64,000 nucleotides of DNA from Oscillospiraceae bacterium. GTDB lineage: Bacteria; Bacillota; Clostridia; Oscillospirales; Oscillospiraceae. Positions within the stretch are counted from its first letter, which is position 1. The number at the start of each line of letters is the position of its first letter. The notes beneath the pieces are model-generated. The model saw only the letters and a list, made by a program, of their open reading frames with translations. It was not told the origin of the DNA and searched no databases. The stretch is from positions 19,860-83,859 of the forward strand of contig JAHAWY010000006.1 of NCBI GenBank assembly GCA_018385135.1. Reading direction: 5' to 3'. The translations under genes and the position numbers were made by a program. Positions 1 through 64,000 of the stretch are shown in pieces.

Positions 1-807
1 CACTCTTGAGCGCACCAGCTCACCCAGCGCGGGATGATACGCTCCGCCGACGGCGCCGCCGCATGAAAGCTCGTCCGATGGGTTGAGTCCAAGACGGATT
101 ATGGGTATCCGCGCTCTTTCAAACCTCGGCAAAAGCTCCGCGCAGTATTCCACCGCCTGTTCCACCGTATGCTCGGCGTATTCGCCGCGCCGCCAAAGCT
201 CGCAAAGCGGCGTGTCCTCAATTATGACGGTCGGGTAAATGCGAACGCCGTCGGGCTTTAAAGCGATTATGCGCTCAGCCGTTTCAATGCTTCTTTCTAA
301 GCTGTCACCCGGAAGCCCCGTCATCATCTGCAAAATAAGCTCAAAGCCCGCCGCGCGCACAAGCCGCGCGGCTTTTTCGGTCTGTTCCGCTGTGTGCCCC
401 CTGCCGCTTTGCTTTAAAACCTCATCGCACATCGACTGCGCGCCCAGTTCAATCGTTTTGACACCATATTCCTTCAGGCGGTCAAGCGTTTGCGCATCAA
501 TGGCGTCCGGGCGGGTGGACAGGCGAAGCGAGTCAACCGCTCCCTCTCGCAGATAGGGCTGTGCCGCGTCAAGCAGCTCGTTTTGAAGCTGTTCGGGTAT
601 CGCCGTGAAGCTGCCGCCGTAATACGCGAGCTGTGCTTTCACGCCCTCCGGCAGCTTTCCATAGCTGCCATCAAGTGCAAGGCGCACGCTTTCAGCGCAG
701 GCGGGCTTAGTCTGTCCGGCGATGCGGCGCTGATTGCAGAATACACAGTTGTTCGGGCAGCCGAGATGCGGCACAAAAACCGGGATTATGCTGCGTTTGG
801 GTGTCAT
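1..807 (-). CDS. radical SAM protein, Elp3-like (3' end truncated by window edge)
   Basis: Minus-strand frame starting at ATG 807 (ATGA overlap with rnc stop) reads MTPKRSIIPVFVPHLGCPNNCVFCNQRRIAGQTKP..., with CxxxCxFC radical SAM motif, and stays open to base 1. Confidence 0.85.
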   Translation of the reverse strand, partial: MTPKRSIIPVFVPHLGCPNNCVFCNQRRIAGQTKPACAESVRLALDGSYGKLPEGVKAQLAYYGGSFTAIPEQLQNELLDAAQPYLREGAVDSLRLSTRPDAIDAQTLDRLKEYGVKTIELGAQSMCDEVLKQSGRGHTAEQTEKAARLVRAAGFELILQMMTGLPGDSLERSIETAERIIALKPDGVRIYPTVIIEDTPLCELWRRGEYAEHTVEQAVEYCAELLPRFERARIPIIRLGLNPSDELSCGGAVGGAYHPALGELVRSRV

Positions 808-1481
808 TTGGAAAGCTCCTCGATGCCGCTTTTGGCGGCAAGCTGCTCCGCTTCCTTTTTTGTGCGCCCGCTGCCTGTGCCGATGATTTTGCCGTTTAGA
901 CGAAGCTCAACGGTAAAGGTCTTGTTGTGGTCAGGACCGCTCTCTGAAACAGTTTCGTAGGAAAGGCTCTGCCCGTGCTTTTTCTGTACCAGCTCTTGCA
1001 GCGCTGTTTTATAGTCGCTGACCGGGTGCGCCTGCTCAATGTCGGCATCCGATAGCAGGTGCTTGTAGATAAAGTCCTTGGCAGTATCAATCCCGCCGTC
1101 TAAATACATGGCGGCGATGAGAGCCTCAACAGCGTCGGCAAGGATGGACTCTCTGTGTCTGCCGCCAGTATGCTCCTCGCCGCGTCCGAGGCGGATATAG
1201 CGTCCCAGCTCAAGTGCCTTTGCGATTTCATAAAGGCTGTGCTCACAGACAAGCTCCGCACGCAGGCGGGTCATCTGTCCCTCCGGCATCTGCGGGAACT
1301 GCAAAAACAGATAAGTAGCGACCACCTGCCCCAGCACACTGTCGCCCAGAAATTCCAGCCGTTCGTTGCACTCGATGCCCTCTGAACGGTTTTCGTTGGC
1401 GTAGGAGCTGTGGGTCAGTGCCGTAAGCAGCAGCTTTTTCTCCTTGAAGCTGTATCCAAGTTTATTTTCAAGTCCTTCCAT
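804..1481 (-). CDS. rnc: ribonuclease III
   Basis: MEGLENKLGYSFKEKKLLLTALTHSSYANE..NERLEFLGDSVLG plus C-terminal dsRBD; internal Met preferred over the upstream ORF start. Confidence 0.95.
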   Translation of the reverse strand: MEGLENKLGYSFKEKKLLLTALTHSSYANENRSEGIECNERLEFLGDSVLGQVVATYLFLQFPQMPEGQMTRLRAELVCEHSLYEIAKALELGRYIRLGRGEEHTGGRHRESILADAVEALIAAMYLDGGIDTAKDFIYKHLLSDADIEQAHPVSDYKTALQELVQKKHGQSLSYETVSESGPDHNKTFTVELRLNGKIIGTGSGRTKKEAEQLAAKSGIEELSK

Positions 1482-1511
1482 TGCAAACCTTTCCTCCTGG
1501 ATTAACGCGCA

Positions 1512-1544
1512 AAGGAGCCGACGCTGCACTTGCCTCGGCTCCTT
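1512..1544 (-). terminator. hairpin between acpP and rnc
   Basis: AAGGAGCCGA...TCGGCTCCTT perfect 10-bp arms in the acpP/rnc intergenic region; weak T tract. Confidence 0.5.
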
Positions 1545-1608
1545 GTATGCCACTGCCGCAACGCGGCAAACGTGGTATGCGGTTTTCTGCACAATGACCG
1601 GCTAAAGC

Positions 1609-1845
1609 TCAGTCCTGAACATAGCGGCTGACGTAATCGACCAGGTCGCCAACGGTGACGATTTTCTTGAGATCATCGTCGGAAACCTCGGAGAGGGAGA
1701 ACTCCTCCTCAAGAGCCATGGTAAGCTCAACAACGTCCAGAGAGTCAGCGCCCAGATCGTCAACGAAAGACGTTTCCATAGTGACCGTTTCCGGCTCAAC
1801 CACAAACTGCTCGCAAATCAACTGCTGAATTTTCTCAAAAACCAT
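1609..1845 (-). CDS. acpP: acyl carrier protein
   Basis: Contains [21 protein letters not shown] phosphopantetheine site; acidic, about 78 aa. Confidence 0.96.
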
Positions 1846-2010
1846 GAATTTTGCCTCCAATACGCCACAGGCGCAAAAAGTAATACTTGTCTCCGCAGGG
1901 GGAGCAAAACAGTCGTTTTAATGCAGGGCAGAGCCGTTTTTAGCTAATCTGCGTCTCGGTTTAGTGCCTTGCTGAATTGATAATAGTAATATTAAGCAGA
2001 CTTGTCAAGA

Positions 2011-3036
2011 CTATTCTTCCTTAGAGATAGTCATTAGGTCAATATTTTTGGCAATTTCTTCTGCGATGCCGGATCTGGTGAAGCAAATCGCCTGATTAAT
2101 CGCGTTTTTGACAGCTCTCGCATCGGACGAGCCGTGCGCTTTGATAACGGGCTTTGTTATACCGAGCATGGCTGTGCCTCCTATTTCGGAGGGGTCGAGA
2201 ATTTTCTTCAGCTCACCCAGCTTGCTTTTGACCAGAAGCGCGCCCAGTTTGGATTTCACCCCGGACATGAGCAAGGCTTTCAGATTAACAGAAACAAATT
2301 TTGCCGTTCCCTCAATCGACTTTAGCATAATATTGCCCGAAAAGCCGTCCGTTATAACCACATCGACCGTGTCAAAAAAGATATCTCTCGCCTCAACATT
2401 GCCGATAAAGTTGATGTTGCCCGCCGTGTCCGCCTCTTTGAGCAGGGCAAAGGTCTCCTTTTGCAGAGCCGAGCCCTTTGTGTCCTCCGCGCCGACGTTG
2501 AGCAGACCTATGCGCGGCTTGGGGCAGCCCATAATGGTGCGTGCGTAAAAGCTGCCCATATAGGCAAACTGAAGAAGATACTCAGGCGTGCATTCAACAT
2601 TTGCGCCGCAGTCGATAAGCATTGCACCCTTGCCGCCGTTGGGTAAAACCGGTGCAAGCGCCGCGCGGCGGATGCCCTTGACGCGCTTAACGATAAGCGT
2701 TGCACCCGCGAGCAGCGCGCCTGTGCTGCCCGCTGAGATGCAGGCATCTCCCTCGCCGTCATGCAGCATGGTAAGCGCAACTGCCATAGACGAGTTTTTC
2801 TTGGTGCGGAGAACGGTTGAAGGGTCATCCTCCATTTCGACGACCTCATCAGCGTTGACTACCTTCACACGAGCACCAAGCTCCTCGGCGTGCTCGTTTT
2901 TAAGGCAGGCTCTGACCTCGTTTTCACGTCCAACAAGCGTTATGTCGATATTATATTCACGAACCGCCTCAATTGCTCCCTTAACGATTTCGGCAGGTGC
3001 ATTGTCGCCACCCATCGCGTCAACAATAATCCTCAT
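2011..3036 (-). CDS. plsX: phosphate acyltransferase PlsX
   Basis: MRIIVDAMGGDNAPAEIVKGAIEA...SAGSTGALLAGA; adjacent to acpP. Confidence 0.95.
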   Translation of the reverse strand: MRIIVDAMGGDNAPAEIVKGAIEAVREYNIDITLVGRENEVRACLKNEHAEELGARVKVVNADEVVEMEDDPSTVLRTKKNSSMAVALTMLHDGEGDACISAGSTGALLAGATLIVKRVKGIRRAALAPVLPNGGKGAMLIDCGANVECTPEYLLQFAYMGSFYARTIMGCPKPRIGLLNVGAEDTKGSALQKETFALLKEADTAGNINFIGNVEARDIFFDTVDVVITDGFSGNIMLKSIEGTAKFVSVNLKALLMSGVKSKLGALLVKSKLGELKKILDPSEIGGTAMLGITKPVIKAHGSSDARAVKNAINQAICFTRSGIAEEIAKNIDLMTISKEE

Positions 3037-4343
3037 ATTCTATCCTCCTTGACATATTTTTCTACGATGTCAAGAGCTCTGGCCGAGATCTCGGCATTTT
3101 TATTTCGTTTTCCCTTAATTCTCTTTTCAAGCGGATCAATGATGCCGAAGTTGATATTCATCGGCTGGAAGTGCCCTACTGTCGCCTCGGACACATACAG
3201 TGCCAGTGCGCCGATGGCGGTGCTGCGCGGAAAATCAAGCGGCGGTCTGCCGTTTATTCTTGCTGCCGCTTCAAGCGCCGCCAGCATTCCCGACGCGCAG
3301 GATTCCACATAGCCCTCAACGCCCGTCATTTGACCGGCAAAGCTTATGCGCGGCTCGCTTTTCAGGCGGTAATACCTGTCCAGCAGCTTTGGCGAGTTGA
3401 GGTAGGTGTTGCGGTGCATAACACCGTATCGGACAAACTCGGCGTTTTTAAGCGCCGGTATCATTGAAAAAACGCGCTTTTGCTCGCCGAAGCTAAGGTG
3501 GGTCTGAAAGCCGACGATGTTGTATATCGTGCCAACCGCGTTATCTCTGCGAAGCTGGACAACGGCATAGTTTTCTCTGCCGTTTCTCGGGTCTACCAGA
3601 CCCACGGGCTTTAGTGGTCCAAAGCGCAGAGTATCCTCACCGCGGCGTGCCATGACCTCTACCGGCATACAGCCTTCAAAAACACCGCCGTCGTCAAAGC
3701 CGTGTACCGGCGCTTCCTTGGCAGTGCAAAGCTCCCTCCAGAAAGCAAGGTACTCCTCGCGGTTCATGGGGCAGTTGATGTAATCCGCTGTTCCCTTGTC
3801 GTAGCGCGAGGCATAAAAAGCGCTGTCCATATCAATGCTCTCAAGCGTAACGATGGGGGCGGCGGCGTCATAAAAGCTCAAATACTCCGTGTTGCCGCAT
3901 TTCTCCGCAATAGCCTGTGCTAACGCATCACTTGTCAGCGGACCGGACGCCACTATGACCTCGCCCTCCGGTATTTCAAGTGCTTCTTCGGAAACAAGCT
4001 CCACATTCGGCAGGCTCTTTATCCGCTGCGTAACCATGCGCGAGAAGCCCTCCCTGTCAACCGCGAGAGCGCCGCCCGCGGCAACTCGCGTTGCGTCGGC
4101 ACATTCCATGATTAGCGAGCCTAAAACACGAAGCTCCTGCTTTAAAAGCCCCACGGCGTTTGTAAGCTCATCACTTCGCAGAGAGTTTGAGCAGACCAGC
4201 TCCGCAAAGGTTTCCTGATGGTGGGCGGGCGTCATTTTTTCCGGCTTCATTTCTATAAGACGCACGGGGATGCCGCGCTTTGATAGCTGCCACACCGCCT
4301 CGCTTCCCGCAAGACCCGCGCCGATTACCGTTACCTTTTCCAA
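3033..4343 (-). CDS. trmFO: methylenetetrahydrofolate-tRNA-(uracil-5-)-methyltransferase TrmFO
   Basis: VTVIGAGLAGSEAVWQLSKRGIPVRLIEMKP...FAELVCSNSLRSD...; 4-bp overlap with plsX. Confidence 0.95.
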   Translation of the reverse strand: MEKVTVIGAGLAGSEAVWQLSKRGIPVRLIEMKPEKMTPAHHQETFAELVCSNSLRSDELTNAVGLLKQELRVLGSLIMECADATRVAAGGALAVDREGFSRMVTQRIKSLPNVELVSEEALEIPEGEVIVASGPLTSDALAQAIAEKCGNTEYLSFYDAAAPIVTLESIDMDSAFYASRYDKGTADYINCPMNREEYLAFWRELCTAKEAPVHGFDDGGVFEGCMPVEVMARRGEDTLRFGPLKPVGLVDPRNGRENYAVVQLRRDNAVGTIYNIVGFQTHLSFGEQKRVFSMIPALKNAEFVRYGVMHRNTYLNSPKLLDRYYRLKSEPRISFAGQMTGVEGYVESCASGMLAALEAAARINGRPPLDFPRSTAIGALALYVSEATVGHFQPMNINFGIIDPLEKRIKGKRNKNAEISARALDIVEKYVKEDRI

Positions 4344-4344
4344 A

Positions 4345-6675
4345 TTATGACTCCTTTGCAGGCTTCTTTTCGCTCTTTGCCTTGGCAGCGTTCTTCTTTT
4401 CGGCAGGCTTTTTTGCGCCGGACTTAGCCGCGGGCTTGGCGGCGGTTTTTTTGGCGGCAGGCTTTGCCGTCTGTGTTTTTTTAGCCGCTTTTTTCTCCGC
4501 CGGCTCAGTCTCGGGAGCTACGCCATCGGCTCCCGCCTCGGTGCTTTCACCGGCAGCGGTCTTTTTTCGGTAGCCGCGCTTATCCTCGGGCAAGAAGGCG
4601 GAGCATTTTTCATTCTCGCAGAAGGGTGTTTTGCGTCCTCTGCCGGAGAGCTTAAACATGGTTTTGCCGCATTCGGGGCAAACGTCCTTAACAGGCACAT
4701 CCCAAGTCATAAAGCCGCATTCGGCGCCGCGCTCGCAAGCATAGTAGGTGTAACCCTTTTTGGAGGTGCGCTTTAGCATACGGCTGCCGCACTTGGGACA
4801 TTTGCCGGGCATTTCGATAACGATAGGCTTTGTGAAATCACATTCGGGATAGCCGGGGCAAGCCAAAAAGCGTCCAAAGCGTCCCGATTTAATTACCATC
4901 TGTTTTCCGCATTTGTCGCAGTATTCGTCTGAAAGCTCAACAGGTATTTTGACGTGCTGTCCCTCAAGCGCCTTCTCGGCAGCCTGAAGCTCGGCGTCAA
5001 AGTCGCCGTAAAACTCCTTCAAAACATCCTTCCAGTAGCGCTTGCCCTCCTCAACGCTGTCGAGCGTGTCCTCCATTCGGGCGGTAAACTTCATATCGGC
5101 AATATCCGGGAAGCGCTCTATCATAAGCTCCGTAACAACCTCGCCGAGCACGGTGGGCTTGAGGTATTTGCCCTCTTTGACCACATATTCGCGCGCGGTT
5201 ATCGTGCTGATGGTCGGCGCGTAGGTGCTTGGACGTCCTATGCCCTTTTCCTCCATCGCGCGTATGAGCGTTGCCTCTGTATAACGGGAGGGCGGCTGAG
5301 TAAACTGCTGCTCCCTGTCACATTTTTGAAGCTTGACCTTCTCTCCCTCGGAAAGGTCAGGCAGTGGCTTCTGGCGCTCGGCAGTCTCCTCGTCCTTGCT
5401 TTCCTCGTAAACGGCGGTGTAGCCGGCAAACTTTATTTCAGAGTGGTTAGCGCGGAAAAGATAGCCCGCTGAAACCGCGTCGATAGAAACGCTGTCATAA
5501 ACTGCGTTTGCCATCTGGCAGGCTGTGAAGCGCCCCCAGATAAGGCGATAGAGCCTGTACTGGTCTGGGGAAAGGTCTTTTTTTATAGACTCCGGTGTAA
5601 GGAAAATGTTGCTGGGGCGAATCGCCTCATGCGCGTCCTGCGCCCCCGCCTTTGTTTTGAAAACGCGGGGCTTACCGGGGTAGTATTCTTCACCGTAGCG
5701 GCTTGTTATGAAGCTTTGCGCAGCGGCGGTCGCGTCGTCCGAAAGGCGCAAAGAGTCCGTTCTCATGTAGGTGATAAGACCAACTGTTCCCTCGCCGGAT
5801 ATGTCCACGCCCTCGTAAAGCTGCTGGGCAACAGACATCGTACGGCGCGGGGTCATGCCCAGGCGGCGCGACGCCTCCTGCTGAAGCGTGGAGGTAATGA
5901 ACGGAGGCGCGGGAGAGCGCTGCTTTTCTCCGCGCTTAACGGTCTTGATGTAAAACTCGTTCTCGGAGATGGCGCGAACCACCTTTTCGACTTCCTGCTC
6001 GCTGTGAAGCTCAAGCTTTTTCTCCTCAGTGCCGTGAAAACGGGCAACGAAGCTGCCCTTCTTCTCGGTTCGGTCGAGTGTAGCATCCAAAAGCCAGTAT
6101 TCCTCGGGCGTGAACGCCTTGATCTCGTTTTCGCGCTCAACTACCATGCGCGTTGCAACAGACTGCACGCGACCTGCGGACAGACCTCTGCGCACCTTGC
6201 GCCAGAGCAGGGGGCTGAGCTTATAGCCAACAATGCGGTCAAGGATACGGCGCGCCTGCTGCGCATCTACCAGATCCATGTCTATATCGCGCGGGGCGGC
6301 AATGCTGTCGTTGACCACCTTTTTTGTTATTTCGTTAAAGGTGACGCGCTTGGTTTTTTCATCGGGCAGCTCAAGCATTTCCTTTAAATGCCATGAAATC
6401 GCCTCTCCCTCACGGTCCGGGTCGGTTGCGAGAAAGACGGTATCCGCGTCTTTTGCACGCTTGCGCAGATCCTCTATAACATCCTCGCGTCCCTTAACGG
6501 GCTGATAGTCAGGCTCAAAGTCGTTTTCTATGTCAACACCCAGCGTGCTTTTCGGAAGGTCACGCAGATGTCCCATAGATGCGACAACATGGTAGTTTGT
6601 GCCTAAATATTTTTCAATAGTTCTCGCCTTTGCAGGCGACTCAACAATGACCAGATCCGATTTTGATTTAGCCAT
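4345..6675 (-). CDS. topA: DNA topoisomerase I
   Basis: MAKSKSDLVIVESPAKARTIEKYLG...; three C-terminal zinc ribbons (CDKCGKQM, CPKCGSRM, CPECGKTM) then an Ala/Lys/Pro-rich tail. Confidence 0.96.
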   Translation of the reverse strand: MAKSKSDLVIVESPAKARTIEKYLGTNYHVVASMGHLRDLPKSTLGVDIENDFEPDYQPVKGREDVIEDLRKRAKDADTVFLATDPDREGEAISWHLKEMLELPDEKTKRVTFNEITKKVVNDSIAAPRDIDMDLVDAQQARRILDRIVGYKLSPLLWRKVRRGLSAGRVQSVATRMVVERENEIKAFTPEEYWLLDATLDRTEKKGSFVARFHGTEEKKLELHSEQEVEKVVRAISENEFYIKTVKRGEKQRSPAPPFITSTLQQEASRRLGMTPRRTMSVAQQLYEGVDISGEGTVGLITYMRTDSLRLSDDATAAAQSFITSRYGEEYYPGKPRVFKTKAGAQDAHEAIRPSNIFLTPESIKKDLSPDQYRLYRLIWGRFTACQMANAVYDSVSIDAVSAGYLFRANHSEIKFAGYTAVYEESKDEETAERQKPLPDLSEGEKVKLQKCDREQQFTQPPSRYTEATLIRAMEEKGIGRPSTYAPTISTITAREYVVKEGKYLKPTVLGEVVTELMIERFPDIADMKFTARMEDTLDSVEEGKRYWKDVLKEFYGDFDAELQAAEKALEGQHVKIPVELSDEYCDKCGKQMVIKSGRFGRFLACPGYPECDFTKPIVIEMPGKCPKCGSRMLKRTSKKGYTYYACERGAECGFMTWDVPVKDVCPECGKTMFKLSGRGRKTPFCENEKCSAFLPEDKRGYRKKTAAGESTEAGADGVAPETEPAEKKAAKKTQTAKPAAKKTAAKPAAKSGAKKPAEKKNAAKAKSEKKPAKES

Positions 6676-6692
6676 ATTCGTCCTCACTTTAG

Positions 6693-7970
6693 TTATTTTC
6701 TTATGTTGAGCGAAAATCTCTTTCCGCTTTCGGCGGAAACAAATCCCTTGATTTGCAAAATAGTAAGCTCAGACAGAACCGCCGATGCGGGAAGCCCCGT
6801 TGCGTCAATGATGTCGTCAACGTGCTTGCTCGCTTCGTCCATCGCGGAAATGATTTTTAGCTGCGGCTCGGTAAGAGTCTGTAATTGTTCACGCAAATCA
6901 CTATATTCCCGCGGGTTTTTATTGTCAATCCTTTTTCTGTCTGTCTTGACGCGGAGCTTTGCAAAGCCGCGCCCTGTTTCGAGAGGGCGCTCGTGCCGGC
7001 TTTCGCGCTGCGGGTGGGTCGGCGTTTCCCGCTCTCCCTTGTCCATGCTCTCAACGGCGGCGGCACGCGCGGCGTCAGGCTTTGAAAGTCTTGCCGGAAA
7101 GCGATGCTCATATTCCTCCAGCACGTCCCAGCCGCGCGTTACGAGCGTTGCGCCCTCGCGGATAAGCTTGTTTGTGCCGAAAGAGTTTGGCGCGTCTGCA
7201 TTTCCCGGTACGGCAAAGACCTCCCTGCCCTGCTCAAGCGCCATTGCCGCAGTTATCATAGCGCCGCTGCGCTCGGGCGCTTCAACTATGACAGCTCCCA
7301 CCGAAAGCCCGCTCATTATGCGGTTTCGTTCGGGAAAGTGATGCGAGGCGCCGGGCGTTCCCTGCGGATATTCGCTAACAAGTGCGCCAACGGCGGCGAC
7401 ATCGCTGAAAAGCTCAGTGTTCCATGCAGGAAACACCTCGTCTATCGCACAGCCGAGAACGCCAATGCAGCTTCCTCCCGCAAGAAGCGCACCCTTTGCC
7501 GCCGCGCTGTCCGCTCCCGCGGCAAGCCCCGTCACTACAAGACCTCCGCCGAGCGTTATTTCCGCAGCGAGCTTTTGCGCCATTTTAAGCCCATAGGGGC
7601 TGCATTTTCTCGTTCCCACAATGGCTACCGCCGCCTGCTCGTCCATCGCCGGCAGCCGCCCCTTTACATAAAGCACAACGGGTGGGTCATATATGCTTTT
7701 GAGCCGCTTGGGATAGGCGGCATCCTGTAAGGTCAGGATGCTTATACCCTCCTCATGGCATTTTTCCAAAATGAGGTTGGCGCGCGAAAGGCTTTTATCG
7801 AGAAGTATGCCCCTTTCTCGTTCGCTCAAACGGCAGCGCTCCAAAAGCTGGTTTTCATCGGCGTGGTAGAGCAGTTCCGGCTCGCCGAAGATGTTTAAAA
7901 GCTCAAAGCGGGTCTTGGGCGAAAGCTCCGTCAGCGCCGAGAGCCACACCCAGTATTTCAGCGTTGACAT
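6693..7970 (-). CDS. dprA: DNA-processing protein DprA
   Basis: AIVGTRKCSPYGLKMAQKLA...VVTGLAAGADSAAAKGAL...GAMITAAMALEQGREVFAVPG; C-terminal winged-helix-like region. Confidence 0.93.
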   Translation of the reverse strand: MSTLKYWVWLSALTELSPKTRFELLNIFGEPELLYHADENQLLERCRLSERERGILLDKSLSRANLILEKCHEEGISILTLQDAAYPKRLKSIYDPPVVLYVKGRLPAMDEQAAVAIVGTRKCSPYGLKMAQKLAAEITLGGGLVVTGLAAGADSAAAKGALLAGGSCIGVLGCAIDEVFPAWNTELFSDVAAVGALVSEYPQGTPGASHHFPERNRIMSGLSVGAVIVEAPERSGAMITAAMALEQGREVFAVPGNADAPNSFGTNKLIREGATLVTRGWDVLEEYEHRFPARLSKPDAARAAAVESMDKGERETPTHPQRESRHERPLETGRGFAKLRVKTDRKRIDNKNPREYSDLREQLQTLTEPQLKIISAMDEASKHVDDIIDATGLPASAVLSELTILQIKGFVSAESGKRFSLNIRK

Positions 7971-7982
7971 CTTTTCACACTC

Positions 7983-8738
7983 CTAGTCGTTTCTCCTCAT
8001 TTCCCACATGATGACGGATGCGGCGACCGCCGCGTTCATCGACTCGCAGTCGGCATTCATGGGTATGATGAGTCGACCGTCGCACATGGAAAGCAGCTTT
8101 TCCGACAGTCCCCTGCCCTCGCTGCCAACAGCCACCGCCGCACCGCGAAGCTCCGTTTCTCGGATGTCCTTGGAGTCGGCTGAAAGCGCCGCGCCGTAAA
8201 GGCGCAGACCATTCCTTTTCAAAAGCCCGGGTAGCTGTTCCAAATCCAGCTCAATGACGCGCTGGCGGAAAATAGCGCCCATTGTTGCGCGGGCAGTCTT
8301 GGGGCTGAAAAGCTCCGCGCAGTCGCCCACGAGTATGACAGCGCCTGTATTCATGGCGTTCGCGGTTCGGATCACCGTTCCAACATTCCCCGGATCCTGA
8401 ACGCTTTCCAATACTATCGCCGAGCTTATCCTTTCGCAGTCGTCCTGCCTTCGCGGAATGCGAAGCGAGAAAACCGGACCCTTGGAGCATTTAAGCGGCG
8501 AGACGCTTTGCATAACGTCCGCCGGACAGGAGTATTCCTCAATGCCCTGCGGCAGGCTCATGGTTTTTTCGCCGCCCCAAAGCACACACAAGACCTCCGC
8601 CCTCCAGCTAAGCGCTTCGCGCAGAAGCTTTTCACCGTCGCAGACATATTCGCCGCATTCGCGGCGGTATGACGCGTCGTTGGCAAGCTTTTTCATATGA
8701 ACCAAAATGCTGTTTTTACGCGAGCTGATATGCTCCAT
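7983..8738 (-). CDS. TrmH/SpoU-family RNA methyltransferase
   Basis: MEHISSRKNSILVHMKKLANDASYRREC...VLESVQDPGNVGTVIRTANAM...VAVGSEGRGLSEKLL...IPMNADCESMNAAVAASV. Start chosen at ATG 8738 with RBS GGGGAG. Confidence 0.9.
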   Translation of the reverse strand: MEHISSRKNSILVHMKKLANDASYRRECGEYVCDGEKLLREALSWRAEVLCVLWGGEKTMSLPQGIEEYSCPADVMQSVSPLKCSKGPVFSLRIPRRQDDCERISSAIVLESVQDPGNVGTVIRTANAMNTGAVILVGDCAELFSPKTARATMGAIFRQRVIELDLEQLPGLLKRNGLRLYGAALSADSKDIRETELRGAAVAVGSEGRGLSEKLLSMCDGRLIIPMNADCESMNAAVAASVIMWEMRRND

Positions 8739-8772
8739 GTCTACTCCCCTAAACAGGTTTTTTACGCAACAA

Positions 8773-8851
8773 GGCTGCGGCGTGGGACGATTCCGCCACG
8801 CCACAGCCATGATTTTTCTAACGCATCGAGAGGTTTCATCGTCGGGACGAT
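8773..8851 (-). promoter_or_regulatory. structured leader candidate upstream of the SpoU methyltransferase
   Basis: Near-perfect hairpin GGCTGCGGCGTGG/CCACGCCACAGCC (8773-8808), second hairpin ATCGTC/GACGAT (8838-8851), and the 9-nt direct repeat GGGACGATT at 8784 and 8844. Confidence 0.4.
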
Positions 8852-9224
8852 TAGAAGCAAGTCCACATTTCTCTTCATATATCCACATATCCCTTCTCGA
8901 GGTACGACGCTGATTTTCCTTACGCCATGTAATTCCACTTTGTTCTCACTGCCGATGGCGCAAATCCGGCGAAAGGTGCTAAGCTAAGGTCAAAACGCAA
9001 ATAGCTGTTTTTCATTATATTCTAAAGTCATTACATTTTCAAGTGTTCATCCTCAATTATAAATTATGAAAGCATTCTTTAAGTTATATTCGCCATATCG
9101 GGCGTGATGGGAAAATACCGAGACCGCCCGCCGAAGCTCAGTGCCGTTCCCTATAAGAACATCACTGCGTCATATTCAATGTATCCCTTCAGCCAAGCTT
9201 TCCGCTGCTAAACGCATGGCTTTT

Positions 9225-9731
9225 TTATTCTTCCCCTTTGATGTATACATCTCCGGAGCTTGTGTCTATATAATACTTTCCCGTGCCGTCACCGCAGATA
9301 TATCTGCCATTCTTGCCCGTGCAGGACAGCTCAGAATTGAAATCTCCGCTTACGGTATCGTAGTTGAGTGAAAACCCGGCTTTTTCCGGCAAGCACAGTG
9401 TGACCGACCCCGCTGCGGCAGTACTTGATATGCAGAGTCGTGTCCTCCAGCCAGTAATGAACACTTATCTCGTTCGTCAGCATTTGCTTGGCTTCTTCCG
9501 AGAAGCTTAGGATATTCTCCTTATGGGAGGACACCGTGACGCTGCCGCCAAGCCAATCTATCTCTACCCTTTCTACCGTATCCGTAATGCTGCTCCACCA
9601 ACCGTATAGCGCTCCATATTGTCATAGCAGAAAGGCGAAGGGCTGAACGACAGATTGAAAGAAAACTGACATCCACAAAGAAGTGTGGCGCTCAGTGCCA
9701 TAATCAGCGTTAGTATGATTGCTTTTTTCAT
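9225..9731 (-). pseudogene. frameshifted DUF4097-like lipoprotein
   Basis: Lipoprotein start MKKAIILTLIMALSATLLCGCQ; homologous-looking sequence continues through two successive frame changes (SSITDTVERVEIDWLGGSVTVSSHKENILSFSEEAKQ..., then GSVTLCLPEKAGFSLNYDTVSGDFNSELS...SGDVYIKGEE). Confidence 0.6.
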
Positions 9732-9807
9732 AAGATCTTCTCCCTTTTGATATAGTTTCCCTTTCAAAGCGCAACACACCGCTCTTTATTCATCAGCAAT
9801 AGCCCTT

Positions 9808-10167
9808 TTGATTAGTGCGGCATTTTCTATTGACTTCTCTATTGTTGTTATTCTCATGCTCATTGTAATAGCACTTATAGTTGTCTTTTCAATTTTTACT
9901 TCTATGGAAGACTGTAAAATACAAGAGCAAAAACATCAGGAAGAGGACGCTTCCAAACAAGCATTTACTTATGCGCTGAAAACTCAGCTTGCACAAGTTC
10001 CTAATCATGTTGAGCTGCATGATTATTATGCGTGGACTACTGATTCAGATTTTTGTTGGTGCAATAAGGCGTGGCACGGAGTATGTACAGAACTGACAGT
10101 GAATAAAGCTTCTATTAGCGATATTAACTATCAGTGCTTTTATTTCCAGAATGAGTACATCCGTTGA
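9808..10167 (+). CDS. hypothetical small membrane protein
   Basis: 119-aa ORF with strongly hydrophobic N-terminal segment (FSIVVILMLIVIALIVVFSIF) and a soluble tail; weak start context. Confidence 0.4.
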   Translation: MISAAFSIDFSIVVILMLIVIALIVVFSIFTSMEDCKIQEQKHQEEDASKQAFTYALKTQLAQVPNHVELHDYYAWTTDSDFCWCNKAWHGVCTELTVNKASISDINYQCFYFQNEYIR

Positions 10168-10348
10168 TTTCCATTATTCCGCTATTGTATATGCCGCCAC
10201 CAACACCAGAAGTATTATCAGTAAAAGAGGAATCATTTATCTGACAATAATTGTAGTCTTTTCTGCATTGCAGTTGGTAACATCCGTGTGAAAGTTGGAG
10301 CGGCTCAACTGAACAAACCCAATTAAGAATCAAATCATGTCCAAACAA
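10124..10348 (-). pseudogene. fragment of a beta-helix/PMP-like repeat protein
   Basis: INDSSFTDNTSGVGGGIYNSGIMEINGCTHSGNKSTD resembles Gly-Gly-Gly-Ile PMP/parallel beta-helix repeats; no signal peptide or full-length gene around it. Confidence 0.35.
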
Positions 10349-10380
10349 AAAAGAACGCTACCTCAACAGAAGTAGCGTTC
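10347..10380 (-). terminator. rho-independent terminator downstream of lysS
   Basis: GAACGCTAC/GTAGCGTTC hairpin followed on the minus strand by TTTTTT. Confidence 0.8.
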
Positions 10381-10467
10381 AATATGTTGCATTACGTTAT
10401 TTTTGGTAAACTATTTGGTAAACTTGCTGCTCTGATCTCTGAAAATGCCCATAAATAAGGGATTTTC

Positions 10468-11973
10468 TCAGTCCAGAGGCTTCATCGTGGGGAAAAGGAT
10501 GACCTCTCTTATGGAATCGACTCCGCAAAGCATCATAACGCATCTGTCAATGCCGATGCCAAGTCCGCCCGTGGGCGGCATACCAAATTCAAGGGCATTG
10601 ACAAAGTCGTCATCCATCATGCCCGCCTCGTCGTCTCCCTTTGCGCGCAGCTCAACCTGCTTTTGGAAGCGCTGCCTCTGGTCGATGGGGTCATTAAGCT
10701 CGGAGAAGGCGTTGCCCATCTCGCTGTGGCAGATGAAAAGCTCAAAGCGCTCCGTAAGTCTGGGGTCTGTGGGAGAGCGCTTGGCAAGCGGAGAAACATC
10801 AACAGGGTGCATCGTGATAAAGGTGGGCTGGATGAGCTTTTCCTCCACCTTCTGGTCAAAGCACTCATAAAGGGCGTTGCCCCACGTTTTCTCCTTTTCC
10901 TTGGGTATCTCAACTCCTACGGACTTTGCAAGAGCGACCGCATCCTCGTCGGAGCTGACGCTCATAAAGTCCACACCGAGATACTTTTTTACCGCCTCGT
11001 GCATGGGCAGGCGCTCCCAGCCCGGAGCAAGGGATATATCCTCGCCCTGCCAAGAAAGGTCGTATGTTCCGAGGATGTCCATGGCAGCGCTGGAAAGCAG
11101 TTCCTCGAACAAGTCCATCATATCGTTAAAGTCGGCATAGGACTCATAAAGCTCAACCGTTGTAAACTCAGGGTTGTGCTTGGTGTCCATACCCTCGTTG
11201 CGGAAAATGCGTCCTATTTCATAGACGCGCTCGATGCCGCCGACGATAAGGCGCTTCAAGTGCAGCTCTGTGGCTATGCGCATATACATATCAATATTCA
11301 GAGCATTGTGGTGCGTGATAAAGGGGCGCGCCGAGGCGCCGCCCGATATGGTGTTGAGCACCGGTGTCTCAACCTCCATGTAGCCGCGCTTATCCAGAAA
11401 ACTGCGTACATGGCGGATGAATTTGCTGCGAATCTCAAAGTTGCGGCGCACTTCGGGGTTTACTATAAGGTCAACATAGCGCTGACGGAAGCGTGTCTCT
11501 GTGTCGGTAAGACCGTGGAACTTCTCCGGCAGCGGCTGAAGCGACTTGCTCAGCAGCTTGACGGTTTTCGTATGCACGGAAATCTCGCCCTTGCGGGTGC
11601 GGAAAACGAAGCCCTCAACGCCGATGATATCGCCGATATCCCACTTTTTAAACTCGTTAAAAAGATCTTCGCCGAGGTCGTTAACGCGGACATAAAGCTG
11701 AATCCTGCCCTTGTCGTCCATAAGGTCGGCAAAAAACGCCTTGCCCATGTCTCTTTTGGACATCAGTCTGCCGCAGACGGAAACATCCTTTTCCTCCCAC
11801 GCTTCAAAATTGTCCTTGATATCGGAGCTGTAGGCGGTGCGGACATATTTGGTTTCCGTAAAGGGGTCGCGTCCCTCCTGCTGAAGCTTGGCAAGCTTAT
11901 CTCGGCGGATGCGAAGGATTTCGGAAAGCTCCTGCTCCTGGACGGCTGCTTCATTCGTATTCTCTGCGCTCAT
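10468..11973 (-). CDS. lysS: lysyl-tRNA synthetase (class II)
   Basis: NEAAVQEQELSEILRIRRDKLAKLQQEGRDPF...RFRQRYVDLIVN...GLGIGIDRCVMMLCG. Confidence 0.96.
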   Translation of the reverse strand: MSAENTNEAAVQEQELSEILRIRRDKLAKLQQEGRDPFTETKYVRTAYSSDIKDNFEAWEEKDVSVCGRLMSKRDMGKAFFADLMDDKGRIQLYVRVNDLGEDLFNEFKKWDIGDIIGVEGFVFRTRKGEISVHTKTVKLLSKSLQPLPEKFHGLTDTETRFRQRYVDLIVNPEVRRNFEIRSKFIRHVRSFLDKRGYMEVETPVLNTISGGASARPFITHHNALNIDMYMRIATELHLKRLIVGGIERVYEIGRIFRNEGMDTKHNPEFTTVELYESYADFNDMMDLFEELLSSAAMDILGTYDLSWQGEDISLAPGWERLPMHEAVKKYLGVDFMSVSSDEDAVALAKSVGVEIPKEKEKTWGNALYECFDQKVEEKLIQPTFITMHPVDVSPLAKRSPTDPRLTERFELFICHSEMGNAFSELNDPIDQRQRFQKQVELRAKGDDEAGMMDDDFVNALEFGMPPTGGLGIGIDRCVMMLCGVDSIREVILFPTMKPLD

Positions 11974-12461
11974 GCTAATGCTCCCTTGTTTTCTATGCTT
12001 ATTATTTTATATTGAATTTCCCCGGCGGGAGCTTCAATGGTAACTGTTTCTCCAATGGCGTGACCCAAAAGCCCGCGTCCGAAGGGGGAGTCATCCGAAA
12101 TGCGACCCTGCATGGGGTTTGCCTCCTGAGAGCCGACGATGCAGTATTCCTCCTTCTCGCCGTCCTCAAGGCATTCGACAACGACCTTGCAGCCGAGAGC
12201 TACACTGTTGGTATCGTCCGCGTTTTCGATAATTTCGGCGTTCTCAAGGATCTTTTTAAGCTCGGCAATCTTGGAGTAGAGCTTGCCCTGTTCGGTTTTC
12301 GCCTCGTCATATTCGCTGTTCTCGGACAGATCACCAAAGGAGCGCGCCTCTTTAATAAGCTCGGACACTTCCTTTTCGCGCACGGTTTCAAGGTAGTGTA
12401 GCTCTTCGCGTATTTCTTCGAGACGCTGCTTGCTCATTTTGTACTTTGCTTCGTTTGACAT
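11970..12461 (-). CDS. greA: transcription elongation factor GreA
   Basis: MSKQRLEEIREELHYLE...ARSFGDLSENSEYDEAK...; adjacent to lysS. Confidence 0.94.
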   Translation of the reverse strand: MSNEAKYKMSKQRLEEIREELHYLETVREKEVSELIKEARSFGDLSENSEYDEAKTEQGKLYSKIAELKKILENAEIIENADDTNSVALGCKVVVECLEDGEKEEYCIVGSQEANPMQGRISDDSPFGRGLLGHAIGETVTIEAPAGEIQYKIISIENKGALA

Positions 12462-12629
12462 GGTCCTCGTCCCTTCGTTCATATTTGCTATTATACATTA
12501 TAAAGATATTTCACACCATTGTTGCATATTATAGTTAGAATTAACCGCCCTGTCAAGACAAATAAGAGCTATTTAATTCGACAAAGCTTGCAGGCAGAGC
12601 TTATTCCATACCACAGCGCGGCGGCATCA

Positions 12630-13820
12630 TTACGCCACCAGCGCTTCGACGGCAGCCTTTAGCTGCTCGTCGCGCTCTTTCTCAAGCACGCCCGCGGTGA
12701 AATAGGGCAAAAGCTCCTCGTCCATCTCCAGCTCTATATCGGGTGTTAAGCCGCCCGCCTCGGTGAGGTCAACACGATTGGGTGTAAGATAGCGGTTGGT
12801 GGAAAGATGAACGGCACTGCCGTCAGACAGCTCCAGATTAATCTGCGAACGCGATTTCCCCGTGGTCTGCTCGCCAACGAGCACCGCCATGTCATATTCC
12901 GATAGGGCTGCCGCGAAAAACTCCGCCGCACTGTAAGTGTTTGCGTCAATAAGCACCGCCATCGGCAGCGAAACGCTCTCGGCATCGGATCTTCTGACCG
13001 TTTCCTTTCCGCTTTTATCAGCGGAGACGAACATATCCCCCTCCGGCAGCAGATGATCAAGCGCAGTAAGCAGCTCCGAGAGCAAGCCGCCCGGATTGCA
13101 GCGCACATCAAAAACAAGCGACTGTGCGCCCTGCTCGATGAGGGTGTCAACGGCACTTACCAAGCCCTCTCCGCTTTTTGCCTCGAAGTTTTTTATGCGC
13201 ACATAGCCGATGCTTCCGCCTTCAAGCATTTCATATTCAATGGGATCTGAAAATATTACGTCGCTTTTTATCGTGAGCGTCTTTTCCTCGCCGCCGCTCG
13301 ATACTGAAAGCTCAAATTCCTTATCCGCAAGCTCGGCTATCATGCCCGATATCTCGCTTGTACTCATTTTCTCAACGCTCTTGCCGTTTACCGCGAGCAA
13401 ATGGTCGCCTATCATAACGCCCGCCTTCTGCGCGGGAGAGTCCTCCACAAGCGAAACGACCTTTGGATAACCAAAAGCCTCGTCGTTTTTGATCGTAACT
13501 CCGATGCCCTTGTAGCTGTTTTGCTGCATTAGCCGATAGGCGTCATATTGTTCAGCGGTCAGGTATCGGCTCCAGCGGTCTCCCGTTGCGGCGACCATTG
13601 CCGAATACGCTGCGTTGCTCGCCTCCTCCATGTCCATTTCGCCGACATAGTGCTCGTTCAACGCTGTGAATACGGCGGCAAACTTTGTGGTGTAGGGGAA
13701 GGCGTCCAAACCTCCGTATTTTGCGACAAACATAAACGTGCAGCACAAAACAGCCAGCGCGAAGCCCGCAACTGATGCTGTTATCACAGCGGCACCACTG
13801 AATTTTTTCTTCATCGACAC
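12630..13820 (-). CDS. S41 family C-terminal processing peptidase with PDZ domain
   Basis: PDZ region YKGIGVTIKNDEAFGYPKVVSLVEDSPAQKAGV...; catalytic region VLIDANTYSAAEFFAAALSEYDMAVLVGEQTTGKSRSQ; N-terminal TM. Confidence 0.93.
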   Translation of the reverse strand: MSMKKKFSGAAVITASVAGFALAVLCCTFMFVAKYGGLDAFPYTTKFAAVFTALNEHYVGEMDMEEASNAAYSAMVAATGDRWSRYLTAEQYDAYRLMQQNSYKGIGVTIKNDEAFGYPKVVSLVEDSPAQKAGVMIGDHLLAVNGKSVEKMSTSEISGMIAELADKEFELSVSSGGEEKTLTIKSDVIFSDPIEYEMLEGGSIGYVRIKNFEAKSGEGLVSAVDTLIEQGAQSLVFDVRCNPGGLLSELLTALDHLLPEGDMFVSADKSGKETVRRSDAESVSLPMAVLIDANTYSAAEFFAAALSEYDMAVLVGEQTTGKSRSQINLELSDGSAVHLSTNRYLTPNRVDLTEAGGLTPDIELEMDEELLPYFTAGVLEKERDEQLKAAVEALVA

Positions 13821-13897
13821 CTCCCCCGCCGCCGAGCTTAGCGGCAGCGGCTAAATGACAGAATATCGCACCGTGAGATAGTATTTCCCAAAAATCC

Positions 13898-13935
13898 GTT
13901 TTGCCGGACAGTCCGCATAGACTATCCGGCAAAAC
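13898..13935 (-). terminator. terminator/attenuator between M23 peptidase and S41 peptidase genes
   Basis: GTTTTGCCGGACAGT/ACTATCCGGCAAAAC hairpin followed on the minus strand by GGATTTTTGG. Confidence 0.6.
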
Positions 13936-13964
13936 CTTAAAAAATATCCGTTAGCTGTCAAAGC

Positions 13965-15197
13965 TTAAAAGTAGTTCATCGGGTCGGTGAGCGAGCCGCC
14001 AATCTTGATTTCAAAGTGGCAGTGCGCGCCGGTAGACCAGCCGGTGGAGCCAACATAGCCTATGGTCTGACCCTTGGTAACGGTCTGTCCTGACGAGACT
14101 GCCATAGAGCTCATATGCGCGTAAAGCGTGGAGTTGCCGTTTCCGTGGCTGATGACAACATAGTTGCCGTAAGATGAGCTGTAAACCGCTGTGATAACCG
14201 TGCCTGAATCAGCAGCAACGATGGTCGCGCCGGAGGGAGCGGCTATATCAACGCCGGAGTGGAAGCGCTGGTCACCAAAGATGGGGTGAGTTCTGTATCC
14301 GTAAGGCGAGGAAATGGTAGTATAACCGGGAGTCGGCCATGTGAACGCGCCGGAGCCTGTGACCACGGTGGTCGATCCGCTCTGCTGGAGCTGCTGCTTG
14401 CGAAGCTCCTCCTGCTCCTTTTCAAACTGAGCTATCTTTTTATCAAGCTCAGCACGGATAGCAGACTCCTGTGCGGCATTTGCCTCGTATTCCTCTTCAA
14501 GCTCGGCAATATCGTTTTCAAGGTCGGTAATGACCTTTATGGCTTCCTCTATCTGCTTTTCAAGCTCGGCCTTCTTCGCCTCAAGCTCAACGCGGGTCGC
14601 CTGCTGCTCAGTCTGCGTTTCCTCGTATTCCGCCTTTACCTTTTCAACATTTTCGCGGGCGGCTATGTAAGAGTCCTCAAGCTTCTTGTCGTGCTCCATG
14701 ATTTCGGAGATGAAGTCAAGTCTTGAAAGGAGGTCTGAAAAGTCCGTAGCTCTAAAGAGGATAGCGAAATATGTAACCTCACCGTTTTCCTCCATCGCTC
14801 TCATGCGAACACGCAGGGCGGCTTTTTGCTCCGCCTCCTGCTGTTTTGCCTCCTCAAGCTCCTTTTCTTTTTGCTCGATAAGCTTGTCGTAAAGGTCTAT
14901 CTGTTCGTTGATAAGCTCAATTTCCTGTCTTGCCAGCTCGTTCTGCTGGTCAAGCACCGTTTTCATTTCGATGGCGGAGGTTTTTTCCGCCTCAAGATTA
15001 CCTATCTTGCTTTGCAAATCGTTCTTTTGCTGGTTGATAGCCGCCTGCTGGTTTTTCAGCGCGTTTATCTCCGACTGGGAAACGGCAAAGCTCGAGCCGA
15101 TTGCGGAAAGCACCAGTGTTACAAGCAGCACCATTACAAGGACGATACAGGTAACCGAAACGAATTTTTTGCTCTTAGTATTCACAATGACCTCCAT
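13965..15197 (-). CDS. murein hydrolase activator, EnvC-like, M23 peptidase domain with coiled coil
   Basis: Signal anchor, long coiled coil, C-terminal FHSGVDIAAPSGATIVAADSGTV...GNYVVISHGNG...GYVGSTGWSTGAHCHFE; adjacent to ftsEX. Confidence 0.92.
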   Translation of the reverse strand: MEVIVNTKSKKFVSVTCIVLVMVLLVTLVLSAIGSSFAVSQSEINALKNQQAAINQQKNDLQSKIGNLEAEKTSAIEMKTVLDQQNELARQEIELINEQIDLYDKLIEQKEKELEEAKQQEAEQKAALRVRMRAMEENGEVTYFAILFRATDFSDLLSRLDFISEIMEHDKKLEDSYIAARENVEKVKAEYEETQTEQQATRVELEAKKAELEKQIEEAIKVITDLENDIAELEEEYEANAAQESAIRAELDKKIAQFEKEQEELRKQQLQQSGSTTVVTGSGAFTWPTPGYTTISSPYGYRTHPIFGDQRFHSGVDIAAPSGATIVAADSGTVITAVYSSSYGNYVVISHGNGNSTLYAHMSSMAVSSGQTVTKGQTIGYVGSTGWSTGAHCHFEIKIGGSLTDPMNYF

Positions 15198-15325
15198 GCT
15201 TGGTGACGGGGCGCGCCCCGTGCCGGGTTTAGCGGCGAGAAGCTTTTGTAAAAATAATCGCCGCGGACTGCATCGGTGAAGGCTGTCCACCGATTAGATA
15301 CATAAAACGGTCTTTTGCCGCCGGG

Positions 15326-16216
15326 CTATACCTTCAGATAGTTGCGGATGGCGATGCTGCCGCCGAACAGACCAACAAAAACGCCAACTCCCAAAAACAG
15401 GAGTCCCACAGGCATCATCAGCTGCTGGAACGGAATGACGGTCACATAGATGTTCGCCATACTGTTCATGACCTTTTCGCCAACAAAAGAATAGATGCCC
15501 CATTGCAGCGCAAAGGCAACGGCAGAGCCGATTATGCCGAGAACAAGACCCTCGATTATAAACGGTGTTCTGATAAAGCTGTTGGTCGCGCCGACCATCT
15601 TCATTATTGCAATTTCCTCACGCCTTGAAAAGGTCGTAAGCTTAATCGTGTTGCTCATTATGAAGATGGAAACTATGCCGAGGATGATGATAAGGATAAG
15701 CGAGACCGCGCTTACGATATTTCGCACAGTTACAAAGCCCTTTGATATCTCAAGCTGAGCGGAGACATCCGCAATGCCCTCAACCTGCTCAATGTCCGCC
15801 TTGGTCTGCGCCATGAGCGCGATATCATCGAGGTAGATGATATACCTGTGGCGGAATACGGTTGCGTCTATCTCATCAAAGATGGAGCTGTTTTCGTATT
15901 CATCCTTAAAGTCCTCCATCGCCTCCTCGCGGGAAACGAATTTGACGGAGGCGACGTTATTTATAGCCGTTAGCATCGGCTCAATTGCCTTAGCCTTGTC
16001 ATCGGGAACGGTCTCGTCCACGAAAGCGAGCATCTCGTTGTCCTGCTCAAGATCCTCAATAACAGCGTCAATGTTGACAGCGAGCAGAGAGAAGCTGCCC
16101 ATGATTGTAAGGCAGGCGATGATAATCGTAACAGAGGCAAAGGACATGAAGCCGTGGGTGAAAACGCTTCTGAAGCCCTCGCCGATAAGATAGCCTAATT
16201 TATTCATGAATCCCAT
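15326..16216 (-). CDS. ftsX: cell division permease FtsX
   Basis: Four predicted TM segments, [42 protein letters not shown]...; overlaps FtsE stop. Confidence 0.93.
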   Translation of the reverse strand: MGFMNKLGYLIGEGFRSVFTHGFMSFASVTIIIACLTIMGSFSLLAVNIDAVIEDLEQDNEMLAFVDETVPDDKAKAIEPMLTAINNVASVKFVSREEAMEDFKDEYENSSIFDEIDATVFRHRYIIYLDDIALMAQTKADIEQVEGIADVSAQLEISKGFVTVRNIVSAVSLILIIILGIVSIFIMSNTIKLTTFSRREEIAIMKMVGATNSFIRTPFIIEGLVLGIIGSAVAFALQWGIYSFVGEKVMNSMANIYVTVIPFQQLMMPVGLLFLGVGVFVGLFGGSIAIRNYLKV

Positions 16217-16895
16217 AGCTGTAATATCCACCCATTCCGTCGTTTACTACCGTTCCCTGGTCGATGGCAATAACACGCTTAGAGAAAGAGTTGACCAGCT
16301 CCTTTTCATGCGTAACGACCAGAACGGTAGTTCCAAGCTCATTTATCTTTTCAAGCAGGAGCATCAGCTCAAGACTCTTTACGGGGTCAAGGTTGCCGGT
16401 AGGCTCGTCGGCAATGATGAGGCTGGGGCTGTTGACCAAGGCGCGGGCAATAGCAACGCGCTGCTGCTCACCGCCGGAAAGCTCCTGCGGAAGGCGCTTT
16501 TCTCTGCCCTCAAGACCGACAAGCTCAAGCACATAGGGAACTCTTTCGTCGATTTCCTTTTTGCTTGCCCCGACAACACGCATGGCAAATGCGACGTTTT
16601 CATAAACAGTTTTGTCGTCTATCAAGCGGAAATCCTGAAAAATTACACCAAGCGTGCGGCGAAGCTGAGGCATCTTGCGGGGCTTTATCGTGCGCATATT
16701 GAAGTCGTTAACAAAAATTTCCCCGTCACTTGCCCTTACCTCGCCGGTAAGAAGCTTGATGATCGTTGTTTTTCCAGAGCCGGAAGGCCCAACAAGGAAG
16801 ACAAACTCGCCGTCCTCGATTACGAGGTCTATGCCGTTGGCGGCAACCGTACCGCTGTTTTCATAGACCATCATTACCTTGTCCATCTGTACCAT
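16200..16895 (-). CDS. ftsE: cell division ATP-binding protein FtsE
   Basis: Walker [10 protein letters not shown], signature [15 protein letters not shown], Walker [14 protein letters not shown]. Confidence 0.95.
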
Positions 16896-16959
16896 GAAAA
16901 TCTCCTCCGGTGGCGGTGAGCACGCGTGCCTATGCGCCCGCACATCGCCCTTTCGCAGC

Positions 16960-18054
16960 TTATGCCTTTGAGTTCTGAGAGTTTAAGTATTTCTTGACCA
17001 TCAGAGCCACCTTGAATACGATGGCGTGGTCAAACTCACGCAGGTCAAGCCCTGTGAGCTTTTTGATCTTCTCAAGACGGTAGACCAGCGTGTTTCTGTG
17101 TACAAAGAGCTTTCTGGACGTCTCGGAGACGTTCAGATTGTTTTCAAAGAATTTGTTTATGGTGTAAAGCGTTTCCTGGTCAAGAGACTCGATGGGGTTT
17201 TTCTTGAAAACCTCGCTCAGGAACATCTCACACAGGGTGGTGGGGAGCTGATAGATAATGCGGCCGATGCCCAGATTTTCGTAGTGGATAACTGTCTTTT
17301 CGGTTTCAAAGACCTTCCCGACCTCGATTGCGACCTGTGCTTCCTTGTAGCGGTCGGCAAGCTCACGAAGGTGCTTGGCAACAGTGCCGATGCCTATGAC
17401 GGTTTTAACCATGACCTCGGCGCTGATGGCTTCGCTTATCTTCTCAGCAAGCTTGCAGATCTCCTTGCCGTCCACTCCAAGCTCAAGCTCCTTGATAACA
17501 ACGATGTCGGTTTCGCTCATGCTGAGAACGAAGTCCTTCTGCTTGTCCGGGAACATACCCTGAACCAGCTCAAGCGTTGCTATGTCGGATTTATCAAGCT
17601 GACGGATAAGCAGCACGGCGCGGGGAACATCCGTTACAAAGTTAAGCTCCTTCGCGCGGACATATACGTCACCTGGCAGTATGTTATCCGAGATGATGTT
17701 TTTGACGAAAGTTACCTTGTTGTATTTTTCGTCGTAATTCGTCTTAGCCTCGTTAAAGGCAACCGCGGCCATAATGCAGATGCTGCGCGCGGTGGCGTCT
17801 CTGCCGTCTACAAATACCGCGTAATCGAAGCGGGAATTGGGGCTGCCGAGAATTTTATAGGTACGCGACGCTGAGACAAAGAACTGCTCAGACATATCGC
17901 CTGTGAGAGTCTGGAGGTTCTCAAGCTTCGTACCGATAAGGGAAAGCTCGCTGCAGGCTACAACAAAGCCCTCGGAGTCTATGACTCCGAGACATCTGTC
18001 CGTTGCCTCTTTCATTTGCAGAATAACGCTTTGAAAAATCCTACTAGACATTTT
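16960..18054 (-). CDS. CdaR/PucR-family transcriptional regulator
   Basis: C-terminal helix-turn-helix TINKFFENNLNVSETSRKLFVHRNTLVYRLEKIKKLTGLDLREFDHAIVFKVALM. Confidence 0.85.
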   Translation of the reverse strand, partial: KMSSRIFQSVILQMKEATDRCLGVIDSEGFVVACSELSLIGTKLENLQTLTGDMSEQFFVSASRTYKILGSPNSRFDYAVFVDGRDATARSICIMAAVAFNEAKTNYDEKYNKVTFVKNIISDNILPGDVYVRAKELNFVTDVPRAVLLIRQLDKSDIATLELVQGMFPDKQKDFVLSMSETDIVVIKELELGVDGKEICKLAEKISEAISAEVMVKTVIGIGTVAKHLRELADRYKEAQVAIEVGKVFETEKTVIHYENLGIGRIIYQLPTTLCEMFLSEVFKKNPIESLDQETLYTINKFFENNLNVSETSRKLFVHRNTLVYRLEKIKKLTGLDLREFDHAIVFKVALMVKKYLNSQNSKA

Positions 18055-18501
18055 TGCTCCTCCCAAAAAAGCAATAAAAACTGACAAATGACATAATAGC
18101 TCATTTTGTTGTTTTTTTCAATAGATTTTCGTGGATTTTTTGTAAATCTTTTTAAAGTTTTGTAGCGTTATTCTCTTTTTTGTTCATTCTCGGGGTATTT
18201 TGCTATAAAAAATGACGTTAAGAATTTTGTGACTTCCAAAAATTAGCTTTTATTTGAGCGTTTAAAAGTAAAAACCACCAGCATTTTACACAATGTGGAT
18301 ATTTCACAAGCAATTGCCTGTCCCACTGTCAATTTTTACTCGTTGCGATAAAAGCACTCCGTTCAGCGGATTAGCCTTCTCTTACCATCGCTTTTTACTC
18401 ATCAATAGTAACACAAATGCGGGTGCTTGTATATTCTCTTTATCGACAAAGCTTGCGGAAATTGTTTGTAAATTCTTATTACTGTTGTTTCCGAATTGTT
18501 A

Positions 18502-19218
18502 CTATTTTGTGAACAGCAGTTCAATTTCCTCATCGCTCAGCTCTCTGTATTCGCCCGGACTCAATGCCAGATCAAGCTCAAGCGCGCCGATGGAACGGCG
18601 GTGCAGCTCCAAAACCGGCTTGCCCAGAGCCGCCAGCATACGCTTTACCTGGTGGTACTTGCCCTCGCTGATATACACCTGCGCGCGCGAGGCTTCGGCA
18701 GGGTCAAGCTTCAGACGCGCGGGGAGGCATTTTGTTCCGTCCCGCAGCTCGATCCCCTCGGCAAAGGAAGCCGCATCCTGCTCTGTAAGCTCTCCGTCAA
18801 CCAATGCCTCATAGCATTTTACAACGCTGTGGCGCGGGGAAGTTATTTTGTGAGAAAGCTCGCCGTCATTTGTCAAAAGAAGCAGTCCCGTAGTGTCCTT
18901 GTCAAGCCGTCCCACGGGGAAAAGCCCCAGCGCGCGAAGCTCCGGTGAAAACAAGTCCAGAACCGTTTTCTGCTCCCTGTCCTCGGTTGCGGAAAGCACG
19001 CCCTTCGGCTTGTTGAGCATAAAGCAGCGGCTGTGGTCGGTATTTACCGGCTTGCCGCAGCAGGAAATCGTGTGCGCGCCTGTCTCAAGCTTCATGCCGC
19101 CGTCGCTTGCAACCACGCCGTCAACGGCTACCGCACCGGATTTTATAAGTTTTTTTACCTCGCTGCGGGTCGCCAGTCCCGCTGCGCAGATTATTTTGTC
19201 GAGTCGCTGCATAGCCAT
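18502..19218 (-). CDS. RsuA/RluB-family pseudouridine synthase
   Basis: S4 domain RLDKIICAAGLATRSEVKKLIKSGAVAV; FPVGRLDKDTTGLLLLTNDGEL catalytic motif. Confidence 0.93.
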   Translation of the reverse strand: MAMQRLDKIICAAGLATRSEVKKLIKSGAVAVDGVVASDGGMKLETGAHTISCCGKPVNTDHSRCFMLNKPKGVLSATEDREQKTVLDLFSPELRALGLFPVGRLDKDTTGLLLLTNDGELSHKITSPRHSVVKCYEALVDGELTEQDAASFAEGIELRDGTKCLPARLKLDPAEASRAQVYISEGKYHQVKRMLAALGKPVLELHRRSIGALELDLALSPGEYRELSDEEIELLFTK

Positions 19219-19321
19219 GATAATGTCTCCTCGTCGGATCGCAAGTGAATAAAGCTGCTGTTATAAGTATTCTAGCATAAAAGCGGACAAAACTGAATAG
19301 CCTTTGGCGAGGGGGTATATT

Positions 19322-19777
19322 ATGTTTGTTGTAACCATGAAATGGAATAAAAAAACCGCTTTGATTGTGATTTTATCGGTAGCGGCGCTGCTTTGCGCTC
19401 TGATACTTCTAAGCCGCCGCGACCAACCCATGCAGGGAGCGGAGCAGAAGCTTGGCGGCAACGACGAGCGCGTAGCGTATCTGGAGAGCCTTGGCTGGCA
19501 GGTGGACAACGAGCCGGTGGGCGAAAAACAGGTGGTAATACCCAGAGAGTTTTCGGCGGTCTATGAGGAGTATAACCGTTTGCAGCTTGCACAGGGCTAC
19601 GACCTGTCGCAATATTGCGGAATGCAGGCGACAATATTCACCTACGCCATACATAACTATGAAGGCTATGTTGGCAATGTGGTCGCTGACCTTTACATTC
19701 ATGAGGATGTCCTAATTGGAGGCGATATCCACTCGCTTGCTCTCGATGGCTTCATGCACGGCTTGAAAAAGCCATGA
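19322..19777 (+). CDS. DUF4830-like protein with N-terminal TM
   Basis: RVAYLESLGWQVDNEPVGEKQVVIPREFSAVYEEYNRLQLAQGYDLSQYCG...; RBS GAGGGGG before ATG 19322. Confidence 0.75.
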   Translation: MFVVTMKWNKKTALIVILSVAALLCALILLSRRDQPMQGAEQKLGGNDERVAYLESLGWQVDNEPVGEKQVVIPREFSAVYEEYNRLQLAQGYDLSQYCGMQATIFTYAIHNYEGYVGNVVADLYIHEDVLIGGDIHSLALDGFMHGLKKP

Positions 19778-19781
19778 AAGC

Positions 19782-19817
19782 AAAAAACGGCTTTCGCAGA
19801 AAACTGCGAAAGCCGTT
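19782..19817 (-). terminator. terminator after tuf, possibly bidirectional
   Basis: AACGGCTTTCGCAG/CTGCGAAAGCCGTT 14-bp arms with T6 on the minus strand. Confidence 0.85.
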
Positions 19818-19832
19818 AATATTTAGAAAGAC

Positions 19833-21035
19833 TTATTTTGCCTCGACGTCAATAACAACGCCGGAACCGACGGTGCGTCCACCCTCGCGGATTGCGAAGC
19901 GGAGACCCTTTTCGATTGCGATGGGGGCGATAAGCTCGACGTTCATGTCGATGTTGTCGCCGGGCATGCACATCTCAACGCCTTCGGGAAGACCGATAAC
20001 GCCGGTAACGTCGGTGGTACGGAAATAGAAGTGGGGACGATAGTTGTTGAAGAACGGGGTGTGACGACCGCCTTCTTCCTTGGACAGAACGTAAACCTGA
20101 CCAACGAACTTGGTGTGGGGCTTGATGGAGCCGGGAGCGGCAAGAACCTGTCCACGCTCAACCTCGCTCTTGGTGATACCACGAAGGAGGGTACCAACAT
20201 TGTCGCCTGCTTCAGCGTACTCGAGGATCTTGTGGAACATTTCTGTACCGGTAACGGTGGTTTCCTTGGTTTCCTTCAGACCAACGATTTCGACCTTATC
20301 GCCAACCTTAACGCGACCACGCTCAACACGACCGGTGGTAACAGTACCACGACCGGTGATGGTGAAAACGTCCTCAACAGGCATAAGGAAGGGCTGGTCA
20401 GCCTTACGGTCAGGAGTGGGGATATACTCGTCAACAGCGTCCATGAGCTCCTTGATGCAAGCATAAGCAGGATCTTCGGGATCGTTGGACTCGCAAGCAA
20501 GAGCGTTAAGAGCGGAACCCTTGATGATGGGAAGATCATCGCCGGGGAAGTCATAGTTGGAGAGCAGCTCACGAACTTCCATCTCGACGAGCTCAAGCAG
20601 CTCGGGGTCGTCAACCTGGTCGCACTTGTTGAGGAATACAACGATTGCGGGAACGCCAACCTGACGAGCGAGAAGGATGTGCTCGCGGGTCTGAGCCATA
20701 GGGCCGTCAGAAGCAGCGATAACAAGGATTGCGCCGTCCATCTGAGCTGCGCCGGTGATCATGTTCTTGATATAGTCGGCGTGACCCGGGCAGTCAACGT
20801 GTGCATAGTGGCGCTTCTCGGTCTGATACTCAACGTGAGCGGTGTTGATGGTGATACCACGTTCACGCTCTTCGGGAGCCTTATCGATGCTGGAGTAATC
20901 GGTGTAGTCAGCCTTGCCGGAAAAAGCGAGATACTTGGTGATAGCAGCGGTAAGGGTGGTCTTACCATGGTCAACGTGACCGATGGTGCCAATGTTTACA
21001 TGGGGCTTGGATCTATCGAATGATTGCTTAGCCAT
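19833..21035 (-). CDS. tuf: elongation factor Tu
   Basis: [37 protein letters not shown].... Confidence 0.98.
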
Positions 21036-21150
21036 TTGGAACATCCTCCTTAAATATGTTTAAATAAAAAGTTTGTGTGTTAAGAATTTTCCGAAACAAT
21101 ATTACAGTATTCCGCTGATGTTTGCAACAGAAAAATATATTGCCCGAAAA

Positions 21151-23223
21151 TCATGCCTTTTTGCCAATGATGCTCTCCTGAAGCGACTTCGGAAGCTCAA
21201 CATAGTGGCTCGGCTCCATTGCGTAGTTTGCACGTCCCTGCGTTTTGGAGCGCAGGTCGGTCGCATAGCCGAACATGGAGCTCAAGGGAACGTTGGCATC
21301 GACCTGGGTCGAGCCTGTTCTGTTTTCCATTCCGAGAACCTGACCGCGGCGAGAGTTGAGGTCGCCGATAACATCGCCGACGTATTCGTCGGGAGCGGTG
21401 ACAGAGACCTTCATTATCGGCTCAAGCAAAACGGGGTCGGCCTTGCGGCAGGCTTCCTTAAATGCCATGGAGCCGGCAATCTTAAATGCCATTTCGGACG
21501 AGTCCACTTCATGGTACGAGCCATCGTAAAGGGTGACCTTAACGTCAACAACGGGGTAGCCGGCAAGGATACCTGCCTGCATCGCGCCTTGAATGCCTGC
21601 GTCCACCGCCGGGATATACTCCTTGGGGATAGCGCCGCCGACGATCTTGTTGACGAACTCATAGCCCTTGCCGGACTCGTTGGGTTCAACGGTGATTTTA
21701 ACATGACCGTACTGACCCTTACCGCCGGACTGACGGGCATACTTGGTGTCCTGATCGACAGACTTGCGGATGGTCTCCTTATAGGAAACCTGCGGCTTGC
21801 CGACATTTGCCTCAACCTTGAACTCGCGCAGAAGTCTGTCGACGATTATTTCCAGATGAAGCTCGCCCATGCCGGCGATGATGGTTTGACCCGTCTCCTC
21901 GTCGGTGTAGCTTTTGAAGGTCGGGTCCTCCTCTGCAAGCTTGGAGAGGGCTATGCCCATCTTCTCCTGCCCCGCCTTGGTCTTAGGCTCAATTGCGACC
22001 CTGATAACAGGTTCGGGGAACTCCATAGACTCAAGGATCACAGGGTGCTTTTCATCGCAGAGGGTGTCGCCGGTGGTGGTGTTTTTCAGTCCTACCGCCG
22101 CCGCGATATCGCCGGAATAGACCTTTTCCAGATCCTCGCGGTGATTGGCGTGCATTTGCAGGATACGTCCGACGCGCTCTCTGTTGCCCTTGGTGCTGTT
22201 GAGCACGCTCGCGCCTGTTTCAAGAGTGCCGGAGTATACGCGGAAGAAGCTGAGTCTGCCGACATAGGGGTCGGTCATGATTTTGAATGCGAGAGCTGAG
22301 AACGGGGCATTGTCATCAGCGGGACGCTCTGTCTCCTCCTCTTTGTTGGGGACAATGCCTTTGATCGGCGGAATATCCGTCGGTGCGGGCATATAGTCGA
22401 CTATCGCGTCAAGCAGCTTCTGAACGCCCTTGTTCTTATAGGAGGTACCGCAGACAACGGGAACAAACTCGTTTGCCAGCGTACCACGGCGTATTGCCGC
22501 ACGAATCATGTCCTGAGGAATGGGCTTCTCGTCAAGCGCCAGCATCATGATCTCGTCATCCAGATCGGAAACGGAGTCGATAAGCTTTGTGCGATATTCC
22601 TCGGCAAGCTCACGCATATCCTCGGGTATTTCCTCGGTGCGCATATCTTTGCCCATATCGTCGTAGTAGACGTCCGCTTTCATCTCGACAAGGTCAATGA
22701 TGCCTTTGAAGGTATCCTCGCTGCCGATTGGTAGCTGAATCGGAACTGCGTTGCATTTGAGTCTGTCATGAATCATGTCGAGAACATGATAAAAGTCCGC
22801 ACCCATGATGTCCATTTTGTTGACATAGATCATGCGGGGAACCTTGTAGTGGTCTGCCTGTCTCCAAACGGTTTCAGACTGGGGCTCGACACCGCCCTTA
22901 GCGCACATAACGGTAACAGAGCCGTCGAGCACGCGCAGGGAGCGCTCAACCTCAACAGTGAAGTCAACGTGGCCCGGAGTGTCAATGATGTTGATGCGGT
23001 GATCCTTCCAAAAGCAGGTGGTTGCCGCAGAGGTAATGGTGATGCCTCGCTCCTGCTCCTGCGCCATCCAGTCCATCGTTGCGGTACCGTCATGCGTCTC
23101 GCCGATCTTGTAGTTGACTCCTGTATAGAACAGAATACGCTCGGTAGTGGTTGTTTTACCAGCGTCGATATGCGCCATAATGCCGATATTTCTTGTTTTT
23201 TCTAAGGATACTTTTCTTGACAT
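21151..23223 (-). CDS. fusA: elongation factor G
   Basis: [35 protein letters not shown].... Confidence 0.98.
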
Positions 23224-23241
23224 AATTGAATAAACTCCCAA

Positions 23242-23712
23242 TTACCAGCGGAAGTGTGCAAACGCCTTGTTGGACTCTGCCATCTTGTGAGTGTCTTCGC
23301 GTTTCTTCACAGATGCGCCGGTATTATTCAGCGCATCCAGGATTTCTCCGGATAGACGCTCCTTCATTGTTTTTTCTGAACGCTTGCGAGCGTATGCTGT
23401 CAGCCAGCGCAGACCAAGGGTCTGACGCCTATCAGGTCTAACCTCGATCGGAACCTGATAGGTTGCGCCGCCGACGCGACGTGCCTTAACTTCAAGAGAA
23501 GGCATAATGTTGTTGAGAGCTTCCGTGAAAGCCTCAAGGGGATTGCGGCCGGTCTTTTCCTTTATGATGTCGAAAGCATCATAAACGACCTTCTGCGCAA
23601 CGCCCTTCTTACCGTCCAGCATAATACTGTTGATGAGCTTAGTCACCAGCACAGAATTGTAAACAGGATCGGGAAGAATTTCTCTTTTGGGTACGTTACC
23701 TCTTCTGGGCAC
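23242..23712 (-). CDS. rpsG: 30S ribosomal protein S7
   Basis: [37 protein letters not shown]...; GTG start at 23712 with RBS AAGGAGGG. Confidence 0.96.
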
Positions 23713-23862
23713 TATACTTCCCTCCTTCATACGAAAATGAATCTCATAGGTACTCGAAAAGGCGGCTGCCTTTCCGCATATGCCTGTCGGAAGCAACATA
23801 CACAATATATATGTTAATGCTCCGAACAAGACATAAGCCTTGCGCCAAAGCGCGAATTGCGA

Positions 23863-24273
23863 TTATTTGGGTCTCTTTGCGCCGTACTTACTGCGTGCCT
23901 GCTTACGGTTTGCAACACCCTGAGTATCCAGAGTACCGCGAATGATGTGGTAACGGACACCAGGAAGGTCCTTTACACGACCACCGCGGATCATAACGAC
24001 AGAGTGCTCCTGAAGGTTGTGACCAATACCAGGGATATAGGCGATAACCTCATAGCCGTTTGTCAGGCGAACACGGGCGATCTTACGCAGAGCGGAGTTC
24101 GGCTTCTTGGGGGTAGCTGTACGAACAGCAGTGCAGACGCCGCGCTTCTGAGGAGAGCTAAGGTCGGTTTCCTTGTTCTTGATGGTGTTCAGACCATGCT
24201 GCATGGCGGGAGAGGTGGACTTATAGGTGGGTACAGCTCTTCCCTTTCTTACGAGCTGGTTAAACGTAGGCAT
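23863..24273 (-). CDS. rpsL: 30S ribosomal protein S12
   Basis: [14 protein letters not shown]...[40 protein letters not shown]. Confidence 0.98.
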
Positions 24274-24560
24274 AGTTTTCCTCCTTTCTTCAGTTATAAA
24301 AATTATATATTTTAGCGGTCAGCCTGCGGCAGACCGATAAAATCAAGTTCATTTTCCGCACTTGACTATTATGTGCGAAAAATACCAAAGAAAATCATGG
24401 GCGGCGTCAGTTTTGCACAAAAGGGCGCAAAACGGCATAGATAACCCGTGCGAATTGATATTTTAGCATAATGCACAAGTTTAGTCAAGGAATTTTTTCA
24501 CTTGCCGCCGGTTGAAAATGCCGGAGCAGGTACTGTGCGGTTCTTCCCCCGCTTCGGCAG

Positions 24561-24598
24561 GGCAAGGCATGGGAGAGGAGCTTCTCCCATGCCTTGCC
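24561..24598. repeat. 16-bp perfect inverted repeat in rpoC-rpsL intergenic region
   Basis: GGCAAGGCATGGGAGA-ggagct-TCTCCCATGCCTTGCC; no clear T tract on either side. Confidence 0.85.
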
Positions 24599-24655
24599 GT
24601 GGTTTTATCCGCTTTGCCCTGTCGCTATGAACTTAGGGAAGCGGAAAGATAAAGC

Positions 24656-27600
24656 TTAAAGTGCGTTTGTTCGTCCTACAAGAGCGGTGAGGTCAACGTA
24701 ATCCTCAGCCTCGGTTTCTGCCTGCTCGTCGGTCTGGGAGCTAAAGTCTCTGTAAATCCCAAGCCCGCTGCCGGCGGGTATCAGCTTGCCGATGATGACA
24801 TTCTCCTTAAGACCGACAAGATGGTCTACCTTGCCCTTGATTGCCGCGTCGGTAAGCACCTTTGTAGTTTCCTGGAAGGAGGCGGCGGAAAGGAAGCTTT
24901 CCGTTGCGAGGGACGCCTTGGTAATGCCCATGAGGGTCTGGGTGCAGGTTGCCTTGTTAAGCCCGGTCTCACCCGCGTCGATGCGCGCTTGAATCTCGCG
25001 GTTTGCAGCCTTAAAGTCGTTCCAGTCAATGGTGGAGCCGGAAAGAAGATTGGTGTCGCCTGCTTCATCAACGCGAACCTTGCGCATCATCTGGCGAACG
25101 ATTACCTCGATATGCTTATCGTTGATATCAACGCCCTGCTGACGGTAAACCTTCTGAACCTCCTGGATGATATACTTCTGGCACTCGTCAACGCCGAGAA
25201 TGCGAAGAACATCATGCGGACTGTAAGCGCCGTAGGTAAGGGGCTGACCCTTTTCCACGGTGTCTCCGGAAGCAACGAGAATACCTGCCGAGTAAGGAAC
25301 CTGATAGTCCACTACCTCGCCCGAATCGGGGTCGGTGATGAAAATGGCACACATGGCGTTCTTCTTGGTTTCCTCAATGGTGACATTGCCGCCGATATCG
25401 GCAAGCACCGCCATCCTCTTCGGCTTTCTCGCCTCGAACAATTCTTCAACGCGGGGAAGACCCTGCGTGATATCGTCGCCCGCGATACCGCCGGTGTGGA
25501 AGGTACGCATCGTAAGCTGAGTACCCGGCTCGCCGATGGACTGAGCCGCGATAACGCCGACCGCCTCGCCCTCGTTAACGGGAGCGCCGGAGGCAAGGTT
25601 TACGCCGTAGCACTTGGCACAAACGCCGTTTCTTGCCTCGCAGGTGAGAACGCTTCGGATAAGAACGGACTGTATGCCGTGAGCCTCAAGCAGCTTAGCG
25701 TCGTCGCGCATGAGCATATGGTCGGTGTCAAAAATGACTTCGCCTGTTTTGGGGTCAACAATGTTTTCCGCCGGGAAGCGTCCGTGAATGCTGTCGCCAA
25801 AGGACTGGACCTCCTGCCCCTTGTCAAAGACGGCAGCGGCGGAAACTCCGCATTCCGTGCCGCAGTCATGCTCGCGGATGATAACATCCTGAGAAACATC
25901 GACCATTCGGCGGGTAAGGTAGCCGGAGTCGGCGGTACGAAGAGCGGTATCGGCAAGACCCTTTCGAGCGCCTCTAGATGAGATGAAGTATTCCAAAACA
26001 GAGAGTCCTTCGCGGAAGTTCGCCTTAATGGGTATCTCAATGGTCTTACCGGAGGTGTTCGCCATCAGACCGCGCATACCGGCGAGCTGACGAATCTGGT
26101 TCATGGAGCCGCGAGCACCGGAGTTTGCCATCATATAAATGGGGTTGAATTCGTCAAGATTGTTTTGCAGCGCATTTGTAACGTCCTTGGTGGTCTTTTC
26201 CCACTCGGCAACAACGAGACGATAGCGCTCATCATCGGTGATAAGACCGCGCTTATACTGCTTTTCAATCTTAATGACCTGCTGCTCGGACGCCTTGATG
26301 AGCTTCTTTTTCTCCTCGGGAACGGTCATATCCGCGATGGAGATAGTGATAGCGCCGAGCGTTGAATACTTGTAGCCGAGAGCCTTGATGTTATCAAGAA
26401 CCTCTGCGGAAATGGTAAAGCCATGCTTGGAGATGCACCTATTAATAATGTTTCCGAGCTGCTTTTTGCCGACCTGGAAGCTTATTTCATAGTCAAACAT
26501 ATGCTCGGGGTCGCTTCTGTCAACAAAGCCCAGATCCTGCGGAATAGGCTCGTTGTAGATGATGCGGCCAACGGTCGTCTCAACCAGCTTCTGCTTGGGA
26601 ACGCCGTCAACAGTCTTGGTAACTCGAACTCTGATGGGAGAGTGCATACCGATAGCGCCGTCGTCATAAGCCATAAGCGCTTCGTTGGGGCTGGAGAAAG
26701 CACGAACCGCGCCGAACTGAGCCTTTTTAAGCTCGCCTTCGCCGTCGGCAGCCTTTTCACCCGCTCTGACGCGCTGAATGATGCGCTCATTGGCTTCGAT
26801 GATGTCCTTAGCGGGAATGATGGAGTCTTTTTCAAGCCCCGTATCACCGGGGTCAACAACACGCAGCATTTCGCCTTCATACTCGCCCATGCGGATAAAG
26901 GTCAGGTAGTAAGCACCTAAGATCATATCCTGCGTCGGCACGGCAACAGGCTTTCCGTCCTGCGGACGCAGGAGGTTATTCGCGGAAAGCATGAGTATTC
27001 GTGCTTCCGCCTGAGCCTCCGCAGAAAGGGGAACGTGGATTGCCATCTGGTCGCCGTCGAAGTCGGCGTTGTAAGCGGTGCAGACCAGCGGATGGAGCTT
27101 GAGAGCGCGTCCCTCAACAAGGATAGGCTCGAATGCCTGAATGCCAAGGCGGTGAAGCGTAGGCGCACGGTTGAGAAGAACGGGATGTTCCTTGATAACG
27201 ATGTCAAGAGCATCCCAAACCTCGGTCTGCTGCTTGTCCACCATCTTTTTGGCCGATTTAATGTTATTGGCCAGACCGTCCTCAACCAGCTTTTTCATAA
27301 CGAAGGGGCGGAACAGCTCAATCGCCATTTCCTTGGGAACGCCGCACTGATAAATTTTAAGCTCAGGACCGACAACGATAACGGAACGACCGGAATAGTC
27401 AACACGCTTACCCAGCAGGTTCTGACGGAAGCGTCCCTGCTTACCCTTGAGCATATCGGAAAGGGACTTGAGTGCGCGGGAGTTTGCGCCGGTAACGGCT
27501 CTGCCCCGGCGACCATTGTCGATAAGGGCGTCAACAGCCTCCTGAAGCATTCGCTTTTCGTTGCGCACAATGATGTCGGGAGCGTTGAGCTGAATGAGTC

Positions 27601-28405
27601 TTTTAAGACGGTTGTTTCGGTTGATAACGCGGCGGTAAAGGTCGTTAAGGTCACTTGTCGCAAAGCGTCCGCCGTCAAGCTGAACCATAGGACGAAGCTC
27701 CGGCGGGATGACCGGCAGAACGTCGATTATCATCCATTCGGGGCGGTTGCCGCTGTGCAAAAACGATTCAACGACCTCAAGGCGCTTAACGATTTTTGCC
27801 TTCTTCTGACCGGTAGCGGTCTCAAGCTCGGCACGAAGCTCCTCGGAGAGTTTCTGGCAGTCGATATCGCTAAGAAGCTTCTTTATAGCCTCCGCGCCCA
27901 TGCCCGCGTCAAAATCGTCCTCGTATTTCTCGCGCATATCACGGTACTCTTTTTCCGAGAGCATCTGGTTTTTTTGCAGAGGGGTCATTCCGGGGTCGGT
28001 AACGATATATGATGCGAAATACAGCACCTTTTCAAGAATACGAGGGGTAAGGTCGAGCAGCAGACCCATTCTGGAGGGTATGCCCTTAAAATACCAGATA
28101 TGGGAAACAGGTGAAGCAAGCTCGATGTGACCCATACGCTCACGACGAACCTTCGCCTTTGTTACCTCAACGCCGCAGCGGTCGCATATCTTGCCCTTGT
28201 AGCGGATTTTTTTGTATTTACCGCAGTGGCACTCCCAGTCCTTAGTGGGTCCGAAAATCCTTTCGCAGAAAAGACCGTCGCGCTCAGGCTTGAGGGTGCG
28301 GTAGTTGATAGTTTCAGGCTTCTTTACCTCGCCGAAAGACCATTCTCTGATCATTTCCGGAGACGCTATGCCAATTTGAATTGCGTCAAAGGTTGCGTAG
28401 CTCAT
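24656..28405 (-). CDS. rpoC: DNA-directed RNA polymerase beta' subunit
   Basis: [16 protein letters not shown] catalytic motif; zinc finger [24 protein letters not shown]. Confidence 0.98.
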
Positions 28406-31400
28406 ACTAATTCCTCCCCACCAAACTCATTCTCCGCATATTTTTCCTTGCGGCTGTCGCCGTCGTAATCATCGAAGTCGTCCTTGTCCTCTCCCCTGCT
28501 CTCGCTCTCGACAAGCTCGCCGTCCTCGTTTTCGATGTAGTAGCCGGAGGCTTCTATCTCGCTGTCGTCGGGACGGTAGATCTCGTCGCGGAAGTCGGGG
28601 GTGAAATCGTCATCATCGTCGTCCTTAAGCTCGATCTCAACGCCGTCCTTGTCGAGGACGCGGATATCAAGGCAGAGCGACTGCAGCTCCTTGACCAGAA
28701 CCTTAAAGGATTCCGGAACGCCCGGCTGCGGGATGTTGTGACCCTTGACGATGCTCTCATAGGTGCGCACACGACCCGTAACGTCGTCGGACTTGACGGT
28801 CAATATCTCCTGAAGCGTGTATGCCGCGCCGTATGCCTCCAGCGCCCAAACCTCCATTTCACCGAAGCGCTGACCGCCGAACTGAGCCTTGCCGCCGAGC
28901 GGCTGCTGAGTAACCAGGCCGTAAGGACCGGTGGAACGGGCGTGAATCTTATCATCAACCAGATGGTGGAGCTTGAGGAAGTAGACGTAGCCTACCGTAA
29001 CGGGGTTGTCAAAGGGACGACCCGTTCGTCCGTCATAAAGGATGCTCTTACCGTCGGAGCGAAGTCCCGCCTCCTCAAGGGTCTTGCGGATCTCCTCCTC
29101 GTTCGCGCCATTGAAGATGGGCGTTGCGACTTTCCAGCCGAGGGCATGGGCAGCATAGCCAAGGTGAACCTCAAGCACCTGACCGATGTTCATTCGGGAG
29201 GGAACGCCGAGCGGGTTCAAAACGATATCCAGCGGCGTGCCGTCGGGCATATAGGGCATATCCTCCTTCGGCAGGATGCGGGAAACGACACCCTTGTTGC
29301 CGTGACGACCCGCCATTTTATCGCCGACGGAGATCTTGCGCTTCTGCGCGATATAAACTCTGACTACCTCGTTGACGCCGGGAGAAAGCTCATCTCCCGC
29401 CTCACGGGTAAAGCGCTTAACGTCAACGACAATGCCGCTCTCGCCGTGCGGAACCTTGAGTGAGGTGTCACGAACCTCTCTTGCCTTTTCGCCGAAGATG
29501 GCGCGAAGCAGGCGCTCCTCTGCGGTGAGGTCGGTCTCTCCCTTAGGAGTAACCTTACCGACAAGGATGTCGCCGGAGTGAACCTCCGCACCTACGCTGA
29601 TGATGCCGCGTTCGTCAAGGTATTTGAGCGCATCCTCGCCAACGCCGGGGATATCGCGGGTGATATCCTCAGGTCCGAGCTTGGTGTCGCGTGCATCGCA
29701 CTCGTATTCTTCAACATGGATGGAGGTGAATACATCCTCCATTACGAGGCGCTCGTTAAGGAGAATAGCGTCCTCGTAATTGTAGCCCTCCCATGTCATA
29801 AAGCCGACAAGGATATTCTTGCCGAGGGATATCTCGCCGTTTGAGCAGGCAGGACCGTCGGTGATAACGTCGCCGGCTTTAACGCGCTCGCCAACCGAGA
29901 CTATCGGGCGCTGGTTGATGCAGGTGCCCTGGTTTGAACGGGCGAATTTAATGAGCTTGTAGTCTTTGATTTCGCCGCTGTCATACTTAATTGTAATGTC
30001 TGTGCCGGAAACCTTGGTAACAACACCGTCGCCCTCGGCGCAGATGACGACCTTGGAGTCCACCGCGCATTTATGCTCGATGCCGGTGGCAACGATGGGC
30101 TGCTCCGTAACCATGAGGGGAACTGCCTGGCGCTGCATATTCGCGCCCATCAGAGCGCGGTTCGCGTCGTCGTTTTCAAGGAAGGGGATCATCGCCGTTG
30201 CGATGGAGATCATCATGCGCGGGGAGATGTCGATATAGTCAACGCGGTCGCGGTCTACCTCGACGATCTCGTCGCGGTGACGGCAGGTAATACGCTCGTT
30301 TATAAGGCAGCCGTTCTCATCGAGAGGCTCGGTCGCCTGAGCGACAACAAACTCGTCCTCCATATCGGCGGTAAGGTAATCGACCTGGTCTGTGACCTGA
30401 TGGGTGACCTTGTCCACCTTGCGGTAGGGAGCGATTAGGAAGCCGTATTCATTAACTCTGGCATAGGAGGCAAGATAGCTGATAAGACCGATATTCGGAC
30501 CTTCAGGCGTTTCTATCGGACACATACGACCATAGTGGCTGTAATGAACGTCTCGAACGTCGAAGCTTGCGCGCTCTCTTGAAAGACCGCCCGGACCGAG
30601 AGCCGACATACGGCGCTTGTGCGTAAGCTCGGCAAGGGGGTTGGTCTGATCCATGAACTGGGAAAGCGGGCTGCTGCCGAAGAATTCCTTGATAGCCGCC
30701 GTTACAGGACGGATGTTGATAAGGCTCTGGGGGGTAACGATATCAAGGTCTTGAAGCGTCATGCGCTCGCGGATAACGCGCTCCATGCGGCTAAAGCCGA
30801 TGCGGAACTGGTTTTGAAGCAGTTCGCCGACGCAGCGGATGCGGCGGTTGCCGAGGTGGTCGATATCATCGGGAGTACCGACGCCGTGGGGCAAGCCGAG
30901 CAGATAGTTGACGGAGGCAAAGATATCGTCAACAATGATGTGCTTCGGGATAAGCTCATCAATATTGCTCGAAATCGCTTCCTTGAGCTCCTCGCCGGAA
31001 TACTCCTCCATCAATCTGCGCAGAATAATGAAGCGAACTTTTTCCTTAATGCCAAGCTCCTCGGGATCGAAGTCAACAAAGTTTGCCATATCGACCATGC
31101 CGTTTGTGAAAACGCGCAACTGTCTGCCGTCGGCATCGATAACAGCCTCGATAACGCCGCGGGCTTCAAGCTCCTCCGCTCTCTCACGGGTGATGATCTC
31201 GCCCGCCTCGGCGATAATCTCGCCGGTCATGGGGTCAGCAATGGGCAGGGCAAGCTCACGTCCCGTAATGCGGGGACGCAAAGCGAGCTTCTTGTTGAAC
31301 TTATAGCGTCCTACGCTGGAAATGTCGTAGCGGCGCTTGTCGAAAAAGAGGTTTGCAAGCAGAGTCTCTGCGCTGTCCACGGTCGGGGGATCGCCCGGAC

Positions 31401-32175
31401 GCAGCTTACGGTAAATCTCAATGAGGGATTCCTCGCGGGAAAGGCAGGCATCCTTTTCGATGGTCGCAATGATATATTCGTCGTCGCCGAACACCTGGCG
31501 GATCTGCTCGTTGGTAACAACGCCGCCCTCGCCGCCGGCGCAGGAAAGCCATGTATAGGGCTTGTCCTCATCGCGCCTGCCGACAGCGCGAAGCAGCCAT
31601 GTAACGGGGATCTTGCGGTTTTTGTCTATTCGAGCGTAAAACACGTCGTTAAGGTCGGTTTCATACTCAAGCCACGCGCCGTGATAGGGTATGATAGTGG
31701 TGCTGCAAATGCAGGCGGCGGTCTTATCAACCTTCTTGTCGTAATAGATGCCGGGGCTGCGTACGATCTGGGAGACAATGACGCGCTCTGCGCCGTTGAT
31801 GATAAAGGTGCCGCTGTCTGTCATAAGCGGGAAATCGCCCATGAAGATTTCCTGTTCCTTGATTTCCTCGGTCTCGCGGTTGCGCAGACGAACGCCAACC
31901 TTGAGGGGTGCTGCGTATGTGGCATCGCGCGCCTTGCACTCCTCCTCGGAGTATTTGGGCTTTTCGTTCATGGAATAATCCACGAAGCTAAGCTCAAGGT
32001 TACCCGAATAGTCGGTAACTGAATCGACATCTGCAAAGACCTCTCTCAGTCCTTCCTTGAGAAACCATTGGTAGGACTCCTTCTGGATTTCCAGAAGGTT
32101 CGGCATATCCTGAATTTCCTTGCTTCGCGCAAAGCTCTTTCTTAGGGTCTTTCCATAATAAACGTCCTGTGGCAT
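28402..32175 (-). CDS. rpoB: DNA-directed RNA polymerase beta subunit
   Basis: [36 protein letters not shown]; 4-bp overlap with rpoC. Confidence 0.98.
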
Positions 32176-32333
32176 AGCCCATCACTCCTTCTTATTCGCA
32201 GATACTCCGCTTCTAAGAAACGCCCGGCAGCGTTGCTTATAATTCAGCGGTGCGTATTGCAATTTTCTAAAAAGCTGATAAAATCAATTTATAGATATTG
32301 GGGGGTTGTCCCCATTCGCGTAGGTAGTGAGTT

Positions 32334-32363
32334 ATTATATCAGCATTTTCGGCAGTTTGTCAA
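32334..32363 (-). promoter_or_regulatory. sigma-A promoter for rpoB
   Basis: Minus strand: TTGACA (32363-32358), 18-bp spacer, TATAAT (32339-32334). Confidence 0.75.
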
Positions 32364-32462
32364 CTGTTTTGTATAATTTTTGTGCAATATTCGTCGTGCG
32401 GCTTGGGTTTTTACTCTGCCGCTATTTTTATTTCCGCAGACACACAATATCTTGGGGGATAG

Positions 32463-33704
32463 ATGCTCATGCAAATACCAACTATGCTTTTGTTCTGCTT
32501 CATATTATTGGCAGCCCTCATAGTCCCTTGGCGCGAGGGGCTTTGCAAAAAGAGCAGCCGACTAATAATCACGGTTCTTGCGCTGGGTATCGCCTTCACC
32601 GCGCGAACGGTGTTTATCAACTATCAAAGCGGCGACTACAACACCTTTTTGTGCCATTGGGTGGAATACTTTCGTCAGAACGGCGGCTTCAAGGGGCTTG
32701 ACGGCAGCGTCGGCAACTATAACCTCCCCTATCTTTACTTTTTAGCTCTGTTCTCCTATATCCCGCTCAACGACCTGCACCTTATAAAGCTTTTGTCTAT
32801 CATCTTTGATGTTGTTCTCGCCTTCGGCATGATGAAGCTCACGGGAGTATTCACCCGCTCAGCCGATAAGCGTCTTGCCGCATACCTTATTACGCTTCTC
32901 CTCCCCACCGTCGTCATAAACGGTGCAATGTGGGGACAATGTGACAGCATCTATACCGCCTTTGCCGTACTCGCCTTTTGGCTAGTGCTTTCCGGCAGAC
33001 CCAACGCATCAATGGTTTGCATGGCGCTTTCCTTCGGCTTTAAGCTTCAGGCAGTATTTATAATGCCGCTTTATGCCGTTTTGCTTTTTGCCGGAAAAAT
33101 AAAGCTCAAAAACTTTCCGGTTTTCCCTTTGACCTATTTAATTCTCATCCTGCCTGCCGTTTTAATGGGCAGACCCTTTAAGGACGCCTTCCTTCTTTAT
33201 TATTATCAGGCGGACACCGTCGGCGCGGGGCTTAACTATAACTCCCCGTCGCTGTTTGCGTTTGTCTCCGGCGGTGTTAATACCGCAGCGCTCTCCGCTG
33301 TGGCTGTTGCCGCTGCCTTTTTGTTCGTGCTTCTGATTTTTCTCTGGGCGTGGAAGCGCCGCAGCAGCCTGAACGACGAGGCGCTTTTGGGCATAGCGCT
33401 GCTTTTCGCCGTCGGTATCCCTTTTCTTCTGCCTCATATGCACGACCGTTACTTTTTTATGGCTGATGTGCTTACGCTTTTGCCCGCCGTTCTTTACGCG
33501 CAGTATGCGCCTATGACCGCTTTAACGTCGTTTGCGTCTTTTTTGTGCTACTACGCCTATCTCAGCAGACACTATCTGCTCACGCTGAATTACGGCGCGG
33601 CGGCACTTGTCGGAGTATTGCTGATACTGCTTAGCTTCACCGCTCAAAGGCTCAACTCAAACCGCCCCGCCCGCTCTGAACAAAAAATAAATGTCACTTT
33701 TTAA
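32463..33704 (+). CDS. multi-pass membrane protein, Gpi18-like mannosyltransferase/GT-C family
   Basis: About 10 hydrophobic segments; FINYQSGDYNTFLCHWVEYFRQNGG...GNYNLPYLYFLALFSYIP and PHMHDRYFFMADVLTLLPAV. Confidence 0.75.
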   Translation: MLMQIPTMLLFCFILLAALIVPWREGLCKKSSRLIITVLALGIAFTARTVFINYQSGDYNTFLCHWVEYFRQNGGFKGLDGSVGNYNLPYLYFLALFSYIPLNDLHLIKLLSIIFDVVLAFGMMKLTGVFTRSADKRLAAYLITLLLPTVVINGAMWGQCDSIYTAFAVLAFWLVLSGRPNASMVCMALSFGFKLQAVFIMPLYAVLLFAGKIKLKNFPVFPLTYLILILPAVLMGRPFKDAFLLYYYQADTVGAGLNYNSPSLFAFVSGGVNTAALSAVAVAAAFLFVLLIFLWAWKRRSSLNDEALLGIALLFAVGIPFLLPHMHDRYFFMADVLTLLPAVLYAQYAPMTALTSFASFLCYYAYLSRHYLLTLNYGAAALVGVLLILLSFTAQRLNSNRPARSEQKINVTF

Positions 33705-33714
33705 ATTTTTGGTG

Positions 33715-33742
33715 TTGACAAAGCTTCTGTTTCTGTTATAAT
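33715..33742 (+). promoter_or_regulatory. consensus sigma-A promoter for tRNA-Leu
   Basis: TTGACA (33715-33720), 16-bp spacer, TATAAT (33737-33742). Confidence 0.85.
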
Positions 33743-33775
33743 AACTCTTGCGCCGCAAGGCGGGAAACAGAATAT

Positions 33776-33860
33776 GCGAGAGTGCTGGAATAGGTAGACA
33801 GGCACGTTTGAGGGGCGTGTGTCAAATGGCGTGGGAGTTCAAGTCTCCTCTCTCGCACCA
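33776..33860 (+). tRNA. tRNA-Leu (anticodon GAG)
   Basis: GCGAGAG...CTCTCGCACCA acceptor stem with encoded CCA; CACGT-TTGAGGG-GCGTG anticodon arm; long variable arm; GTTCAAGTC T-loop. Confidence 0.95.
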
Positions 33861-33866
33861 CAGCTT

Positions 33867-33900
33867 AAAAACCCGTGACCGTTTGGTTGCGGGTTTTTTT
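33867..33900 (+). terminator. terminator after tRNA-Leu
   Basis: AAAACCCG...CGGGTTTTTTT hairpin with T tract. Confidence 0.85.
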
Positions 33901-34174
33901 GCGTCTTTCGCTTTTAAAAGTCGGAATACTAACGGCATATTTTAATGCATATATGCTTTTTCACGCATTCTGATAACAATCCCACACCCTCGCCGAATAC
34001 CATCAGCAAGGCCGCAAAGCCGCGCTTATCGGTAAAACCGCAAAAAACGACGAGATAGCAAAATATTAACAAAAGTGTCTTTTCAAATCAGATAAAACTT
34101 GGTATTATAATAACAACAAGGATTGCTCGCTTAAATCAGAAGCCTTGAATTTGAGAAAAGGGAATGATCATTAT

Positions 34175-35716
34175 ATGAAAAAGTTCCAATCAGGCGAAAA
34201 TTCTATAATAGCCAGCAATGAAGCACAGGCAAACATATTCGTTGCTAAGGCGATGCGCATCACCGCTCTTGTTTTGACTCTTATTATGATTTTAAACATA
34301 GTCGGCATTTTCATCATCGACATGAACGCCATGGTGGTTGCCTATATAAGCGGAATGGTTCTTCTCCTCACCCCGACTCTGCTGGTAAATGTTCTTAAAA
34401 TCAAGCATCCTGCTCTTAAATATATCTTTGTATCCATATCGGCGCTTTTCGTGTGCATAATGATCGTAACGCTCAATTGGCACGCTGTTGTCATATACAT
34501 CTTCGCCATCGGCGTCGCGGGTATGTACTTCTCCAAAGGCGTGAATATCTATGCCATCGTTCTCTCGCCCATCGCCTTTTCCATAGCCCAGTATTTTGCT
34601 TACAAGCTCAACCTCACCACGGATTCCAACATAAAAGATATGTACTATCTCATTGTGTTTGTCATCGCTCCACGCGCGCTTTCGCTTGTTGCGGTGTCCT
34701 CCTTGTTCCTCTCTTTGAACAACAGAACAAGGCTGCTGCTTGAAAACCTTATGGACGTAGACGCTCAGGCAAAAATGGCGGAGCGTATGCGCGCAATGCG
34801 TGAAAAATCCGTCGCCGTGTCCGACACGCTTTTGAGCACGGTGGACACACTCTCAACCGTTTCGCAAAACACCACCGCCAACAATGAAACAATAGTGGAG
34901 ATCGCAGGCATAGCTATGAGCGCCTCCGAGGAAACTCAGCAGCAGCTCCGTGAGGTCGGCACAAACGTTTCTATGATTTCCGAAAACCTCTCGAAGCTTG
35001 CCGAAGGCACAAGCGAGATAACGAACCTTTCAAACGATGTTCACGAGCTTACCGAGGCGAACCTGTCAAATATGCAAATGGTGCTTGAGGGCTTTGACGG
35101 CATCACCAGAAGCACTGTAAAAAGCCGCGAGGCGATAAACACACTACAGGAAAAATCCCGCGAAATAGCGGGCATAACGAAGGTCATTACGGACATCTCC
35201 ATGCAGACCAACATCCTGTCTCTCAACGCCTCCATCGAGTCTGCGCGCGCGGGCGCTGCCGGCAAGGGCTTTGCAGTCGTAGCCGAGGAGATCCGCAATC
35301 TTGCCCAACAAACGCAGGAAGCCGTTGAAAACATAAGCGTGATCATTGAGGACGTTGTTCAAAACACTCTCAACGCGGCACAGGCGATGGATGAAAGCAC
35401 CGAGCTTGTCAACTCCGGAATGGACTACATCAAAGCGGCCGGAGAGTCCAGCCGCACTGTCACCGAGGCGACAGACTCCATGACCGCCAAGATCGGCGGT
35501 ATCGACCTGCTCACCAGAGACGTCGCCAATTACTCTGAAAAAATCGTCACCATCGTAGACGGCGTCGGCGAAATCAGCGAGCAGAGCATGGAGGAGCTAA
35601 AGCGCGTCGGCGATGCCTGCGAGGAGGAGCGAAACAACATAAAAATACTCGTTGACCTCGTTGTCGGCATAGACAGCATCTCCCGACAGCTTGAGGAGGT
35701 TCTAAACGACAAATAG
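34175..35716 (+). CDS. methyl-accepting chemotaxis protein with multi-TM N-terminus
   Basis: Hairpin motif [47 protein letters not shown]-terminal multi-TM region. Confidence 0.93.
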
Positions 35717-35733
35717 CTTTCCCAAAAGCTGCC

Positions 35734-35768
35734 CACACTCGGCATTTTTTAAAAAAATGCCGAGTGTG
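35734..35768 (+). terminator. terminator after MCP gene
   Basis: CACACTCGGCATTTTTT/AAAAAATGCCGAGTGTG inverted repeat. Confidence 0.8.
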
Positions 35769-35789
35769 CGGCTGATACCGGCTTTCACA

Positions 35790-35823
35790 AGGCGGCTCTC
35801 ACTGCGTGAGCCGCCTGTTTTTT
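35790..35823 (+). terminator. second tandem terminator
   Basis: AGGCGGCTC...GAGCCGCCT followed by GTTTTTT. Confidence 0.75.
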
Positions 35824-35887
35824 ACAATCACACCTCGTCGAATATCGAGTATTTTTGCGGACAAAATAAGTCCAGAGGTGATGATTT

Positions 35888-36166
35888 ATGTCAAAACAGG
35901 GCATGGCACGTCCGGACTGGATGCACACAAGTCCCAAAAACGATACTCCGCCCGTTGCAGAAATCCAAGGCAAGGCAAAGCACGGCAGCAAGCGGGCACG
36001 CCCGATAATCGCCGGCAGCGAATCGCCGGAGCTGAAGGTATACCACTCACATCCACACAGTGAGCAGCCCATAAGCAATGCCTTCGGACCTATTGACAGC
36101 GACCTTGCACGCGATAATTTGGAAAACGAATTTGACCTCACCGCCGCAGACCGGCAGGATCTATAA
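35888..36166 (+). CDS. small hypothetical protein
   Basis: 92-aa ORF MSKQGMARPDWMHTSPKNDTPPVAEIQGKAK...; AGAGGTGAT RBS and its own terminator immediately downstream. Confidence 0.6.
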   Translation: MSKQGMARPDWMHTSPKNDTPPVAEIQGKAKHGSKRARPIIAGSESPELKVYHSHPHSEQPISNAFGPIDSDLARDNLENEFDLTAADRQDL

Positions 36167-36192
36167 AAAACCGCCCCTTGGGGCGGTTTTTT
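36165..36192 (+). terminator. terminator
   Basis: AAAAAACCGCCCCTTGGGGCGGTTTTTT. Confidence 0.9.
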
Positions 36193-36247
36193 ATTGTCGG
36201 GCGAGGCGTCTTGTCCGTGCACAGTGCATATTAAAGCTGCGGCAAAA

Positions 36248-36916
36248 TCAGTCAAGCCTGCTAAGAAGGCGGAAGTGATTGCGGCTAAAGCTCAAAATTC
36301 CGTCATCGCGCAGCCTGCAAAGCTCCGCTGACATGGCGCTTCGCTCAACCGAAAGATAGTCGGCAAGCTGCTGGCGGGAAAAGGGGATATCAAACTCCGC
36401 CGCACCGTGCCGCTCCGCCTCCGCCGATAGATAGGACATTAGCTTCCCGCGGGTCGTTCTCTGCCCCATATGCGTGAGCTTTTCATTTAGCTTCAAATTT
36501 TTCCGCGCCAGCTCCGAAAGCAAATTGCTGCTTACCGCGGCATGATGAGCGCAGGCGTTCGGACAACTGGTCAAAATGCGCTTAACATCAAGCCACAAAA
36601 CGGCGCAGTCTACCTGCGCCACCACACTGACATTCATAACACTACCCGGCGAGCAGGCAAACGCCTCCGCAAAAATCTGCCCCGCAGAGAGATTTGCAAG
36701 CAGGTTACGATTGCCCCAAAAATCCTCCTGAATTATGAGCGCCGCGCCGCTGAGTACCAGCCCCACGGAATCAACGCTGTCTCCGCTGCGCAGGATGTAT
36801 CGGTTTTTCTCATATTCCCTTGTTTTCGCGCCCAGACATTCAAGCACGGAGTCGAGCCTGTTTTCGTCAATGCCGGCAAATATCGGCGCGTGTTTTATAA
36901 TCGAAAGAAACTCCAT
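36248..36916 (-). CDS. Crp/Fnr-family transcriptional regulator
   Basis: cNMP-binding-like domain; HTH FSRQQLADYLSVERSAMSAELCRLRDDGIL. Confidence 0.88.
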   Translation of the reverse strand: MEFLSIIKHAPIFAGIDENRLDSVLECLGAKTREYEKNRYILRSGDSVDSVGLVLSGAALIIQEDFWGNRNLLANLSAGQIFAEAFACSPGSVMNVSVVAQVDCAVLWLDVKRILTSCPNACAHHAAVSSNLLSELARKNLKLNEKLTHMGQRTTRGKLMSYLSAEAERHGAAEFDIPFSRQQLADYLSVERSAMSAELCRLRDDGILSFSRNHFRLLSRLD

Positions 36917-36930
36917 AGAAAAATCCTCTT

Positions 36931-36946
36931 TGTTGTTTTTCCAACA
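36931..36946. promoter_or_regulatory. candidate Crp/Fnr operator TGTTG-N6-CAACA
   Basis: TGTTGtttttcCAACA immediately upstream of the regulator RBS, with another TGTTG at 36951-36955. Confidence 0.45.
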
Positions 36947-37014
36947 GACTTGTTGTCCCAATCATAGTATATTAAGCACATAAAGGCAAGAAAAAACCAA
37001 CAGGAGGAAAAACT

Positions 37015-37725
37015 ATGATCAGAAAAATTATCCATATAGATGAACAGCTTTGCAACGGCTGCGGCGCTTGCGCCGACGCCTGCCACGAGGGCGCGATCGG
37101 CATGGTTAACGGCAAGGCTCGCCTGCTGCGCGACGATTACTGCGACGGTCTTGGCGACTGTCTGCCCGTCTGCCCGACAGGGGCGATAAGCTTCGTTGAG
37201 CGTGAGGCAGCCGCCTATGACGAGGCAGCGGTAATGGCAAGCAAAGCAAAAGCCGCCGAGGGCGACACCCTGCCCTGCGGATGTCCCGGAACGCAGTCAA
37301 GAGCAATCAAGCACATGGAGCTTTCCATGAGTGAAACGCTCAAGATGCCGGACGAGCAGCCGAGCCGCCTTTCTCAGTGGCCTGTGCAGATCAAGCTTGC
37401 CCCGATTAACGCACCTTATTTTAACGGTGCGCGCCTGCTTGTCGCGGCCGACTGCACCGCCTACGCCTACGGAGCTTTCCACGAGCGCTTTATCAAGGGA
37501 CGAATCACGCTCGTCGGCTGCCCAAAGCTTGACAGCGTTGACTATTCCGAAAAGCTCACGGAGATTATCCGTCAAAACGACATAAAGGATGTCACCGTTG
37601 TGCGCATGGAGGTTCCCTGCTGCGGCGGCATAGAAAACGCGGTAAAAGCAGCGCTGCAAAACAGCGGCAAATTCATTCCCTGGCAGGTGGTCACAATATC
37701 GACGGACGGCAGGATACTTGATTAA
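37015..37725 (+). CDS. 4Fe-4S binding protein (ferredoxin domain plus C-terminal Cys motif)
   Basis: CNGCGACADACHEGAI and CDGLGDCLPVCPTGAI; C-terminal region with EVPCCGGI. Confidence 0.85.
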   Translation: MIRKIIHIDEQLCNGCGACADACHEGAIGMVNGKARLLRDDYCDGLGDCLPVCPTGAISFVEREAAAYDEAAVMASKAKAAEGDTLPCGCPGTQSRAIKHMELSMSETLKMPDEQPSRLSQWPVQIKLAPINAPYFNGARLLVAADCTAYAYGAFHERFIKGRITLVGCPKLDSVDYSEKLTEIIRQNDIKDVTVVRMEVPCCGGIENAVKAALQNSGKFIPWQVVTISTDGRILD

Positions 37726-37728
37726 AAG

Positions 37729-37770
37729 AGAAACAGCACTCCGGGCAAAGCCAAGAGTGCTGTTTCTTTT
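37729..37770 (+). terminator. terminator after ferredoxin gene
   Basis: AGAAACAGCACT/AGTGCTGTTTCT then TTTTT. Confidence 0.85.
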
Positions 37771-37804
37771 TGCCGCTTAAAAATGCTTTCATACGGTCAA
37801 AGGC

Positions 37805-40800
37805 TCATCTTTTTTCAAATCTGTCAAGGTTTGTCAAAACCTCGGCAAGCCGCGATATTTCGATTGGCTTTGAGATATGGTCATTCATGCCGCTTGAGAG
37901 CGCTTTTTTTACGTCCTCTGCAAAGGCATCCGCGCTCATCGCCACAATGGGAATGGTTTTGGCTCTCGGATGGCTGCATTCGCGTATCGCCATCGACGCC
38001 TCATAGCCGTTCATAACAGGCATCTGAATATCCATAAGCACAATGTCAAACTCGTTTTCCTCGCTGTCTCTGAAGGTTTCAAAGCCCTCAAGACCGTTAT
38101 GCGCAAACGTTACTCTTGCCCCGCCCCTTTCCAGAATGCGAGTCGCTACCAGTGCGTTTATCGGGTGATCCTCGACCAGCAAAATGTTAAGCCCGGAGAA
38201 ATCCGTTGAAAGCCGCTTTTGCTCGGGCATACTCTCGTGCTGCTCTATCCCCTTTTCAGCCACGCGGAAGGGAATTTCAACAACGAAGCTTGAGCCTACC
38301 TCCGTGTCACTGTGTACATCTATCGTTCCGCCCATAAGCTCCAGCGTGCTTTTAACGATGGAAAGCCCCAGACCCGTTCCCTCGATGCCTGTGGTGCTGG
38401 CTGTGCCCGTGCGGAAAAACGGCTCGAAAATGTTCTCAAGCTGATCGGGCTGAATGCCGATGCCCGTGTCCGCGACCGTGTATATGTAGCGCTGCAGCTC
38501 CGTGCCGTGTTTGGACTCCGACTCTTGGCAGCTGACCTTTATGCAGCCGCCCTTCGGCGTGAATTTAACAGCGTTGGAAATCAGATTTTCCAGAATTCTG
38601 GTCAGACGCAAAGCGTCGCCTATGCACCTGTCGTGCGTTACATCGATTTCCAGCTCCAGCTTTTGATCCTTTTCCTTTATAAGCGGCGCGGACATTTGAG
38701 CAAGCTTATTGAGTATCCCACTCTGGCTGAAGCGCTCCTCGGCAGTAACAACCTTGCCGCTTTCAATTCGGCTCATCTCAAGGATGTTATTAACGAGAGA
38801 AAGAAGGTGTCCCGATGCGTCGCGTATTGTAGAAAGGCTCTCTCTAACCTGCTCAACATTGTCCGGCTCACCTATTGCAAGCTCGGTCATTCCTGCAATT
38901 ACGTTGAGCGGCGTTCTTATATCGTGGCTCATCGACGAAAGAAACGCCGTTTTTGCCGAGTTTGCTTGGCGCGCAGAGTCAAGTGCCGCTTGCAGCGCGC
39001 TTTTTTGGCGTTCCTGCGCCGCAACAACATCTGTAACGTCGATGCTCGTGAGAAGCACAAGTCCTCCGGTCATTCTGTAGTCGGCGTAGCGGCTCTTTTT
39101 AAGGCGAACAGCGCCGTTTTCATCGTAGCAGCGGAAGGTAAACTCGTAAAATTCCTTCTCCCTGAGTCTTTCTCGGATATTGTCTATGGAGTTGCACTTT
39201 AAAAACAGCTCCTTGTCCTCCGGGTAAACATTAGACTCCGCCGACAGGCGAATCGTGCTGTCGAAATCCACAAAGCCATTGTAGCTTAGATGACCAAAGC
39301 ACTCGTCCCGCTTTTTAAACAGCGTTATTTGTTCCGAGTCAAGGTCGGTGAGGGCAATAATGTCGAAGTCGTAGGCAGATACCGCCTCTATGACCTCCTG
39401 CTCCATCTTCTGGCGCGTAATGTCATTGCTGTAAAAGAAAGCGATTATATTTCCGCTGCCGGGGTTCTCGACAAGGCTCATATTAAGCTCCATCCACTTT
39501 GCCGTACCGTCCTCCGACGCATATCTAACAGTACAGTTAACGGTGTTTTTTCCGGCGTTAAAGCCGGCGAGGAGCCTTTGCCGGTTGAACCTCATCGCGT
39601 ATTCCGTGGAGTATTCCGTCCCGATCATATGGTTGCTTGAATATGCTATGAAATAGTCATAGGACATTCCCTCATATTCGTCCGTGTCTCGCACTGAGGT
39701 TCTAGCGCTCTCCACCCGGTTTTGGGTAAGGTTGAATACAAAGAAATCGTTGGCATGGCTCGCAAGCGCGTCCTGCATCGCAACGATTCCCTTATACTTT
39801 CTTTCAGCCTCAACCTGCGCTGTAATGTCTATCGCCGTGCCGATGGCGCGGCTGGGCTGACCGTTAGAATCGAACAGCGTATGGTAGCGAACAAGCTGCC
39901 AGTGCCACTTTCCGTCCTTTAAAACCATAGGAAGCTTTGCCTCGGCGTACTCCGAGCCTTTTTCCGCTTCATTTAGCAGCCAATTGTATTGCGCCTGATA
40001 GTCAGCCGGAATAAAACCGGTATCGTAAAGAGGCTGAGGATAGTTTTCTATTACCTCTTCCAAGCCGCATTGCTCCTGCGTGGTCTTGCCCAAAACGGCG
40101 CTGTGCTCGTTGATGTCATATTCCCAATAGAGGATATTTGTATCCTCTATAACGGTGTCCAGCCTGCGCAGGCTTAGCTGACGGTCAAGCGCTGCCAGTT
40201 GCACGTCGTTTACATCGCGCATCGCGCCGATAACGCGCACACGCTTGCCTGTCTCATCGCAGATATTATTGACGGAAATCGTCGTCCAGAGATAGCTGCC
40301 GTCGCACATTCGCGCTCTGAGTGTTGTCTCAACAAAGGCGCGCCCTGCCTTGGTGTCTCTGCCAAACTGTTGAAGCAAGGGAAGATCATCCGGGTGGACC
40401 GCGGCGACTGAAATGCGGTTTTCTATGATATCGTTCACCGGCTGTCTGCTTAACACAAAGCGATTATAATCACCGGAGGTGTATGTAGTGCCGTTCTCAA
40501 GATCCCAGTCAAAAACTACAGTGCCTGTGTTTTCAACCATTATGCGGTAACGGTCCTGCTCTTTGTGCAGCACTTCGCTTGCCGCCCTGCGCTCGGTAAT
40601 GTCCTTTGCGTAGCGAATCATGGCGGGTCTGTCCATCCAGTTTATAAAGCGCTCCGTAATAAGCACTACCTTGTTGCCAAACTTAGGCAGCGTCCTTTCA
40701 TCCTCAAGCAGAGGTCTGCCGCTGCAAATACCGCAGCTTTCGCAGGGAGTATCCCTCCCGAAAAGCACCTCGTAGCATTTCTTTCCCTGAACATCCTTTT

Positions 40801-41719
40801 CCGAAAAGCGCAAAAGCTCGCGCATACTGTTGTTGGAATAGTACATTTCAAAGGTTTCCGCATCAACAACATATATTGCGTTGGTGTACTCATCCAGAAT
40901 GCTCCTAAAAAGATTAAACTCCTTGGAAGTGCCCATAAGGACTCCATGCCCCAACAGCTCCCCACTGCTGTTTTGCTCTGTCTGCATGGCGAGAGTAACC
41001 CAAACAAGTGTTCCGTCCTTATGAACGCTTCGGAAGGTCATATCCGCGTTTTTCCCTGAAATAAGGCTTTCTATCAGCGCCGAGCTGTAGCGCTCAAAAT
41101 CATCCGCGCAAACATTGCCCATAGGAGAGCGTTCCAGCAAAGCCTTATATTCATTGCGGCTGTATCCCAAAAGCTCCGGAACGCCGTCGGTGAAGTAAGT
41201 AATTCTCGCCTCGTTGGGCGCTGTCAGCTTATATGTGATAAGACCTCCGGGAACGGCATTGGCAACATTTTTTAGCTCCAGCTCGGACTTTTTAATCTTG
41301 CGATTCGCTTGAGCCTGCTTTTTCCAGTCAAAGAATACCGAACCGTGTATGCCACAGATTTTGTGTATACCGTTCTCCCTGCGGCAGATAAACTCACAGC
41401 GCTGCTCGAAAATAAGCGAATTACCGCGCGCTCTGCGCAGCTTTTGGCTCATCAAAATCTGTGTTATATCCGGCGCCAGACTGCGCTCGTCAAGCAGCTC
41501 ATTTGTTAGCGAAAGCGGCTCTGTGATGTCAACAACGTTGCTGAAAAACACTTCCTTGAATCCGTCCTTGTTTATTATGAGCTTGTCGCTGTCAGCCGCT
41601 CCCAGCCAGCGCACATCATCGCTAAGACACTCAAGCGCAGCATCAAAATCCCTGTCGCAAAAGTATTTAACCGAAAAGTATTCTACCGTTTCTCTGGCTG
41701 TCATCGCTGAATTTTGCAT
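37805..41719 (-). CDS. hybrid sensor histidine kinase/response regulator with NTF2-like N-terminus and multiple PAS domains
   Basis: HisKA SHDIRTPLNVIAGMTELA; HATPase NLISNAVKFTPKGG, DTGIGIQPDQ, GTGLGLSIVKST; REC LLVEDHPINALVATRILE...IVLMDIQMPVMNGYEA. Confidence 0.92.
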   Translation of the reverse strand: MQNSAMTARETVEYFSVKYFCDRDFDAALECLSDDVRWLGAADSDKLIINKDGFKEVFFSNVVDITEPLSLTNELLDERSLAPDITQILMSQKLRRARGNSLIFEQRCEFICRRENGIHKICGIHGSVFFDWKKQAQANRKIKKSELELKNVANAVPGGLITYKLTAPNEARITYFTDGVPELLGYSRNEYKALLERSPMGNVCADDFERYSSALIESLISGKNADMTFRSVHKDGTLVWVTLAMQTEQNSSGELLGHGVLMGTSKEFNLFRSILDEYTNAIYVVDAETFEMYYSNNSMRELLRFSEKDVQGKKCYEVLFGRDTPCESCGICSGRPLLEDERTLPKFGNKVVLITERFINWMDRPAMIRYAKDITERRAASEVLHKEQDRYRIMVENTGTVVFDWDLENGTTYTSGDYNRFVLSRQPVNDIIENRISVAAVHPDDLPLLQQFGRDTKAGRAFVETTLRARMCDGSYLWTTISVNNICDETGKRVRVIGAMRDVNDVQLAALDRQLSLRRLDTVIEDTNILYWEYDINEHSAVLGKTTQEQCGLEEVIENYPQPLYDTGFIPADYQAQYNWLLNEAEKGSEYAEAKLPMVLKDGKWHWQLVRYHTLFDSNGQPSRAIGTAIDITAQVEAERKYKGIVAMQDALASHANDFFVFNLTQNRVESARTSVRDTDEYEGMSYDYFIAYSSNHMIGTEYSTEYAMRFNRQRLLAGFNAGKNTVNCTVRYASEDGTAKWMELNMSLVENPGSGNIIAFFYSNDITRQKMEQEVIEAVSAYDFDIIALTDLDSEQITLFKKRDECFGHLSYNGFVDFDSTIRLSAESNVYPEDKELFLKCNSIDNIRERLREKEFYEFTFRCYDENGAVRLKKSRYADYRMTGGLVLLTSIDVTDVVAAQERQKSALQAALDSARQANSAKTAFLSSMSHDIRTPLNVIAGMTELAIGEPDNVEQVRESLSTIRDASGHLLSLVNNILEMSRIESGKVVTAEERFSQSGILNKLAQMSAPLIKEKDQKLELEIDVTHDRCIGDALRLTRILENLISNAVKFTPKGGCIKVSCQESESKHGTELQRYIYTVADTGIGIQPDQLENIFEPFFRTGTASTTGIEGTGLGLSIVKSTLELMGGTIDVHSDTEVGSSFVVEIPFRVAEKGIEQHESMPEQKRLSTDFSGLNILLVEDHPINALVATRILERGGARVTFAHNGLEGFETFRDSEENEFDIVLMDIQMPVMNGYEASMAIRECSHPRAKTIPIVAMSADAFAEDVKKALSSGMNDHISKPIEISRLAEVLTNLDRFEKR

Positions 41720-41899
41720 GACTTTTTCCTTTCGCTCATATAGCTATCCTTGTTTAGAGACTAACCTATCAGAAATTCTATCACTTTTTGGGGAAGCAAG
41801 CAATAAAAAACGGCTAATATCGGTTAAATTGTGGCAGTTGAACAAAAACCATCTCATCTTCAATCGAGCAAGGCGTTTTTCTTTCCCTTGTCGGGGTAA

Positions 41900-41928
41900 T
41901 TGCCAAAGTCAGGCGTTTTTGCTATAAT
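41900..41928 (+). promoter_or_regulatory. sigma-A promoter for the methyltransferase gene
   Basis: TTGCCA (41900-41905), 17-bp spacer, TATAAT (41923-41928). Confidence 0.65.
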
Positions 41929-41961
41929 CACAGCGAAATAAAACTAATCGGGGGCAGGCTT

Positions 41962-43011
41962 ATGCCAAAATATGCAATTCTCTCAAATCCCGGACATAAC
42001 AGGGTTTATTTTGAAGCGTCAAAGGAGCTTTCCCTTTCGGAGCTTTCTCTGGCGCTGGATAAGCTCGGCTGCGATTATACCGAGCCAAAGGGCGAGGAGC
42101 TTGGCGGAATTTTTTATGTTTGCTTTTCCACCGTATCGGCGCTTTCGGATGAGATGCTGGCAGCGCTTGCGCGGCTTTCCTTTGTTTATGCCGTTTTCGA
42201 GCTTGTGGGCGAGGGGGATAGGCTGCTTTTATCTCCCGTCCCTCTGCCGGAGGTGCTTTATATGGACGGCGGTCTAAGCTCCATTCTCAAATACTCCGGC
42301 AAAACCAACGAGCTTTTCACGCGCCTTATGATAAACGCGGCTCTGCTCTCAAGCGATTTTTCCACGAAGGAAATTCGCCTGCTTGACCCCATCGCCGGCA
42401 AGGGGACAACGCTTTTTGAGGCTCTTTCTCTCGGCTTTGACGCCTATGGCGCGGAGCTTTCCGAAAAGTCGGTGACGGACGGCTTTAACTACCTAAAAAA
42501 GTTTTTGGAAACCGAAAAATTCAAGCATACGACCTCCACGGAAAAAATAAACTTGCAGGAAAAGGGGCTTTCCGCCAAACGCTATTGCGCGGATATCGCT
42601 CGAAGCAAGGCGGAGCAAAAGGCGGGCGACACACGTCATTTTGAGCTGGTGGCGGGCAACTCCATGTATGCAGACAGATATTTTAAGAAAAACAGCTTTC
42701 ACCTGATCGTTGGTGATCTGCCCTACGGCGTGCAGCACGGCAATGTTGGCGCGGCGAAAAGCGGCGGCTCTCTCACGCGCAGCCCCAAGGAGCTGATTTC
42801 TTCCTGCGGCGGCGCGTGGTACAAGGTTTTAAAGCCCGGCGGAGCGCTGGCGCTTTCGTGGAACAGCTTCGTATATCCGCGCGAGCAATTCGCCGCGCAG
42901 CTTGCCTCCCTTGGCTTCGAGGTAATGTCCGGCGGTTTGTATGAACGCTTTGAGCATCGTGTTGACCAGGCTATACGGCGCGACCTTATCATCGCCAAAA
43001 AGCCTAAATGA
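41962..43011 (+). CDS. TRM11-like SAM-dependent methyltransferase
   Basis: LLDPIAGKGTTLFEALSLGFDAYGAELSEK and HLIVGDLPYGVQHG catalytic motif. Confidence 0.82.
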   Translation: MPKYAILSNPGHNRVYFEASKELSLSELSLALDKLGCDYTEPKGEELGGIFYVCFSTVSALSDEMLAALARLSFVYAVFELVGEGDRLLLSPVPLPEVLYMDGGLSSILKYSGKTNELFTRLMINAALLSSDFSTKEIRLLDPIAGKGTTLFEALSLGFDAYGAELSEKSVTDGFNYLKKFLETEKFKHTTSTEKINLQEKGLSAKRYCADIARSKAEQKAGDTRHFELVAGNSMYADRYFKKNSFHLIVGDLPYGVQHGNVGAAKSGGSLTRSPKELISSCGGAWYKVLKPGGALALSWNSFVYPREQFAAQLASLGFEVMSGGLYERFEHRVDQAIRRDLIIAKKPK

Positions 43012-43032
43012 GCATAAGCTGCTACAATATAA

Positions 43033-43066
43033 AAAAAGCACGACCAAATAAACGGTCGTGCTTTTT
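43033..43066. terminator. bidirectional terminator
   Basis: AAAAAGCACGACC/GGTCGTGCTTTTT between convergent genes. Confidence 0.9.
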
Positions 43067-43075
43067 ATATACACT

Positions 43076-43789
43076 TTATTCGCAGAGCGCTTTTTTAAGA
43101 GCATCAAAGCTCGGCTCTGCAAGCTCCAGAAAATGCTCGCGCTCGGCGATATTGCCAAGCTGGTGCGCGTCGGAGCTTGTTACGATTTTGCGCTCGCGTC
43201 GGTATGCGGCATTTTCCGAGGATGAGAAAAAGCTATCCGGTCGGTAGACCTCCAGCGTTTTGAAATTCGGTCTATCAGGCAGCATACCGAAATTTGAAAG
43301 GACACTGTTTGTCCCCCTGTCGATATGGGCGGGATAGCAAAATCCACCGTAACGCGCGGCAAAGCTCGGAAGCTCGTCATAGGAAAGGCTCGTCGCGTTG
43401 GAAAGCAATATCGGCAGTCTGTCTAAAACCCGCTCGTTTTCATCCATCACAAGCTGCTCTCCGAAAAACTTCGGATTGTTTTCAACAGGCGGCAGCAGCT
43501 CATACAGCTCCCTACCCGCGCGCTCGGCGCTCTCTGCATCGGGAAAAAGGCAGACAACGTGGATCTCCTCCGCCGTTGTAACCTCTATTCCCGCGATCAC
43601 CTCAAGGGGCAGCTCCTCTGCCGCGCGCATAACGGCAGCGGCATTGAGCGCCGTGTTGTGGTCTGTTACGGCAATGAGATCAAGCCCCTTTATGTACGCC
43701 ATGTTGGCGATATTCGGAGGTGTCATAAGCTCGTCCCCGCAAGGTGAAAGGCAGGTATGTATATGCAGGTCGTAGGCAAATTGCGGCAT
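43076..43789 (-). CDS. PHP-domain phosphoesterase
   Basis: YDLHIHTCLSPCGDELMTPPNIANMAYIKGLDLIAVTDHNTALN; HIDRG; SSDAHQLGNI. Confidence 0.9.
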   Translation of the reverse strand: MPQFAYDLHIHTCLSPCGDELMTPPNIANMAYIKGLDLIAVTDHNTALNAAAVMRAAEELPLEVIAGIEVTTAEEIHVVCLFPDAESAERAGRELYELLPPVENNPKFFGEQLVMDENERVLDRLPILLSNATSLSYDELPSFAARYGGFCYPAHIDRGTNSVLSNFGMLPDRPNFKTLEVYRPDSFFSSSENAAYRRERKIVTSSDAHQLGNIAEREHFLELAEPSFDALKKALCE

Positions 43790-43817
43790 AGCCCGCCCTC
43801 CTCTCGGATTTTAGTCT

Positions 43818-44153
43818 TTACGCCAGCCCCAGTGCTCTCGCCGCGGCAAGCGACGCCTCAAAAATCGGCATATCGGTGCGCAGAACGGTGATATCGCCTT
43901 TTTCAGCGCCCGCTCTTGTCTCATCATCCATGCTCACGCCCTCGGCGAGAACAACGCAGGCGCATTCGGTCAAGGATGCCACCGCCATGGCGTTCACATT
44001 GCCCATGATAGTGACCCACAGGCATCCGACCGGGGCACGGCTCATAACTATGGATAGCAGATCGCCGCAGTAGATGCCGCCGGAAATCTCATTGTCTCCG
44101 CAGCCAAAGGCAAGCTCCCAGCCCAGCTTATCGCAAAGCTCCTTGGTTTTCAT
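43818..44153 (-). CDS. DRTGG-domain protein
   Basis: MKTKELCDKLGWELAFGCGDNEISGGIYCGDLLSIVMSRAPVGCLWVTIMGNVNAMAVASLTECACVVLAEG; start overlaps the upstream stop. Confidence 0.75.
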   Translation of the reverse strand: MKTKELCDKLGWELAFGCGDNEISGGIYCGDLLSIVMSRAPVGCLWVTIMGNVNAMAVASLTECACVVLAEGVSMDDETRAGAEKGDITVLRTDMPIFEASLAAARALGLA

Positions 44154-44154
44154 A

Positions 44155-45468
44155 TCAGCCCTCCCCCTTTTCGCGGCTTTCAAGCTTCAGCGACAGCATA
44201 CTTGAGCGCACAGCGTCCACCTTATCCTTGAGAAGATAAATGCACAAATCCTCGGTGGCATAGCCGCGAACTATATCCTCAGCCAGAGCGCGGCAGGAGG
44301 GTGAGCCGCAGGAGCCGCAGTCAAGCCCATAGAGCTTAGATTCGATTTTTTCGAGCTTGCGCATCATCCTCATCGCCTCAAACGGGTCGCCGGAGAGACT
44401 GAGGGTTTTAAGAGGCTTTATGTCCTTTGTCCAAAGAAGCTCCTTGGGAATGCTGCCGCTTTTTATGTTGTTGCAGGAGACGGGCAGATATGCCCAGAGG
44501 TGCTTGAGCCTTGTTACAACGACATATGGGTTTTCAACATTCAGAACACCGCCCACGCAGCCCGCGGGACAGGCATTAAGCTCAACGAAATCCTGGTCGG
44601 CGAGCTTATTGTCCTCCATCTCCTCAAGAACGTTGATCACGTTTTCAATTCCGTCCGCGGCAAGATAGCTGGTGGCGAGCGTTGCTCCCGCCTCACCGCC
44701 GCTGTTGCCCCATGAAAGCCCCGTGCGTCCCGTTTGAGCCGTATCGGCATCGCCCTTCCAATTTTTGGCGAGCTTATTCATAGCCGAAAGCAGAACAGGG
44801 TAAACTTCCGCTGACGAAACCGCGAGGTCAACATCGCTTTTGTCGATGCCGAAGGGATTTTTGATTGCCGTGACCTTCGCCGGGCAGGGCGTTATGAACA
44901 CTATCCCTATTTCCTCCGGTTTTAAGCCACTGTTCCTGACCGCCTGTTCGCGCGCAAGCTTTGCCGCGACCTCCATCGGCGAGGAGATCGGCAAAACATT
45001 CTCCAGCAGGTTAGGAAAGCGGATTTTGATAAGCCGCAGAACAGCCGGGCACGCCGAGGAAATAACGGGCTTTTTAAGCTTACCGCGCTCAAGCATCATG
45101 CGTGTTGCGGAGGAAACAAGCTCCGCTGCTGCCGCGACCTCAAAAACCTCGTCAAAGCCCAAAGCCAGCAGCCCCGCTCTAATAAGCTCCAAATCCTCTT
45201 GGTTTTTATACTGCCCAAAAAGGGACGGCGGCGGCAGCGCCACCTTATATTTAAAGCCTTTTATCGCCGCAAGCGGGTCTGTCACCGCGTGCTTTGCGTG
45301 GTGTGGGCATACTCTTATACATTCTCCGCAGTCGATGCAGCGCTCCTTTGTTATCTGCGCCTTGCCGTTCCTCACGCGAATTGCCTCTGTTGGGCAGCGC
45401 TTGACACAGGTTATGCAGCCGCGACAGGATTCTGTATCCAATGTCACGGAGTGAAAGTACTCTGCCAT
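44155..45468 (-). CDS. [FeFe]-hydrogenase-like protein, putative sensory (HydS-type, group C/D-like)
   Basis: 2x[4Fe-4S] ferredoxin (CRGCITCVKRCPTEA, CIDCGECIRVCPHHAKH), divergent H-cluster motifs SSACPAVLR / TPCPAKVTA / ELNACPAGCVGGV, and C-terminal CGSCGSPSCRALAEDIVRG Fe-S domain. Confidence 0.8.
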   Translation of the reverse strand: MAEYFHSVTLDTESCRGCITCVKRCPTEAIRVRNGKAQITKERCIDCGECIRVCPHHAKHAVTDPLAAIKGFKYKVALPPPSLFGQYKNQEDLELIRAGLLALGFDEVFEVAAAAELVSSATRMMLERGKLKKPVISSACPAVLRLIKIRFPNLLENVLPISSPMEVAAKLAREQAVRNSGLKPEEIGIVFITPCPAKVTAIKNPFGIDKSDVDLAVSSAEVYPVLLSAMNKLAKNWKGDADTAQTGRTGLSWGNSGGEAGATLATSYLAADGIENVINVLEEMEDNKLADQDFVELNACPAGCVGGVLNVENPYVVVTRLKHLWAYLPVSCNNIKSGSIPKELLWTKDIKPLKTLSLSGDPFEAMRMMRKLEKIESKLYGLDCGSCGSPSCRALAEDIVRGYATEDLCIYLLKDKVDAVRSSMLSLKLESREKGEG

Positions 45469-45493
45469 GTGACGCCTCCGTATGTAAGTATTT

Positions 45494-45928
45494 CTATTTG
45501 CCGGAAAGAAAAACTGTCAGCCTGACGGTAGTGCCCTTGCCGACCTCGCTGTCAATAAGCAGCTCGTCGGCGTATTTTTTCATATTGGGCAGACCCATAC
45601 CCGCGCCGAAGCCCAGCCCTCGCACCTGCTCGGAGGCTGTTGACCAGCCCTCCTGCATGGCAAGGTCTATGTCCGGTATTCCCGGACCGTGGTCTGTCAA
45701 AACAGCGGCGATCTGCTCGGCATCTATGAATACGTCTATTTCGCCGCCTCCGCCGTGTATAACCATATTTATCTCTCCCTCATAAAGGGAAATCGCCATT
45801 TTCCTTACTATCCGCGGGTCAAAGCCCAATTGCTTCAAGGTTTTTTTAACCGCGCTGGACGCCGTTCCCGCCTGTGTGAAATCGTCTCCGGAAACGACAA
45901 AGTGATAGTGGAGAGTGTTTTCGCTCAT
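45494..45928 (-). CDS. RsbW-like (anti-sigma factor type) GHKL ATPase
   Basis: AISLYEGEINMVIHGGGGEIDVFIDAEQIAAVLTDHGPGIPDIDLAMQEGWSTA...GFGAGMGLPNMKKYADELLIDSEVGKGTTVRL; no DHp or receiver. Confidence 0.85.
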   Translation of the reverse strand: MSENTLHYHFVVSGDDFTQAGTASSAVKKTLKQLGFDPRIVRKMAISLYEGEINMVIHGGGGEIDVFIDAEQIAAVLTDHGPGIPDIDLAMQEGWSTASEQVRGLGFGAGMGLPNMKKYADELLIDSEVGKGTTVRLTVFLSGK

Positions 45929-46278
45929 TTTACTGACATACCTCCGTTCAGTCCGGCTTTATAAAGCAGTCCGCAGGCAGTGAACATACGGTGACTTGAG
46001 CACATAACTGCAATGCCGCTTTCCTTGGCACATTCAATAATGGTTTCGTCCGGTCTTTTGCCGCGAACAAACACGACACAGACCATATCCATCATAGCCG
46101 CCGTTCTTATAGCCTGCTGGTTTAACAAACCCGTGATCAGCACCGCCTGGTTTTTGACATAGGCAAGCACATCACTCATCATGTCGCTGCCGCAGGCGGC
46201 ATGAACTTCGGTTTCGAGCAGATCCTCTCCACAAATCAACTCGGCGTCGAGTGTCGATAATACTTCTCTAAGCAGCAT
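45925..46278 (-). CDS. DRTGG-domain protein
   Basis: 117 aa, MLLREVLSTLDAELICGEDLLETEVHAACGSDMMSDVLAYVKNQAVLITGLLNQQAIRTAAMMDMVCVVFVRGKRPDE. Confidence 0.78.
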   Translation of the reverse strand: MLLREVLSTLDAELICGEDLLETEVHAACGSDMMSDVLAYVKNQAVLITGLLNQQAIRTAAMMDMVCVVFVRGKRPDETIIECAKESGIAVMCSSHRMFTACGLLYKAGLNGGMSVK

Positions 46279-46507
46279 ATTTTAACCTCCGTTTTTATCA
46301 AAATGTGACAAAAAGTTTGTTAAACAATAAATATGATTGTTAATCGCTAAATTTATTGCCTTATCGCTTTAAACCGTGTAAAATTGAAAACACATCGACA
46401 GAATTCTTCGTGAATCTTAATAAACTGCTGCAACACCCTAATGCCGCGCACCATTTGCACCAAACGCGTAGCTGCCATGCAAAAAGATTATACATGAACA
46501 AAAATCA

Positions 46508-46567
46508 TTTCACAATATAATCTCTGTTTTCACAATGTAATCTAAGATTTCACAATCTGTCTTATAT
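46508..46567. repeat. three tandem 20-bp direct repeats (iteron-like)
   Basis: TTTCACAATATAATCTCTGT / TTTCACAATGTAATCTAAGA / TTTCACAATCTGTCTTATAT; 9-nt core TTTCACAAT identical and exactly 20 bp apart. Confidence 0.85.
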
Positions 46568-46724
46568 TTTGCAAATCAGGTTCAAAAGACGGATGCCGAG
46601 CAAATTTTTCACTCCGCGCCGCTTTTTTCTTCCTATTAGTGATTATACCACAGCATATTTTACAACACAATCACAGTATTTTATATAGTACGCTCATTAA
46701 AAAGTTATAGCAAATCTTCAAAGA

Positions 46725-46742
46725 ATGTGATAAAATTAACAA
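46725..46742 (+). promoter_or_regulatory. Rex-like operator candidate
   Basis: ATGTGATAAAATTAACAA compared with the Clostridia-type Rex consensus TTGTTAANNNNTTAACAA: 11 of 14 defined positions, one half perfect. Confidence 0.35.
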
Positions 46743-46829
46743 GATATCATAAATAGCGCAATTCATCTTGCGATATTATAGACGCTGCTTGCAGCATACA
46801 TCAGACTTTTTTTATGGAGGGAAGCATAA

Positions 46830-47321
46830 ATGTCAACCAAAGCGTGTTGTTCCGCGTGTGTCGGCACTGAGGAGCAGGACAAGAAGCTCCATGAGGCGAT
46901 TTCCGCCTTGCAGGGCGAGCATTCTCTTGTTCAGGTCCTTCAGGCCGCACAGGAAATCTACGGCTACCTGCCCGAGCGGGTAATCGACACCATCGCAAAG
47001 GAGCTCGGCGTGTCCTCTGAAACTGTTTATGAAGTAGCAACCTTCTACTCGCAGTTCAAGTTCAACCCCAAGGGCAGATACGCTATTTCCGTATGTCTCG
47101 GTACAGCCTGCTATGTTAAGGGCGCAGGTGATATCTACGAAAAGATCAAAGAAAAGCTCCAGATAGACGACGGACAAACCACTCCCGACGGCAAGTTCTC
47201 CATTGATGCCTGCCGCTGCGTCGGTGCCTGCGGTCTTGCCCCGGTTATGAGCATAAACGACAATGTTTACGGCAACCTCACCGTCGATATGATCGACGGC
47301 ATCCTCGATAAATGTCAATAA
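46830..47321 (+). CDS. hydC: NuoE-like [2Fe-2S] subunit of NAD-dependent [FeFe]-hydrogenase (HydC)
   Basis: YEVATFYSQFKFNPKGRYAISVCLGTACYVKGAGDIYEKI...CRCVGACGLAPVMSIND; RBS GGAGGG. Confidence 0.9.
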   Translation: MSTKACCSACVGTEEQDKKLHEAISALQGEHSLVQVLQAAQEIYGYLPERVIDTIAKELGVSSETVYEVATFYSQFKFNPKGRYAISVCLGTACYVKGAGDIYEKIKEKLQIDDGQTTPDGKFSIDACRCVGACGLAPVMSINDNVYGNLTVDMIDGILDKCQ

Positions 47322-47346
47322 GCTGACCGAAGGGAGGCGCGAAGCC

Positions 47347-47898
47347 ATGATGCAGGAGCTTTCGATGAACATTCTTGATGTTGCAGAAAACTCCGTTCGC
47401 GCGGGTGCAAGCCTTGTCGAAATAACGGTTGACCGCCAGCCGGTCAACGATTTGATGACCATCACCATCTCCGACAACGGCTGCGGAATGTCTCCCGAGC
47501 AGCTCAAAAAAGTCTCCGACCCCTTTTATACGACCCGAACCACCCGCAGCGTGGGACTGGGCATTCCCTTTTTCCGCATGGCGGCTGAGCTTACGGGGGG
47601 CAAGCTTGAAATCTCAAGCACTCAAGGCGTCGGAACGCTTATCAAAGCAAGTTTCGTTCTCTCCAGCATCGACCTTATGCCGCTCGGCAACATCAACGAG
47701 ACCATTTTCGTGCTTATCCACGGCAATCCGGATATGGACTTCGTTTTTACCCACCGTCTCGGCGGCAGCGAGCTTGTGCTGGACACCCGGAGCTTTCGCA
47801 GGATCCTCGGTGATATTCCGCTTAACGACCCCAAAGTCTCAAGCTTTATCCGCGAGTTTCTTGACGAAAACACCCGAGAGCTTCTTCAAGCTCAATAA
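47347..47898 (+). CDS. GHKL ATPase (histidine-kinase-like ATPase domain only)
   Basis: N box ILDVAENSVRAGAS, G1 ISDNGCGMSPEQL, G2 TTRSVGLGIPFFRMAAELTGG; no phosphoacceptor domain. Confidence 0.88.
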   Translation: MMQELSMNILDVAENSVRAGASLVEITVDRQPVNDLMTITISDNGCGMSPEQLKKVSDPFYTTRTTRSVGLGIPFFRMAAELTGGKLEISSTQGVGTLIKASFVLSSIDLMPLGNINETIFVLIHGNPDMDFVFTHRLGGSELVLDTRSFRRILGDIPLNDPKVSSFIREFLDENTRELLQAQ

Positions 47899-47927
47899 AA
47901 AATATAATTACAGGAGGTAGCTCTTTT

Positions 47928-48299
47928 ATGAAGACCTTAGCTGAACTTCAGGCACTTCGTGATGATATGAAAGCCCAGGTCGGTGTACGCCGCGAGGGAC
48001 AATACCGTATGCGCGTCGTCGTCGGCATGGCGACCTGCGGCATCGCCGCGGGTGCGCGCCCCGTTCTCGCCGCCTGCACCGAGGAGCTTGAAAAGCGCAA
48101 GCTCACCGATGTTATCGTTGCACAGACAGGCTGCATAGGCATCTGTCAGTATGAGCCGGTCGTCGAGGTGTTCGATGCCGACGGCAGCAAGACCACCTAT
48201 GTCCATGTGACCCCCGATAAGGTTCCCAAGATTTTCGCACAGCATATAGTTAACGGCTCTCCGGTGGTTGAGTACACCATCGGTGCCAACGCCAAATAA
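47928..48299 (+). CDS. thioredoxin-like [2Fe-2S] ferredoxin
   Basis: MATCGIAAGARPVL...AQTGCIGICQYEPVVEV. Confidence 0.88.
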   Translation: MKTLAELQALRDDMKAQVGVRREGQYRMRVVVGMATCGIAAGARPVLAACTEELEKRKLTDVIVAQTGCIGICQYEPVVEVFDADGSKTTYVHVTPDKVPKIFAQHIVNGSPVVEYTIGANAK

Positions 48300-48313
48300 G
48301 GAGGTAAAAAAAT

Positions 48314-50101
48314 ATGGTTCGTTCCCATGTCCTCGTTTGCGGCGGTACCGGCTGTCACTCCTCCGGAAGCGATAAGATATTCGAGCATTTTGAAGAAGAA
48401 ATCAAAAAGTCCGGTCTTGAGGGCGAGGTCAAGGTCATAAAGACCGGCTGCTTCGGTCTTTGTGCGCTCGGTCCCGTCGTCGTTGTGTATCCCGAGGGTG
48501 CTTTCTATTCCAAGGTAACTCCGGACGATGTTAAGGAAATCGTATCCGAGCATCTGCTCAAGGGCAGACTCGTAAGCCGTCTGCTCTACACCGAGACTGT
48601 CAAGGAGGACACCGTCACCAGCCTTGACGACACCGATTTCTACCGCAAGCAAATGCGCGTTGCTCTTCGCAATTGCGGCGTTATCGACCCTGAAAACATC
48701 AAGGAATACATAGCCTATGACGGCTACATGGCTCTTGCCAAGTGCCTTACCGAAATGACCCCCGAGCAGGTCGTCAAGACCATTCTCGACAGTGGTCTGC
48801 GCGGTCGAGGCGGCGGCGGCTTCCCCACAGGCAGAAAGTGGGGCTTCGCGGCGGCTCAGCCCGCAGGCGAAAAATACGTCTGCTGCAACGCCGACGAGGG
48901 CGACCCGGGCGCATTCATGGACAGAAGCGTTCTTGAGGGCGATCCCCACTCCGTATTGGAGGCAATGGCAATCGCGGGCTACGCCATCGGCGCATCCCAC
49001 GGCTACATATACGTTCGCGCAGAATACCCCATCGCCGTTAAGCGTCTTAGCATTGCTCTCCAGCAGGCAAGAGAAATCGGCATCCTGGGCGAAAACATTC
49101 TCGGCACGGGCTTCAGCTTCGATGTTGACATCCGTCTTGGCGCGGGCGCTTTCGTCTGCGGCGAGGAGACGGCTCTGCTCAACTCCATCGAGGGCAAGCG
49201 CGGCGACCCGCGTCCCCGTCCTCCCTTCCCCGCTGTCAAGGGTCTTTTCGGCAAGCCCTCCATCATCAACAACGTTGAAACCCTTGCCAACGTTCCCCAG
49301 ATCATCCTCAAGGGCGCTGAGTGGTTCTCCTCCATCGGTACGGAGAAGTCCCCCGGCACCAAGGTCTTTGCTCTGGGCGGCAAGATAAAGCACACCGGTC
49401 TTGTTGAAGTTCCGATGGGAACAACGCTCCGCGAGATCATCGAAGAGATCGGCGGCGGCATCCCCAACGGCAAAAAGTTCAAGGCTGTTCAGACCGGCGG
49501 TCCCTCCGGCGGCTGCATTCCGGCAGAACACCTTGACATTCCCGTTGACTACGAAAACCTCACCGCTATCGGCTCGATCATGGGCTCCGGCGGTATGATC
49601 GTCATGGACGAGGATAACTGCATGGTGGATATCGCCAAGTTCTTCCTCAAGTTCACCGTTGACGAAAGCTGCGGAAAATGCACCCCCTGCCGCATCGGTA
49701 TCCGCCGTATGCTCGAAATTCTGGAGAAGATCACCTCCGGCAACGGCACGATGGAGGACATCGACACCCTTGAGGAGCTTTGCTACTTCATCAAGGAAAA
49801 CGCCCTCTGCGGTCTGGGTCAAACCGCTCCCAACCCCGTTCTCTCTACTCTGCGTTACTTCCGCAACGAGTATGAGGCACACGTTATAGACAAAAAGTGC
49901 CCGGCAGGCATCTGCAAGGATCTTCTCACCTACGTTATCAACCCCGACAAGTGCAAAGGCTGCACGCTCTGCGCTAAGAACTGTCCCGTCGGCGCTATTT
50001 CCGGCGAGCTGAAGGGAGCGCACACCATCGACACCGACAAGTGCATCAAGTGCGGCGTCTGCGTTGCAGGCTGCAAGTTCAAGGCAATCGAAAAAAGATA
50101 A
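48314..50101 (+). CDS. hydB: NuoF-like flavoprotein subunit of NAD-dependent [FeFe]-hydrogenase (HydB)
   Basis: N-terminal [2Fe-2S] domain; GLRGRGGGGFPTGRKW, CNADEGDPGAFMDRS, ESCGKCTPCRIG; C-terminal CKGCTLCAKNCPVGAI, CIKCGVCVAGC. Confidence 0.95.
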   Translation: MVRSHVLVCGGTGCHSSGSDKIFEHFEEEIKKSGLEGEVKVIKTGCFGLCALGPVVVVYPEGAFYSKVTPDDVKEIVSEHLLKGRLVSRLLYTETVKEDTVTSLDDTDFYRKQMRVALRNCGVIDPENIKEYIAYDGYMALAKCLTEMTPEQVVKTILDSGLRGRGGGGFPTGRKWGFAAAQPAGEKYVCCNADEGDPGAFMDRSVLEGDPHSVLEAMAIAGYAIGASHGYIYVRAEYPIAVKRLSIALQQAREIGILGENILGTGFSFDVDIRLGAGAFVCGEETALLNSIEGKRGDPRPRPPFPAVKGLFGKPSIINNVETLANVPQIILKGAEWFSSIGTEKSPGTKVFALGGKIKHTGLVEVPMGTTLREIIEEIGGGIPNGKKFKAVQTGGPSGGCIPAEHLDIPVDYENLTAIGSIMGSGGMIVMDEDNCMVDIAKFFLKFTVDESCGKCTPCRIGIRRMLEILEKITSGNGTMEDIDTLEELCYFIKENALCGLGQTAPNPVLSTLRYFRNEYEAHVIDKKCPAGICKDLLTYVINPDKCKGCTLCAKNCPVGAISGELKGAHTIDTDKCIKCGVCVAGCKFKAIEKR

Positions 50102-50119
50102 GGAGAGGAGGATAACGAA

Positions 50120-51865
50120 ATGAACATGATTAATCTTAAAATCAACGGTACTCCCGTTACCGTGCCGGAGGGAACTACCATCCTCGACGCGGCTCGTCAG
50201 GCAAGCATCGATATTCCGACTCTCTGCTACCTCAGGGACATAAATGAAATCGGCGCATGCCGTATGTGCGTTGTTGAGATAAAGGGCTCTCCCAAGCTCA
50301 ACGCTGCCTGCGTCTATCCCGTTACCGAGGGTATGGAGGTCATCACGAACTCCAAGCGCATCTTTGAGGCTCGCAAAATGAACCTCGAACTGCTGCTGAG
50401 CAACCATAAGCGCGAGTGTCTTTCCTGCGTTCGCTCCGGCTCGTGCGAGCTTCAGAAGCTCTGCCACGACTACGGCGTTGAGGACGAGGGACGCTTTGAC
50501 GGCATGACCACCCCCTCCACGATAGACGATTCCGCTATCCACATGATCCGCGATAATTCAAAGTGCATCCTCTGCCGTCGCTGCACCTCAGTATGCGACA
50601 AGCTTCAGGACGCCGCCGTTATCGGCACAAACGGACGCGGCTTTGTTACCCATATCGGCAGTGCTTTCGATGCTCCCCTTAATAATGTCGCCTGCGTTTC
50701 CTGCGGTCAGTGCATCACCGCCTGTCCCACCGGCGCTCTGCGCGAGCGCGACGACACCGACAAGGTTTGGGCCGCTCTTGCCGACCCCGAAAAGCGCGTT
50801 ATCGTTCAGACCGCTCCCGCCACCCGTGCAGCTCTCGGCGAAGCTTTCGGTATGCCGATTGGCACCAATGTTGAGGGCAAGATGGTCGCGGCGCTGCACC
50901 GCATGGGCTTTGACGATGTCTTTGATACCGACTTCTCTGCTGACCTCACCATCGTTGAGGAAGCAAACGAGCTTGTCGAACGCATCAAAAACGGCGGTAA
51001 GCTCCCCCTCATCACCTCCTGCTCCCCCGGTTGGATCAACTACTGCGAGCAGTATTACCCCGATATGCTCGAAAACCTCTCCTCCTGCAAGTCTCCCCAG
51101 CAGATGTTCGGCGCTATCGCCAAGAGCTGGTATGCCGAAAAGCTCGGCATCGCTCCCGAGAACATCTACATGGTCAGCATCATGCCCTGCACGGCGAAGA
51201 AGTTTGAGATCAAGCGCGACCATCAGTCCGCTAACGGCGTTCCCGATGTTGACGTTGCTCTGACCACCCGCGAGCTTTCCCGCATGATCAAGCGTGCCGG
51301 TATCGACTTTAACTCTCTGCCCGACGAGAAATTTGACGATCCTCTCGGCGTATCCACCGGCGCTGCTGTTATATTCGGCGCTACCGGCGGCGTTATGGAG
51401 GCAGCTTTGCGTACAGCAGCCGAGTGGATCACAGGCGATCCCGGCGCTCCCGTTGAATTTGTCGATGTCCGCGGCACGGATGGCGTTAAGGAAGCCACCT
51501 ACAAGGTCGGCGACCTCACGCTCAATGTTGCCATCGCCTCCGGTCTTAAAAACGCCAAGCAGGTTCTTGAAGCAGTCAAGAAGGGCGAGAAGGATTACCA
51601 ATTCATCGAAATCATGGCTTGCCCCGGCGGCTGCGTAAACGGCGGCGGTCAGCCTATCCAGCCCGGCAGCGTCCGCAACAACGTGGATATCCGCGCTTTG
51701 CGCGCCAAGGCTCTTTATACGCAGGATGCTAATATGCCTCTGCGCAAATCCCACGATAACCCGGTTATCAAGGAGATTTATGACAGCTACCTTGAAAAGC
51801 CCGGCAGCCACAGAGCGCATGAGCTGCTCCATACCGAGTATGCCGCGCGCCCCATCTACAAATAA
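50120..51865 (+). CDS. hydA: [FeFe]-hydrogenase catalytic subunit, NADH-dependent group A type (HydA)
   Basis: [2Fe-2S] GACRMCVVEIKG; HKRECLSCVRSGSCELQKLC; 2x[4Fe-4S]; H-cluster motifs TSCSPGW, MPCTAKKFE, EIMACPGGCVNGGGQP; C-terminal small-subunit-like region. Confidence 0.95.
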   Translation: MNMINLKINGTPVTVPEGTTILDAARQASIDIPTLCYLRDINEIGACRMCVVEIKGSPKLNAACVYPVTEGMEVITNSKRIFEARKMNLELLLSNHKRECLSCVRSGSCELQKLCHDYGVEDEGRFDGMTTPSTIDDSAIHMIRDNSKCILCRRCTSVCDKLQDAAVIGTNGRGFVTHIGSAFDAPLNNVACVSCGQCITACPTGALRERDDTDKVWAALADPEKRVIVQTAPATRAALGEAFGMPIGTNVEGKMVAALHRMGFDDVFDTDFSADLTIVEEANELVERIKNGGKLPLITSCSPGWINYCEQYYPDMLENLSSCKSPQQMFGAIAKSWYAEKLGIAPENIYMVSIMPCTAKKFEIKRDHQSANGVPDVDVALTTRELSRMIKRAGIDFNSLPDEKFDDPLGVSTGAAVIFGATGGVMEAALRTAAEWITGDPGAPVEFVDVRGTDGVKEATYKVGDLTLNVAIASGLKNAKQVLEAVKKGEKDYQFIEIMACPGGCVNGGGQPIQPGSVRNNVDIRALRAKALYTQDANMPLRKSHDNPVIKEIYDSYLEKPGSHRAHELLHTEYAARPIYK

Positions 51866-51882
51866 TTTCCCAATAAGCAATG

Positions 51883-51930
51883 AGGGACGCTTTCTTTCCA
51901 TGCAGGAAAGAAAGCGTCCCTTTTTTCTTT
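51883..51930 (+). terminator. terminator of hyd operon
   Basis: AGGGACGCTTTCTTTCC-atgca-GGAAAGAAAGCGTCCCT followed by TTTTT. Confidence 0.95.
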
Positions 51931-51964
51931 GACTCAAAAGACTTACGGAATGACCCTGCACGCG

Positions 51965-52648
51965 CTAAAACAAAGCCTTCAGCCCATCAAGGTCGAGCAG
52001 CTCAAAGTGCGCCCCCGAAAAGCTTATCAGTCCCTGTGCGCGCATACGCGACAGCTCCCGCGACAATGCGCTCCTGTCGCAGCCCAGCATCTCTGCCTGC
52101 CGCTCACGCGAATGTGGGCAGCGAAAGCTCCTCTCTCCCGACGACTGGGTGAGCAGATATTTTGCAATTTTCCCCCGCAGTGTCGGACAAAGCAGCAGCT
52201 CCATGCGCGCCATTAGAGTAAAATACTTGCTTGAGATTTCGCCGAACAGATTGCGCAAAACACGCTCCTGCGTCTGCGCGCAGCTCTCGCTTCTCATCAG
52301 CAGCGCTGAAAAGGGTATTCGCAGCACCTCGCCGTCCGCCGTCATGCGCACGGCAACGGGACTTTTCTCCTCCGAGCCGGAGAGCATATCGCCAAACAGG
52401 TCGCCGGGAGCAAATTCGTTTATCAGGACTCTGCGCCCCTCCGCACCCAAGCTCTCGCCCACGGCCGCGCCGGAGAGTACGATATGCAGGCTGCTGCGCC
52501 GCTCGCCCTGCTCAATGAGCGTTGTACCCTCCGAAGCTGCCATCGGATATATGCGCAGCTCCTCCAAAAAGCGTTCGATTTCTGTCCTTTTCATACCGCG
52601 AAAAAGCGGCGAGCGCATTGCCGCTTCAAGCTGTGTTTTATTGAGCAT
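51965..52648 (-). CDS. Crp/Fnr-family transcriptional regulator
   Basis: cNMP-binding-like fold; HTH SRERQAEMLGCDRSALSRELSRMRAQGLISF. Confidence 0.88.
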   Translation of the reverse strand: MLNKTQLEAAMRSPLFRGMKRTEIERFLEELRIYPMAASEGTTLIEQGERRSSLHIVLSGAAVGESLGAEGRRVLINEFAPGDLFGDMLSGSEEKSPVAVRMTADGEVLRIPFSALLMRSESCAQTQERVLRNLFGEISSKYFTLMARMELLLCPTLRGKIAKYLLTQSSGERSFRCPHSRERQAEMLGCDRSALSRELSRMRAQGLISFSGAHFELLDLDGLKALF

Positions 52649-52668
52649 TTTCTCTTACACCTCAAAAA

Positions 52669-52686
52669 ATGTTGCCTAGGCAACAT
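52669..52686. promoter_or_regulatory. 18-bp perfect palindrome, candidate Crp/Fnr operator
   Basis: ATGTTGCCTAGGCAACAT between divergent Crp/Fnr and ABC transporter genes; contains TGTTG-N6-CAACA. Confidence 0.7.
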
Positions 52687-52757
52687 ACAATTTTGATTTA
52701 TCGTACTATAATAAGCCAAAACAAGCAAGGGAAAAACCTTGGAAAAGAGGAACGAAC

Positions 52758-53804
52758 ATGAAAAAAAATCTTGCATTAATACTCAGTGTGCTGCTTCTCC
52801 TCGCCATGCTGGCAGGCTGCGGCGCAAAACAGCCCAATGCCTCCCCTTCGGATATCGACCTTCCCTCCAACGAACCTGTCACCTCGCCGGAGGAGGAGTC
52901 TCTCGGCACTATTCGCCTTGCAACGCTCAAAGGACCTACCTCCATGGGACTTATAAAGCTTCTTGATGACGATGCCGCCGGGACTCTCTCCTATGACGTT
53001 GAAAACACCATTTACGGCGCTGCCGATGAGATAACCGCCTTGCTCGTAGGCGGTGAGCTGGATATGGCGGCTATCCCCTGCAATCTTGCCTCCACTCTCT
53101 ATAACAAGACCTCCGGCAAGCTTCAAATCGCCGCTGTCAACACCCTCGGCGTGCTCTATGTCCTTGAGCTGGGCGACAGCGTTTCCTCCATTGAGGACTT
53201 GAAGGGCAAAACCGTTTATTCCACCGGCAAGGGTACTACCCCCGAATATACGCTGAACGCGATTTTATCCGCCAACGGAATTGACCCTGACACGGATTTG
53301 ACCCTTGACTTTAAATCCGAGGCAACCGAAATCGCCGCAATGCTCACGGGCGACACAGCGGTCAACGGTACAGTTGCTGTTTTGCCGCAGCCTTACGCCA
53401 CAACAGTGCTTATGAACAATCCTGACGCGCGCATCGCCCTCTCTCTTAACGAGGAGTGGACAAAGGCGGGGCTTGACGGCAAGCCTGTAACAGGCGTTCT
53501 GGTGGTAAACAGTGATTTTGCCGCCGCCAATCCAGAGCTTGTCAGCAGCTTTCTTTCGGATTATAATGATAGTGTTACATGGGTAAATGAGAACAACGAA
53601 GCCGCCGCAGAGCTTATTGCCGCCGCAGAAATCGTGCCTAAGGCAGCAGTTGCGGTCAAGGCGCTGCCATATTGCAGCATCGTTTTTGAAAGCGGTGCGG
53701 ACATGAAGGCAGATGTTTCCGCCTACCTTGAGGTTCTCTTTGCTCAGGAGTCAAAATCCGTTGGAGGAGCACTGCCTGATGACAACTTCTACTACGGGGC
53801 GTAA
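52758..53804 (+). CDS. ABC transporter substrate-binding lipoprotein (NMT1/TauA-like)
   Basis: Lipobox LLLLAMLAGCG; TIRLATLKGPTSMGLIKLL...LDMAAIPCNLASTLYNKT...GKTVYSTGKGTTPEYTLNAIL. Confidence 0.88.
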   Translation: MKKNLALILSVLLLLAMLAGCGAKQPNASPSDIDLPSNEPVTSPEEESLGTIRLATLKGPTSMGLIKLLDDDAAGTLSYDVENTIYGAADEITALLVGGELDMAAIPCNLASTLYNKTSGKLQIAAVNTLGVLYVLELGDSVSSIEDLKGKTVYSTGKGTTPEYTLNAILSANGIDPDTDLTLDFKSEATEIAAMLTGDTAVNGTVAVLPQPYATTVLMNNPDARIALSLNEEWTKAGLDGKPVTGVLVVNSDFAAANPELVSSFLSDYNDSVTWVNENNEAAAELIAAAEIVPKAAVAVKALPYCSIVFESGADMKADVSAYLEVLFAQESKSVGGALPDDNFYYGA

Positions 53805-54558
53805 ACCCCCGCGGTACAAAAAAATACTGCCGCCTGTTATAAGCGTTTTGTTCTGGCTTGTCGTATGGCAGGCGGCGGCAATGATGATCGGCGAGGGGAT
53901 ACTTCTGGTATCCCCCTTGTCCGTTGCAAAAGAGCTGTTAAGGCTCATGGGCAATGCCGAATTTTACGGCACAGTCGGCTTTTCCTTTGCACGCATTACG
54001 CTCGGCATCGTGCTGGCAATGCTTTTCGGAACAGCGCTCTCCGTTGCCGCATATAAGCTACCCTTTGTTCAAACGCTGCTGCGCCCGCTGATGGGCGCCG
54101 TTAAAGCCGCCCCCGTCGCCTCCTTTGTTGTTATCGCGCTTTTGGCGGTCGGCTCGCGCAATCTATCGGCGCTTATTACCTTTATGATGGTGCTGCCAGT
54201 TTTCTATACATCTCTGCTCACCGGCATGAAAAGTGTTGACTCTGAGCGCTTTGAGGCCGCCGCAGTTTTCGGTATGCTAAACCGAGACCGCTTCCGCTTT
54301 ATTTATCTTCCTTATGTAACGCCGCATTTTGCCTCGGCCTGTGAGGTCGGCATCGGCATTGCGTGGAAGGCGGGAGTTTCCGCAGAGGTAATCGGCATAA
54401 CCGCCGGCTCTATCGGCGGGCGGCTTTACGACGCCAAGCTCAATTTGGAAACTCCAACGCTTTTTGCTTACACCTTTGTTGTTATTCTTATTTCCCTCGT
54501 TTTGGAACGGCTCGCAAAGCGGTTGATCGTCTATATTGAACATCGGCTTGAAAAGTAA
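53779..54558 (+). CDS. ABC transporter permease (BPD type)
   Basis: Multiple TM; conserved loop EAAAVFGMLNRDRFRFIYLPYVTPHFASACEVGIGIAWKAGVSAEVIG; starts inside the upstream gene's 3' end. Confidence 0.9.
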   Translation: MTTSTTGRKPPRYKKILPPVISVLFWLVVWQAAAMMIGEGILLVSPLSVAKELLRLMGNAEFYGTVGFSFARITLGIVLAMLFGTALSVAAYKLPFVQTLLRPLMGAVKAAPVASFVVIALLAVGSRNLSALITFMMVLPVFYTSLLTGMKSVDSERFEAAAVFGMLNRDRFRFIYLPYVTPHFASACEVGIGIAWKAGVSAEVIGITAGSIGGRLYDAKLNLETPTLFAYTFVVILISLVLERLAKRLIVYIEHRLEK

Positions 54559-54601
54559 AAGCAGTCAAGATTTTTGCCCCGGTCAATGGAGGGAATTCAT
54601 T

Positions 54602-55114
54602 TTGGAATACAGCATCGTTCGCTCCGCGCGCCGCACGCTGGCAGTCGAAATCGACCGCGAGGGAAAAGTGACCGTTCGCGCACCTAAGCGCTGCCCGCGC
54701 AGCACCATAGACAGCTTTTTGGACAGAAAGTCCGACTGGATAGCGCAGCATATTCAAATGCAGCTCGAGCGCAGCGCCGCCCACCCCGAACCTGACGAGG
54801 AGCGGCGCAGACAGCTTATCGAAAAGGCAAGGTCGGTTTTGCCGGCACGCGTCGAATTTTTCGGCGGTATCATGGGGCTATCACCCACCGGGCTGAAAAT
54901 TACCTCCGCACGCACCCGATTTGGAAGCTGCAGCGCGCAAAACAGCATTTGCTTTTCATGGCGGCTGATGGAGTTTCCTGACGAGGCAATAGACTATGTT
55001 GTTGTTCACGAGCTTGCGCATATTGTCCACAAAAACCACGGCGCACAGTTTTACGCTCTTATAGAAAGCGTTTTGCCGGACTGGAGGCAGCGCCGCGCTC
55101 TCCTTCGGGAATAG
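54602..55114 (+). CDS. YgjP-like (DUF45) metallopeptidase
   Basis: TTG start with RBS GGAGGG; VVVHELAHIVHKNHGAQFYALIESVLPDW motif. Confidence 0.87.
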   Translation: MEYSIVRSARRTLAVEIDREGKVTVRAPKRCPRSTIDSFLDRKSDWIAQHIQMQLERSAAHPEPDEERRRQLIEKARSVLPARVEFFGGIMGLSPTGLKITSARTRFGSCSAQNSICFSWRLMEFPDEAIDYVVVHELAHIVHKNHGAQFYALIESVLPDWRQRRALLRE

Positions 55115-55116
55115 TA

Positions 55117-55156
55117 AAAAAGGGAGACACGTTACTATAAACGTGTCTCCCTTTTT
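55117..55156 (+). terminator. terminator
   Basis: AAAAAGGGAGACACGT/ACGTGTCTCCCTTTTT. Confidence 0.92.
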
Positions 55157-55325
55157 GCCCTTGTAGCCGACCTTACAGCTTGTTTCACATATACGGAGGT
55201 GCAAAGTTTTGCTCATTTGCCAACCACCGCTCTTGGCTTGCCTCAAGGTATTATGTTATAATACATTTATAATACCAAACCAATATCAGATACACATTCT
55301 GACATATTTTCGGAGGAAAAGACGC

Positions 55326-56423
55326 ATGAGCATTCTCAGCCCCGAGGACTATGAAAAGGTAATAGAGTTTTATACCCGCCTCAACCGCGACTACTCAAAG
55401 TTCGAGGAAAACTCACTGGAGCTGATGGCGGAGCTTTTCGGCTATCGCCTTACCGCCTACTGCGAGTATAAAAGCTATAACGGACGCACCGAGGCAGAGC
55501 ACATCATCAGCCACACGCTGCGGCGCGACCTTTTGAAGCAATACAAGGAGGAGGCGGTTTACGACAACCCGCTCATTTTAAACTACGCCCGCCTTTGCTA
55601 TAACAACGCCGACCTAAACTATTTGACCGACGCGCATCTTGTCGGCTATGCTCCGCCCACGGACTCTGCATATCTTCGTCTGCTTGAGGAATATCACATC
55701 GGGCGCTACGCCGTACTCGGCGTGAATAACACAACGCGCAACCTCGTTCACCTTATCCATGTATTCATGCCGCAGCAATATGGCGATTTTACTCCTCATG
55801 ACTTGGCTCTTTTTGCTCAGATAGGTCGCGTTTTTAATTACAGCAAAAGTCTTTACAGCAGCCATATGCAGTATGTCGGGCATACGGAAACGCTGATGGC
55901 TTACTGCGACACAGCGGACTTCGGCTTTGCCATCCTTGACCGAAAGGGCAGGCTTATTCAGCAAAACAGCCTTTTTAAGCGCTATTCCTCACGGATCAGC
56001 GCCGGGCTTACAGACCAGGAGGTCATAAGCGACGTGCTCCATGCTGTGATCGGTCAGCGCGATCTTCTCTCATCCCCTAACTTTCTCAAAACCGCACAGT
56101 TGGCAGGATTGGAGATCATCGTGCGAAAAAAGCGCACCGAAATGTCGCACGGCATGGAGCATCTCACCTTTATTACACTAAACCGCATCGGCAGCCGAAA
56201 GGCGCTTACCATCGACCATTCCGAGCTTACGGCTCGCTTCGGCTTTACAAAACGCGAAGCGGAGGTCGCGGAGCTTATCATGATCGGCTGCGACAACCGG
56301 CAGATCTCCGAAACGCTTTTCATCGCCCTGCCAACCGTCAAGGCACATATCGGTCATATTTTTCAAAAGGCGGGCGTCTCCTCGCGCACGGAGCTGGTAA
56401 ATACCATTCGCAGCCAGGGCTGA
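55326..56423 (+). CDS. LuxR-family transcriptional regulator with N-terminal sensor region
   Basis: C-terminal HTH FGFTKREAEVAELIMIGCDNRQISETLFIALPTVKAHIGHIFQKAGVSSRTELV. Confidence 0.85.
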   Translation: MSILSPEDYEKVIEFYTRLNRDYSKFEENSLELMAELFGYRLTAYCEYKSYNGRTEAEHIISHTLRRDLLKQYKEEAVYDNPLILNYARLCYNNADLNYLTDAHLVGYAPPTDSAYLRLLEEYHIGRYAVLGVNNTTRNLVHLIHVFMPQQYGDFTPHDLALFAQIGRVFNYSKSLYSSHMQYVGHTETLMAYCDTADFGFAILDRKGRLIQQNSLFKRYSSRISAGLTDQEVISDVLHAVIGQRDLLSSPNFLKTAQLAGLEIIVRKKRTEMSHGMEHLTFITLNRIGSRKALTIDHSELTARFGFTKREAEVAELIMIGCDNRQISETLFIALPTVKAHIGHIFQKAGVSSRTELVNTIRSQG

Positions 56424-56645
56424 TAAGGGTATTATAAAATCCCGCTATATTTCGTGTTTTTACACATATCTTCCGTCTATGTTTTTCGCATATTCTATAA
56501 TTTCTTGCAAGCGAGCGGGCTTTTACTCGAAAATATAATACTTTTCTAATACCACAACGGTGCAGTCGGTATCTTTTATTGTCATGCTTAATGCTATATC
56601 ATTTATATAGACAATAAGACTCTTTTACATTGTGGGAGGATATAT

Positions 56646-58214
56646 ATGTACGACAGCGAAACCATTCACAATTTGATGAAACAGCGCGTTCGTTTTTCAA
56701 GCGAGCATGAGGCTATTTTCGATTACGACACCGGCAAGGGCTACACCTACGGAGATATGGAAACGCGCAGCGACAAGCTGGCGCACTTTCTCGTAAATGT
56801 GCTTGGACTGCAAAAGGGCGACCGCATCGGCTTTTGCGCGGTAAACCATGTTGCCATGTTTGACGCTTGGTTCACCACCTTTAAAACCGGCATCATCATA
56901 ACAACCTATAACTGTCTGCTCAAGGAAACCGAGCTTCTCACTTTGATAGACAACGAAGCGCCGAAGGTGATCTTCTATACCCGCGAGGTCGCGGCGGGCG
57001 CAGAGGCAATGAAAATGCTCGGCTTTGAGCAGGAATTCATCTGCCTTGACGACGATGTCGAAACCACTGATAAATACAAATATTCTGACATTATGAGTCT
57101 CACCGACTACACGGTTCCCGCCCCGCCCGAGCTGGACTATGAGGATATCCAAATGCTCATCCACACCGGCGGCACCACGGGTATTCCCAAGGCGGCGAAG
57201 CTTTCTTTCCGCTCACTTTTCTATAACCAGCTTGTCGAGGTGCTCTATCTTCAGGTTACGGAAAACGACACCGCCATCCAGATGCTCCCTCTGTTCCATA
57301 CGGCGGGCTGGAACGTTGTTTGCCTGCCCGTTCTCAGCGCCGGTGGCAGGCTTATACTCACGCGCTCTTTCGCACCCGACAATCTGCTTGAGATAATCCG
57401 CACGGAGCGTCCGACCATCGGCATCTCTGTTGAGACGATCTTTAAGGCAATAGCCAACCATCCCGGCTTTGCCGAAGCAGACCTGAGCTGCTACCGCTTC
57501 CTGCTCGTAGGCGCTGCGCCCACAGGCAAGGAGCTTTTGGAGAGATACTGGAACAAGGGCGTTAAAATGGTCAATTCCTACGGCATGACCGAGATCGGTC
57601 CAAACAATATGTCCCACCCCATCGGCATGATGAGCATAGATGACGTTCGCAAAAAGTGGAACTCCTGCGGCAAGCCTGCCCCCTTTAACGAGTTGCGCCT
57701 TCTTGACGACGACGGCAACGAGGTTGCCCAGGGCGAAAAGGGCGAGCTTGTTTTCCGCGGAAAGCTGCTCTTTTCCGGCTATTGGAACAACCCCGAGGCG
57801 ACGGAAAAGATGTTTGACAACGGCTGGGTTCATACGGGCGATGTGGGCTACCTCGACAAGGACGGCTTTTGCTACATAAGCGGACGCAAGAAAAATATGT
57901 TTATCTCCGGCGGTGAGAATATCTTCACGCAAGAGATATGCGACGTTATCAGCACCCTTGACGGCATTGATGACGTATTCATCGTCGGAGTGCCCGATGA
58001 GAAATGGGGCGAGGTCGGCAGAGCGCTCGTGGTTCTCTCCAAGGGCAGCAAAGTCACCGCCGACGACATCAAAATGACGGTTAAAAAAAATCTCTCCACG
58101 ATAAAGATGCCCAAATACGTCACCTTCCTCGATGCTATCCCCAAAAACGCTGTGGGAAAATACGATCTTGTAACCATCAAGGAGCGCTTTGGAAATATAC
58201 CGGACGCGGACTAA
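56646..58214 (+). CDS. AMP-binding acyl-CoA synthetase/ligase
   Basis: MLIHTGGTTGIPKAAKLS, NSYGMTEIGPNN, GWVHTGDVGYLDKDGFCYISGRKKNMFISGGENIF. Confidence 0.93.
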   Translation: MYDSETIHNLMKQRVRFSSEHEAIFDYDTGKGYTYGDMETRSDKLAHFLVNVLGLQKGDRIGFCAVNHVAMFDAWFTTFKTGIIITTYNCLLKETELLTLIDNEAPKVIFYTREVAAGAEAMKMLGFEQEFICLDDDVETTDKYKYSDIMSLTDYTVPAPPELDYEDIQMLIHTGGTTGIPKAAKLSFRSLFYNQLVEVLYLQVTENDTAIQMLPLFHTAGWNVVCLPVLSAGGRLILTRSFAPDNLLEIIRTERPTIGISVETIFKAIANHPGFAEADLSCYRFLLVGAAPTGKELLERYWNKGVKMVNSYGMTEIGPNNMSHPIGMMSIDDVRKKWNSCGKPAPFNELRLLDDDGNEVAQGEKGELVFRGKLLFSGYWNNPEATEKMFDNGWVHTGDVGYLDKDGFCYISGRKKNMFISGGENIFTQEICDVISTLDGIDDVFIVGVPDEKWGEVGRALVVLSKGSKVTADDIKMTVKKNLSTIKMPKYVTFLDAIPKNAVGKYDLVTIKERFGNIPDAD

Positions 58215-58243
58215 GCACGGGCAGCTCCCTCTGCCCACCTGCA

Positions 58244-58280
58244 AAGAAAGACCACGCATCTAAAATGCGTGGTCTTTCTT
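58244..58280. terminator. bidirectional terminator
   Basis: AAGAAAGACCACGCAT/ATGCGTGGTCTTTCTT between convergent genes. Confidence 0.92.
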
Positions 58281-59580
58281 ATTTCGCCGCTATCAGCTCA
58301 AACGCCTTTTCCATAGCGTCCGACGGGTCGGTTTCGTAATCGGGAGTCAGCAGCTCGCCGTTTTTAGACAGGTCAACGCGATACCAGCGCTTGAACGACA
58401 CAGACATATGCAGCTTGGAGTTGGGAAGCTGGAAATACAGGCAGTCGCCGTAGCCGTCGGGTCTGTTCCCGGATGCCTCGCCCACGATAGCGCCGATGTC
58501 GTTATCGCCGATAAGCATGGCAAAATCCATTGCCGCGCTGTAGGTAAACTTATCGGTCAGCACATACACATCACCGGCAAAGGGTGTGCCAAGGCACTCG
58601 TTTTTATGCAGCACATCACGGTTTTTTTGCAGATACGGTCCAAAACGCACATCACTTTGCCAGCCGCGATATTCATCTACATCAAGATATTGAATAAACC
58701 TGTTGGCAACCACGGAGCTGCCGCCGCCGTTTCCGCGAAGGTCAACAATTACATTTGAAACACCGCTTGAATTCACCTCGGCAAAAAAGCCCGCCAGCGC
58801 CGAAGCATACTCCTCGTTGTCGATGCACTGCGAAAGAGTGAAGATGCCGGCGTTATGCGCCTTATCTATAGCAAAGCTTAGCCACTCGCCGCTTTGCGTG
58901 ACTGTTTCGTAGCCCGCTACCTTCTCCGGCGGCACAAAGGCATAATCAAAATCGTGCTGACCGTGGGGCGTGTTAAAGGTCAGCGTCACGCCGTTTGAGC
59001 AGTCAACACCTATATACTCTAAAAGTGCCTTGCTCACAACAGCATTGCAGTAAAACATATCCTCTGCGTAGTCCTGCGTTTCAAAGGAGCAAAGCCCTTT
59101 ATATTTATCAAGAAGCTTGTAGGTTGCCTCGCCGTTTATTTTGACCGGGGTTCCGTATTCATAAAGTTGGCTGAAATCATGGATGTACAGCTCGTTTTCA
59201 GTATCTGAGCAATCCACCCATGTATGACCGTCGTGCAAAATAGACGCTATGCGTCCAGTCGCCTGCCAGACGGAAAGAACGCTTTCGCTCTCGCCCAGGG
59301 CGGCAAGCTCCGCTTCATACTGCCGCTGCATTTTTTCGCAAACCGAGTCGCCCTCCTCCAGCCACTTAGGGTGGCGCTGAACGATATGCTCATAGAAATA
59401 TTCCAAATCCTCGCGCGCCTGCGCGCCTGTCAGCACGGTATCCGCAGGGAGCGACATATCAAAGCTATCGACCGTGCCTCTGTATGGGTCCATGCACAGC
59501 CTGTAATAGCAATAAACTCCGCCGGCAAGCACAGCCAGAGCGCAAAGGATAATGAGAAATGCTCTCAGCCCCTTTTTCAT
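58279..59580 (-). CDS. S41 family peptidase (tail-specific protease-like)
   Basis: VIVDLRGNGGGSSVVANRFIQYLD...VYVLTDKFTYSAAMDFAMLIGDNDIGAIVGEASGNRPDGYGD; N-terminal signal/TM. Confidence 0.87.
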   Translation of the reverse strand: MKKGLRAFLIILCALAVLAGGVYCYYRLCMDPYRGTVDSFDMSLPADTVLTGAQAREDLEYFYEHIVQRHPKWLEEGDSVCEKMQRQYEAELAALGESESVLSVWQATGRIASILHDGHTWVDCSDTENELYIHDFSQLYEYGTPVKINGEATYKLLDKYKGLCSFETQDYAEDMFYCNAVVSKALLEYIGVDCSNGVTLTFNTPHGQHDFDYAFVPPEKVAGYETVTQSGEWLSFAIDKAHNAGIFTLSQCIDNEEYASALAGFFAEVNSSGVSNVIVDLRGNGGGSSVVANRFIQYLDVDEYRGWQSDVRFGPYLQKNRDVLHKNECLGTPFAGDVYVLTDKFTYSAAMDFAMLIGDNDIGAIVGEASGNRPDGYGDCLYFQLPNSKLHMSVSFKRWYRVDLSKNGELLTPDYETDPSDAMEKAFELIAAK

Positions 59581-59666
59581 AAGTACATTCTCCCCATCTG
59601 TCAGGTATTTCGACATAATTATATAGCTTTTGACAGTCTTTTCAAGCTCAAAGGTTACAAAGAACA

Positions 59667-59693
59667 AACGGCGCGGATTATCCGCGCCGTTTT
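59667..59693 (-). terminator. terminator after merR-like gene
   Basis: AACGGCGCGGAT/ATCCGCGCCGTT hairpin; weak T tract on the minus strand. Confidence 0.6.
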
Positions 59694-59701
59694 CGCATTT
59701 A

Positions 59702-60421
59702 TTATTTCAGTGAGCCGGTCTCAACGCAGTAGCCCTTGTGTCCGCATGAAGTACAGGTGAGCTTTCTGGTTTTAAAGGTGTGCTTTGAGAAGAAGAATTC
59801 GCCGCCACGGGGCTTAAAGGTATTGCCGCATTCAGGGCAGATATACATCACATTTTTGTAGTACATCCTGACTATAAGCGCAATGGCAATAACAATAAAC
59901 GGCAGGCAGATGACGAAGGGCAGCCACATACCCTTGATTATCCAAAGCAGAATTGCAGCTATCTCAACCAAATCAATGATGATGCCTGTGATAAGCATTA
60001 CAGCGCGGGTCTTTCTGAGTTTTTTCTTTCCGTTCATAATGAGTTCGATGTCGTTAATTGAATTGACGAGAATGGCATTTCGGCTGCGGACGCTCTCTCT
60101 GATCAGAGCAACCGCCTCTTTCTGCTTCTGCTTATGCTTTATTTCCTCAGCAAGCTGCTTTTCCTGCTCATCGAGAAAGGTCAGCAGCACCTTTTCCGGC
60201 GCATCGCTTTCAAGGATACCCTTAATGGTATCCAGCGAAAGTCCAAGACCTTTAAGTACGCAGATCAGCTTTAGCTTTTCAAGGTCGGCATCGGAATAAA
60301 GCCTTCTTCCGCCCTCGCTAAGCTCCGAGGGCTTTAAGATGTTTTTAGTGTCGTAAAACTGTACCGTTCTAACAGATACACCGCACAGCTTTGCCAGTTC
60401 TCCCGTCGTGTAAATCGACAC
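59702..60421 (-). CDS. MerR-family regulator fused to TM segments and C-terminal zinc ribbon
   Basis: YTTGELAKLCGVSVRTVQFYDTKNILKPSELSEGGRRLYS; two hydrophobic segments; ICPECGNTF...LTCTSCGHKGYC. GTG start at 60421 with AAGGAGG RBS. Confidence 0.88.
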   Translation of the reverse strand: MSIYTTGELAKLCGVSVRTVQFYDTKNILKPSELSEGGRRLYSDADLEKLKLICVLKGLGLSLDTIKGILESDAPEKVLLTFLDEQEKQLAEEIKHKQKQKEAVALIRESVRSRNAILVNSINDIELIMNGKKKLRKTRAVMLITGIIIDLVEIAAILLWIIKGMWLPFVICLPFIVIAIALIVRMYYKNVMYICPECGNTFKPRGGEFFFSKHTFKTRKLTCTSCGHKGYCVETGSLK

Positions 60422-60449
60422 GAGCTTCACCTCCTTGAGCCATACAATA

Positions 60450-60472
60450 GCTCATTACGCAGCGTTATGAGC
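60450..60472. promoter_or_regulatory. 23-bp palindrome upstream of the merR-like gene
   Basis: GCTCAT-t-ACGC-a-GCGT-t-ATGAGC, 10 of 11 pairs around a central A. Confidence 0.65.
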
Positions 60473-60870
60473 AATAGCTTACGCAAGGGGATTTTTTCAT
60501 TTTTGTAAAAAATCTTCTGCACAGCCGCTTTCAGCCGCAAAGAATACATTCTGTCTGCCGGAGCTTGTGAGTAAAAATTGATTAGGTCATCGCTTCCAGA
60601 TGGCAAAACACGCGATATCCAACGTACTGAGCCGGTAAGTTAAGCATAATCAGTACCTCCATCCAAAGCGGTGCGGTTTAAACATTTTTATATTATTATA
60701 CAACAATTGTTATTTCTTGTAAACAGAAACCGCGGGGCTTGCAGACGGCTGTTGAAACACGCGGCATTGATTTTAACGGTCTTGCGGCAAAATGACAATT
60801 CCTTGCTGAAAAATCGTCACACTGTTCTCCGGCGGCATAAGCGCGGAGGATGTGCTCCCCCGCGCTTAGT

Positions 60871-61119
60871 CTATTCGCCCTTATACTTTTTTCTTGTAGC
60901 AATACCGCCCCGTATGTGGCGCTGGGATTTGTTATATTCCAGCAGCTCCTTGACCTCAAGATAAAGCGGTTTGTTAACATAGCTCAACCGCTCGGTCAGA
61001 TCCTTATGTACGGTGCTTTTGGATATTCCGAATTTCTGGGCGGTGGCTCGCACTGTCGAGCTGTTCTCAATGATGAAATTTGCCAGCTCACAGGCTCTCT
61101 CCTCTATGTTATCTCTCAC
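60871..61119 (-). CDS. spoIIID: sporulation transcriptional regulator SpoIIID
   Basis: VRDNIEERACELANFIIENSSTVRATAQKFGISKSTVHKDLTERLSYVNKPLYLEVKELLEYNKSQRHIRGGIATRKKY; GTG start with GGAGGG RBS. Confidence 0.93.
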   Translation of the reverse strand: MRDNIEERACELANFIIENSSTVRATAQKFGISKSTVHKDLTERLSYVNKPLYLEVKELLEYNKSQRHIRGGIATRKKYKGE

Positions 61120-61362
61120 ATAAATCCCTCCCCGGAAATCAGCTTCCGTAGAACATCCTATGAGAAACAGCATGACCATTATGCGCGCAAAGCGTTCCAT
61201 CTGCCTTCCTTGCACAGCGCTTTTCATTTTCCGGCATCCGCGGGCGCTAATTCGCTATTGCCGCAAGCAGCTCTTGACAATTAGCTCACAGCGTGGATAA
61301 ATAGAAGCAGGCGGGCTTCCTCCGCAGCAATACATATGTCCAAAAAGAAAGGATGGCTGAAT

Positions 61363-61611
61363 ATGGCTGTATGTTTTAAATTTTCCGAAATAGTTGAGCG
61401 CAAAAGAAGGGCTTATAAGCAAATCGGAAGCTTTTTCCGGGCAGAGCATACACCTCTTGAAAAAGCTCTGATGGTCGCCACCGGCATTCTCGGCGGTATC
61501 GTTTTGGGCTTTGCCTTATCCCCCATTGGAAATGGCATACAAATCGCTTCCTCCAACGGCTGCGGAAACGTTATTAGCGAGCGTCCCGGAAATAAAAAAG
61601 CTCCAAAATAA
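61363..61611 (+). CDS. small hypothetical membrane protein
   Basis: MAVCFKFSEIVERKRRAYKQIGSFFRAEHTPLEKALMVATGILGGIVLGFALSPIGNG...; AAAGGATGG RBS; followed by terminator. Confidence 0.6.
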   Translation: MAVCFKFSEIVERKRRAYKQIGSFFRAEHTPLEKALMVATGILGGIVLGFALSPIGNGIQIASSNGCGNVISERPGNKKAPK

Positions 61612-61612
61612 T

Positions 61613-61652
61613 AAAAAGACCGTCTGCCCACGGCGTGGTGGACGGTCTTTTT
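61613..61652 (+). terminator. terminator
   Basis: AAAAAGACCGTC...GACGGTCTTTTTTT. Confidence 0.88.
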
Positions 61653-61752
61653 TTGAAAGATTTGTCAATAAGCATGACAGAAAAACAGAAGCGGCGGGCG
61701 AAATATCGTCCACCGCTTAGTTTATGCTTTAGTATAATTGGCTTTGCCTATC

Positions 61753-63177
61753 TCAGACCTTGAAGTTTACGCTGGTATCGCCCTGAGCGTCCTTACCGAA
61801 CTCATAGTCCTTGCCGGGAAGGATGGCGTTGAGCAGGATGCCGATGATAGCCGCAACAGCCAGACCGGAAAGAGCGATTGTAACGTCGCCGACAGGGAAG
61901 CTTATAGAGCCGGGACCATAGGCAATACCGATGGAGAGAACAAGGATGAGAGCCGCGATTATAACATTGCGGGACTTAGTGAAGTCAACCTTGTTTTCAA
62001 CAACATTGCGAACGCCGACCGCGGAAATCATACCGTAAAGCACCAGAGACACACCGCCGATGGTGGCTGCGGGCATAAGGCTGACGAGAGCGGCAAACTT
62101 GGGGCTGAAAGAGAACAAAACCGCGATGACTGCCGCAATTCTGATTACTCTGGGGTCATAGACTCTGGAAAGAGCCAGAACACCTGTGTTCTCACCGTAG
62201 GTGGTGTTGGCGGGTGCGCCAAACAGGGATGCAAGCATTGTTGCAAGACCGTCGCCGAGCAGAGTGCGGTGCAGCCCCGGGTCTTCAAGGTAGTTGCGCT
62301 CGCAGGTGGAGGAGATGGCGCACATATCGCCGATATGCTCAACCATGGTTGCAAGAGCAAGAGGGACAATGGTGATAACAGCGCTTATCAGCAGACCGCT
62401 GTCTATCTGGCTGCCGAAAAGATTAAACACGGTGTTGCTCCACGCAAAGGGCATACCAACCCAAGCAGCCTGCCGGAGATTATCAAGAGCGCCCTGAGTG
62501 AAGATTTTGAAGCTCTCATTGCCGAAAGCGCAGATGTAGGTAGTGCCGTCTATCTCAATGGGCTGTCCCCAGACAGCGCCGATAATGGCGGCGACGCCGT
62601 ATGAGCCGATAACACCGAGAAGTATGGGAATGATTTTTGCCATGCCCTTGCCCCAGATGTTGGCAACAACAACAATTACGATTGCCAGAACCGCAATCCA
62701 CCAACAGTTTGTGCAGTTGGAGATTGCCGAGGAGGAGAGCGTAAGACCAATGGCGATGATGACGGGACCTGTTACGATGGGCGGGAAATAGCGCATAACC
62801 TTCTGCGCGCCGAATGCCTTAAACAGAGCGGAGAGGATAACATAAAGGATGCCCGAACAGGCAACGCCAAAGCAGGCATAAGGCAGAAGCTCCGCCTCGC
62901 CGTTGGGCGCGATTGCCCAATAACCTGCCAAAAAGGCAAAAGAAGAACCCAGAAACGCCGGAACCTTTCCTTTTGAAAGCAAATGGAAAAGCAGCGTCCC
63001 TAGGCCTGCAAACAACAATGTAGCGGAAACACTCAAACCCGTAAGCGCGGGAACGAGAACGGTTGCGCCGAACATGGCGAACAAATGCTGGAAGCCCAAA
63101 ACAAGCATTCTGGGATAGCCAAGCTCGCGGGCATCGTAAATACCCGCATCTCCGAGTACTGCTTTGTTCTTTTTCAT
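61753..63177 (-). CDS. uracil-xanthine permease (NCS2 family)
   Basis: MLVLGFQHLFAMFGATVLVPALTG...NTTYGENTGVLALSRVYDPRVIRIAAV; about 12 TM. Confidence 0.94.
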   Translation of the reverse strand: MKKNKAVLGDAGIYDARELGYPRMLVLGFQHLFAMFGATVLVPALTGLSVSATLLFAGLGTLLFHLLSKGKVPAFLGSSFAFLAGYWAIAPNGEAELLPYACFGVACSGILYVILSALFKAFGAQKVMRYFPPIVTGPVIIAIGLTLSSSAISNCTNCWWIAVLAIVIVVVANIWGKGMAKIIPILLGVIGSYGVAAIIGAVWGQPIEIDGTTYICAFGNESFKIFTQGALDNLRQAAWVGMPFAWSNTVFNLFGSQIDSGLLISAVITIVPLALATMVEHIGDMCAISSTCERNYLEDPGLHRTLLGDGLATMLASLFGAPANTTYGENTGVLALSRVYDPRVIRIAAVIAVLFSFSPKFAALVSLMPAATIGGVSLVLYGMISAVGVRNVVENKVDFTKSRNVIIAALILVLSIGIAYGPGSISFPVGDVTIALSGLAVAAIIGILLNAILPGKDYEFGKDAQGDTSVNFKV

Positions 63178-63710
63178 AAATACCCCTCTCTTTTCTTTCA
63201 TATTTGTTCCGAAAAAATCCTCACGCGGTAGAATACCACAGCGTTTACAAAATGTCCACACAAATTTTCCGTTTTTGCAAATTATTTTTTTGTTTTGCAA
63301 GAATGAAATTTTCATTTGGCTTTCAGTCTGAATTCTTTGCTGATATAAAACGCATAATCAGATTTACATAAAGAATAAAACAACTCAATAACCTATAAGT
63401 TATTAACATTATAAACCGAGTTTTCAACATTGATTTTCATTTGCGGCGCAAATAATTCGAGCTTTTTTGACAAAATCTGGCAAACCCTGTAATTGATACG
63501 TCCTTTTTCCGCAAACAGAAAAATAGTTTACATAAAAAATAAGCACTTGCGAATTGCAATAAAACTCGTTCCGCTAAATTTGCAGCCCTCCCTTCTTTTA
63601 CATTTTATTCCATTTAATCTCCGATCAATTGGCAATTAAAAACTGTATTCGACAAAATGCCGCTTAATGAGGTATTATAATCTTGTAAGCAAAAGAAAAA
63701 GGAGGAAAAC

Positions 63711-64000
63711 ATGAAAAAGCTTACAATAACCATTTCCCTGCTGCTTCTGATATGCGCTCTGCTCATTTCCTGCACAGCTCCGGCGGCTGCCGCTGACGAC
63801 GCGGCGCAGACACTTTATTCTCTGGGTCTTTTCCGCGGCACAGGCACTGCGGCAAACGGCGAGCCTATATTTTACCTTAACCGCGCGCCCACGCGCGAGG
63901 AGGCAGTCGCTATGCTCGTGCGCCTGCTGGGAGCTGACGAGCAGGCGCAGGAATTCAGCAATGCCGCGCCCTTTACCGACGTATCCGGCTGGGCAAAGCC
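63711..64000 (+). CDS. SLH-domain secreted protein (3' truncated by window edge)
   Basis: MKKLTITISLLLLICALLISCTAPAAAADDAAQTLYSLGLFRGTGTAANGEPIFYLNRAPTREEAVAMLVRLLGADEQAQEF...PFTDVSGWAKP; RBS AGGAGG. Confidence 0.88.
   Translation, partial: MKKLTITISLLLLICALLISCTAPAAAADDAAQTLYSLGLFRGTGTAANGEPIFYLNRAPTREEAVAMLVRLLGADEQAQEFSNAAPFTDVSGWAK

Follow-up and report, generated by a model that had tools for sequence, protein, structure and literature searches.

TamHydS of Thermoanaerobacter mathranii, a group D (M2e) [FeFe]-hydrogenase, catalyses H2 turnover (PMC8163306, PMC10407848). Its activity is approximately 200-fold below that of CrHydA1 (PMC6984386). H2 alters the secondary structure of TamHydS; it does not reduce the C-terminal cluster (PMC13104023). 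According to the same 2026 paper, interaction partners of group D HydS need to be identified for signalling to be understood. HydE of Acetobacterium woodii is absent from the purified bifurcating hydrogenase, and a part in assembly or in signalling has been proposed for it (PMC3315566).

The present locus lies in the window, a stretch of 64,000 nucleotides. All five open reading frames of the predicted operon were found at exactly 43076-46278, minus strand. A description of this cassette was not found in the literature available. The cassette and the divergent region and operon are composed as follows.

45925..46278, minus strand: DRTGG1, DRTGG-domain protein of 117 aa, cassette gene 1
45494..45928, minus strand: RsbW/SpoIIAB-like GHKL ATPase of 144 aa, HATPase_c_2
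44155..45468, minus strand: HydS, group D / M2e [FeFe]-hydrogenase-like protein of 437 aa
43818..44153 (ATG start), minus strand: DRTGG2, predicted DRTGG fold, 111 aa; 121 aa if TTG 44183 is the start
43076..43789, minus strand: PHP-family metallo-phosphoesterase of 237 aa, PF02811
46279..46829, no strand: divergent intergenic region of 551 bp, with sigma-70-like promoter candidates and a direct repeat
46830..47321, plus strand: HydC, NuoE-type [2Fe-2S] subunit, PF01257 169.5 bits
47347..47898, plus strand: HATP2, second GHKL ATPase, HATPase_c, without DHp domain
47928..48299, plus strand: thioredoxin-like [2Fe-2S] protein, HydD-like, PF01257 26.2 bits
48314..50101, plus strand: HydB, NuoF-like flavoprotein, Complex1_51K and others, presumed target
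50120..51865, plus strand: HydA, group A6 NADH-dependent [FeFe]-hydrogenase, NF040763 909 bits (cut-off 765), presumed target

Tight packing of the five genes, as originally predicted, holds: ORF coordinates give the 4-bp overlap and the gaps of 25 and 28 bp. The further overlap claimed between HydS and DRTGG2 exists with the TTG start (44183) only, and is lost with the more likely ATG at 44153, right past the HydS stop. The five genes together with HATP2 are read here as one cytoplasmic signalling module, gated by HydS and acting on HydABC or Rnf after translation; this reading is given an even chance of being correct.

HydS matches the Pfam domains Fe_hyd_lg_C, FeS and ferredoxin. An N-terminal domain with two [4Fe-4S] clusters is followed by the H-cluster domain and a C-terminal Cx2Cx4Cx16C cluster. 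The H-cluster cysteines C140, C195, C300 and C304, the eight ferredoxin cysteines of the two N-terminal sites, and the C-terminal cysteines C384, C387, C392 and C409 are all kept in 169/169 sequences. Ala139 occupies the position of CpI C299 (alanine in 142/169). E259, E296, D272 and S256 correspond, at a constant offset of +7, to the proton path E252, E289, D265 and S249 of TamHydS (PMC10407848). What had been named a divergent, putatively sensory HydS-like hydrogenase is placed by its H-cluster cysteines, Ala139, proton path and C-terminal cluster in group D (M2e, TamHydS-type), all sequence features of which are present. Assignment to the group C sensory hydrogenases was rejected, as the C-terminal PAS domain that defines them has no Pfam match in HydS and the protein ends soon past the FeS motif. 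Group C and group D hits are spread independently of each other among relatives, which rules out obligate pairing of a group D kinase with a group C PP2C.

Linkage was surveyed in 167 loci of approximately 50 families, and co-occurrence in 399 genomes of the phylum. The order DRTGG1–RsbW–HydS–DRTGG2–PHP is complete in 147/167 loci across these families, far beyond chance, so that absence of conserved linkage, named beforehand as grounds for abandoning the original prediction, is excluded. HydS occurs in 162 genomes, the RsbW subfamily in 169 and both in 159; the cassette is kept together in approximately 40% of the sampled phylum. Natural fusions join DRTGG1 to RsbW (L172, L175, L183), RsbW to HydS (L187, L210), HydS to DRTGG2 (L164), PHP to HATP2 (L156, L207) and, in several lineages, CBS domains to RsbW. 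Matching open frames suggest that DRTGG1 and RsbW are also fused in roughly ten genomes from two families. Because of these fusions the cassette products probably form one complex, and the predicted coupling of the ATPase to HydS is supported by the RsbW–HydS proteins. Mean-field inter-protein coupling, underpowered at an effective depth of about 75-130 sequences, was no better for adjacent pairs than for control pairs and yielded no interface, which counts against the proposed module. A conserved upstream partner gene was considered and rejected: the cassette is flanked by housekeeping genes, SPOR, folC and valS at one end and Maf, RadC, Mre or wall genes at the other. A HydS that works simply as a metabolic hydrogenase of low activity, with hitchhiking neighbours, is very improbable; the H2 turnover of TamHydS would fit, but the unvarying gene order, the joint inheritance and the fusions to signalling domains, together with the roughly 200-fold activity deficit of TamHydS, argue against it.

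A close association of the cassette with the operon of the bifurcating HydABC is supported. In 65 of the loci surveyed, hydC is colinear with PHP and lies downstream of it. In most non-divergent loci the cassette precedes hydC in the same orientation, frequently at a distance of no more than about 150 bp; sensor and target are therefore probably co-transcribed, which favours post-translational control, and the hydC operon may have no promoter of its own. The direct repeat TTTCACAATRTAATCT at 46508-46556 was rejected as a conserved operator, since same-genus relatives lack it. For Rex, the 551-bp promoter region holds only operator matches with 3 mismatches, not above chance. HATP2 is predicted to have the GHKL fold (structural model, Foldseek). 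It is present in 155/162 HydS genomes and follows PHP even where HydABC is absent (L163, L165, L171, L178, L203); the HydD-like protein follows HATP2 even before Rnf (L165, L203). HATP2 belongs to the signalling set as its sixth member. The five-gene unit is thus conserved as predicted but incomplete, since an ATPase of the supposed target operon is also part of it.

Neighbours and inputs of the cassette are interchangeable. Rnf stands in place of HydABC at L165, L184, L203, L216 and L217, and neither complex adjoins the cassette at L215, L228 and L229. Thirteen loci are labelled HydS-less, L230 among them owing to a contig end only; several HydS-less cassettes carry CBS domains on RsbW, for which reason HydS looks, by sequence, like an exchangeable input to a core that would serve as a general redox/energy switch. 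The tree of HydS gain and loss has many open forks and at least several changes. HydS-less cassettes, and the RsbW-less one at L227, count against the proposed module in that the core can work otherwise. H2 sensing by the cassette is plausible, as first claimed; hydABC alone is too narrow a target in view of the HydS-less cassettes and the Rnf neighbours. These variants also bear on the idea that the cassette assembles or matures HydABC (or Rnf), HydS being a scaffold or a subunit for quality control and the ATPases acting as chaperones. Such a role is distinctly unlikely. Proximity to the genes of the complexes, the assembly or signalling role suggested for the A. woodii HydE counterpart (PMC3315566) and the GHKL fold of Hsp90 chaperones would suit it; however, HydABC and Rnf have few parts in common, the three cassettes adjoining neither complex are hard to place, and a scaffold would not need its H-cluster site and proton path to be complete and invariant.

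The RsbW-like ATPase matches structures of the anti-sigma F factor SpoIIAB (E=5e-9). The catalytic base E50, N54 of the N-box, D79, G81 and G83, as well as the lid glycines G106, G108, G110 and G112, are kept in 181/181 sequences. The SpoIIAB equivalog model TIGR01925 scores 52.9 bits, far below its cut-off of 135. A two-component histidine kinase was rejected: RsbW and HATP2 each consist of the HATPase domain alone and lack the DHp phosphoacceptor, and the cassette has no receiver. In classical partner switching, RsbW would be an anti-sigma kinase, triggered by HydS, that frees a sigma factor for transcription of hydCBA. The match to SpoIIAB, the conserved catalytic Glu and Asn and the divergent hydCBA of the present locus agree with this scheme, which is nevertheless held to be a poor prospect. 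Across the surveyed loci, none of the genes recurring in the cassette encodes a STAS protein, a PP2C or a sigma factor. The search of the genome for such partners returned two STAS proteins, one in spoIIAA-spoIIAB-sigF and the other in a separate STAS/HATPase/PP2C cluster, each adjoining its own kinase; the sigma/anti-sigma route of the original prediction is therefore not upheld. Moreover, the intergenic region holds sigma-70-like promoter candidates, and in the colinear majority of relatives the target may have no promoter of its own.

DRTGG1 matches PF07085 with 39.4 bits (cut-off 25.2); D32 is conserved in 177/179, S35 in 179/179 and C102 in 167/179. DRTGG2 scores 16.2 bits, under the same cut-off. 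Its AlphaFold model (pLDDT 97.5) finds in Foldseek, as best matches, the DRTGG domains 3l2b, 3l31 and 2ioj and the HPr kinase 1ko7, with TMq 0.75-0.77 against 3l2b/2ioj. The prediction that gene 4 encodes a DRTGG protein is upheld by this predicted fold. The invariant DRTGG serine was considered as a phosphosite; the conserved Ser/Thr may be generic to the domain, which counts against the proposed module. PHP matches PF02811 with 37.1 bits (cut-off 26.4). Its metal-ligand set is complete: D43, H44, E69, H77, H155, D207 and H209 are kept in 160/160 and H9/H11 in 159/160. Among its relatives are RNase AM and phosphatases of nucleoside bisphosphates. A nucleotide or second-messenger circuit, in which DRTGG (and fused CBS) domains bind adenine nucleotides or a dinucleotide, PHP hydrolyses it, the ATPases read it and HydS is the redox input, draws on these PHP relatives, on the match of the DRTGG fold to the CBS/DRTGG regulatory region of pyrophosphatases and the N domain of HPr kinase, and on the CBS–RsbW fusions. 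It is considered unlikely: the cassette has no nucleotide-making enzyme, and in known structures nucleotides are bound by CBS rather than by DRTGG.

In the preferred module, HydS would be a slow [FeFe]-hydrogenase serving as input for H2 and/or reduced ferredoxin, attached both to the SpoIIAB-like RsbW and, at its opposite side, to DRTGG2. Its redox state would gate the ATPase/kinase activity of RsbW, which may act through the DRTGG proteins, with DRTGG1 as direct partner. PHP, opposing the kinase, and HATP2 would form the reset/output arm. Most likely, the output would adjust whichever ferredoxin/NAD enzyme is encoded alongside (HydABC in the present locus, Rnf in some relatives) by a post-translational rather than a sigma-based route. 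The cassette supplies candidate partners of group D HydS, a stated open question, and makes them directly testable, the natural fusions being ready-made constructs. If correct, the module would account for the way in which hydrogen production and ferredoxin balance are set in many fermentative bacteria of the gut and rumen, a matter of interest to research on methane and biofuels. Stand-alone DRTGG proteins would gain a first system-level role, as would the orphan HydE-type ATPase encoded with bifurcating hydrogenases.

TamHydS and HydS agree in domain arrangement, in the ligands of the H-cluster, in having Ala at the position of C299, in the C-terminal Cx2Cx4Cx16C cluster and in the group D proton-path residues. 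A histidine-kinase-like ATPase also flanks tamHydS (PMC8163306). Unlike the present cassette, the published locus names only this ATPase and an AraC regulator; the papers found make no mention of DRTGG, PHP or HATP2 partners, of fusions or of versions lacking HydS. Conversely, no recurrent AraC-type neighbour was noticed at the surveyed loci, where neighbour annotation was non-exhaustive. H2 turnover by TamHydS itself, and its C-terminal cluster that H2 does not reduce (PMC13104023), count against the proposed module. Group C HydS systems (Thermoanaerobacterium saccharolyticum hfsABCD, Ruminococcus albus HydS, and contig C43 of this genome, L119) likewise comprise a putatively sensory [FeFe]-hydrogenase and adjoin a protein-phosphorylation component and a catalytic hydrogenase, but have a PAS domain and a PP2C phosphatase and lack DRTGG, RsbW and PHP. 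HydE of the A. woodii hydCBA operon resembles HATP2 as an ATPase within a bifurcating hydrogenase operon, a likeness drawn from the published description (PMC3315566); HATP2 differs in its connection to the HydS cassette, through both linkage and PHP–HATP2 fusion. In family II pyrophosphatases the CBS-DRTGG regulatory region also has the DRTGG fold, with CBS and DRTGG side by side, as does the N domain of HPr kinase, whereas the cassette DRTGG proteins stand alone, without a pyrophosphatase or HprK catalytic domain. SpoIIAB/RsbW partner-switching kinases share the GHKL fold, the N-, G1- and G2-box residues and the catalytic Glu; the ATP-lid region GLGFGAGMGLPNM is specific to the cassette family, which has no STAS, PP2C or sigma partner. 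Tentatively, and with somewhat less than even expectation, the two GHKL ATPases, two DRTGG proteins and PHP may constitute an undescribed reversible switch for HydABC/Rnf with plug-in inputs (group D hydrogenase for H2/ferredoxin, CBS for nucleotides), in which DRTGG would take the place of STAS and PHP that of PP2C.

The five open reading frames of the original prediction were all found on the minus strand, with exact coordinates. The cassette and its surroundings in the window are as follows.

37805–41719, minus strand, near the cassette: 1304-aa multi-PAS hybrid histidine kinase with a receiver domain (sequence reading); not a conserved cassette neighbour among the surveyed loci.
43076–46278, minus strand: cassette of DRTGG1, RsbW-like GHKL ATPase (RsbW), HydS, DRTGG2 and PHP, divergent from the hydCBA operon.
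46508–46556, divergent intergenic region: two complete copies and one partial copy of the direct repeat TTTCACAATRTAATCT, recurring every 20 bp; the repeat was not found in relatives of the same genus.
51965–52648, minus strand: gene of an apparent regulator of the Crp/Fnr family, convergent with hydA.

TGTGA-like half sites are present in the hyd intergenic region. The predicted cassette spacing stands, except that the HydS/DRTGG2 overlap depends on TTG 44183; the DRTGG2 start is probably ATG 44153, immediately past the HydS stop. Domain scans agree with the predicted PHP, [FeFe]-hydrogenase (with FeS and two 4Fe-4S domains), RsbW-like ATPase (HATPase_c_2) and first DRTGG. The second DRTGG falls under the Pfam cut-off by sequence, but its AlphaFold model (pLDDT 97.5) settles the predicted fold as DRTGG, because it matches solved DRTGG domains first (3l2b, 3l31, 2ioj), HPr kinase N domains ranking after them. 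The other DRTGG match of the genome is HPr kinase itself, as judged by sequence reading.

Eight ferredoxin Cys, four H-cluster Cys and a C-terminal Cx2Cx4Cx16C are invariant across 169 HydS homologues. Ala (A139) replaces the proton-transfer Cys at the CpI C299 position. The group D proton path of TamHydS from Thermoanaerobacter mathranii (E252, E289, D265 and S249; PMC10407848) is matched residue for residue by E259, E296, D272 and S256, each numbered 7 higher. No PAS domain was detected in HydS by domain scan. Together these features place HydS in group D/M2e by every sequence test. Interaction partners were named as the missing piece in a 2026 study, in which H2 did not reduce the C-terminal cluster (PMC13104023).

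The neighbourhood survey called for by the original prediction covered 167 loci (107 from relatives, 60 drawn phylum-wide), including a few pairs from one genome; many genomes are metagenome bins, and several gaps are contig ends. The five-gene linkage is conserved, the order DRTGG1-RsbW-HydS-DRTGG2-PHP being complete on one strand in 147/167 loci. The divergent layout is common to the genus and some others. A colinear PHP-HydC-HATP2-Trx-HydB-HydA arrangement, with HATP2 a second GHKL ATPase and Trx a thioredoxin-like [2Fe-2S] protein, occurs in 65 loci of many lineages, in many with a PHP-to-HydC model distance of 44–160 bp. Of the 399 phylum genomes in one fixed set, 162 have HydS (at most four candidates scored per genome, absences being less reliable than presences), 169 the cassette RsbW subfamily and 159 both; HATP2 is present in 169, together with HydS in 155. 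Fisher p values (~1e-94 for HydS/RsbW, ~1e-83 for HydS/HATP2) ignore phylogeny and mean only that association is strong.

RsbW E50, N54 (N-box Asn) and the ATP-lid glycines are kept in 181/181 sequences; E50 is presumably the catalytic-base Glu, as in SpoIIAB. Seven PHP metal ligands are kept in 160/160 and two in 159/160. HATP2 retains N15 (N-box Asn), D43, G45, G47, G70 and G72 in 118/118, D11 in 117/118. A D-[LM]-[LM]-S motif, near-invariant at its Asp and Ser, is common to DRTGG1 and DRTGG2. Such conserved active-site residues are sequence marks of working enzymes.

Single open frames join DRTGG1-RsbW (loci L172, L175, L183), RsbW-HydS (L187, L210), HydS-DRTGG2 (L164), PHP-HATP2 (L156, L207), CBS-CBS-RsbW (L165, L190, L195, L203) and HATP2-Trx (L167). 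Matching open-frame lengths in genome searches suggest further DRTGG1-RsbW fusions in ~10 genomes of two families. Almost every pair of neighbours in the cassette is therefore fused in at least one locus. Such fusions commonly mark physical partners, here a putative chain DRTGG1-RsbW-HydS-DRTGG2 and a pair PHP-HATP2. An underpowered coupling analysis between the proteins gave no interface.

Both the input and the target of the cassette look exchangeable. Without HydS, RsbW stands next to DRTGG2 as DRTGG1-[CBS-]RsbW-DRTGG2-PHP-HATP2 (L215, L218, L228, L229, L238). HydS-less cassettes are reduced in L235 and L239, and L227 also lacks RsbW. In a weakly resolved DRTGG1+RsbW tree, HydS-less rows fall at several positions among HydS-bearing rows. 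Second HydS copies are cut down to HydS-DRTGG2 right before hydrogenase genes (L159 8522–10196, L214 2305–3990); these genes are Trx-HydC-HydB-HydA of a different HydB type. An Rnf operon replaces HydABC behind the cassette or its part in L165 and L184 (RnfC/RnfD by Pfam), L203 (RnfC), L216 and L217 (by layout). In L216 (8648–16054) and L217 (8616–15915) DRTGG1-CBS-RsbW-Trx lies immediately ahead of the apparent Rnf operon, without HydS, DRTGG2, PHP or HATP2; the remaining cassette lies at another site of these genomes (L215, L218). Where HydABC is absent (L163, L171, L178), PHP is still followed by HATP2, which is therefore counted in the signalling set.

This architecture points to a reversible switch that runs on ATP and takes its input from HydS. 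Most economically, the state of HydS would gate RsbW, which would act on or through DRTGG1/DRTGG2; PHP would reverse the RsbW step, and HATP2 with Trx would connect to the enzyme. Rival readings take the cassette for a nucleotide circuit or for an assembly module. A post-translational effect on the neighbouring redox complex is favoured as the output of the switch, because sensor and target seem to share a transcript in most lineages and the target can be HydABC or Rnf. A sigma-factor route through RsbW is disfavoured, because the cassette contains no STAS, PP2C or sigma gene and both STAS proteins of the genome are already partnered, in spoIIAA-spoIIAB-sigF (L120) and a STAS/HATPase/PP2C cluster (L121). 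No description of the cassette was found in open full texts on DRTGG, PHP or anti-sigma proteins with hydrogenases; subscription literature, such as a 2010 clostridial hydrogenase survey, may mention parts. Hydrogenase-linked signalling is already known as a kind; novelty of the core switch itself is a realistic possibility.

Upstream of a HydS cassette lies a 782-aa frame (L164 12646–14991 and L234 4646–6991, same genome) that combines a hydrogenase-like region with a HATPase match at the C-terminus, perhaps a hydrogenase-histidine kinase fusion. HATP2 has a counterpart in A. woodii HydE, noted outside the enzyme and perhaps serving assembly or signalling (PMC3315566). A second putative sensor operon of the own genome (L119 8539–4187, contig C43) is led by a group C-like HydS whose C-terminus is extended and PAS-like, followed by a SpoIIE/PP2C phosphatase and a second catalytic, group B-like [FeFe]-hydrogenase; it resembles Thermoanaerobacterium hfsBCD.
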